From: Chloroflexota bacterium
Lineage (GTDB): Bacteria > Chloroflexota > UBA6077 > FW602-bin22 > JAMCYS01
Assembly: GCA_023473795.1 (NCBI GenBank)
Contig: JAMCYS010000148.1
Location: 1-35,103 of the forward strand
Direction: 5' to 3'
Length of the DNA stretch: 35,103 nt
Positions 1-35,103 of this stretch are shown here, one piece after another. A program made the translations under genes and the position numbers. The notes below the pieces were generated by a model. The model worked only from the letters and a program-made list of their open reading frames with translations. It searched no databases and was not told the origin of the DNA. Numbering within the stretch: the stretch's first letter is position 1; each line of letters opens with the position of its first letter.

Positions 1-135
1 GTGATGCCAGGTGACGACGTGCGCCTGGAAGTGCAACTGATTATGCCCATCGCCATGGAGGAAAGCCTGCACTTCGCTATCCGCGAGGGCGGCCATACCG
101 TCGGCGCCGGCGTCGTCACTAAGATCACTGAGTAG
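1..135 (+). CDS. tuf: Elongation factor Tu, C-terminal end (partial)
   Basis: The last 44 codons of EF-Tu, the GTPase that delivers aminoacyl-tRNA to the ribosome. The frame is open from base 1 and stops with TAG at 133-135. The translated end contains MPGDDV, MPIAMEE, FAIREGG and TVGAGVV, which are hallmark sequences of EF-Tu domain 3, and it ends in the usual short tail. The 5' part lies outside the window. The position directly before rpmG-secE-nusG and the L11/L1/L10/L7 genes is the common bacterial order. Confidence 0.96.
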
Positions 136-152
136 CCGCCGAGAGCACGAAT

Positions 153-180
153 GCTGAGCGCGGACCGACCCGCGCTCAGC
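153..180 (+). other. Stem-loop between tuf and rpmG
   Basis: A perfect 11-bp inverted repeat (GCTGAGCGCGG at 153-163 and its complement at 170-180) with a 6-nt loop lies in the 61-nt gap between tuf and rpmG. No T-run follows, so it is not a classic intrinsic terminator. It could be a transcript-processing or stability element, or a weak terminator, separating the abundant tuf message from the secE-nusG message. Confidence 0.5.
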
Positions 181-196
181 CACTGGATAGGACACA

Positions 197-367
197 ATGG
201 CAAAGAAGAAACAGGAAGCCAGGATCACGATTACGCTCGCCTGCACGAAGTGCAAGGAGCGCAACTACACGACCAGCAAGAATCGAAGGAACGACCCTGA
301 CCGGCTGTCACTGGATAAGTACTGCCCGCGCTGCCGTGTGCACACGGCCCACAGGGAGACCAAGTGA
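197..367 (+). CDS. rpmG: 50S ribosomal protein L33
   Basis: A 56-aa protein of the large ribosomal subunit. The sequence begins [20 protein letters not shown] and carries two CxxC pairs (CTKC near residue 16 and CPRC near residue 45), so this is the zinc-binding C+ form of L33. [10 protein letters not shown] in the middle is the typical L33 core. The ATG at 197 is the only sensible start. The stop TGA overlaps the GTG start of secE (GTGA at 364-367), which implies translational coupling. L33 before secE and nusG is a widespread gene order. Confidence 0.95.
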
Positions 368-684
368 AAGACAGGACCAAGGGCCGGACCGCGCTGCGTC
401 CAGCCAAGCCAGCCCCGGCTGCACCCAGCCGGCCGGCTGCTACTCCGCCTAAGGTACGCTCGCCGTTCAGCGCGGGCGGGGGCCTGTCGGCCAGGGCGGA
501 GGGAGCCGGGCGCTTCATCCGCGACACTCGGTCCGAATTAAGGAAGGTCGTCTGGCCCACGCGCGAAGAGGCGATCAGGCTTACCCTGATAGTCATCCTC
601 GTTTCCGTGGCAATGGGGGCATTGTTGGGCGGCGTGGACTACCTGTTCAAGCTGTTCTTCGAAACCCTCGTGGCCAGTCTATAG
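364..684 (+). CDS. secE: Preprotein translocase subunit SecE
   Basis: A 106-aa SecE, the small essential subunit of the SecYEG channel. The C-terminal half (about residues 50-106) shows the family signature: an amphipathic segment ([20 protein letters not shown]) followed by one hydrophobic transmembrane helix near residues 70-100. The N-terminal 45 residues are a Pro/Ala/Arg-rich extension without a recognisable domain, longer than in minimal SecE proteins. It starts at GTG 364, overlapping the rpmG stop by 4 nt. The track of neighbours (rpmG before, nusG 10 nt after) supports the call. Confidence 0.93.
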
Positions 685-694
685 GCGATAAGCG

Positions 695-1288
695 ATGGAT
701 GCAGAAGAAACCAGCGACCAGGTAGCCGAAGAGAGCGCCCCCGCCGAGGAGCAGACGTCGGCGGAGAACAAGGAGTGGTTCGTTATCCACACCTACTCCG
801 GCTACGAGAACAAAGTAAAGACCAACCTGGAGCATCGTATCCAGACGATGGATATGCAGAATCGCGTCTTCCAGGTGGTCGTGCCCGTCGAAGACGAGAT
901 CGAGATCAAGGACGGCCAGCGCCGGACCGTGCAGCGCAAAATCTTCCCCGGCTACGTGCTGGTCGAGATGGCGATGTCCGACGAGTCGTGGTACGTGGTG
1001 CGCAACACCCCGGGGGTGACGGGGTTCGTCGGCTCAGGCAACAAGCCCGTGCCTCTGCGGGAGGACGAGGTCAAGGCCATCCTCAAGCAGATGCGGGTGG
1101 AGGCGCCACGCATCAAGGTGGCCTTCAGCAAGGGGCAGAGCGTGCGCATTGTCGACGGACCGTTCGCCGACTTCATCGGCGTGGTGGACGACCTGAGCTA
1201 CGAGAAGGGCAAGGTACGCGTGCTCGTGTCCTTCTTCGGCCGGGAAACCCCGGTGGAACTGGACTTCCTACAGGTAGAGAAGCTGTAA
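695..1288 (+). CDS. nusG: Transcription termination/antitermination factor NusG
   Basis: A 197-aa NusG, which binds RNA polymerase and affects pausing, Rho termination and transcription-translation coupling. The NGN domain is visible from about residue 28 (WFVIHTYSGYENKVKTNLEH) through PGYVLVEM and TPGVTGFVG. The C-terminal KOW domain follows (about 143-197), with RIVDGPFADFIGVV and the ending VELDFLQVEKL. The first 27 residues are acidic (many E, plus D and A) and are an extension seen in some phyla. ATG 695 lies 10 nt after secE. The preceding ribosome-binding site is weak, consistent with coupling to secE. Confidence 0.96.
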   Translation: MDAEETSDQVAEESAPAEEQTSAENKEWFVIHTYSGYENKVKTNLEHRIQTMDMQNRVFQVVVPVEDEIEIKDGQRRTVQRKIFPGYVLVEMAMSDESWYVVRNTPGVTGFVGSGNKPVPLREDEVKAILKQMRVEAPRIKVAFSKGQSVRIVDGPFADFIGVVDDLSYEKGKVRVLVSFFGRETPVELDFLQVEKL

Positions 1289-1365
1289 GGCGCAAGGAGG
1301 GTAGCGGGTAGAGACGCGGGTAGGCCGCGAAGGCAGGCATCTAGGCCCAACCCTCTACTCAGGTT

Positions 1366-1791
1366 ATGGCTAAGAAAGTCAAGGCGATTGTCAAACTGCA
1401 GATAACTGCCGGGAAGGCTAACCCGGCGCCGCCCGTTGGCCCTGCTCTGGGCCAGCACGGCGTGAACATCATGGCCTTCGTCAAGGAGTACAACGAACGA
1501 ACGGCGGCGCAGGCCGGCACGGTCATCCCGGTGGAGATCACCATCTTCGAGGACCGCTCGTTCACCTTCGTCACCAAGACGCCGCCCGCCACGGACCTGA
1601 TCAAGAAGGCGTTGGGGCTGGAGAAAGGCTCTTCCACCACCGGCACCGCCAAGGCAGGCACGCTGACGCACGCCCAGGTCAGGCAGATAGCCGAGACCAA
1701 ACTCAAGGACCTCAACGCCAATGACGTGGCAGCCGCCGAGAAGATGATCGAGGGCTCGGCACGGAGCATGGGCATCGAGATAGTAGACTAG
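1366..1791 (+). CDS. rplK: 50S ribosomal protein L11
   Basis: A 141-aa L11, part of the GTPase-associated centre of the large subunit. It begins [20 protein letters not shown] and contains [20 protein letters not shown] and the C-terminal rRNA-binding part with [15 protein letters not shown]. Length is normal for the family. The 77-nt gap after nusG contains short purine and pyrimidine tracts (GAGGGTAG and CCCTCTAC) that could pair into a leader structure. L1 autoregulation acts near here in other bacteria, but no L1 site can be shown. The Shine-Dalgarno sequence before ATG 1366 is weak (CAGG). Confidence 0.97.
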
Positions 1792-1860
1792 CGGCGCGCA
1801 GCCGCCGGTAGTTCGTGGGAGGACCCCAGAGGGCCCGCAGGCACCACAACAGGAGAAACA

Positions 1861-2580
1861 ATGGCAACCAAGCACGGCAAGAAGTATCAGGAGATTGCCA
1901 AGCTCATCGACCAGAGCAAGGCTTACACGCCCGACGAGGCCATCGCCCTCGCCAAGCAGACCAGCTACGTCAAGTTCGATCCCACGGTCGAGGTCCATTT
2001 GCGCATGGGTGTCGATCCTCGCCACGCCGACCAACAGGTGCGCGGAGTCGCCCTGCTGCCTAACGGCCTTGGCAAGACCATCCGCGTGCTCGTCTTCACC
2101 CAGGGTGAGGGGCAGCGGCTGGCCGAAGAGGCGGGCGCCGACTACGTGGGCGGCGACGACCTTGTCAAGCGCATCGAGGGCGGCTGGCTGGATTTCGACA
2201 TCGCTCTGGCCACGCCCGACATGATGGGCAAGGTCGGCAAGCTCGGCAAGATCCTCGGCCGCCGCGGCTTGATGCCGAACCCGAAGTCCGGCACCATCGC
2301 CCAGCCGGGGGACTTGCAGCGCGTGATTCGCGACTCGCGCAAGGGCCGCGTCGAGTTCAAGCTCGATCGCACCGCGCTCATCCACGTTCCGGTCGGCAAG
2401 TTGAGCTTCCCCGAGGACAAGCTGCGGGAGAACCTAGCGGCGCTGGTCGACGCCATCGTGCGCGCCAAGCCCTCGGGTGCCAAAGGCCAGTATATTCGCA
2501 GCATCACCGTCACGACTACGATGGGGCCAGGCATCTCGCTTGACCTCGGCGCGGCTACCGCCCTGGCGGCAGTCGCCTGA
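1861..2580 (+). CDS. rplA: 50S ribosomal protein L1
   Basis: A 239-aa L1, which binds 23S rRNA at the L1 stalk and in many bacteria represses its own operon. Diagnostic stretches include [16 protein letters not shown] near the start, the central [14 protein letters not shown], and the C-terminal [16 protein letters not shown]. Length is as usual. ATG 1861 is preceded by AGGAG with good spacing. It is separated from rplJ by a 197-nt leader, as in many bacteria where the L11-L1 and L10-L12 units are regulated apart. Confidence 0.97.
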
Positions 2581-2599
2581 TAACCGCATAGACAAAGCT

Positions 2600-2763
2600 C
2601 ACGACAGCGCCGTAGACAGCGGGCGCGCTAACGCGCTCAATAGACCAGCCCGCCGAGGTGCGCCGGCAGCAACCCTCCCGCCTGTTTTGACACAACGGCC
2701 CCGGGGTGGTTCACGAATCGGCGAATCCTCGCGTCTACGGGCGCGAGGATTTCTGTTTGTTCT
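2600..2763 (+). promoter_or_regulatory. Ribosomal protein L10 leader (autoregulatory mRNA element)
   Basis: The 197-nt gap between rplA and rplJ contains CCGCCGAGGTGCGCCGG (around 2650-2667), closely resembling the conserved core of the L10 leader, where the L10/L12 complex binds its own mRNA. It is followed by a terminator-like hairpin just before the rplJ ribosome-binding site. The match is from memory of the consensus. A covariance search against the L10 leader family would settle it. The outer limits given are approximate. Confidence 0.7.
2724..2763 (+). terminator. Intrinsic terminator (attenuator) in the L10 leader
   Basis: A perfect 10-bp stem (AATCCTCGCG at 2724-2733 with CGCGAGGATT at 2742-2751) and an 8-nt loop are followed by the T-rich run TCTGTTTGTTCT. 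It sits 14 nt before the rplJ start, which is the place for an attenuator controlled by L10/L12 binding upstream. It could alternatively be a partial read-through terminator that sets the L10/L12 level. Confidence 0.75.
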
Positions 2764-2777
2764 AAAGGAGGGAAAGC

Positions 2778-3314
2778 GTGCCAACGACCAAGAAGGTTGA
2801 CACGGTCAAGGAGATCGCCGACGAACTGGCGAACTCCCAGCTGGCTGTGCTGGCAGACTATCGCGGCCTCACCGTGGCCGAGATCGGCCAGCTGCGGCGC
2901 CAGCTGCGCGAGGGCGAGACCCAGTTGATGGTGGCGAAGAATACCCTGATCAAGCGTGCTGCCGCGCAGAGCGGCGTCGAGTCGAGCGTCGAGCAGTTCC
3001 TGGCGGGCCCCACCGCCGTGGCGTTCGTCCACAGCACGGACATCGCCAAGTCCGCCAAGGCGCTGTCCACCTACGCGCGCGCGTCCAAGGTTTTCGTCAT
3101 CAAGGGCGGCATTTTGGGCAAGCGCGTTCTCGCCGCCGATCTCGTCCAGCAACTGGCCGATTTGCCGCCCCGCGAGGTTCTCCTGGCTCGCGTGGTCGGC
3201 GGAATGCAGGCGCCAATTTCCGGTCTGGTGACCGTTCTCGGCGGCACTGTTCGCGGTCTTATGTACGTATTGCAGGCCCGCAAGGACCAGCTAACAGCAG
3301 AGCAGGGAGGATAA
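2778..3314 (+). CDS. rplJ: 50S ribosomal protein L10
   Basis: A 178-aa L10, the base of the ribosomal stalk that anchors the L7/L12 dimers. Visible family features are the N-terminal KEIADELANSQLAVLADYRG, the central MVAKNTLIKRA and GPTAVAFV, and a C-terminal helix (about residues 135-178) that would bind L12. It starts at GTG 2778 with AAAGGAGGG upstream at good spacing, one of the strongest ribosome-binding sites in the window. It is followed 9 nt later by rplL. Confidence 0.96.
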   Translation: MPTTKKVDTVKEIADELANSQLAVLADYRGLTVAEIGQLRRQLREGETQLMVAKNTLIKRAAAQSGVESSVEQFLAGPTAVAFVHSTDIAKSAKALSTYARASKVFVIKGGILGKRVLAADLVQQLADLPPREVLLARVVGGMQAPISGLVTVLGGTVRGLMYVLQARKDQLTAEQGG

Positions 3315-3323
3315 GTAGCTACT

Positions 3324-3710
3324 ATGGCAATGACCAAGGAAGAGATGATTCAAGCGATCGAGAGCATGACCGTCCTCGAGTTGGCCGATCTGGTGAAGTC
3401 CCTCGAGGAGCGCTTCGGCGTTAGTGCTGCCGCCCCGGTGGCGGTAGCGGCAGCCCCAGCCGCCGGCGCGGCCGCGGCGGCCGCGCCAGTGGAGGAGCAG
3501 ACGGAGTTCGACGTCGTGCTTGCGGAAGTCGGCCCCAACAAGATTAATGTGATCAAGGCCGTCCGCGAGCTGACGACGTTGGGCCTGAAGGAAGCCAAGG
3601 ACCTGGTCGAGGCAGCGCCGAAGTCGGTCAAGGAAGCCGTCAACAAGGCCGAGGCCGAGGCCGCCAAGGCCAAGCTGGAAGCCGCCGGCGCGACCGTCCA
3701 GGTCAAGTAG
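3324..3710 (+). CDS. rplL: 50S ribosomal protein L7/L12
   Basis: A 128-aa L7/L12 stalk protein, which recruits translation GTPases. The N-terminal dimerisation domain (residues 1-40, with [20 protein letters not shown]) is followed by an Ala/Pro-rich hinge (about 40-58). The C-terminal domain carries [20 protein letters not shown] and [15 protein letters not shown]. Length is slightly above the usual 120-125 because of the hinge. It ends the ribosomal operon and is followed by a strong terminator. Confidence 0.97.
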
Positions 3711-3723
3711 GCGGACTGTCCCG

Positions 3724-3767
3724 GCCGCCTCTGCGCTCGGTTGAGCGCAGAGGCGGCTTTCGCGTTG
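3724..3767 (+). terminator. Rho-independent terminator after rplL
   Basis: A perfect 15-bp stem (3724-3738 with 3743-3757) with the 4-nt loop GGTT is followed by a T-containing tail (TTTCGCGTTGTCT). It sits 14 nt after the rplL stop and closes the ribosomal protein operon. Confidence 0.92.
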
Positions 3768-3821
3768 TCTCAACCTCAGCCGCGACCTGGGCTGACTCGC
3801 TAGCTTGCCCTGGCACCCTTC

Positions 3822-5534
3822 GTGCTTAGCCGTGGTGATAGAGGTATCTATGCTTTTCGGCGGGGGTGCGCTCTTTTGGCGGCAGAAGGACTGAGGGTCA
3901 TACCACTAGGCGGGGTCGGCGAAGTCGGCAAGAACTCGACCGTGGTGGAGACCGACGAAGACCTAGTGCTCATCGACGCGGGGGTGATGTTCCCCGACGA
4001 GGCGATGCATGGCATCGACCTGGTTATCCCTGACTTCCGCTACGTGGTCGAGAACCAGGCCAAGCTGCGCGGCATCGTTTTCACCCACGGGCACGACGAT
4101 CACATCGGTGCCTTACCCTATCTTCTGCAGCAGCTCGCGGGCGAGGTACCGGTTTACGGCACCGCCCTGACGCTGGGCCTGGCTGCCACCCGCACGCGCG
4201 AACTGCACGTCCTCGACCGGGCCAGCATGCGTCCCCTGAGGCCCGGCGAGCAGGTGCGCCTGGGCAAGTTGACGCTGGAACTCTTTCACGTCACGCACAG
4301 CGTGCCAGATGCCGCCGGCGTGATCCTGAGAACTCCGGACGGCACTCTGGTGCACACCGGCGATTTCAAGCTCGACCCCACCCCGGTCGACAGCTGGCCA
4401 ACGGATCTGCCACGGTTACGTCAACTAGGCACGGAAGGAGTCCTGGTGCTCCTCTCGGACTGCGTGCGGGCCGAGGAACCCGGCTACACCCCCTCCGAAA
4501 GAGTGGTCGGCGAGACGCTCGACCGCATTGTGGCCAGCGCCCGAGGACGGGTGGTCGTGACGACTTTCGCCTCCAACATCACCCGCCTGGAACAGACGAT
4601 CAAAATCGCCGCGCGCTACGGGCGCAAAGTGGGCGTCGTGGGACGCAGTATGGCGCAGAACCTCGCCGTCGCGAAAGACTTGGGCCAGGTGGATCTGCCC
4701 GCCGGCGTTGTGGTGGACCTCCACCAGGTGCGAAACCTGCCGCCCGAGCAGGTGGTGCTGCTAACTACCGGCAGCCAGGGAGAGCCGACCTCGGCTCTGG
4801 CGCGCATCGCCGCCGGCGACCATCCGGCCATCAGCGTCGACAGACACGACACGGTCGTCATCGCCGCCAACCCCATTCCAGGCAACGAGGAAACCGTCGC
4901 CAGGACAATCGACAACCTCTTTCGTCGAGGAGCCACCGTCATCTACGGCGCCGTGGCGGAGGGGGTGCATGTCTCCGGGCACGCCAGTCGGGATGAACTG
5001 CGCGAAATGATGCGCGTGGTGCGACCGCGCTTCGTCGCTCCCATGCACGGTGAGTACCGACACATGGTGCTTTACCAGGCTCTAGCAGCGGAAGAAGGGA
5101 TCGCCCCGGAGCGGGTTATCCTACCCGAGGTGGGCAGGGTCATGAACTTCTCCCGGGAAGGGGCGGGGAACGACGGCGAGATACCGTCTGGCTCCATACT
5201 TGTCGACGGGCTGACCGTGGGTGGGGTCACCCAAGCCGTGCTGCGTGAGCGCGGGCGCCTTGCCGAGGACGGCGTGCTCATTGCCTCGGTCGTGGTTGAC
5301 AGGGAAACCGGCCAGCTATTCGCCGAGCCGGAGCTGGTGGCCCGGGGCTTCGGCGAAATTGGCGACGACCTGCTGGCAGAGGCACGCGACCGCCTGGTCA
5401 AGGCGCTCGCCCGGGACCGTGGCGAAGCGGAATACGGCTTTATCGTGCGCAAGGTGCACGACGTTCTGGGCAAGTATATCTATCAGCAGACCCGCCGACG
5501 GCCGATGATTCTGCCGGTGGTGACCGAGGTCTAG
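3822..5534 (+). CDS. rnj: Ribonuclease J
   Basis: A metallo-beta-lactamase/beta-CASP nuclease of the RNase J family, with 5'-3' exo- and endonuclease activity in mRNA turnover and rRNA maturation. The zinc-binding motif THGHDDHIGALPYL lies near residue 88. Later motifs are HTGDFKLDP, the beta-CASP region (VVTTFASNITRLEQTI), TTGSQGEPTSAL and PMHGEYRHM, then the C-terminal domain. From GTG 3822 it is 570 aa, with an unusual N-terminus and no good ribosome-binding site. An in-frame TTG at 3876, preceded by GGGGGT, would give 552 aa and places the conserved LRVIPLGGVGEVGKNS close to the start, as is typical. The TTG may be the true start. It converges with the next gene with 7 nt between stops. 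Confidence 0.93.
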   Translation: MLSRGDRGIYAFRRGCALLAAEGLRVIPLGGVGEVGKNSTVVETDEDLVLIDAGVMFPDEAMHGIDLVIPDFRYVVENQAKLRGIVFTHGHDDHIGALPYLLQQLAGEVPVYGTALTLGLAATRTRELHVLDRASMRPLRPGEQVRLGKLTLELFHVTHSVPDAAGVILRTPDGTLVHTGDFKLDPTPVDSWPTDLPRLRQLGTEGVLVLLSDCVRAEEPGYTPSERVVGETLDRIVASARGRVVVTTFASNITRLEQTIKIAARYGRKVGVVGRSMAQNLAVAKDLGQVDLPAGVVVDLHQVRNLPPEQVVLLTTGSQGEPTSALARIAAGDHPAISVDRHDTVVIAANPIPGNEETVARTIDNLFRRGATVIYGAVAEGVHVSGHASRDELREMMRVVRPRFVAPMHGEYRHMVLYQALAAEEGIAPERVILPEVGRVMNFSREGAGNDGEIPSGSILVDGLTVGGVTQAVLRERGRLAEDGVLIASVVVDRETGQLFAEPELVARGFGEIGDDLLAEARDRLVKALARDRGEAEYGFIVRKVHDVLGKYIYQQTRRRPMILPVVTEV

Positions 5535-5541
5535 ACCCGGG

Positions 5542-6975
5542 CTAGCCTCCCAGGCCGGCAGCGCGGCCGCGGCCAACGTTGACCAGCCCGCCGAACTTCT
5601 CCCGCAGCAGATCCCTCAGGTCCGGTTTGGTTCTCTCCGCCAGCGAATAGCCAACTCGCACCATGGGCACGTCCAGATGGAGCAGGCGCCGGAGATCGAT
5701 GGGCGTGGCTACGACCACCGTGTCCGGGTTGGCACGCCGGATGGTCTCTTCCAGGTCGTGCAGCTGAGCACCGCCGTAGCCCATGGCAGGCAGCAGAGGC
5801 CCGATGTGGGGATACCGCCGGAAGGTATCGGCGATGGAGCCCACGGCGTAGCGCCTGGGATCGACCAGTTCCCCGGCGCCCCCCCGCCTGGCCGCCAGAA
5901 CCCCGGCACCGAAGTCCATCTCGCCGTGGGTGAGGGTGGGCCCGTCCTCGACGACCAGCACTCTCTTGCCTCGGATCAAGCCTGGATTGTCCACGGCGAT
6001 GGGAGAGGCGGCTTCCACCACCGTTGCCCCCGGGTTCGCGGCCGCGACCGCCGCTCGCACGTCGGCCACCTGCTCCGGCGTCGCCGTGTCGACTTTGTTG
6101 ATCACGACGATGTCGGCCATCCGCAGATTGATTTCCCCGGGGTAGTAGGCGGTCTCATGCCCCGCACGAAGGGGGTCGGCGACGACGATATTGAGATCGG
6201 GCCGGTAGAAGGAGAAGTCGTTGTTGCCCCCATCCCAAACGATGACGTCTGCTTCTCTCTCGGCCTGGTGTAGAATCCGCCCGTAGTCCACGCCCGCGTA
6301 GACGATGGTCCCCTGGACAAGGTGCGGCTCGTACTCCTCACGTTCCTCGACCGTCAAATCCCATTTCGCCAGGTCCGCCGGCTGGGCGAAACGCTGCACC
6401 GCCACGGCAGCCAAGTCACCGTAGGCCATCGGATGGCGGACGACGACGGTACGCAGTCCCAGCTCCTTCAGGACCTGGGTGACGCGACGGGAGGTCTGGC
6501 TCTTGCCGGAGCCCGTGCGCACGGCCACCACTGCCACCACGGGCACCGTGGCTTGGAGCATTGTAGATAAAGGACCGAGGAAGGTGAATTCGGCGCCCGC
6601 CGCCTGGGCGACGGCGCCCCGGCGCATGACGTACTCGTAGGGAACGTCGCTGTAGGCAAAGACGACCTCCGCCACGTTCAGACGCTCCACCAGATCAACT
6701 AGATCCGCCTCGTCGTAGATGGGAACGCCGTTGGGATACAGGTGGCCGGCGAGTTCGGGGGGATAGACTCGATTGGCGATTCCTGGGATCTGGGTCGCGG
6801 TGAAAGCCACAACCTCATAGGCGGGGTTGTCGCGGAAGTAGACGTTGAAGTTGTGGAAGTCACGACCGCCCGCGCCCATTATTAGCACCCGACGCCTGCC
6901 GAGTGGTGCCGGCCCGCCGTCTTGCCGCCGGGCACGGCCGCCCGTCCGCAATCCATCTCCCTCGCGTCGTTCCAT
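5542..6975 (-). CDS. Predicted GTPase related to cyclic 2,3-diphosphoglycerate synthetase
   Basis: A 477-aa protein of the family that includes archaeal cyclic 2,3-diphosphoglycerate synthetase (COG2403-type). An N-terminal Rossmann-like segment (VLIMGAGGRDFHNFN, about residues 30-45) is followed by TQIPGIANRVYPPELAG. A P-loop lies near residue 152 (VRTGSGKSQTSRRV) and a guanine-specificity motif NKVD near residue 293. VWDGGNNDFSFYRPD and VEDGPTLTHGEM are also typical of the family as I remember it. The frame is open further upstream to 7443, but GGGGGAGG at 6982-6989 (read on this strand) is 6 nt before the ATG at 6975, so that start is preferred. Whether this bacterial member makes cyclic DPG, a thermoprotectant in some methanogens, cannot be told. 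GTP or ATP hydrolysis is the safe prediction. Confidence 0.82.
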   Translation of the reverse strand: MERREGDGLRTGGRARRQDGGPAPLGRRRVLIMGAGGRDFHNFNVYFRDNPAYEVVAFTATQIPGIANRVYPPELAGHLYPNGVPIYDEADLVDLVERLNVAEVVFAYSDVPYEYVMRRGAVAQAAGAEFTFLGPLSTMLQATVPVVAVVAVRTGSGKSQTSRRVTQVLKELGLRTVVVRHPMAYGDLAAVAVQRFAQPADLAKWDLTVEEREEYEPHLVQGTIVYAGVDYGRILHQAEREADVIVWDGGNNDFSFYRPDLNIVVADPLRAGHETAYYPGEINLRMADIVVINKVDTATPEQVADVRAAVAAANPGATVVEAASPIAVDNPGLIRGKRVLVVEDGPTLTHGEMDFGAGVLAARRGGAGELVDPRRYAVGSIADTFRRYPHIGPLLPAMGYGGAQLHDLEETIRRANPDTVVVATPIDLRRLLHLDVPMVRVGYSLAERTKPDLRDLLREKFGGLVNVGRGRAAGLGG

Positions 6976-7116
6976 TGCCATCCTCCCCCGGACCCACTTC
7001 TCCGGCGCCACCCGTGGCCTCCGGTGACGCCAGGCTATGCCTCCGGGCAGGACGTGTGCCAGCTGCCGGCGGCCCTTGCCCGCTGGTAGGCCTGGTGGTC
7101 CACACCGGATGCCGAA

Positions 7117-7145
7117 ATTATAGTCGGCTTTGGTCCCACTTGCTC
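7117..7145 (-). promoter_or_regulatory. Possible promoter of the GTPase gene
   Basis: A perfect TATAAT (minus strand, 7117-7122) lies about 140 nt before the ATG at 6975. No good -35 box is seen at normal spacing, so the call rests on the -10 alone. The 307-nt stretch 6976-7282 between this gene and the divergent MFS gene holds no other recognisable feature. Confidence 0.35.
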
Positions 7146-7282
7146 CAGAGCCAGCCAAGCCGGAGCCGGCAGCAGTCCGCCGGCCGGTTGGCCACAGCGA
7201 TGGTTTGTCAGTCAGTTGACTTCGACGGCGGAGAGCGCTATTCTGCCAGCCAGCCCTGGCTGGGTCTTCGGCAACGGCAAAG

Positions 7283-8179
7283 TTGGCTGTGGTAGTAACT
7301 TCAGTGCGTTCAGCGGCTGCTCCCTCGCCCCAGGCGACCCCTCCGGGCCGGCGCCTCCCGCCCCTCGCTTTCCCCCTGGTCCGGCGTCTTGGCCGGGAAT
7401 ACCGCTGGGTTATCTGGTTGGCGATGGCGCTCGTGGCCTTCAACCAGATGACGCAGATGTTCGCCTACTCGGTGCTGATACCCTCTTTGATGGCCGAGCT
7501 GCACCTCACCTACGCCCTGGCCGGCACGCTCACCTCGGCCTATACGCTCGCCATGTGCGCCACGATGGCTCCGGTGGGGATCATCGGCGACAGATTGGGC
7601 GTCCGTGCCCTGGTCCTGGCCGGCACGGTCGCTCTCCTCCTGGGGGCCTTTCTTTTCGCCAGCGCGAGCAACTACCCAGTGGCCCTGGCCTCACGCCTCT
7701 TGGTCGGCGCCGGGGCAGGCGTGGCCCTGGCGCTGCCGCCGCCGGTGCTCGCCTACTGGTTCAACAAGAGCGAGTATAAGTCAGTGACGGGGCTGCAGAT
7801 CAGCGTCGGCAAGACCGGTTCCGTCGTGGCGACCTGGGTGCTGCCCCCGCTCGTGGTGGCGCTGGGTTGGCGGCTGGGCTACTCGGCAATGTCGCTCGTC
7901 GGCGTGGCGACCCTACTATTGGTCTTCGCCGTGCAGGCCAACCGCCCGAGCGAAGTTGGCCTCCCAGACTCGCTAGGCATGGCCGTGTCCGACGATCAAA
8001 GGGAACGCTCCGCGCCAGAGCCGCCGCTGCCCTTCCGGCAGATGGTGCGCCAGCGCGACTTGCTGCTTCTGGCCATCAGCCAGGCCTTGATCTACATAGC
8101 CTACTTTGGCATGACCAACTGGCTGCCCACTTACTACCAGGTTAGCCAGCGCCGCCGTCCGTCCTTGGTCAGCCAGTAA
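7283..8179 (+). pseudogene. MFS transporter, 3' truncated
   Basis: The N-terminal part of a major facilitator superfamily permease. About seven hydrophobic helices can be followed, from WVIWLAMALVAFNQMTQ near residue 43 to ISQALIYIAYFGMTNWLPTY near residue 275. The loop 2-3 motif (GIIGDRLGVRA) is present. MFS proteins normally have 12 helices and about 400 residues, but here similarity stops at YYQV (about 8145). The last dozen codons read antisense through the neighbouring PAS gene and end at TAA 8177-8179. The missing C-terminal five helices make it almost certainly non-functional. The start is uncertain: TTG 7283 is used, but no clear ribosome-binding site is seen. The substrate is unknown. 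Confidence 0.8.
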
Positions 8180-8466
8180 TTCTCGTGCTCGTTGGGGAAC
8201 CGACCGGCCCGCAAGTCGGCGAAGACCACTTTCACCGCTTCAACTTCCTCGGGGAGGAGGAAGACATCCCAGAAGACCTTGCCCTGCACCTCGGCGCAGT
8301 AGTAGCCGGTCGCCTGCTCACATGACCGGTTGAAGCGCACGATCCGCCCCTCGCGGTCCAGCACCACGACCAGGCTGGCTATGGTATCCAGGATCGCGGC
8401 GCTGAGGTCCGGCGCAGCGGGCGCCCTCGGCCGTCGCGCCTGCCTCTTGACGTCAACACGCTCCAT
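8134..8466 (-). pseudogene. PAS-domain protein, 3' truncated
   Basis: A 110-aa fragment consisting of one PAS sensor domain: ILDTIASLVVVLDREGRIVR, then FNRSCEQATGY, FWDVFLLPEE and WLTKDGRRRWLTW. The sequence stops at TAG right where a PAS domain would continue (usually a W.NT-like strand), so the last strand and any output domain are missing. ATG 8466 has GGGGGAGA upstream on this strand, so the 5' end is intact. The 3' end runs directly into the cut end of the MFS gene. The full gene was probably a PAS-containing kinase or cyclase, but nothing in the window says which. Confidence 0.75.
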
Positions 8467-8772
8467 CGTCTCCCCCTAATAGAGCTAGTGCCTTACTGCT
8501 CTGCACGGCATTGACATTTGGACTGTGCTAGCACCGGTACTACATGGCGGCAAGCGATCCCGTTGCCAGTCGCCGTCCCACCTCACTGGGCCAGGGAGCC
8601 TGCTCGGTACCGAGCCGAAGGCGTACTGCCATCACTGGCTCCGCGGGGAGGCCGGCCCCGATGCGGAAACCTGCCGGCCGGCAACCGTCTCGGGAAGCGT
8701 ATGACTGGGCCGCGAGGATGAGGAAGAAGCCCGCGGTCCGATTGTGGAACCGGCGGAGCGATAGCTGTGGAA
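8467..8772. other. Intergenic stretch without a recognised gene
   Basis: No protein with family-like sequence and no RNA gene was recognised between the PAS fragment and the tRNA fragment at 8773. Short open frames here look like G+C-driven noise. A TTGACA occurs at about 8514-8519 on the plus strand, but no -10 box follows at proper spacing. Confidence 0.5.
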
Positions 8773-8819
8773 GGGTGGGCCCGGCCGGATGCGCACCAGC
8801 GACCAACCGGTTATGAGCC
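8773..8819 (-). repeat. Displaced 3' fragment of the CAU tRNA gene (direct repeat, copy 1)
   Basis: These 47 nt match 10186-10232, the 3' half of the intact tRNA from its anticodon loop to just past the discriminator base, with two differences (at 8791 and 8794, inside the T-loop). Similarity ends abruptly at 8819, and the 5' half of a tRNA is absent. Both copies are in the same orientation. An intact tRNA at one end and a 3' fragment downstream at the other is the footprint left by integrases that use tRNA 3' ends as attachment sites. The two T-loop changes imply that the fragment is no longer under selection. Confidence 0.85.
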
Positions 8820-8898
8820 CAACTGGCACGAAACAGGACCATAGTGCAACCAGCCACTCGGAAGCGGTGCCGGTTCAAGCAACACCGCCCGCCGGTGC

Positions 8899-9099
8899 CT
8901 AGCCATCGCGTTGCCGGTCTGGCGCGGCCTCCACTGCTTTAGCAATCAAGTCGTGCATCTGCTTGCCCACATTGGCAGAGCGGTGCCGGTCGCCCTTGGC
9001 AGCGCCGCCCTTCTTGCGTACGCGCTCGTAGTGCGCACTGGCCTGCATATCCGCCGTCTTGCCGCCCCGGCCGGCGTCTCGCATCGTTTTATAAGCCAT
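8899..9099 (-). CDS. KGG-motif small stress-type protein
   Basis: A 66-aa, strongly charged, probably disordered protein: it begins MAYKTMRDAGRGGKTADMQA and contains HYERVRKKGGAAKGDRHRSA. The RGGK and KKGGAAKG segments resemble the KGG repeat of small stress-induced bacterial proteins (YciG type). ATG 9099 is preceded on this strand by GGAG at suitable spacing. It lies 69 nt after a second protein with similar repeats, so the two may be co-transcribed. Its biochemical role is unknown. Such proteins are linked to general stress and desiccation responses in other bacteria. Confidence 0.6.
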   Translation of the reverse strand: MAYKTMRDAGRGGKTADMQASAHYERVRKKGGAAKGDRHRSANVGKQMHDLIAKAVEAAPDRQRDG

Positions 9100-9168
9100 C
9101 GCCCGTCTCCGTCACCCCTTGCCTTCCTGCTGGCACCGTGCCGCCGTCTTTCGCCTTCGCTCGTGGCC

Positions 9169-9483
9169 CTAGCGCCCTATCTCAGCGAACTGCTCACAGC
9201 CGTCCTTGGATAGTAGCACATCACTGCCCTTCTTGCCCATGTCGGTGAAGTGCTCACGGCCGTGCCCGGCGAGATTGACGGCCCCGCCCTTCCGCCCCGC
9301 TCGGGAGAGGTGCTCCACGCCGTACCGTTCCTTGATCAGCGTTCCACCTCGCCCGTCGGCCTCGTGCCTGTCTGTGCTTTCGCCCGCGGTACCACCGCCA
9401 GCACCGCCTGTCTGCCGCGGCAACACGCTCGCTTCTCGATGGTCTTTACTTATGACAGCACTTCCCTCGTCTGGCGGCCACAC
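9169..9483 (-). CDS. KGG-repeat protein (start uncertain)
   Basis: The C-terminal 65 residues contain three imperfect repeats of about 20 residues: GVEHLSRAGRKGGA, GREHFTDMGKKGSD and GCEQFAEIGR. These follow the pattern (G-x-E-H/Q-x3-x-G-R/K-K-G) of the KGG stress-protein motif. The frame is open upstream to 9756, but that part looks non-coding. GTG 9483 is given as a working start (104 aa) without a clear ribosome-binding site. A shorter protein is possible. It lies inside the segment bounded by the two tRNA repeats. Confidence 0.5.
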   Translation of the reverse strand: MWPPDEGSAVISKDHREASVLPRQTGGAGGGTAGESTDRHEADGRGGTLIKERYGVEHLSRAGRKGGAVNLAGHGREHFTDMGKKGSDVLLSKDGCEQFAEIGR

Positions 9484-9626
9484 AATGTTGGCGTGCTTCT
9501 TGCCGAGGCAATCGCAGCCCTCTACGGGGCCGTTAGTATGGCGCTCGCACGGGCGGGGGACTGGCGTACGCGGGCGCGATAGGGTACAACATAGGTGGCA
9601 CACTAGTCGGTGGTAGGAGATGTTTG

Positions 9627-9899
9627 ATGGCGACTCGACTTTACGTGGGCAACCTGTCTTACGGAACTTCAGCGGACGAGCTACGCGGCCTGTTTGCGCA
9701 GGCTGGCACAGTCGAAGATGTCCACATGCCAACAGACCGAGCTTCGGGGCAACCACGGGGGTTCGCCTTCGTGGAAATGACGAGCAAGGAAGAGGCAGAT
9801 AAAGCGATCCAAATGTTCAATGGCTACACGTTGGGTGGCCGGGAGCTGCGGGTCAATGAGGCCCGCGAGCGCGAGGAGCGCGGCCGCAGTAGGTACTAG
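9627..9899 (+). CDS. RRM-domain RNA-binding protein
   Basis: A 90-aa single RNA-recognition-motif protein. RNP2 (RLYVGNLSYG) is at residues 4-13 and RNP1 (RGFAFVEM) near residues 43-50. The beta4 region (LGGRELRVNEARERE) ends in a short basic tail, RGRSRY. This is the typical single-RRM bacterial protein, as in cyanobacterial cold-inducible Rbp proteins, which bind RNA and are often cold- or stress-regulated. ATG 9627 has TAGGAGA 6 nt upstream. The TTG three bases earlier would add one residue. It is the only plus-strand gene inside the segment flanked by the tRNA repeats. Confidence 0.93.
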   Translation: MATRLYVGNLSYGTSADELRGLFAQAGTVEDVHMPTDRASGQPRGFAFVEMTSKEEADKAIQMFNGYTLGGRELRVNEAREREERGRSRY

Positions 9900-10188
9900 C
9901 TGAACCCTCGCCGCGGGCGTTCCCTTTCCGCGAAAGCTCACACTGTCGCGTTCTTGCCGTAGGGGCCGTCTGTCACAAGTTGCCGGCCCAAGGTTCCTTG
10001 GGCTTGCCAGCGTTTCGCGGCCACTGCCGATCGGATGGCGGATGGACGTATGCTTTGCTATGCCTGGCGTGCCGCTGCCACGTGATGTTCTGATCCCACG
10101 TCTTTCCTCACTTATGTAGACAGGTGGGAACTAGAGTCCAACTAGTAGTGGCCTGCGAGGAACCGGTTAGTCCTGGGTTCACTGTGGG
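9900..10188. other. Gene-free stretch with one palindrome
   Basis: No gene is recognised. GCCCAAGG-TT-CCTTGGGC at 9986-10003 is a perfect 18-nt palindrome, about 90 nt after the RRM gene. It is not followed by a T-run, so its role as a terminator is doubtful. Confidence 0.4.
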
Positions 10189-10232
10189 TGGGCCCGGCCG
10201 GATTCGAACCAGCGACCAACCGGTTATGAGCC
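10186..10232 (-). repeat. Direct repeat copy 2 (3' half of the intact tRNA)
   Basis: This is the counterpart of the 8773-8819 fragment, with 45 of 47 positions identical. It covers the tRNA anticodon loop, T-arm and acceptor 3' strand plus 3 nt beyond. The distance between the copies is 1413 nt. Confidence 0.85.
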
Positions 10233-10260
10233 GGCCGCTCTGCCGCTGAGCTACGGGCCC
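10189..10260 (-). tRNA. tRNA with CAU anticodon (elongator Met or lysidine-type Ile2)
   Basis: A full cloverleaf of 72 nt can be folded. The acceptor stem GGGCCCG pairs with CGGGCCC, and the discriminator is A. The D-arm is GCTC/GAGC with a 7-nt loop, the anticodon stem is GCCGG/CCGGT with loop CTCATAA (anticodon CAT), the variable loop is 5 nt, and the T-arm is GCTGG/CCGGC with loop TTCGAAT. CCA is not encoded. The paired G1-C72 argues against initiator tRNA, which has an unpaired 1-72. Sequence alone does not decide between elongator tRNA-Met and tRNA-Ile2 (CAU read as lysidine-AU). The TTGGTCGCTGG stretch is reminiscent of Ile2. Confidence 0.93.
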
Positions 10261-10262
10261 GT

Positions 10263-10280
10263 GGCGCCCGCGCGGGCGCC
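10263..10280. repeat. Perfect 18-nt palindrome in the tRNA leader
   Basis: GGCGCCCGC followed directly by GCGGGCGCC lies between the tRNA promoter and the tRNA 5' end, ending 2 nt from position 1 of the tRNA. In the transcript it would form a hairpin immediately before the RNase P cut site. It could help processing or be a protein-binding site. Confidence 0.6.
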
Positions 10281-10289
10281 AACGCCGCC

Positions 10290-10319
10290 ATTATACCCCG
10301 CCGAGAGCGAAGCCTTCAA
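10290..10319 (-). promoter_or_regulatory. Promoter of the CAU tRNA
   Basis: On the minus strand, TTGAAG (10314-10319) and a perfect TATAAT (10290-10295) are separated by 18 nt. Transcription would start near 10283, about 20 nt before the tRNA. Confidence 0.8.
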
Positions 10320-10384
10320 GTCACACCGCGGGCAAGCTGACCTCGCTCGCTAGACGAGCGAGCGCCTAACGGAGCCAATGTCGC

Positions 10385-10413
10385 TTGACACGACTCGCTC
10401 GCATCCCTAGAAT
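10385..10413 (+). promoter_or_regulatory. Consensus sigma-70-type promoter of the Hdr operon
   Basis: A perfect TTGACA (10385-10390), a 17-nt spacer and TAGAAT (10408-10413). The predicted start near 10420 leaves a leader of about 180 nt before hdrA at 10602. Just upstream, 10342-10362 holds an 8-bp inverted repeat (CTCGCTCG/CGAGCGAG, 5-nt loop) that could be an operator. This is the best promoter match in the window. Confidence 0.85.
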
Positions 10414-10519
10414 AATCGCGTTAGTACTTTCCTTAGCTAGCTCTTTCTAACCATAACATAGAATTAGTTTTGCGCCCGGCGCCGGCGAGGAAGCGCGGTG
10501 CCTCTGGGCGCTCGGCCTA

Positions 10520-10548
10520 GGGCCGCGGGCGACGTTGGCCCGCGGCCC
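10520..10548 (+). other. Strong stem-loop in the hdrA leader
   Basis: A perfect 11-bp stem (GGGCCGCGGGC at 10520-10530 with GCCCGCGGCCC at 10538-10548) has a 7-nt loop, GACGTTG. It lies about 50 nt before the hdrA start and is not followed by a T-run. In the predicted transcript it could stabilise the message or act in leader regulation. Confidence 0.55.
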
Positions 10549-10601
10549 TTCGGACAGGGCACTTCGCGATTCCGCGCTACCGAACGAAGGAGAGTGCACC
10601 A

Positions 10602-13600
10602 GTGGTATCCAGTACCGAACAGAAGGTGGGCGCCGTGATGGTGGTGGGCGGGGGCATCGCCGGCATGCAGGCCTCCCTCGACCTCGCCGACTCGGGAATG
10701 CAAGTCTATATGGTCGAGGCCGCACCCTGCATTGGCGGCAAGATGGCCCAGCTAGACAAGACCTTCCCCACCAACGACTGCGCCATGTGCACCATGGCCC
10801 CCAAACTGGTCGAGTGCGGGCGCCACCTCAACATTCAGATTATGTCCACCTCAGAGCTGGTGGAGCTGCGCGGGGAGGCCGGCAACTTCACCGCCGTCGT
10901 GCGCCACAAGCCCCGCTACGTGGACGTCAACAAGTGCACCGCCTGCGGCGACTGCGCGGCCAAGTGCCCGGTGACTCTCCCCAACGCATTCAACGAGGGC
11001 CTGGGCACGCGCACGGCCATCTACAAGCTGTATCCCCAGGGAGTGCCCAATGCCTACGCCATCGACAAGAAGGGGACCGGCCCCTGCAAGGACGCCTGCC
11101 CGGCCGGCTGCAATCCTCAGGGATATATGATGCTCGTCAAGGAGCGCCGCTACGCCGACGCCTATCGTCTGATCCGCGAGGCGCTACCTTTCCCTGGCAT
11201 CTGCGGCCGCATCTGCAGCCGTTTCTGTGAGGAGAAGTGCAATCGCGCCCTTCTGGACGGCCCGGTGGCGGCCATGCACGTCAAGCGGTTCGTCACGGAT
11301 TGGACCATTACTAACCGCACTCCCGAGCAACTGCCCAGGCCGGCTGAGCGCCGCTACGACGAGAAGGTGGCGGTGGTGGGCGCGGGCCCGGCCGGCATGA
11401 CGGCGGCGTTGGACCTGACCCGCCTCGGCTACGGCGTGACTGTCCTAGAGGCTCTCCCCTGCGCCGGGGGCATGATGCGCTATGGCATCCCCGAGTACCG
11501 CCTGCCGCGAGAGGTGATCCAGCAGGAGGTCGACGACATCCTGGCCGAAGGCGTGGAACTGCGCTGCAACACGCGGGTCGATTCCGTGGATGAGCTGTTG
11601 GCTCAGGGATACCAAGCGGTGTTCCTGAGCATCGGCTCGCACAAGAGCAACAGGCTGGAGATCCCGGGCGAGGACCTGCCAGGCGTGCTTAAGGCCGTGG
11701 ACTTCCTGCGGACCGTTTCGCTGGGCGAGAAGGTCCAGGTCGGGCCCCGCGTGGTCGTGGTCGGCGGCGGTTTCACGGCTGTGGACGCCGCCCGCACCTC
11801 CCTGCGCCTGGGCGCCAGCCAGGTTGACATGGTCTACCGCCGCTCGCGCGTCGAGATGGGCGCCCATCCCGAGGAGATCGCGGATATGGAGCGCGAGGGC
11901 GGCACGCTTCACATCTTGGCCGGCCCCGTGCGGGTAATCGAGCGCGCTGGCCGGGCGGCCGGCGTGGAATTCGTGCGCATGCAGCTGGGCGAGCCGGATG
12001 CTCGCGGGCGGCGGCGCCCGGTGCCGATTCCCGGCTCCGAATTCGCGATCGAGTGCGACACCGTAATCGCGGCGATTGGCCAGGGGCCAGAGTCGAGCTT
12101 CCTCGCAGACGCCGAGGGCATCGAGGTCGGCCGAGGGGGCACCGTCGCCGTCGATCAGGAGACGCTGGCCACCGGTCGACCAGGCGTCTTCGCCGGCGGC
12201 GACTTGGTAACCGGCGCAGGCTACGTGGTGCAGGCCATTGCCAGTGGTCACCAGGCTGCTCAGTCCATACACCGCCATTTGCGCGGTTTGGAACTGCGCC
12301 AGCCGGCCGCAGTCACCGCGCCCGCGGTCAAGATGAGCCAAGCCGAACTGCTGACTCGCGAGCTCTCCGGCGGCCTGAAGCGCACGCCGCCGCGGCCGAT
12401 GCCAGAGCGCCAGCCCGAGGAGCGCGTGCGCGATTTCGGCGAGGTCTACCTGGGCTACGACGAGGCTACCGCCATCGCCGAGGCCGAGCGCTGCCTCAGC
12501 TGCGGCATCTGCTCCGAGTGCCGTGAGTGCGAGCTGGCCTGCCAGGCGAAGGCCATCAACCATGACGATCAGGAACGGTTGGAGGAGGTCCAGGTTGGCG
12601 CGGTAGTGCTCGCCACGGGCTACCAGCTGTTCGACGCCCGCCTGCGCGAGGAGTACGGCCTGGGTCGCTACCCCAACGTGGTCTCCTCGATGCAGTTCGA
12701 GCGCATCTTGAGCGCCTCGGGGCCCACCACCGGGCACATCGTGCGCCCCTCCGACCACCAGGAGCCCAAACGGATCGCCTGGCTGCAGTGCGTCGGCTCA
12801 CGCGACCAGGAGAACAAGTACTGCTCCTCGGTCTGCTGCATGTACGCCACCAAGGAGGCCATCCTCACTAAGGAGCACGCGCCGGCGACCGACTGCTCGG
12901 TATTCTTGATGGACATGCGCTCCTTCAGCAAGGGCTACACGGGCTATTTCGAGCGGGCCCGCGACCGCTACGGAGTAAATTACATTCGCTGCCGGGCCTC
13001 GGCCTTGAAGGAGGATCCGGCCACTCACGAAATCCTGATGCGCTACCAGACAGAGGACGGCCAGATCGTCACCGAGCGCTTTGATATGGCCGTGCTGTCC
13101 GCGGGCATTACCCAGAACGCGGCGACGCGGCAGATGGCCACCGACCTTGGCGTCGAGGTGGACGAGTACGGTTTCGTGCGCACGCCCGCCTTCCAGCCGC
13201 TCGACACGACTCGCGAGGGGGTCTTCGTCTGCGGCGCCCTCGCCGCGCCGAAGGACATTCCGGAGACGGTGATGCAGGCCTCCGGCGCCGCGGCGCAGTG
13301 CCTCGCTCTGCTCTCCGACGTGCGCGGCACCCGGGTGCGGGACAAGGAATACCCGCCCGAGCGGGACATTAGCCAGGAGGAGCTTCGGGTCGGCGTCTTC
13401 ATCTGCCATTGTGGCTCCAACATCGCCGGCGTGGTGGACGTGCAGAACGTGGCGGCATACATACGCACCCTGCCCAACGTCGTCCACGTGGAGACCAACC
13501 TTTACACCTGCGCGGACGACTCTTTGCACCGGCTCAAAGACCAAATTCGCGAGAAAGGCATCAACCGCGTAATCGTCTCCTCCTGTACGCCGCGCACTCA

Positions 13601-15098
13601 CGAGCCCCTCTTCCAGGAGACGATTCGCGAGGTCGGGCTCAACCCATTCCTCTTCGAGATGGCGAATATCCGCGACCAGTGCTCCTGGGTGCATGGCAAT
13701 GACCATCACGCCGCCACCGAGAAAGCCAAGGAGCTGGTGAGGATGGCCGTGGCCCGGGCGCGCCTGCTGGAGCCGCTGAGCAAGCAGTCGCTCTCGTTGA
13801 GCCACCGGGCGCTGGTGTTGGGCGGCGGTGTGGCCGGGATGACGTCGGCGCTAGATCTGGGCCGGATGGGCTTCCCCGTGACCCTGGTCGAGCGTGAGAA
13901 GGATCTCGGTGGCTGGCTGCGGCATTCGTACACGACGGTCGACGGCCGCGACACGCGGGCCTTCCTGCGCACCTTGATCGAACAGGTACAGAACCAGCCC
14001 AACATCGACGTACTCACCGAGACGGCGATGGTCAAGTCGGGCGGGTTCTTGGGCAACTTCAAGTCGACGGTGCGCCAGGCCACTAAGTTCGGCACGTTCG
14101 ACGTCGAGGTGGAGCACGGCGTCACGGTTGTGGCCACGGGCAGCCGCGAGTACCGCGGACAGGAGTACTTCCTGGGCGAGGATACGCGAGTGCTGACCCA
14201 GGGAGACCTGGAGCAGGTCCTCCACGAGCAGCCGGCGAAGGTAGTCGAGGCCAAGTCGATCGTCATGCTGCAGTGCGTGAAACCGCCGGACGGCCAGAAT
14301 TACTGCTCGCGCACCTGCTGCGCGGACGCCGTCAAGAACGCCCTCAAGGTCAAGGAGATCAACCCCTCGGCGCGGGTGTACGTCCTCTACAAGGACATGG
14401 TGACCTACGGCTTCTTGGAGAAGCACTACACCGCCGCCCGCGAGAAGGGCGTCATCTTCATCCGCTACAAGGAGGGCGACGAGCCCCAGGCGCGGGTGGA
14501 GAACGGCCAGCTGGTGGTGGAGACCTACGAGATGATCCTCGGCCGGCGGATCGTGTTGCGACCCGACCTGCTAGTTCTGAGCACGGCCATTCTGCCCGCG
14601 GAGGGCGCGCACGAGATATCGGAGGCGCTCAAGGTCCATCTGGGCCTGGACGGCTTCTTCCTTGAGGCGCACGTCAAGCTGCGGCCGGTCGATCTGGGCA
14701 GCGACGGCATCTTCGTCGCCGGTACGGCCCACTACCCGAAGACGCTGGAGGAGAGCATCGCCCACGCCACGGCCTCCGCCGGGCGAGCGGCGACCATCCT
14801 CACCCGCGAGCGCCTCTCGGTAGGCGGCGCGGTGGCGCACGTCGACCCCGACAAGTGCGCCGCCTGCTTGACCTGCGTGCGGGTCTGCCCCTACAACGTG
14901 CCCTTCATCAACGAGAAGGGCGTGGCCGAGATACAGGTTGCCAGCTGCCAGGGCTGCGGTACCTGCGCGGGCGAGTGCCCGGCCAAGGCGGTGCAGCTGA
15001 TGCACTACCGCGATGCCCAGATGCTGGCCAAGACCGAGGCTCTCTTGCAGGATCTGCTGGATCTGAGCAGCGAGAGCCAAGAGCTGGCCCCGGCTTAG
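10602..15098 (+). CDS. hdrA: HdrA-GltD-HdrA fusion flavoprotein (heterodisulfide reductase subunit A-like)
   Basis: A 1498-aa cytosolic iron-sulfur flavoprotein made of two HdrA units. HdrA is the FAD-bifurcating subunit of Hdr complexes. Unit 1 starts with VVGGGIAGMQ (residue 15), the HdrA Cys region CAMCTMAPKLVEC (59-71) and CTACGDCAAKCP (112-123). It is then interrupted at about 155-575 by a GltD/NfnB-like module: Fe-S segment with CKDACPAGC and CGRICSRFCEEKC, FAD motif VVGAGPAGM (258) and NAD(P)H motif VVGGGFTAVDAA (385). Unit 1 resumes with CLSCGICSECRECELAC (631) and CSSVCC (740). Unit 2 (from about 929) has VFICHCGSNIAG, VLGGGVAGM (1071), CSRTCC and two C-terminal [4Fe-4S] motifs (CAACLTCVRVCP, CQGCGTCAGECP). 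GTG 10602 follows GAAGGAGAG. An NAD(P)H input into Hdr is inferred. Confidence 0.93.
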   Translation: MVSSTEQKVGAVMVVGGGIAGMQASLDLADSGMQVYMVEAAPCIGGKMAQLDKTFPTNDCAMCTMAPKLVECGRHLNIQIMSTSELVELRGEAGNFTAVVRHKPRYVDVNKCTACGDCAAKCPVTLPNAFNEGLGTRTAIYKLYPQGVPNAYAIDKKGTGPCKDACPAGCNPQGYMMLVKERRYADAYRLIREALPFPGICGRICSRFCEEKCNRALLDGPVAAMHVKRFVTDWTITNRTPEQLPRPAERRYDEKVAVVGAGPAGMTAALDLTRLGYGVTVLEALPCAGGMMRYGIPEYRLPREVIQQEVDDILAEGVELRCNTRVDSVDELLAQGYQAVFLSIGSHKSNRLEIPGEDLPGVLKAVDFLRTVSLGEKVQVGPRVVVVGGGFTAVDAARTSLRLGASQVDMVYRRSRVEMGAHPEEIADMEREGGTLHILAGPVRVIERAGRAAGVEFVRMQLGEPDARGRRRPVPIPGSEFAIECDTVIAAIGQGPESSFLADAEGIEVGRGGTVAVDQETLATGRPGVFAGGDLVTGAGYVVQAIASGHQAAQSIHRHLRGLELRQPAAVTAPAVKMSQAELLTRELSGGLKRTPPRPMPERQPEERVRDFGEVYLGYDEATAIAEAERCLSCGICSECRECELACQAKAINHDDQERLEEVQVGAVVLATGYQLFDARLREEYGLGRYPNVVSSMQFERILSASGPTTGHIVRPSDHQEPKRIAWLQCVGSRDQENKYCSSVCCMYATKEAILTKEHAPATDCSVFLMDMRSFSKGYTGYFERARDRYGVNYIRCRASALKEDPATHEILMRYQTEDGQIVTERFDMAVLSAGITQNAATRQMATDLGVEVDEYGFVRTPAFQPLDTTREGVFVCGALAAPKDIPETVMQASGAAAQCLALLSDVRGTRVRDKEYPPERDISQEELRVGVFICHCGSNIAGVVDVQNVAAYIRTLPNVVHVETNLYTCADDSLHRLKDQIREKGINRVIVSSCTPRTHEPLFQETIREVGLNPFLFEMANIRDQCSWVHGNDHHAATEKAKELVRMAVARARLLEPLSKQSLSLSHRALVLGGGVAGMTSALDLGRMGFPVTLVEREKDLGGWLRHSYTTVDGRDTRAFLRTLIEQVQNQPNIDVLTETAMVKSGGFLGNFKSTVRQATKFGTFDVEVEHGVTVVATGSREYRGQEYFLGEDTRVLTQGDLEQVLHEQPAKVVEAKSIVMLQCVKPPDGQNYCSRTCCADAVKNALKVKEINPSARVYVLYKDMVTYGFLEKHYTAAREKGVIFIRYKEGDEPQARVENGQLVVETYEMILGRRIVLRPDLLVLSTAILPAEGAHEISEALKVHLGLDGFFLEAHVKLRPVDLGSDGIFVAGTAHYPKTLEESIAHATASAGRAATILTRERLSVGGAVAHVDPDKCAACLTCVRVCPYNVPFINEKGVAEIQVASCQGCGTCAGECPAKAVQLMHYRDAQMLAKTEALLQDLLDLSSESQELAPA

Positions 15099-15128
15099 GG
15101 CACGAGCGAAGAGACGAGAGGAGTGCTG

Positions 15129-15593
15129 ATGGCAGCGGAAACGTTCGAGCCCGAGATCGTGGCTTTCTGTTGCACTTACTGCGCCTACGCGGCGGCCGAC
15201 CTGGCCGGTTCGATGCGTCTGCGCTATCCGACTAACGTCAAGATCGTCAAGATTCCCTGCACGGGTAAGCTCGACTCGCTTTACATCATGCGAGCCTTCG
15301 AGAAGGGCGCCGACGGCGTATACGTGGCCGGCTGTCTGGAAGGCCAGTGCCACTTCCTGGAAGGCAACATCAACGCCAAGCGCCGCGTCAAGTACCTGAA
15401 GAAGGTGCTGGAGGAGATCGGCATCGGCGGCGAAAGGCTGGAGATGTACAACATGTCCGCCGCCATGGGCCCTCGCTTCGCCGAGGTGGCGAACGAGTTC
15501 ACGGCCCGCATTAGAGAACTGGGGCCCAGTCCCCTTTCGGCAACGGCCAAGCATAAAGTACCTGCCTCGAGCGGCACCGCCGCGGAGCAGTAG
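15129..15593 (+). CDS. mvhD: FlpD/MvhD-type iron-sulfur subunit
   Basis: A 154-aa protein of the MvhD/FrhD/FlpD family, the small [2Fe-2S] protein that hands electrons from a hydrogenase, formate dehydrogenase or NADH dehydrogenase to HdrA. It begins MAAETFEPEIVAFCCTYCAY and has IPCTGKLDSLYIMRAFEKGA and VAGCLEGQCHFLEGN, with the conserved cysteines in CCTYC, CTGK and CLEGQC. ATG 15129 follows GAGAGGAG. An in-frame GTG at 15123 would add two residues. It lies 30 nt after hdrA. No hydrogenase gene follows, so its electron donor is unclear. The last 20 residues are low-complexity. Confidence 0.93.
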   Translation: MAAETFEPEIVAFCCTYCAYAAADLAGSMRLRYPTNVKIVKIPCTGKLDSLYIMRAFEKGADGVYVAGCLEGQCHFLEGNINAKRRVKYLKKVLEEIGIGGERLEMYNMSAAMGPRFAEVANEFTARIRELGPSPLSATAKHKVPASSGTAAEQ

Positions 15594-15640
15594 TTCGCCG
15601 CGGCGCCCGCAGGCGCCCGCGCAATCCGGGAGGACACGGC

Positions 15641-16315
15641 GTGATAATCGCGGAACAGAAGCCTCTTAGCGAAATCGAAGAGATGCTGGCCGATTGCCAT
15701 AAGGTCATGGTCGCCGGCTGCGGCACCTGCGTCACCGTCTGCTTCGCCGGCGGGGAGAAAGAGGTCGGCCTCTTGGCCTCGGCCCTGCGCATGGCACGCG
15801 AGCTCAAGGGTCAGCCGCTCGAGACCTTAGAACGCACCCTGCACCGCCAGTGTGAGTGGGAGTTCGTCGATCCAGTCAAGGCCGAGCTGGAAGGGATCGA
15901 TGCCATTCTCTCCCTGGGCTGCGGCGTGGGCGTGCAGGCCCTCTCCGAGCGGCTGCCGGGGGTGCGGGTGCTGCCGGCGCTGAATACCAAGTTCATGGGC
16001 CTGCCCCTAGAACAAGGTGTCTGGTCCGAGCGCTGCGCCGGCTGTGGCGACTGCGTGCTGGACCTCACGGGCGGCATCTGCCCGATCGCCCGCTGCTCCA
16101 AGAGCCTGCTCAACGGTCCCTGCGGCGGCTCCGCCAGCGGCAAGTGCGAGATCTCCCCGGACGTCGACTGCGGCTGGCAGCTCATCTACGATCGACTGGA
16201 GTCATTGGGCCGGCTCGATCTGATGGAGGAGCCGATCCCACCCAAGGACTGGTCCTACGCCCGCGACGGCGGCCCCCGCCGCATCGTGCGCGAAGACCTG
16301 CGCCTGGGTCAATAG
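15641..16315 (+). CDS. metV: MetV-type methylenetetrahydrofolate reductase partner (copy 1)
   Basis: A 224-aa protein of the MetV family (methylene-THF reductase C-terminal domain), the cysteine-rich subunit that pairs with MetF in many acetogens and feeds it electrons. It begins MIIAEQKPLSEIEEMLADC. Features are VAGCGTCVTVCFAGG (about 24-38), LGCGVGVQAL and a C-terminal Cys-rich block: CAGCGDCVLDLTGGICPIARC and LLNGPCGGSASGKCEI (about 136-180). GTG 15641 is preceded by GGGAGGA. It lies between flpD and hdrCB, so it is part of the Hdr operon. In Moorella-type clusters MetV sits with MetF, HdrABC and MvhD, but here metF is not adjacent. The nearest metF is at 22584. Confidence 0.92.
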   Translation: MIIAEQKPLSEIEEMLADCHKVMVAGCGTCVTVCFAGGEKEVGLLASALRMARELKGQPLETLERTLHRQCEWEFVDPVKAELEGIDAILSLGCGVGVQALSERLPGVRVLPALNTKFMGLPLEQGVWSERCAGCGDCVLDLTGGICPIARCSKSLLNGPCGGSASGKCEISPDVDCGWQLIYDRLESLGRLDLMEEPIPPKDWSYARDGGPRRIVREDLRLGQ

Positions 16316-16324
16316 GAGAGGACG

Positions 16325-17761
16325 ATGGCGGAGAGCGAAGAGGTCCTCCAACTCGACGAACAACTGGCCAAAGAGATCGAGGAGGTCTGCGGCGAGAACG
16401 CCTACCTCTGTTACCAGTGCCGCAAGTGCACGGCCGGCTGCCCGCTGTCTGAAGCGATGGATTTGGCGCCGAATCAGGTAGTGCGCGCCATCCAGCTGGG
16501 CCAGACGGACCTGGTCTTCGACAGCACGACCATCTGGCTGTGCTCGGGCTGCGAAACGTGTGTGACCCGCTGTCCGCAGCGAGTCGACCTGCCCAAGATG
16601 ATGGACGCACTGCGCCGGGCCGCCCTCAAGGCCGGCCACAAGCCGAAGTTGCCGGCGGTCGCCAACTTCTACAACGCCGCCTCCCGCGACATCAAACTGG
16701 CCGGCCGTTTGCCTGAAGTCTACCTGATGGCGGAGCTGAACCTGCGCAACGGCAACCTCTTCAAGGACATGGACCTCGCCTGGGAGCTGTTCAAGCGCGG
16801 CAAGATCAACGTCCTGCCCGAGTTCGCCCGCGCCAAGGCGCCGGACAAGCCCAGACCGATGCCGGTGGCCGAGGACGAGATCGCCTACTACCCGGGCTGC
16901 TCGTCGCACGGCACGGCGCGCGAGTTCGACGAGTCGACCCGCGCCGTGGCGGCGGCTCTGGGCGTCAACCTGGTGGAACCAGAAGGTTGGGTCTGCTGTG
17001 GCAGCTCGGCCGTGCACGCCACCTCGCACGAACTGGCGACGGAAATGCCGCTGCGCAATCTGGCCCTGGTGGCTGCCGGAGGGCACGATGCCGTCACCAC
17101 GCCCTGCGCGTCTTGCTTCTCCCGCTTCAAGACAGCGATCTACGACTTGAATCGGGAAGAAGAGCTGCGCGGCGCCCTCAAGGCCAAGACGGGCTACGAG
17201 TACCGGGGCGAGGTGGCGGTGGAGCATCTCATCGACACGTTCGCCAATCGCGTCGGCTACGACAAGGTACGGGCGACCGTGAAGCAGCCGCTCGCCGGGC
17301 TGAAGGTCGTAGCCTACTACGGCTGCCTTCTCACGCGTCCCAAGGACGTCACGGGCGCGGCCGACGCCGAATACCCGCTGACCATGGATCGACTACTGAG
17401 GGCGGCTGGCGCCGAGGTTCTCGACTGGTCGTACAAGACCGAGTGCTGCGGCGCGAGCCTGGCGCTGTCAGAAACCCAGCAGATGTACCGGCTCACGGAT
17501 CGGATTCTGGATAACGCCCAGGCCGTGGGGGCGGAGGCGGTTGTGGTGGCCTGTCCCTTGTGCCAGTCCAATCTGGACGCCCGCCAGCCGCAGATCAACA
17601 AGGCTCTGGGCCGCTCCTACCGGCTTCCCATTCTCTACTTCACGGAGGCCCTAGGTTTGGCCTTCGGCCTCTCGCCGCGCCAACTGGGGCTGCAGCGGCA
17701 CGTGGTCGACGTCAACCCACTGCTGGCGGCCAAGGGTTTGGCACCGGCGGCGCACGCGTAG
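16325..17761 (+). CDS. hdrCB: HdrC-HdrB fusion protein (heterodisulfide reductase-like)
   Basis: A 478-aa fusion of HdrC (residues 1 to about 170) and HdrB (about 185-478). The HdrC part has two [4Fe-4S] motifs, CYQCRKCTAGCP (near 29) and CSGCETCVTRCP (near 77). The HdrB part has two CCG domains: YYPGCSSHG, VCCGSSAVH and TPCASC in the first, and YYGCLL, ECCGASLAL and CPLCQSN in the second. In methanogens these bind the noncubane [4Fe-4S] clusters that reduce CoM-S-S-CoB. In bacteria without those thiols the substrate differs. Here the likely acceptor is MetV/MetF or another disulfide, which is inference. ATG 16325 is 9 nt after metV. Fused CB is known in some anaerobes. Confidence 0.93.
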   Translation: MAESEEVLQLDEQLAKEIEEVCGENAYLCYQCRKCTAGCPLSEAMDLAPNQVVRAIQLGQTDLVFDSTTIWLCSGCETCVTRCPQRVDLPKMMDALRRAALKAGHKPKLPAVANFYNAASRDIKLAGRLPEVYLMAELNLRNGNLFKDMDLAWELFKRGKINVLPEFARAKAPDKPRPMPVAEDEIAYYPGCSSHGTAREFDESTRAVAAALGVNLVEPEGWVCCGSSAVHATSHELATEMPLRNLALVAAGGHDAVTTPCASCFSRFKTAIYDLNREEELRGALKAKTGYEYRGEVAVEHLIDTFANRVGYDKVRATVKQPLAGLKVVAYYGCLLTRPKDVTGAADAEYPLTMDRLLRAAGAEVLDWSYKTECCGASLALSETQQMYRLTDRILDNAQAVGAEAVVVACPLCQSNLDARQPQINKALGRSYRLPILYFTEALGLAFGLSPRQLGLQRHVVDVNPLLAAKGLAPAAHA

Positions 17762-18150
17762 TCCGCGTTTCGGAGAGTAGGTCTCCCGTCAGCGTCGGCG
17801 TCGACATCGTCGCGATCGGGCGCATCCGGGAAGTGCTCGCCGTGACCGCCGAGCGCTTTCTGACACGAGTCTTCACAGCGGCCGAGGCGGGCTATTGGCG
17901 CGGCCGTCCGGCCGAGCTGGCCGCACGCTTTGCCGGCGAGGAGGCCATTCTGAAGCCTCTGGGCACCGGCCGGCGCGGGTTCGGCCGGCGAGCCGTCGAA
18001 ATCCTTGCCGACGGGCGGGGCAAACCGCTGGTTCGTGTGCACGGCCGGGCCCTGGAGCGGGCCCATCTCTTGGGACTCGGCTGTTTCGCGATTAGCTTGT
18101 CCCATACCCGCGACTTCGCGGTGGCTTCGGTGGTGGCCACAAGATCCTAG
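17761..18150 (+). CDS. acpS: Holo-[acyl-carrier-protein] synthase (start unresolved)
   Basis: AcpS transfers phosphopantetheine from CoA to acyl carrier protein. Visible motifs are VGVDIVAIGRIREV (with the metal-binding Asp), RVFTAAEAGYW, RFAGEEAILKPLGTG (with the catalytic-region Glu) and the C-terminal ISLSHTRDFAVASVV. The conserved part is about 120 residues, a normal length. In this frame there is no ATG, GTG or TTG close to the expected start. The nearest upstream canonical codon is GTG 17560, which would add 67 residues overlapping hdrCB. A GGAGAG at 17772-17777 suggests initiation near 17785-17794. The listed start is only the first codon after the hdrCB overlap. A non-canonical start or a sequencing error is possible. 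Confidence 0.85.
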   Translation, partial: VRVSESRSPVSVGVDIVAIGRIREVLAVTAERFLTRVFTAAEAGYWRGRPAELAARFAGEEAILKPLGTGRRGFGRRAVEILADGRGKPLVRVHGRALERAHLLGLGCFAISLSHTRDFAVASVVATRS

Positions 18151-18165
18151 TGCCGGGGGTGGACC

Positions 18166-19785
18166 TTGCCCAGCATTGTCACCGCCCAGCAGATGCGCGA
18201 GTGCGAGCAGCGCTCGGCGCAGCTGGGCGTGCCACCAGACGTTCTGATGGACCACGCCGGTTCGTCCGTGGCGAACGTGGCCGCCGGGCTGTTGGAGAAG
18301 CGGCCGGGCGGCGTGTTGGTGCTCGCCGGTCCGGGCAACAATGGCGGCGACGGACTGGTGGCAGCGCGCTACTTGCGCGAGTCGGGTCTGCCGGTCGTCT
18401 GCTACGTCTGGCACCGTCCAACCGATTCAGACAGGGTGGGCGAGGCGGCGCTGGCCGCCGGAGTATCGCTGGTCCGGGCAGAGACGGACCCGGAGCGCTC
18501 CCGCCTGCGCGGCCTGCTGAGGTCCGCGGCGTTGATCGTGGACGCCCTGCTTGGCACCGGCCTCAGCCGCCCGCTGAGCGACGAGTTGCGCGCTCTCTTG
18601 ACCGTTGTGGCCGCGGAGCGCCCCGGGCGGGCTCTACTGGCGGTGGACGTGCCGACCGGACTCAACTCGGATACCGGGCAGGTCGACGAGGCGACACTGG
18701 CCGCCGACGTCACGGTCACCCTGGGGCACGTCAAGGCTGGTCTGCTGAGCCCGCCGGGCGCGCGTTATGCCGGACGATTGGTGGTCGGCGACATCGGCCT
18801 GCCGCCCGGCTGCGAGTGCCCCGGGTTGGCCGAGTATCTCGAGGCGGCAACCGTATCAGCCCTCCTGCCGGCGCGTTCGCGACTGAGCCACAAGGGCACC
18901 TTCGGCAAGGCGCTGGTGGTCGCCGGCTCGACCCGCTACGTGGGCGCGGCGGCTCTGGCCTGCCAGGCGGCCTACAGGGCTGGGGCTGGGCTCGTGACCC
19001 TAGCCTGCGGCCGTTCGCTGCAGCCGGTTCTGGCGGGCAAACTGACTGAGACGACTTTCCTGCCGCTGCCGGAGGAGTCGCCCGGCGCGCTTGGCGCCGG
19101 CGCCCTGCCGGAACTGCTGACGGCGCTGCCCGACTACGATGCCTTGTTGGTCGGTCCGGGACTGGGCGGCGACCCCGCCACGGTCGGCTTCGTCCACCGG
19201 CTGGTCGGCGAAATCGCCTCCCGGGCGCAGATGGGGCTCGCCTTGCCCCTGGTGCTAGATGCCGACGCACTCAACGCGCTGGCGAAGCTGCCGGGCTGGT
19301 GGACCGGGTTGGGGGCCGGCGCCGTGGTCACGCCGCACCCCGGGGAAATGGCTCGCTTGCTGGGCACGGGCATGGCCGAGGTAGAGAAGTACCGCCTGGA
19401 AATGGCCCGCCGGGCGGCGGCGACCTGGGGAGTGGTTGTGGTGCTCAAAGGGGCCTACACGGTGATAAGCCCGCCCTCGGGGCGGCCCGCGGTCAGCCCC
19501 TTCGCCACGCCCGCTTTGGCAACCGCCGGCAGCGGCGACGTTCTGGCCGGCACGCTGTTGGGGCTGGCGGCACAGGGGCTCTCAACCCGCGGATCGGGGT
19601 TGCTGTCCGGCGCGGCGACCGTGTGGACCTTCGAGGCGGCCAAGGCAGCGGTGTACGTTCATGGAAGGGCGGGCGAGATGCTGGAAGCGGAAGTGGGTTT
19701 GTCCGGCGGGGTGGCCGGCGATCTGTTGCCACTGCTACCAAGAGCACAGCGAGAGCTGCGCGAGGCGTCGTGCGCCAGGTCGTAG
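18166..19785 (+). CDS. nnr: Bifunctional NAD(P)H-hydrate epimerase / ADP-dependent NAD(P)H-hydrate dehydratase
   Basis: A 539-aa metabolite-repair enzyme that restores damaged NADH and NADPH hydrates. The N-terminal epimerase domain (about 1-215) shows AGPGNNGGDGLVAARYL, VDALLGTGLSRPL and VDVPTGLNSDTG. The C-terminal dehydratase domain (about 230-530) shows HKGTFGKALVVAGS, LLVGPGLGG, LDADALNAL, TPHPGEMARLLG and ATAGSGDVLAGTLLGL, the ATP/ADP-binding motif. The start is TTG 18166 with GGGGGTGGA upstream. It lies 15 nt after acpS, a pairing common across bacteria. It ends the Hdr-headed gene run. Confidence 0.95.
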   Translation: MPSIVTAQQMRECEQRSAQLGVPPDVLMDHAGSSVANVAAGLLEKRPGGVLVLAGPGNNGGDGLVAARYLRESGLPVVCYVWHRPTDSDRVGEAALAAGVSLVRAETDPERSRLRGLLRSAALIVDALLGTGLSRPLSDELRALLTVVAAERPGRALLAVDVPTGLNSDTGQVDEATLAADVTVTLGHVKAGLLSPPGARYAGRLVVGDIGLPPGCECPGLAEYLEAATVSALLPARSRLSHKGTFGKALVVAGSTRYVGAAALACQAAYRAGAGLVTLACGRSLQPVLAGKLTETTFLPLPEESPGALGAGALPELLTALPDYDALLVGPGLGGDPATVGFVHRLVGEIASRAQMGLALPLVLDADALNALAKLPGWWTGLGAGAVVTPHPGEMARLLGTGMAEVEKYRLEMARRAAATWGVVVVLKGAYTVISPPSGRPAVSPFATPALATAGSGDVLAGTLLGLAAQGLSTRGSGLLSGAATVWTFEAAKAAVYVHGRAGEMLEAEVGLSGGVAGDLLPLLPRAQRELREASCARS

Positions 19786-19839
19786 TAGCACGAGGGCTTG
19801 GCCCAGGCCCGACCGGTCGGTGCCCCGGCACGGCGCAGG

Positions 19840-19930
19840 GTACGGTGGCCGGGCAGAGCCCCCCTGTCGGGGGACAATAGCCCGGCCAGTACGGAACGGA
19901 GGCGGGACGAGCGTACCCGTCGTCGTCCCG
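19840..19930. other. Two stem-loops in the nnr-kinase gap
   Basis: The 266-nt gap 19786-20051 has no gene but two clear inverted repeats. In the first, GTAC (19840-19843) and TGGCCGGGC (19846-19854) pair with GCCCGGCCA (19880-19888) and GTAC (19889-19892), leaving GG bulged. An inner CCCCC/GGGGG hairpin lies at 19860-19873. In the second, CGGGACGA (19903-19910) pairs with TCGTCCCG (19923-19930). No T-run follows either. They could be a transcript end, a leader RNA of the kinase operon or an unrecognised structured RNA. G+C-rich background makes chance helices possible. Confidence 0.45.
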
Positions 19931-20051
19931 TGGTATGGGGCCATGTACTCCGAGCCGGCAGGCACGCGCCGCGGCGGAGCGAGCAGCATCCGCGCACCGA
20001 GCACATTACCCGAGCCTCGCTAACTAGTCTGTCGAATACTGAGAGGACCAA

Positions 20052-21203
20052 TTGGACGCCCTGGCGGCGCTGCAAGCCTCAGAGACTTTCGAGGGATTGC
20101 CGGCAGAGGACCTGGCGGCGCTGGTTCGCTTCGCCCGCGAGTGCACGTTCGAGCCGGGGACCACGATCTTCAGCGAGGGCCAGCCGGCCCACGACCTCTA
20201 CCTGGTGGTCACCGGCAGAGTGGCCCTGGAGAAGGACATCGTTCTCGACCGGCGGGGGGCAGCCCGGCGAGCGACGGTGGACGTCATCGGCCGCGGCGGG
20301 GTTTTCGGATGGTCGGCGTTGGTCGAGCCGCGTCGACTGACGGCTTCCGCGGTCTGCGTCGAGCAGACTCTGGCCCTGGGCTTCCCCCACGCCGAGGTCG
20401 AGGCCTTTCTCAAGCAGCACCCGGCGACGGGCTACGAGCTGATGCGGCGTTTGGCCGGCGTGGCCGCATTGCGGTTGCGCGACACCACCGCCAGGCTTTC
20501 GTACCTGCTTTCCGCGGCCGCTCACGACCTGAGGGCGCCCCTGACGGCGATGGACAGCTACGTCGAGGCTTTGTTGGGCGGTTACGCCGGCCCCCTGGGC
20601 GACAAGCAGCGACAGACGCTCGTCAGCTGCCGGGAGCGTCTGGGGGAAGCGCAGGAGATGGTAGGCAACTACCTGGAACTCTCGCGGCTGGAAGCGGGGC
20701 AGGCCATGGACCAAATGGTGCCTCTCTCGCTGGCTGAAGTGGCCCGCCGGGCGGTGAACGTGATGCAGCCCGCGGCGCGCGATAAGAGCGTGGAACTCGT
20801 GGCCAGACTGCCGGAGGACTTGCCCCCGATCAAGGGACTCCCGTTGCGTCTGCGGCAGGTGGTCGTCAACCTGCTCAGCAACGCGGTCAAGTTCACGCCG
20901 CGAGGCGGGAGAGCGGAAGTGGTGCTGGTCGCCCTTGACGACGAGGTGGAGCTGTCCGTCAGCGACACCGGCGTGGGCATCGCGCCGGTCAATCTATCGC
21001 GAGTATTCGACGACTTTTTCCGCAATGGCGAGGCGGAGGGCGCCGGTCTCGGACTGGCAGTGGCCAGGCGCATCATCGTCGCCCACGGCGGACGCATTTG
21101 GGCCGAGAGCCCACTGAATCCCGAGGCGACGGACGCCAAAGGCAGCCGCTTCGTGGTTACGCTGCCGCTGCTGGAGCCGGATGAGCTGTCCCGCCAAGAA
21201 TGA
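20052..21203 (+). CDS. Soluble histidine kinase with CRP-like sensor domain (copy 1)
   Basis: A 383-aa cytosolic sensor kinase with no transmembrane segment. Residues about 10-125 form a CRP-like (cyclic-nucleotide-binding fold) domain: FEGLPAEDLAALVRFAREC, FEPGTTIFSEGQPA and LYLVVTGRVAL. The kinase core follows: H-box AAAHDLRAPL with phospho-acceptor His158, N-box NLLSNAVKFT (about 273), G1 DTGVGI (about 305) and G2 GAGLGLAVA (about 331). The phosphate-cassette position reads FGWSALV (W87), where cAMP-binding proteins have G-E, so cAMP binding is doubtful. The start is TTG 20052 with GAGAGGA upstream. A paralogue with the same architecture follows at 21419. Confidence 0.92.
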   Translation: MDALAALQASETFEGLPAEDLAALVRFARECTFEPGTTIFSEGQPAHDLYLVVTGRVALEKDIVLDRRGAARRATVDVIGRGGVFGWSALVEPRRLTASAVCVEQTLALGFPHAEVEAFLKQHPATGYELMRRLAGVAALRLRDTTARLSYLLSAAAHDLRAPLTAMDSYVEALLGGYAGPLGDKQRQTLVSCRERLGEAQEMVGNYLELSRLEAGQAMDQMVPLSLAEVARRAVNVMQPAARDKSVELVARLPEDLPPIKGLPLRLRQVVVNLLSNAVKFTPRGGRAEVVLVALDDEVELSVSDTGVGIAPVNLSRVFDDFFRNGEAEGAGLGLAVARRIIVAHGGRIWAESPLNPEATDAKGSRFVVTLPLLEPDELSRQE

Positions 21204-21418
21204 GGGCAGCGTCCAGGCGTATCGGCAATCGCGAGATTGTCGGGTTCGTTGCGGCATGAAATCGTAGGTGACGAGTCCTGAGGTCCTGAGGAACGTGATA
21301 GACACGCAGCGACCAGAGCCTTATCATGGAGCTGAAAAGCGTGGACGCAGGGCGTCCAGGCAAGCACCGTGACCTAGCCCAGGAGACTGCTGGACCGAAC
21401 ATCACTGGAGGTGCGCCA

Positions 21419-22567
21419 GTGTCAGTTGTCCGGGCACTGCGGGAATCCGAAGCCTTTGAGGGTCTTCCTCACGAGGTTCTTCAGGCAATCGCGGCAATTT
21501 CCAGTGAACGCACGTACGAACCAGGCGATGTCCTAACCAACGAAGGTGAGCCAGCGAACATCCTTATCCTGGTCGTCGAGGGCAAGGTAGCCGTCGAGAA
21601 AAGGATCGTCCTAAGCCATCGTGGTCCGGCCAGGCGCGCGACAGTGGATGTGGTGACCGATGGGCAGCTCGTCGGCTGGTCGGCGATGGTTCCCCCGCGC
21701 GAGCGTACTGCTACCACCATATGCGTTGTCAGAACCAGAGCGCTGGCTATCGACGGAGATGAACTGTTCCGACTCCTGGAGGAGCAACCGAGAGCTGGTT
21801 TTCGAGTAATGGTTCACTTGGCGAGCGTCGCTAGTTCTCGCCTGCGCGAGACGACGCACAGACTCTCGTACCTTCTATCTATCGCTTCGCACGATCTGAA
21901 GGCGCCCCTGGCGGCGGTCGAGAGCTACCAACAGGTGCTGCTGGGAGAGTTCGTCGGGCCGATAACCGACAAACAGCGCCAATTGCTGTTGCGCTGTAGC
22001 GAGCGGACCAAGGATGCGCTGGAATTGATCAGCGATTTTCTCGACGTTTCTCGCCTGGAAGCTGGCCAGATGCACGGTGAGTTGGAGATCATTTCCTTGG
22101 CCAACGTCGCACGGCGCTCGGTCGAGATCGTTCAGCCGAAGGCGGACGAGAAAGGCGTGCACCTCAACGTCAACATACCTCAGGACGTGGCCGGCATTCA
22201 GGGGGCGGCGTTGCGTCTGCAACAGGTGCTGGTCAATGTCCTGTCCAACGCGGTAAGGTATACGCCGGTTGGCGGCCAGGTAGGCCTGGTAGTTGAGGAT
22301 AGGGGCGATCACGTGCGGATTGAGATTGCCGACACCGGCATCGGCATCCAGCCGGAGGATCTGCCGCGTATCTTCGACGACTTCTATCGGGGAACGAACA
22401 CGGATGGTCAGGACCTCGGGACAGGGCTCGGGTTGGCGGTCGCGCGTCGCATAATCGCGGCCCACGGTGGCCGAATCTGGGTCGAAAGCCCTCTGTGTCC
22501 GGAGGCGGAGATCAACAAGGGCAGTCGCTTCGTCATCACGCTGCCCAGACATACGTCGGCAACATAG
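21419..22567 (+). CDS. Soluble histidine kinase with CRP-like sensor domain (copy 2)
   Basis: A 382-aa paralogue of the preceding kinase, collinear with it: CRP-like domain at about 8-125 (YEPGDVLTNEGEPANI, ILVVEGKVAVEK), H-box IASHDLKAPL with His158, N-box NVLSNAVRYT, G1 DTGIGI and G2 GTGLGLAVA. The cassette reads VGWSAMV (W87), again lacking the canonical Glu. The frame is open from 21326, but GGAGG at 21407-21411 lies 7 nt before GTG 21419, which gives a length matching copy 1. The 215-nt gap before it has no gene. It contains a tandem CCTGAGGT/CCTGAGGA near 21277-21291. metF starts 16 nt after its stop. Confidence 0.92.
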   Translation: MSVVRALRESEAFEGLPHEVLQAIAAISSERTYEPGDVLTNEGEPANILILVVEGKVAVEKRIVLSHRGPARRATVDVVTDGQLVGWSAMVPPRERTATTICVVRTRALAIDGDELFRLLEEQPRAGFRVMVHLASVASSRLRETTHRLSYLLSIASHDLKAPLAAVESYQQVLLGEFVGPITDKQRQLLLRCSERTKDALELISDFLDVSRLEAGQMHGELEIISLANVARRSVEIVQPKADEKGVHLNVNIPQDVAGIQGAALRLQQVLVNVLSNAVRYTPVGGQVGLVVEDRGDHVRIEIADTGIGIQPEDLPRIFDDFYRGTNTDGQDLGTGLGLAVARRIIAAHGGRIWVESPLCPEAEINKGSRFVITLPRHTSAT

Positions 22568-22583
22568 TGGGGAGGGTGTACGC

Positions 22584-23504
22584 TTGGTGAAGTCCGGAAG
22601 CAACTTGGAGAGCGTCCTAGAGAGCGGGCGGTTTGCCGTTACGGCCGAGCTGGGACCGCCGAAAGGGACGGGCGTAAAGGCTATATACCGCAAGGTCGAG
22701 CAACTAAAGCCGGCCGTGGACGCAGTCAATTTGACAGACAATCAGACCGCAATTACGCGGATGTGCAGCCTGGCGACCTCGGCTCTGGTGCGCCAGGCCG
22801 GCGTCGAGCCGGTGATGCAGATCACCTGCCGCGACCGCAATCGAATCGGCATACAGAGCGACGTACTGGGCGCTGTCGCCCTCGGCATAAGGAATATCCT
22901 CTGTCTCTCGGGTGACCATCAGCGTTTCGGCAACCACCCGCAGGCGAAGAACGTCTACGATCTGGATTCGGTCCAGCTCATTCAGACCTTATCCGGAATG
23001 CGCGACCGCAAGAAGTTCATCAGCGGCGATGATTTCTCGGGCGAGGCGCCGTTATTCATCGGCGCCGCCGCCAATCCCTATGCCGACCCCTACGAGTATC
23101 GCGTGGTCCGGCTGGCCAAGAAGGCCAAGGCCGGAGTGGATTTCGTCCAAACGCAGGCCGTTTTCGACGTCGCCAAGTTCGCCCACTGGATGGAGTCTGT
23201 GTGCGAGCGTGGACTGGACAAGCGGGTACACATCCTGGCAGGTGTCATTCCGGTCAAGTCAGTGGCTATGGCCCGCTACATGCGTGACTATGTGTCAGGT
23301 GTGTCGGTGCCGGACGAGATCATCACCCGGCTGGAGAAAGCGCAAGACGTCAAGGAAGAGGGGGTGAAGATCTGCCTGGAGATCATTGAGCAGGTGCGCG
23401 ACATCCCAGGTGTCCACGGCATTCACTTGATGGCGGTGGGTTGGGAGGACATGGTGCCAACAATCGTTGACAGGGCTGGATTGCTGCCTCGGCCGCTGCT
23501 TTAG
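22584..23504 (+). CDS. metF: Methylenetetrahydrofolate reductase (MetF, copy 1)
   Basis: A 306-aa TIM-barrel flavoprotein that reduces methylene-THF to methyl-THF. Recognisable parts are FAVTAELGPPKGTGV near the N-terminus, DAVNLTDNQTA, QITCRDRNRIGIQSDVLGA, LCLSGDHQRFGNHPQAK (FAD region), DFVQTQAVFD, HILAGVIPV and the C-terminal HLMAVGWEDMVPTIVDRAGL. GGAGGG at 22571-22576 is 7 nt before TTG 22584, with an alternative GTG at 22587. Such short MetF proteins from anaerobes lack an NAD(P)H site and work with MetV and further subunits. The gene sits between a sensor kinase (16 nt) and a response regulator (25 nt), an unusual place. Its MetV partner could be at 15641 or 27050. Confidence 0.93.
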   Translation: MVKSGSNLESVLESGRFAVTAELGPPKGTGVKAIYRKVEQLKPAVDAVNLTDNQTAITRMCSLATSALVRQAGVEPVMQITCRDRNRIGIQSDVLGAVALGIRNILCLSGDHQRFGNHPQAKNVYDLDSVQLIQTLSGMRDRKKFISGDDFSGEAPLFIGAAANPYADPYEYRVVRLAKKAKAGVDFVQTQAVFDVAKFAHWMESVCERGLDKRVHILAGVIPVKSVAMARYMRDYVSGVSVPDEIITRLEKAQDVKEEGVKICLEIIEQVRDIPGVHGIHLMAVGWEDMVPTIVDRAGLLPRPLL

Positions 23505-23529
23505 GAGCTGATTACTAGGAGGCTATGTC

Positions 23530-23943
23530 ATGGAGGATATCCCCAAGATCGTTGTCATCGACGACGATCCTGACATCGTGCAAGCCATTCAGATCGTGCT
23601 CGAAGCGCAGAACTATGAAGTTATCACAGCCTCCAACGGTGAGGATGGCCTGCAACGCGTCAAGAAAGACAAGCCCGACGTGGTAGTGCTTGACCTCTTG
23701 ATGCCCAAGAAGGACGGCTTTGCCGTAGTGCGGGAACTCAGAGAGGACCGCCGGTACGCCAAGTTGCCCATCCTCATTTTGACGTCGGTTCGGGAGGACG
23801 CCAGTCGCCGCCGGTACGAGCTGGAGACCGGCACGGAGCTCGAAGTCGACGACTATGTAGAGAAGCCGATAGCGCCAGTAGAGCTGATTAGCCGCGTGGG
23901 CAATCTTGTGCGGAAGGTGCGTGGGGCCGCGGCCGTGGGATGA
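23530..23943 (+). CDS. Single-domain response regulator (copy 1)
   Basis: A 137-aa CheY-like receiver without an output domain. The acidic pocket is IVVIDDDPDIV, the phospho-acceptor Asp is in VVVLDLLMPKKDGF (about residue 56), the conserved Thr is in ILILTSV, and the conserved Lys is in DDYVEKPIAP. The alpha4 region (REDASRRRYELETGTELE) is longer than in CheY. ATG 23530 has AGGAGG 7 nt upstream. Lying 25 nt after metF and downstream of two kinases, it is probably their phosphorylation target. Without a DNA-binding domain it must act through protein contact or a relay. Confidence 0.93.
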   Translation: MEDIPKIVVIDDDPDIVQAIQIVLEAQNYEVITASNGEDGLQRVKKDKPDVVVLDLLMPKKDGFAVVRELREDRRYAKLPILILTSVREDASRRRYELETGTELEVDDYVEKPIAPVELISRVGNLVRKVRGAAAVG

Positions 23944-24108
23944 TTCCCCAGCCGCGGTCGCCTCGGCAGGGTGCGCGTTCCGGCTGCACCGATCGCCGAG
24001 AGGGCAGAGGACGATGCCCGCGGCGCCCGGGTTGCCAGCGCGCTTGGGGAGCCACCCGTTCTGTAAGGGCCGCAGCTGCCGCGAGTGGGCAATGGCAAGG
24101 AGATGAAG

Positions 24109-24513
24109 ATGCCTGCGCCGGCGAAGATCCTAGTGGTTGACGACGACCCCGACTTCGTGGAAGCTACTCGTATCGTTCTGGAGAGCGCGTCCTATTGTGT
24201 TGTCGTGGCAAACGACGGCGTTGAGGCGTTGAAGCGGGCCGGGGAGGAACAGCCTGATCTGATCATCCTCGACGTCATCATGCCACTGCAAGATGGCTTT
24301 GTGACATGCGCGGAGCTCAAGAAGAGTCCTGAGTTCGAGGGCATCCCTGTTCTGATGCTCACCAGCTTCACGCAGAACGTATCCAACACGAGCCTTTCTG
24401 TACAGCAAGGCCTGATGCTGGAAGCTGACGACTTCGTTGACAAGCCGGTGGCGCCTCAGGAACTGCTCGCGCGCGTAGGACGCTTGCTTCGCCAGCACGC
24501 GTCTCTAGCGTAG
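24109..24513 (+). CDS. Single-domain response regulator (copy 2)
   Basis: A 134-aa CheY-like receiver, paralogous to the preceding one: acidic pocket ILVVDDDPDFV, acceptor Asp in LIILDVIMPLQDGF (about residue 55), Thr in VLMLTSF and Lys in DDFVDKPVAP, again with an extended alpha4 region (TQNVSNTSLSVQQGLMLE). ATG 24109 is chosen because AAGGAG at 24097-24102 is 6 nt upstream. An earlier in-frame ATG at 24103 abuts that site. There is no output domain. A 165-nt gap without a gene separates it from copy 1. Two kinases and two receivers could form two parallel pairs or a cross-talking set. Confidence 0.92.
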   Translation: MPAPAKILVVDDDPDFVEATRIVLESASYCVVVANDGVEALKRAGEEQPDLIILDVIMPLQDGFVTCAELKKSPEFEGIPVLMLTSFTQNVSNTSLSVQQGLMLEADDFVDKPVAPQELLARVGRLLRQHASLA

Positions 24514-24671
24514 AGTCGAGCAGCGTGGTCGCCGCGTTGGCGTTTACTGGCGTTGACAAGCGCTAACCTTTGTTCTGGGCGATGCGACTGATGAGAGGAG
24601 CCGTGTAGTAGCCGCCCCGGGTGGCCGCGTCCGCGGCCGGTACCCGGCTTGTTCGTGTACGGGGTGCCAAA

Positions 24672-25343
24672 GTGCCGGCTGTGACTCTCAACGGTGTCCA
24701 GGTCGAAGCCTCCCAGGGGACCACTATCCTCGACCTCGCACGCCAGCATGGCGTTTGGATCCCTACTCTCTGTTACCATCCCGAGCTGAGCCTGAACGGC
24801 TCGTGCCGCTTGTGCGTGGTGGAGGTCCGTGGCTCCCGCACGTTGGTGGGTGCATGTCATACGCCCGTCGCCCCCAATATGGTCATTACCACGGACTCGC
24901 CCGCGGTGCTCAAGTCACGCCGCTTGACGGTCGAACTATTGCTCGCAAGCCACAGTGGCAATTGCTGGTCGTGCGACAAGGCCAACCTCTGCGAACTGCG
25001 GCACATCGCGGTGGAGTTGGACGTCGGGCCACTCCCCATCACCCTCAGGAAACCATTCCGCACCCTGGAGGCCCTGGGCGCCCACGTGGTACGCGATCCC
25101 ACGAAGTGCGTTCTCTGCCGTCGCTGCGTGCGGGCCTGCCGCGAAATAAAAGGGGCTGGACTGCTCGCGATAGCGTATCGTGGCTTCTCCTGCAAAGTGA
25201 TAATCGGCCAGGATGACGCGGACGGCGATGCGGCGTGCGAATCTTGCGATGTGTGCGTCGGCGTGTGCCCAGTTGGGGCACTGAGCAAGCGCGCCGACCG
25301 ATTCGTTCCTAAGACGGGCCAGCCGCTGGTAGTGGCGGGCTAG
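24672..25343 (+). CDS. hoxU: HoxU/NuoG-like iron-sulfur subunit of a diaphorase
   Basis: A 223-aa electron-transfer protein like HoxU or the N-terminal part of NuoG. In order: a [2Fe-2S] domain (CYHPELSLNGSCRLC followed by VGAC), a His-Cys [4Fe-4S] motif (HSGNCWSCDKANLC), then two [4Fe-4S] motifs (CVLCRRCVRAC and CESCDVCVGVCP). The cluster set matches HoxU and lacks the NuoG catalytic-like domain. The frame opens at GTG 24621, but GTG 24672 gives the usual N-terminus (MPAVTLNGVQVEASQGTTIL) and has GGGGTG upstream, so it is preferred with modest certainty. It is followed by NuoE and NuoF proteins, giving a complete NADH-oxidising module. The acceptor is probably MetV/MetF. Confidence 0.88.
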   Translation: MPAVTLNGVQVEASQGTTILDLARQHGVWIPTLCYHPELSLNGSCRLCVVEVRGSRTLVGACHTPVAPNMVITTDSPAVLKSRRLTVELLLASHSGNCWSCDKANLCELRHIAVELDVGPLPITLRKPFRTLEALGAHVVRDPTKCVLCRRCVRACREIKGAGLLAIAYRGFSCKVIIGQDDADGDAACESCDVCVGVCPVGALSKRADRFVPKTGQPLVVAG

Positions 25344-25379
25344 CCGCGCGGGTGGCCCTAGATGATGGAGCGAGCGGCT

Positions 25380-25814
25380 ATGGAAGATCTGCTGTCGACT
25401 TACCGGCAGGACGGCGACCTGCTAGCGCTCCTGAAGCGAGTTCGCAGGCGGCATGGCGGTCTCGGCCGCCCAGTACTCGCTCAGCTTGCCTCGGAGCTCG
25501 ACCTGACGGTGGGAGAACTCTATGGCATTGTGTCGTTCTACAGCTTCCTCTCCCCGGCGCCGGTGGGACGCAACCTGATCAGAGTGTGCCGTTGCCTGCC
25601 TTGTACCATGCAGGAGTCGGGTACCGTACTGGAAGCGATTAGGCAGGAGCTGGCCATCGGACCCGGCGAGACAACGGCGGACGGCCGTTTCACTCTGCAA
25701 CTCGTGAACTGCATTGGCGCCTGCGAGCTGGCGCCCGCGATGATGGTCAACGAGAGCCGGCACGGCCCCCTGACTACCAGGGGAGTCGTGGAGATTCTTC
25801 GCTCCTACTCCTAG
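25380..25814 (+). CDS. nuoE: NuoE/HoxE-like [2Fe-2S] subunit
   Basis: A 144-aa thioredoxin-fold [2Fe-2S] protein (24-kDa subunit type) that partners NuoF. The N-terminal helical part is MEDLLSTYRQDGDLLALLKR. VGELYGIVSFYSFLSPAPVG is family-typical. Cluster ligands are CRCLPC (spaced C-x4-C) and CIGAC (C-x3-C). ATG 25380 has GGAG 9-10 nt upstream. In-frame ATGs at 25362 and 25365 are alternatives with weaker sites. It lies 36 nt after the HoxU-like gene and 13 nt before nuoF. Confidence 0.93.
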   Translation: MEDLLSTYRQDGDLLALLKRVRRRHGGLGRPVLAQLASELDLTVGELYGIVSFYSFLSPAPVGRNLIRVCRCLPCTMQESGTVLEAIRQELAIGPGETTADGRFTLQLVNCIGACELAPAMMVNESRHGPLTTRGVVEILRSYS

Positions 25815-25827
25815 CACGGAGGGGCCC

Positions 25828-27021
25828 ATGACCGAGCAACGATTGGTCCTCCAGAATTGCGGGCGAGTCGATCCCGCCAACATCGACTCCTGGCTTGCGG
25901 CAGGGGGCTTCGCCGCCCTGGACCGGGCTCGTGCCGAACACACGCCTGAAGAGGTAATCGCCTGGCTGAAAGCCTCTGGACTGCGTGGCCGGGGTGGTGC
26001 TGGCTTTCCTACTGGCCTGAAGTGGGAGCTGACTAGCAAGTCGGCCGGTCCGGAGCGCTACGTTATCTGCAACGCCGACGAAGGCGAGGTCGGCACGTTC
26101 AAAGACCGCTACATACTTGAGCGCGATCCTTTTACCCTGATCGAAGCCATAGCCATCGCCTGCTATGCGATCGGAGCTCGACGGGCCTTCATTTACCTGC
26201 GTGATGAGTACCGCGACCTGCTCCCCCATCTGCGTAACGCCATAGTTGCCGCTCACTCGTCCTATCCCCTCGGATGTGAAATACAGATACGCGAGGCTGC
26301 CGGTGCCTATGTGTGCGGCGAGGAGTCGGGCCTCATGGAGTCCATCGAAGGCAGGCGCGGCGAACCCCGCTTCCGGCCCCCGTTTCCACCGTCAAGCGGT
26401 CTCTGGGCCAAGCCGACCGTGATCCAGAACGTGGAAACGTTGATGAACGTTCCAGCGATCATCCGCAACGGCCCAGAGTGGTTTGCCGGCATCGGCACCG
26501 CGCAGAGCAAGGGCACGAAAGTCTTCTCCGTCAGCGGCGATGTGGCCCAGTCATGCGTTTGCGAAGTCCCAATGGGCACGCCCCTGCGGGAAGTAGTGGA
26601 AGGCATCGCGGGCGCCCACGATATCAAGATGGTGCAGGTTGGCGGTGCGTCGGGCCGGGTGGTGCCGAGCGCCCGCCTCGATACGCCGCTCGCGTACGAA
26701 GGTGTGCTGGGAGCGGGCGCCATCACCGTGTACGGCGAGGGGCGAGACACCATCGAGATCGGACTGCGCACTCTGGAGTTCTTCGCCGAGGAGTGCTGCG
26801 GCAAGTGCTCGCCTTGCCGCCAGGGCTGCGAGGCGCTGGTGGGAATCCTGGAGCGGTTGGCTCAAAGCAGGGCGAGAGCCAGCGACCTGTCGCTCCTGCG
26901 TGACATTGCGGACAACATGATGCTGGCCTCGCTCTGTGGGCTTGGCCAGGCAGCGCCTAACTTCGTGGTCGACACGCTGCAGGCATTCGGCGACGAGTAT
27001 CTGGCGAGAGTGCTCGCCTGA
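25828..27021 (+). CDS. nuoF: NuoF/HoxF-like NADH-binding flavoprotein
   Basis: A 397-aa FMN- and NADH-binding subunit. The NADH/FMN motifs are GLRGRGGAGFPTGLKW (near 52), CNADEGEVGTFKDR (near 80) and AYVCGEESGLMESIEG (near 163). The SLBB region includes YGEGRD nearby. The C-terminal [4Fe-4S] N3 motif is CCGKCSPCRQGC (near 327). It is short for the family: neither the N-terminal thioredoxin-like domain of HoxF nor the extra C-terminal ferredoxins of hydrogenase-type HydB are present. ATG 25828 follows GGAGGGG. With the preceding two genes it would oxidise NADH (or NADPH). metV2 and metF2 follow directly, which suggests electron delivery to methylene-THF reduction. Confidence 0.94.
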   Translation: MTEQRLVLQNCGRVDPANIDSWLAAGGFAALDRARAEHTPEEVIAWLKASGLRGRGGAGFPTGLKWELTSKSAGPERYVICNADEGEVGTFKDRYILERDPFTLIEAIAIACYAIGARRAFIYLRDEYRDLLPHLRNAIVAAHSSYPLGCEIQIREAAGAYVCGEESGLMESIEGRRGEPRFRPPFPPSSGLWAKPTVIQNVETLMNVPAIIRNGPEWFAGIGTAQSKGTKVFSVSGDVAQSCVCEVPMGTPLREVVEGIAGAHDIKMVQVGGASGRVVPSARLDTPLAYEGVLGAGAITVYGEGRDTIEIGLRTLEFFAEECCGKCSPCRQGCEALVGILERLAQSRARASDLSLLRDIADNMMLASLCGLGQAAPNFVVDTLQAFGDEYLARVLA

Positions 27022-27049
27022 GTACGCGCCGCTCCTGGGGGCACTGGCT

Positions 27050-27700
27050 ATGTATATGATCACCGAGCAGAAGCCGTTCGAGGAGATCCTGCAGTCGCTC
27101 CAGGGCGCGACAAGCGTCTACCTGGTGGGATGCGGCACGTGTCCGGCTGCATGCAGGACCGGTGGCAAGCCAGAAGTTCTGGCGATAAAGGAGGCTCTAC
27201 TAGGCGCGGGCCTCACCGTGCCAGGCTGGATGATCATCCCGACGGCTTGCGACGAGTTGGCCGAGCAAGCTATCGTGGCACAGGGTGAGCCCATCGCTGA
27301 AGCCGACTGTCTGCTCGTCCTGGCTTGCGGCCTAGGGGTTCAGAACGTCGCCCGCTACAGCGACAAGCAGGTACGGCCTGGGCTGAACACGTTGTTCTTT
27401 GGCCAAAGGGACGAGGATGGTAGGTTCGTCGAACTGTGCCTGCAATGCGGAGAGTGCGTCCTCGGCCGCACCGCGGGCATCTGCCCACGCACGGCCTGCG
27501 CCAAGGAGCTGGTCAATGGACCGTGCGGCGGCTACCACAACGGCAAGTGCGAGGTCGACCCGGAGCGCCCCTGTGCATGGATGCGAATCTACGACCGATT
27601 GGCCGCCCACGGCCAAGCTGACCAACTGGTCACGACGCTCACAATCAAGGACTATCGCAAGGCATCCCATCCCCGGCGCACCGTGGTCGTCGCGCAGTAG
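27050..27700 (+). CDS. metV: MetV-type methylenetetrahydrofolate reductase partner (copy 2)
   Basis: A 216-aa MetV-family protein, paralogous to the one at 15641: MYMITEQKPFEEILQSLQGA, VGCGTCPAACRTGG (near 26), LACGLGVQNVARY, then CLQCGECVLGRTAGICPRTAC and LVNGPCGGYHNGKCEV, with RPCAWMRIYDRL at the end. The frame is open from 26936 inside nuoF, but ATG 27050 with a G-rich stretch 8-9 nt before it gives the normal family N-terminus. It lies 28 nt after nuoF and 46 nt before metF2, so MetV2 is the natural bridge between the diaphorase and MetF2. Confidence 0.93.
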   Translation: MYMITEQKPFEEILQSLQGATSVYLVGCGTCPAACRTGGKPEVLAIKEALLGAGLTVPGWMIIPTACDELAEQAIVAQGEPIAEADCLLVLACGLGVQNVARYSDKQVRPGLNTLFFGQRDEDGRFVELCLQCGECVLGRTAGICPRTACAKELVNGPCGGYHNGKCEVDPERPCAWMRIYDRLAAHGQADQLVTTLTIKDYRKASHPRRTVVVAQ

Positions 27701-27746
27701 GCTGCCTTCTGCCTCGAACTCGTTGAATTAGAGGAGAACACGGCCA

Positions 27747-28634
27747 ATGGGCAAGTTGATGGAGCGCCTCACCGCCGCACAATTCGCCGTCACGGCCGAG
27801 ATCGGCCCACCGAAGGGCGTCAACCTAGAAGAAACCTTACGGATGGCGGATCTTCTGGGCCCGTTGGTCGACGCGGTCAACGTCACGGATCAGCAGAGCG
27901 CCGTAATGCGCGTGGGCTCGCTCGCCACGTGCCGTCTGCTCGTGGAACGGGGCATCGAACCGGTCTTTCAGTTGACTTGTCGAGACCGCAATCGCATTGC
28001 CCTGCAGTCAGACCTGCTCTCGGCCGCGGTTCTCGGGGTGGAGAACGTTCTCTGCCTGACCGGCGACTACGTCACCCTGGGCGACCATCCCCAAGCCAAG
28101 CCGGTGTTCGACCTGGACTCGGTATCGCTGCTGCACGCTGCCAGCGAGCTCACGCTCGGCCGCGACCTGGCCGGCAAGACCCTGACCGGCGCGCCCGCTT
28201 ACTTCTTGGGCGCGACGGTCAGCCCGGGCGCTGAGCCGCTGGAGCCCCAGATCCAGAAAATGGAGATGAAGGTCAAGGCAGGAGCACGCTTCTTCCAGAC
28301 CCAGGCCGTCTACGACACTGAGCGGTTCGCGCGGTTCATCCGTGATACGCACCATCTCGGCGTGCCGATAATGGCGGGGATCGTCCTGCTCAAGTCCGCC
28401 GGCATGGCTCGTTTCATGAATAGCAATGTGGCAGGAGTTAACGTTCCTGAGCCTTTGATCGCCGAGATGGACGGAGCCAAGAGCAAGCGCCAGAAGAGCG
28501 TCGAGATAGCCGCCCGGTTGATCAACGAACTAGGGGATATCTGCCAGGGAGTGCATATAATGCCCATTGGCTGGGAGCAACTCGTGCCCGACGTCCTTGT
28601 CGCGGCAGGGTTGCGCGAGGCGGTGCCAACCTAG
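27747..28634 (+). CDS. metF: Methylenetetrahydrofolate reductase (MetF, copy 2)
   Basis: A 295-aa MetF paralogue: FAVTAEIGPPKGVNLEETL, DAVNVTDQQSAVMRVGS, QLTCRDRNRIALQSDLLSA, LCLTGDYVTLGDHPQAK, FFQTQAVYDTERFA, MAGIVLLKSAGMARFM and HIMPIGWEQLVPDVL at the C-terminus. It lacks an NAD(P)H-binding extension, as in other MetV-dependent enzymes. ATG 27747 has GAGGAGA upstream. It differs clearly from copy 1 (for example GWEQLVPDV against GWEDMVPTI), so the two are old paralogues rather than a recent duplication. It ends the diaphorase-MetV-MetF gene run. Confidence 0.94.
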   Translation: MGKLMERLTAAQFAVTAEIGPPKGVNLEETLRMADLLGPLVDAVNVTDQQSAVMRVGSLATCRLLVERGIEPVFQLTCRDRNRIALQSDLLSAAVLGVENVLCLTGDYVTLGDHPQAKPVFDLDSVSLLHAASELTLGRDLAGKTLTGAPAYFLGATVSPGAEPLEPQIQKMEMKVKAGARFFQTQAVYDTERFARFIRDTHHLGVPIMAGIVLLKSAGMARFMNSNVAGVNVPEPLIAEMDGAKSKRQKSVEIAARLINELGDICQGVHIMPIGWEQLVPDVLVAAGLREAVPT

Positions 28635-28730
28635 CCGACTGCAGGGCTCCGGTCAGATCGCAGCGGTCTGGCAACCCCCGCGGGTCTTGCTCACCTGGCC
28701 TGCGGTGCGACCAGGAATCGGTAAAGCAGT

Positions 28731-28838
28731 GAAGAAGGCGTGAAGGGCATCCACATCATGGCCGTCGGCTGGGAGGACATGGTGCCGACGATCGTCCAGC
28801 GGGCCGGCCTCAGCCCTCGACCCCAATTCCAGGACTAA
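28731..28838 (+). pseudogene. 3' remnant of a third metF gene
   Basis: A 35-codon in-frame piece reading EEGVK then GIHIMAVGWEDMVPTIVQR and AGLSPRPQFQD, ending at TAA 28836-28838. It matches the C-terminal end of MetF copy 1 (HLMAVGWEDMVPTIVDRAGL), not copy 2. About 16 residues present in copy 1 between EEGVK and GIH are missing, and a TAA lies in frame four codons before it. There is no start codon at a proper place. This is the tail of a lost metF. The rest of the gap, 28635-28730, holds nothing recognisable. Confidence 0.85.
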
Positions 28839-28861
28839 CCGTAACGGTAATAGGTAATAGT

Positions 28862-28897
28862 AGGGCCGGGCCTGGCAAGCGCCCGGCCCTTTCTGTT
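28862..28897 (+). terminator. Rho-independent terminator after the metF remnant
   Basis: A perfect 10-bp stem (AGGGCCGGGC at 28862-28871 with GCCCGGCCCT at 28881-28890) and a 9-nt loop are followed by TTCTGTTGT. It ends transcription from the diaphorase-metVF genes and separates them from the glycosyltransferase. Confidence 0.85.
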
Positions 28898-28936
28898 GTC
28901 CGGCGAAGTCAGGCATCCCTTGGCGGAGCGCCCTGT

Positions 28937-28944
28937 GCTAGAAT
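28937..28944 (+). promoter_or_regulatory. Extended -10 promoter before the GT39 gene
   Basis: TGCTAGAAT (28936-28944) is an extended -10 element (TGn before TAGAAT). No good -35 box is seen at 16-18 nt. The predicted start near 28951 gives a leader of about 28 nt to TTG 28979. Confidence 0.5.
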
Positions 28945-28978
28945 GGCGACCTAGTCGCTCGTTCCACGGAGGCCGGGT

Positions 28979-31501
28979 TTGGTAGTCTCCCGCGGATGGT
29001 TGCCCTGGCAGCTGTCGCTGCTTGGGTTGGTCGTTTTTGCCTTCGCCGTGCGCACGTTCGGGCTGAACGCGCAGAGCCTCTGGCACGACGAGGGCGCCAG
29101 CCTGTACTATGCGTCGCAGGATCCTCTGGCGATGATTGGGCAGGTCGCCCAGCTGGGCGAGATCCCCCCGCTCTACTACCTGCTGCTGCACTTCTGGTTA
29201 CTGCTGGCGGGGACGAGCGAGCTGGCTTTGCGCCTGCCCTCCGTCATCGCCGGGGTGCTCAGCCTGCCGCTGCTCTACCAGCTGGGACGCCGGCTGGGAA
29301 GCGAGGCCATAGGCCTGCTGGCGGCCATGTTTCTCCTGCTTTCGCCGCTGCACGTGTGGCAGAGCCAGGAAGCGCGGATGTACACACTGTCGGCGCTCGT
29401 CGCCATAGGCAGCATTCTGCTCTTCTGGCGGCTGCTAGGGCGGATAGGCAAGTGGTCGCTGGCCGCCTACGCGCTCCTAGGAGCGGCCGGACTGTACACG
29501 CACGTCACCTTCGGCCTGATGCTCCTGGCGGAGATGGCCTATCTGGCTTTCTGGACGCTTGTCCGCCCCCGCCGACTGCCAACCTCCCTTGCCATAGGCG
29601 GGGCGGCGGCCCTATCCGGGCTGCTGTTCGTCCCCTGGCTGGGGGCCGCCTTCCGTTCGTACGGCGCCGGGGGCACCTTCTGGGCAGGGCGTCTGGACGT
29701 CATCCTGGCCGGGCGTGACACCCTGGTCGCGTTTCTGGCCGGGGAGCGCCTGCCTTTCCCCGAGCCCGCCGCTCTCGCCCTGGCGGCCCTCGCTTTGGCT
29801 GGCCTGGGGCTCCTCGCCGCGCTGCTCTGGCGCCCCGCGCCCGGAGAAGGCGGCCCGGCAGCGGGGCTGCTGCTCGCCTTCTGCCTGCTGGTGCCGGCGG
29901 CGGCGCTTTTCTGGCTGCTGTACGATCGCCCCAAGTACGGACCGCGCTACTTGCTGGTGGTACTGCCCGCCTTCTGCCTGCTGGCCGCCTGGGGCACGAC
30001 GTCTCTGGCCAGGCTCCTCTGGCGCCTCCGGCCCGCCTCTCAACCGGCAGATTTTCCGGGCGTGGCGCAGGCCGTAACTGGCGTCGGACCGGCAGACGGG
30101 GCTCTGACCTTGCCTGCCCCGGCCAACGCTCGTAGAATCGGCCGCTGGCGGCGCTGGCTGGCAACAGGTACGCAGGTCGTGGTCGGTTTGCCCGGGCTGG
30201 CCCTTGGCCTCGGCTGCCTGGTGCTGATGGGGGGAGCCCTGCGGGCCCAGCTAACCAATCCGGCCGTCGTGCGCGACGACTATCGCGGCGCCGCCGCCTA
30301 CCTGGCGGCGACGGCGAGCGCCGACGACGCCATCATCCTCCTCGGCGGCCACATCCAGTTGCCATTCCTCCACTACTACCAGGAGGTCGGCCAGGCCGGG
30401 AAGGCGCCCGTCTTTCCCGTGCCCAACACCATCGCTCCCGCGGTGCAGCGCCCGGTGCAGATCGAGGACGTGAAGTCGCTGAACTCGATCGTGCCCGGCA
30501 GGCGACGGGTCTGGGTCGTCCGCTGGCAGGATAACATCTCCGACCCCGCGGGTATGATCATGCAGCAGCTGGAACTGGCCGGCCGGCGAGTGGACCCGGG
30601 GAAAGCGTTCGCCGGCCTACAGCTCGACGCCTTCGACGTCGTCGGCAGGCCCACCTTCCCCGTCACTTTCCGGCCGCAGACACCGCTGGAAGCCCCCTTC
30701 GACAACGGGCTGACGTTGCTGGGCTTTGACCTCTCCCCCGCAAACCCATCCGCGCGCGAGACGCTACACCTGACCATCTACTGGCGCGCGGACGGGCCGG
30801 TGAACGGCGATTATGTCGCCTTCACCCAGCTGTTGAACGCGGGCGATCACATTTACGCTCAGCACGACAAGCCGCCGGTGAGCGAGCAGTACAAGACCAG
30901 CAGCTGGGCGCAGGGCGACATGCTGAAGGACGAGTACGAGCTCGTCGTGCGCCCCGGCACCCCACCCGGCCAGTATCGGTTGCTGGTGGGCCTCTACGAC
31001 CGAGCCACCATGCGGCGCGTGCCGGTGCGAGCCACCGCCGGGGCCCAGGCCACGGACCATCTGGACCTGGCCCAGATAGGAGTCGCCGGGGCCACGCCCT
31101 CTTCGTCGGGCGCGCGGTCGGTGCGCCGACAGGTCTCGGTGGACGTGGCGCCGGGGGTGCGCCTGGTGGGCTACGAGCCAGAATCGGACGTGCTGCACCC
31201 CGGTGAGACGCCCCGGATCACGCTGCTCTGGCAGACTACCGGGGCCGTGGGCGCCAACTACGATATCAGGCTTGTCCTGCGCGAGGCCGGCGGGCGTGAG
31301 GTGGCCGCGGTTGCCGGCCCGGCCGTCGACGGCACCTACCCGACTGCCCGTTGGCGAGCCGACGATCTGATCAGGGACATCCACAACCTGCCGTTGCCGC
31401 CCGATCTGGCACCCGGAAGCTACGAGCTGGCCGTAGCCCTCGTGGCACCGGGCACCAGCGGTGGCACCCTACAGCCGGTTGGCGTGGTGGACGTGAAGTA
31501 G
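28979..31501 (+). CDS. GT39-family membrane glycosyltransferase with C-terminal beta domains
   Basis: An 840-aa polytopic protein of the PMT/ArnT-like GT39 group, which transfers sugars from lipid-linked donors on the outer face of the membrane. The first transmembrane helix (LSLLGLVVFAFAVRTFGL) is followed by the catalytic-loop motif SLWHDEGASLYYA, then GEIPPLYYLLLHFW and WQSQEARMYTLSAL, and about ten more helices to residue 420. The soluble C-terminal half (about 560-840) holds two similar beta-sandwich-like segments: LHLTIYWRADGPVNGDY with YRLLVGLYDR, and RITLLWQTTGAVGANYD with YELAVALVAP. TTG 28979 has GGAGG 6 nt upstream. The substrate is unknown. It is convergent with a paralogue, with 15 nt between stops. 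Confidence 0.87.
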   Translation: MVVSRGWLPWQLSLLGLVVFAFAVRTFGLNAQSLWHDEGASLYYASQDPLAMIGQVAQLGEIPPLYYLLLHFWLLLAGTSELALRLPSVIAGVLSLPLLYQLGRRLGSEAIGLLAAMFLLLSPLHVWQSQEARMYTLSALVAIGSILLFWRLLGRIGKWSLAAYALLGAAGLYTHVTFGLMLLAEMAYLAFWTLVRPRRLPTSLAIGGAAALSGLLFVPWLGAAFRSYGAGGTFWAGRLDVILAGRDTLVAFLAGERLPFPEPAALALAALALAGLGLLAALLWRPAPGEGGPAAGLLLAFCLLVPAAALFWLLYDRPKYGPRYLLVVLPAFCLLAAWGTTSLARLLWRLRPASQPADFPGVAQAVTGVGPADGALTLPAPANARRIGRWRRWLATGTQVVVGLPGLALGLGCLVLMGGALRAQLTNPAVVRDDYRGAAAYLAATASADDAIILLGGHIQLPFLHYYQEVGQAGKAPVFPVPNTIAPAVQRPVQIEDVKSLNSIVPGRRRVWVVRWQDNISDPAGMIMQQLELAGRRVDPGKAFAGLQLDAFDVVGRPTFPVTFRPQTPLEAPFDNGLTLLGFDLSPANPSARETLHLTIYWRADGPVNGDYVAFTQLLNAGDHIYAQHDKPPVSEQYKTSSWAQGDMLKDEYELVVRPGTPPGQYRLLVGLYDRATMRRVPVRATAGAQATDHLDLAQIGVAGATPSSSGARSVRRQVSVDVAPGVRLVGYEPESDVLHPGETPRITLLWQTTGAVGANYDIRLVLREAGGREVAAVAGPAVDGTYPTARWRADDLIRDIHNLPLPPDLAPGSYELAVALVAPGTSGGTLQPVGVVDVK

Positions 31502-31516
31502 CGCTCTGGGAAGGGT

Positions 31517-33406
31517 CTACTGGGCGGCCACCTTGATTCGCGCCAGGATTAGGTCGTCGCCCAGGCCGGTGCGGAGGCGCTGCCCGCTGGCGAAGTCGTA
31601 CAGGCCCACCCGCAGCACCAGCTCCTTGCCCGCGGCCTCGGCAGGAATTTCGAGGGTCCGCTGCTCCATGATCAGGTTACCCGGGCTCCAGACGGAGGTT
31701 GGTGACTTGCCCTGGTCGGGCGGCCCATCGCTCTGGGCGTAGAACTTGTAGTCGTCGTCCACCAAGTGCACGAAGACGTGATAGTCCTTGCCCGGGGCGG
31801 CGAGGCAACGCCAGTGCAGGCCGAGCGTAACCTGCGAACCGGGCTTGAGAGGCGTGACGGGAAACTCGTAGGTCTCCAGACGGATCGTGTTGCCGAAGAC
31901 CGTCTCCCCCGGCCGGCGCACCTCGTAGCCCTTGAGCTGCACCCAACCGAGAAACGCCTGCTCGTAGAAGCGCAGCAGGTTACTGTCGGCCCAGTTTTCG
32001 ACGATCCGTTGAGGGTCGGCGAAGTAGTCCTGCCAGTAGAAGACCCAGAGGCGGTCGCGTCCAGCCGTGAGGTTTGCCAGGGCCTGCTCCGTGACCTTCT
32101 TGTCCGGCGGCTCGGTCGCCGGCAGACCTAGACTCGGGATGTTCCCCTGATAGTAGTAGTCGAACACGTACTGGTTGTAGTAGGCGTTCTGCACGACCGC
32201 ATCGTTCGGCCGAGCCAGTTCCTCGAACTTGGCAATGGCCCCCCGGAAGTCCGGTCGCGGGGCCGTGGGGTCCTCGTAGTCGCTGCCCACGGCTAAGACC
32301 AGCCCGACCGCCAGCAACGCTACCGCGGGTAGGGCCAGAAAGCCGCGCAGGCGCGCCAGGCCACCGATGCCGAGACCCAGGGCCAAGGCAAAGGCAGGCA
32401 AGGCCACGATCGTGTAGCGCAAGGCGAAGTCGCGCCGTCCGGCCAGAGTCAGGTAGAGCAGCGCCAGGCTGACCAGCATCCAGATGACGACAAACAGTGC
32501 GGCCCCGGCGGGGGCTTTGGCCCAGCCCGCCCGCAAGGCCCGCCCCAAGGGCCAGAGCACGCCGCAGCCGGCCAGCAGCCACAGGGCCGCCGTTAGCCAT
32601 TCCTGGCCACCCGGTGGCATCGTGGGGCCCAGGGGGAACCCGGTGGTCACCGCCGTGACGATCACGTTCAGCAGATTGCCGCTGTCAGAGGCCAGGAAGA
32701 CCACCCCTTTGTCGCGGAGGACCAGTAACCAAGGGGAGAAAATGGCCAGCACGGCCAGCTGCGCCCCGGCCCACCAGGCGGCCGCGTGCGAAGAGGTTCG
32801 CAGGCCGCTCCGTCGCCAGAGGGGAAGCAGCGCGAGCAGCAAGTAGGCCAGATTGAAAGCAAAGAAGGGCAGCAGGCCATAGAAATGATCGTAGATGGCG
32901 AGCGAACTGGCTACCACGTAGCCGGGCAGCCAGCGGCGCGGTGGCGCCAACTCCACGGCCCGCCAGGCGAAATAACCCGCCGCCGCCACTAACGTCGCCA
33001 CCAGGGCGTACATGCGCGTTTCCTGGGAATAGTAGAAGGACAGCGGCGACAACGCCAGCGCTGCCGCCGTGCCCGCGCCGGCCCACCAACCGGCGAGGCG
33101 CCGGCCGAGGGCAAAGCCGACGGGCACGGCCAGGATTCCCGTCAATACCGAGAGGTAGCGTAGGGCAAACTCGCTGTTGCCCGCGAAGGCCAGCCAGACC
33201 TTGAGGAGGAGGTAGTAGAGGGGGGGATGAATGTCCTTGGCCGTCGCCGCTACCATGTCGACCAGGCTCAGCTGAGCCATGTGCAGGCTGTGGGCCTCGT
33301 CGAACCAGATGCCGTGAGCGTCGATTCGATAGAGCCGCACGGCCAGGGCCAACGCGACGAGGCCTAGGGGCACGATCCAGCGGTTCGCACGTGCGAAAGA
33401 AGACAT
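31517..33406 (-). CDS. GT39-family membrane glycosyltransferase (paralogue)
   Basis: A 629-aa polytopic GT39-type protein. Helix 1 (IVPLGLVALALAVRLYRI) is followed by HGIWFDEAHSLHMA with the Asp-Glu of the catalytic loop, then DIHPPLYYLLLKVWLAF and YYSQETRMYALVATL, and about ten further helices to about residue 370. One C-terminal beta-rich segment is present (PGSQVTLGLHWRC to LRVGLYDFASGQ), corresponding to one of the two copies in the neighbouring gene. The frame is open to 33478. ATG 33406 is chosen because MSSFARANRWIVPL is a natural start just before helix 1, although its ribosome-binding site is weak. Probably involved in decorating cell-surface polymers or proteins. Confidence 0.86.
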   Translation of the reverse strand: MSSFARANRWIVPLGLVALALAVRLYRIDAHGIWFDEAHSLHMAQLSLVDMVAATAKDIHPPLYYLLLKVWLAFAGNSEFALRYLSVLTGILAVPVGFALGRRLAGWWAGAGTAAALALSPLSFYYSQETRMYALVATLVAAAGYFAWRAVELAPPRRWLPGYVVASSLAIYDHFYGLLPFFAFNLAYLLLALLPLWRRSGLRTSSHAAAWWAGAQLAVLAIFSPWLLVLRDKGVVFLASDSGNLLNVIVTAVTTGFPLGPTMPPGGQEWLTAALWLLAGCGVLWPLGRALRAGWAKAPAGAALFVVIWMLVSLALLYLTLAGRRDFALRYTIVALPAFALALGLGIGGLARLRGFLALPAVALLAVGLVLAVGSDYEDPTAPRPDFRGAIAKFEELARPNDAVVQNAYYNQYVFDYYYQGNIPSLGLPATEPPDKKVTEQALANLTAGRDRLWVFYWQDYFADPQRIVENWADSNLLRFYEQAFLGWVQLKGYEVRRPGETVFGNTIRLETYEFPVTPLKPGSQVTLGLHWRCLAAPGKDYHVFVHLVDDDYKFYAQSDGPPDQGKSPTSVWSPGNLIMEQRTLEIPAEAAGKELVLRVGLYDFASGQRLRTGLGDDLILARIKVAAQ

Positions 33407-33496
33407 CGTTAATTGCTCAAGACGGGCGGCATCTCCAGGAGCTAGGCGACCGCGGCTGCTGAACTCTCCGCTTCCCACCGCATAATTGAAAGTACA

Positions 33497-33532
33497 CGAG
33501 CCCGGGCCGACTCGCGGACAAGCCCGGGCTCG
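33497..33532 (-). terminator. Probable terminator downstream of the RraA-family gene
   Basis: A perfect 11-bp inverted repeat (CGAGCCCGGGC at 33497-33507 with GCCCGGGCTCG at 33522-33532) has a 14-nt loop. Read on the minus strand it follows the stop at 33559 by 26 nt, and the stem is followed by TGTACTTTC, a weak T-tract. Confidence 0.6.
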
Positions 33533-33558
33533 TCCCGCGGAGAGAAGAAAGCCAGCCC

Positions 33559-34245
33559 TTAATGGTGCGGATAGATCTCGCGCAGCTTGGCGATCGGGTC
33601 GGCAGCGGCGCGTATCTCAGCCATCGCCGCGGCCTCGCGCTGGCGTACGGCCTCGACTTCTTCCATGACCCGGGCCGCGATCGCCTCGGGGATCAGCACT
33701 AGGCCATTGACGTCGCCGTGCAGCAGATCGCCCGGCTTCACGACCAAACCGCTGACCTCAACCTCCATGCCGACGTCCACGATTAGCGGATTGCCGTGTG
33801 AGACGGTAAAACCTGGGCAGAAGTAGTGAAAGCCCAGGGCCCGCACCTCGTTGACGTCCCTCAGGCCGCCGTCGGATACGGCGCCGACGGCGCCGAGCTT
33901 CCGCGCCGTAGTGGCCATTACTTCGCCCATATGGCACGAGTGCAGGCGGTCGCTGCCGATGTCCTTCAACACGATCACGACCGGTTTGGGCGCCGCCGCG
34001 ACGGCCTCCCACAGCTTCAACAGGCCCTCCCGGCTGCGGGGCCGAGACTCGGTGGTACTGTCGGCGGTGCAAGTGACCGCGTAGCCCATCATCGTGCCCA
34101 GTTCGGGGTAGGCGCAGCGAATATCGTAGCCCGCGTAGCCGGCAACGTGCGGTCGCACGTTGAAGCCCTCGATGGCGTTGCTGATCGTGGGGCTATCGAC
34201 CTGGCGTAGCGCCTCGAATTGCTCTGGGGTCAGTCTGGCAACCAC
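33559..34245 (-). CDS. RraA-family protein (4-hydroxy-4-methyl-2-oxoglutarate aldolase-like)
   Basis: A 228-aa member of the RraA/HMG-aldolase fold. Members include class II pyruvate aldolases acting on HMG or oxaloacetate and RraA, the inhibitor of RNase E. Features are VDSPTISNAIEGFNVRP near the start, GYAVTCTADS, KDIGSDRLHSCHMGEVMATT, the metal/substrate motif VSDGGLRDVNEVRALG (Asp and Arg-Asp), and the C-terminal PGDLLHGDVNGLVLIP. The conserved residues suggest a lyase rather than a pure regulator. AGGAGG at 34253-34258 is 7 nt before GTG 34245, and ATG 34251 is only 1 nt from it, so GTG is preferred. Nothing nearby identifies its pathway. Confidence 0.87.
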   Translation of the reverse strand: MVARLTPEQFEALRQVDSPTISNAIEGFNVRPHVAGYAGYDIRCAYPELGTMMGYAVTCTADSTTESRPRSREGLLKLWEAVAAAPKPVVIVLKDIGSDRLHSCHMGEVMATTARKLGAVGAVSDGGLRDVNEVRALGFHYFCPGFTVSHGNPLIVDVGMEVEVSGLVVKPGDLLHGDVNGLVLIPEAIAARVMEEVEAVRQREAAAMAEIRAAADPIAKLREIYPHH

Positions 34246-34276
34246 TAGCATTCCTCCTAAGCTGATCGGCCAATGG

Positions 34277-34305
34277 ATTGTAGCAAACGCAGCGGCCGGC
34301 GTCCA
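34277..34305 (-). promoter_or_regulatory. Promoter of the RraA-family gene
   Basis: On the minus strand, TGGACG (34300-34305), a 17-nt spacer and TACAAT (34277-34282) preceded by TGC, an extended -10 element. The predicted leader is about 25-30 nt. Confidence 0.55.
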
Positions 34306-34387
34306 CACTATCGGCTGTGACAGACGCCGGGCCGGACTTAGTGCCCCAGATAGGGAACAACTCGCGGCTCTCTGGCGTCTATAGTCT

Positions 34388-34395
34388 GCTACGAT
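34388..34395 (+). promoter_or_regulatory. Possible extended -10 promoter of the SIMPL lipoprotein gene
   Basis: TGCTACGAT (34387-34395) resembles the extended -10 elements before the GT39 and RraA genes. No clear -35 box. It lies about 70 nt before the ATG at 34464. Confidence 0.35.
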
Positions 34396-34463
34396 TTCAG
34401 AAGAGCCCCAGACCGTGGCCACAAGGAAGTGGGGGGAGGGGCGACAGACGATGGAGGAGAGAG

Positions 34464-35103
34464 ATGAAGATCAGCAATCTATTGGCGGGAGTAGCGGGGC
34501 TGGCCTTGCTAGCCGGACTCGCCGGCTGCGGCGCCCAGGCGGCGGCAACGCCTGCCCAGGCGGCCGACAAGCTGCCGGCCGGCATCACGGTGGTCGGCGA
34601 GGGGCAAGTCTACGCGGTGCCCGATATCGCGCGAGTCAACTTCGGCGTAGAGACTACCGGCGACACCGCCAAGGCAGCGATGGACCAGAACTCGCAGCAG
34701 TTGAATCAGGTCATCGCCAAGCTGAAGAGCCTGGGCGTGGGCGACCGTGAGATCCAGAGCAACGGCTTGAGCGTCTATCCGGTCTACGAGCAGAAGGGCC
34801 CCCAGCCTGAGCCCACCAACACGCCCCCCCGCATCGTCGGCTACAGGGCCAGCAACAGCGTCACGGTGACGATCTCCGACTTGAGCAAGGCACCGGACGT
34901 ACTGGACGGGGTCATTGCCGCCGGCGCGAACAACGTCTCAGGCCTGAGCTTCAGCATCCGCGACGACTCCCAACTGCGCCAGCAAGCCTTGGGCGAGGCC
35001 GGCAAACAGGCGCAGGCCAAAGCCAAGGTAGTGGCCGACTCCCTGGGGGTGAAGATCGTCTCCGTGGCCTCGGCTAGCGAGGACGTTAGCACAAGCTCGC
35101 CGC
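34464..35103 (+). CDS. SIMPL-domain (DUF541) lipoprotein, partial
   Basis: The first 213 codons of an exported protein. It begins MKISNLLAGVAGLALLAG and has a lipobox LAGC with Cys22, so it is predicted to be a lipoprotein anchored outside the cytoplasmic membrane. The SIMPL domain follows: ITVVGEGQVYAVPDIARVNF, QQLNQVIAKLKSLGVGDREI, IQSNGLSVYPVYE, GYRASNSVTVTISDL and NVSGLSFSIRD. ATG 34464 has GGAGGAGAG upstream. The 3' end lies beyond the window. SIMPL proteins are periplasmic or surface proteins of poorly known function, linked to oxidative stress in some bacteria. Confidence 0.9.
   Translation, partial: MKISNLLAGVAGLALLAGLAGCGAQAAATPAQAADKLPAGITVVGEGQVYAVPDIARVNFGVETTGDTAKAAMDQNSQQLNQVIAKLKSLGVGDREIQSNGLSVYPVYEQKGPQPEPTNTPPRIVGYRASNSVTVTISDLSKAPDVLDGVIAAGANNVSGLSFSIRDDSQLRQQALGEAGKQAQAKAKVVADSLGVKIVSVASASEDVSTSSP

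Follow-up and report, generated by a model that had tools for sequence, protein, structure and literature searches.

The window, i.e. the whole 35,103-nt stretch of DNA analysed here, has a single tRNA gene; a direct repeat of the 3′ half of this gene encloses a short segment with three open reading frames (ORFs). The features considered below are the following (positions are those of the window):

10290–10319, minus strand: promoter-like site 30 nt before the tRNA, TTGAAG-18-TATAAT (a consensus match only)
10187–10260, minus strand: intact tRNA with anticodon CAU, called by ARAGORN
10186–10232, minus strand: tRNA-side copy of the repeated core, the tRNA 3′ half plus 3 nt (repeat search and alignment)
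8820–10185: enclosed segment without integrase, 1,366 bp, GC content 62.4% (mean of the genome, 65.5%)
9627–9899, plus strand: single-RRM RNA-binding protein, 90 aa (RRM_1, E = 5.3e-23), with a TTG upstream at 9624
9169–9483 (end approximate), minus strand: KGG-repeat/LEA_5-like ORF without ATG, start uncertain
8899–9099, minus strand: basic 66-aa ORF with motif RKKGGAAKG, KGG-like (from the ORF list)
8773–8819, minus strand: displaced copy of the 3′ half, the putative distal attachment-site copy, 45/47 identical, with T55>G and A58>C

The tRNA was also found with Rfam model RF00005, at 10189–10260 with a score of 69.8 bits. Of 39 tRNA matches in the genome the best 30 were typed, and three CAU tRNAs are among them. 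The one in contig C62 shows initiator features, a 1–72 mismatch and three G–C pairs in the anticodon stem. The window tRNA has the pairs C4–G69 and C5–G68, which in Escherichia coli are features of tRNA-Ile2 recognized by TilS. Because of these two pairs the window tRNA is probably tRNA-Ile2, the AUA decoder; with the C62 gene initiator-like, the CAU gene of contig C71 would therefore be the elongator tRNA-Met.

The two copies of the repeat, 47 nt each and 1,413 nt apart, are 96% identical. The displaced copy is situated on the same strand as the tRNA, at its downstream side; read in the tRNA sense, it starts two bases ahead of the anticodon loop and ends 3 nt past the 3′ end. The blastn E-value of the match was about 1e-16 against the fetched tRNA(CAU) loci and 3e-16 against 0.70 Mb of sequence of the same genome. 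Beyond the repeat block, alignment detected no clear homology in the flanks at either edge; the best flank score, that of the 100-nt 5′ flank, was equalled by 10 of 200 shuffles. A consensus match search found no promoter-like site before the displaced copy. Both substitutions fall within the T-loop of this copy, while T55 and A58 are kept in the intact gene and in eight order- or class-level orthologues. Thus, what the first-pass annotation had read from the letters, an intact CAU tRNA with a direct 47-nt copy of its 3′ half in the orientation of an attachment site (same strand, 3′ fragment downstream), was borne out in full. Length, direction and side of the repeat match the attachment-site duplication left by a tyrosine integrase. 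At 10152–10169, directly downstream of the tRNA, a weaker match of 18 nt (83%) to a portion of its 3′ half is probably a chance similarity.

One could ask whether the 47-nt fragment itself is a chance similarity, or the whole arrangement an assembly join; the assembly is of metagenome style, with 170 contigs, and a join is possible at the nearby junction of MFS and PAS genes. However, with such an E-value, with copies that differ at two sites and share no identical run longer than 25 nt, and with the same pattern seen independently in contig C144 (below), we regard this explanation as very improbable. At the MFS/PAS junction (7283–8466) the ORFs of an MFS transporter and of a PAS protein are convergent, and both are truncated at the meeting point, at ~8134–8179. 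It had been proposed that this junction fits an unstable region; the double truncation was confirmed, but nothing ties the junction to the insertion, and a deletion unrelated to it, or a join made in assembly, could equally have produced the junction. Elsewhere in the window, a ribosomal protein L10 leader (RF00557) occupies 2592–2764, its expected place before rplJ.

By GC content the enclosed segment ranks at about the 13th percentile of equal-sized windows of its own genome; such a mildly atypical composition is weak evidence of foreign origin. A six-frame, stop-tolerant search of the 44.6-kb contig with PF00589 detected neither an integrase nor a remnant of one, which agrees with the absence of integrase noted at first pass, and searches with Pfam, NCBIfam and PF00589 found no integration or transfer genes among the three ORFs.

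Two of these ORFs had been described as KGG-type proteins. The description is upheld in part for the ORF at 9169–~9483, which resembles LEA_5 (5.7e-6, under Pfam's cut-off) and shares about 42% identity with two intact, near-identical KGG-repeat proteins encoded in the same genome; the ORF at 8899–9099 had no Pfam or NCBIfam family match. Since the larger ORF has no ATG and carries a stop inside the repeat, at a point where the intact homologues continue, it has probably decayed; no match to it was found in plasmids or phages. Two near-identical KGG-repeat proteins of ~120 aa are encoded in contigs C85 (93–470) and C20 (16376–16738), in both cases near the end of the contig, and may stem from a recent duplication.

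The RRM protein, correctly recognized at first pass, is 52–71% identical to proteins of order or class relatives and to a paralogue in its own genome, with identity up to 71% in the same order. Among viral contigs there was one distant match, and plasmids gave distant matches only; an RRM tree was too short to place the origin of the gene. Given RRM relatives in the same order and a paralogue in the genome, the cargo of the segment could be native to the clade. Thus, the suggestion that the insertion brought in ‘stress cargo’ found no support: the RRM gene is order-like, one of the KGG ORFs seems to be in decay, and the shift in composition is mild. Only from their position do we infer that an element brought the three ORFs along.

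A census of tRNA fragments was made in about 0.70 Mb of the 4.44-Mb genome, chosen around tRNAs and integrases and supplemented with sampled contigs; each of 38 tRNA calls was searched against that sequence. A same-direction downstream copy of the 3′ half (E < 1e-9) was seen in this 0.70 Mb for two tRNAs only, tRNA(CAU) and tRNA-Val(UAC). The latter locus and three more with an integrase or a fragment of one are:

contig C144, 14518–14562 and 17282–17358: tRNA-Val(UAC) and a copy of its 3′ half, 44/45 identical
contig C152, 9421–10765: complete tyrosine integrase and a tRNA-Lys(UUU) 3′ half, 131 nt apart
contig C108, 5240–6668: integrase that is split over two overlapping frames and faces tRNA-Arg(CCU)
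contig C15, 11378–12109: C-terminal fragment of an integrase facing tRNA-Phe

The displaced copy in C144 begins inside the anticodon and has no flank homology. In the 2.7-kb segment that it delimits are the genes of a potassium-channel-like protein and of a DUF6308 protein; this segment is compositionally atypical (2nd percentile of GC, i.e. low, and 98th of tetranucleotides), and a PF00589 search found no integrase in it. In all three differences between copies across the window locus and C144, conserved or paired positions were hit, always on the displaced side; changes confined to displaced copies are as expected if these copies became free of selection. In C152 the tRNA-Lys(UUU) 3′ half begins with CTTTTAA, at the anticodon loop; an Eco57I-type restriction-modification protein comes next. 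The tRNAs typed (best 30 of 39 matches) included no intact tRNA-Lys(UUU). Several tyrosine recombinase genes were identified by PF00589 elsewhere in the genome. As these loci indicate, integration into tRNA genes with sites at the anticodon loop did occur in this genome, and different stages of integrase loss are seen at such sites. An inverted 50-nt partial copy of tRNA-Tyr (84%) was also observed in contig C25 (10048–10243), beside the gene and near the contig end.

Tandem tRNA copies are generally common in bacteria. A tandem duplication, with or without flank, in which the 5′ half of one copy decayed would account for the window locus with no integrase involved, and the degradation of the displaced copy alone would fit it. 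Still, no remnant of a 5′ half or of the tRNA flank was clearly detectable by the fragment, though the kept half is 96% identical, and the homology breaks off at the anticodon loop, as it does in the independent C144 copy; we find such a history quite improbable.

It is also unlikely that the segment was a small non-autonomous cassette, satellite or MITE-like, that at no time had its own integrase and owed its movement in trans to one elsewhere in the genome, with the C144 segment as a sister. One would then understand why segments of 1.4 and 2.7 kb, both lacking an integrase, have the same anatomy in a genome with resident tyrosine recombinases; on the other hand, alignment of the C144 segment with that of the window (contig C63) revealed no common sequence, ends included, the two use different tRNAs, and no integrase found in the genome adjoins a tRNA(CAU) 3′ half. 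One could speculate further, at long odds, that the lineage carries a set of integrase-free cassettes of 1–3 kb put at tRNA anticodon loops in trans; if so, resident integrases acting in trans would load accessory genes next to tRNAs in a modular way, one to three at a time.

The genomes available for comparison were of the same order or more distant, and their matches were mostly to the tRNA itself or to the RRM gene. No repeat was seen near eight order- or class-level orthologues of tRNA(CAU), but there was no synteny either; a scan of genome contigs for hdrA gave distant homologues only, hence no syntenic locus. The first-listed HdrA match, in a Chloroflexi MAG, was 53%, no more than a lead that the window's organism may belong to the Chloroflexota. 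Viral contigs contained no exact 22-nt stretch of the repeat core. The low divergence between the two copies fits an insertion that postdates the separation from all the relatives compared.

We consider it likely that a tyrosine integrase directed an insertion into the tRNA(CAU) gene and that mobility genes were then lost or had never been aboard, leaving a 1.4-kb relic. The attP site of a mobile element would have carried a copy of the tRNA(CAU) 3′ half, and the element would have recombined into the tRNA gene by a crossover at the anticodon loop. As the new 3′ half would come from the element, the tRNA gene would stay intact and keep its own promoter; the original 3′ half would be displaced to the far end, where, unexpressed, it would drift and acquire the two T-loop changes. 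The integrase and any transfer genes would since have been lost, or would never have been in the cassette and have acted from elsewhere. The remainder would be the relic with the RRM gene, the small KGG-like ORF and the decaying KGG-repeat ORF. Points against this reading are the absence of an integrase or a remnant of one from the contig, the length below 2 kb, the mild shift in composition and the order-type RRM gene. Of the island proposed at first pass we thus retain a tRNA-targeted insertion of integrase type, argued for by the geometry and by the parallel tRNA loci; a formerly larger size and mobility genes of its own would be conjecture. The mechanism is supported, and the relic is of an ordinary kind: a genuine attachment-site scar, most likely of a decayed tRNA-targeted element.

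A clean excision now may leave an altered T-loop (positions 55 and 58) in the assembly's only such tRNA, and the segment may thus be locked in; the idea is a weak one because the joined empty-site sequence is still called a tRNA by ARAGORN.

Anticodon-centred sites were reported in Islander for 2083 of 3919 islands, making them one of two common classes; Islander requires an integrase gene and a length of 2–200 kb (PMC4383910). As in Islander-type islands, the segment has a regenerated tRNA at one end and a same-direction 3′ fragment at the other; it passes the filters for orientation and configuration, with a fragment that reaches the tDNA end and a site of the anticodon-loop class (PMC4383910). 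Unlike these islands, it has no integrase and measures 1.37–1.41 kb, below 2 kb, so that Islander would reject it (PMC4383910). The segment also resembles a cis-mobilizable element (CIME), which has lost integration and transfer genes and retained attL and attR (PMC5704250). The segment similarly retains att-like repeats, at sites deduced from sequence, and has no integration or transfer genes; one of its att copies has two substitutions, and descent from an ICE or IME, or a capacity to be mobilized, would be conjecture. The ssrA islands of Dehalococcoides are delimited by the RNA gene and by directly repeated copies of its 3′ end, and likewise include several repeat-bounded units; they differ in the target (tmRNA), in the T-loop site, in the use of serine recombinases and in 20-bp repeats (PMC3146451). 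The characterization of the segment as a putative integrase-less remnant island, CIME-like, is well supported.

The segment would thus illustrate the decay of tRNA-targeted elements in a poorly sampled bacterial lineage. Standard island finders, which require an integrase, overlook integrase-less scars shorter than 2 kb; with two such scars seen in about 0.7 Mb, mostly around tRNAs and integrases, they may be under-counted.
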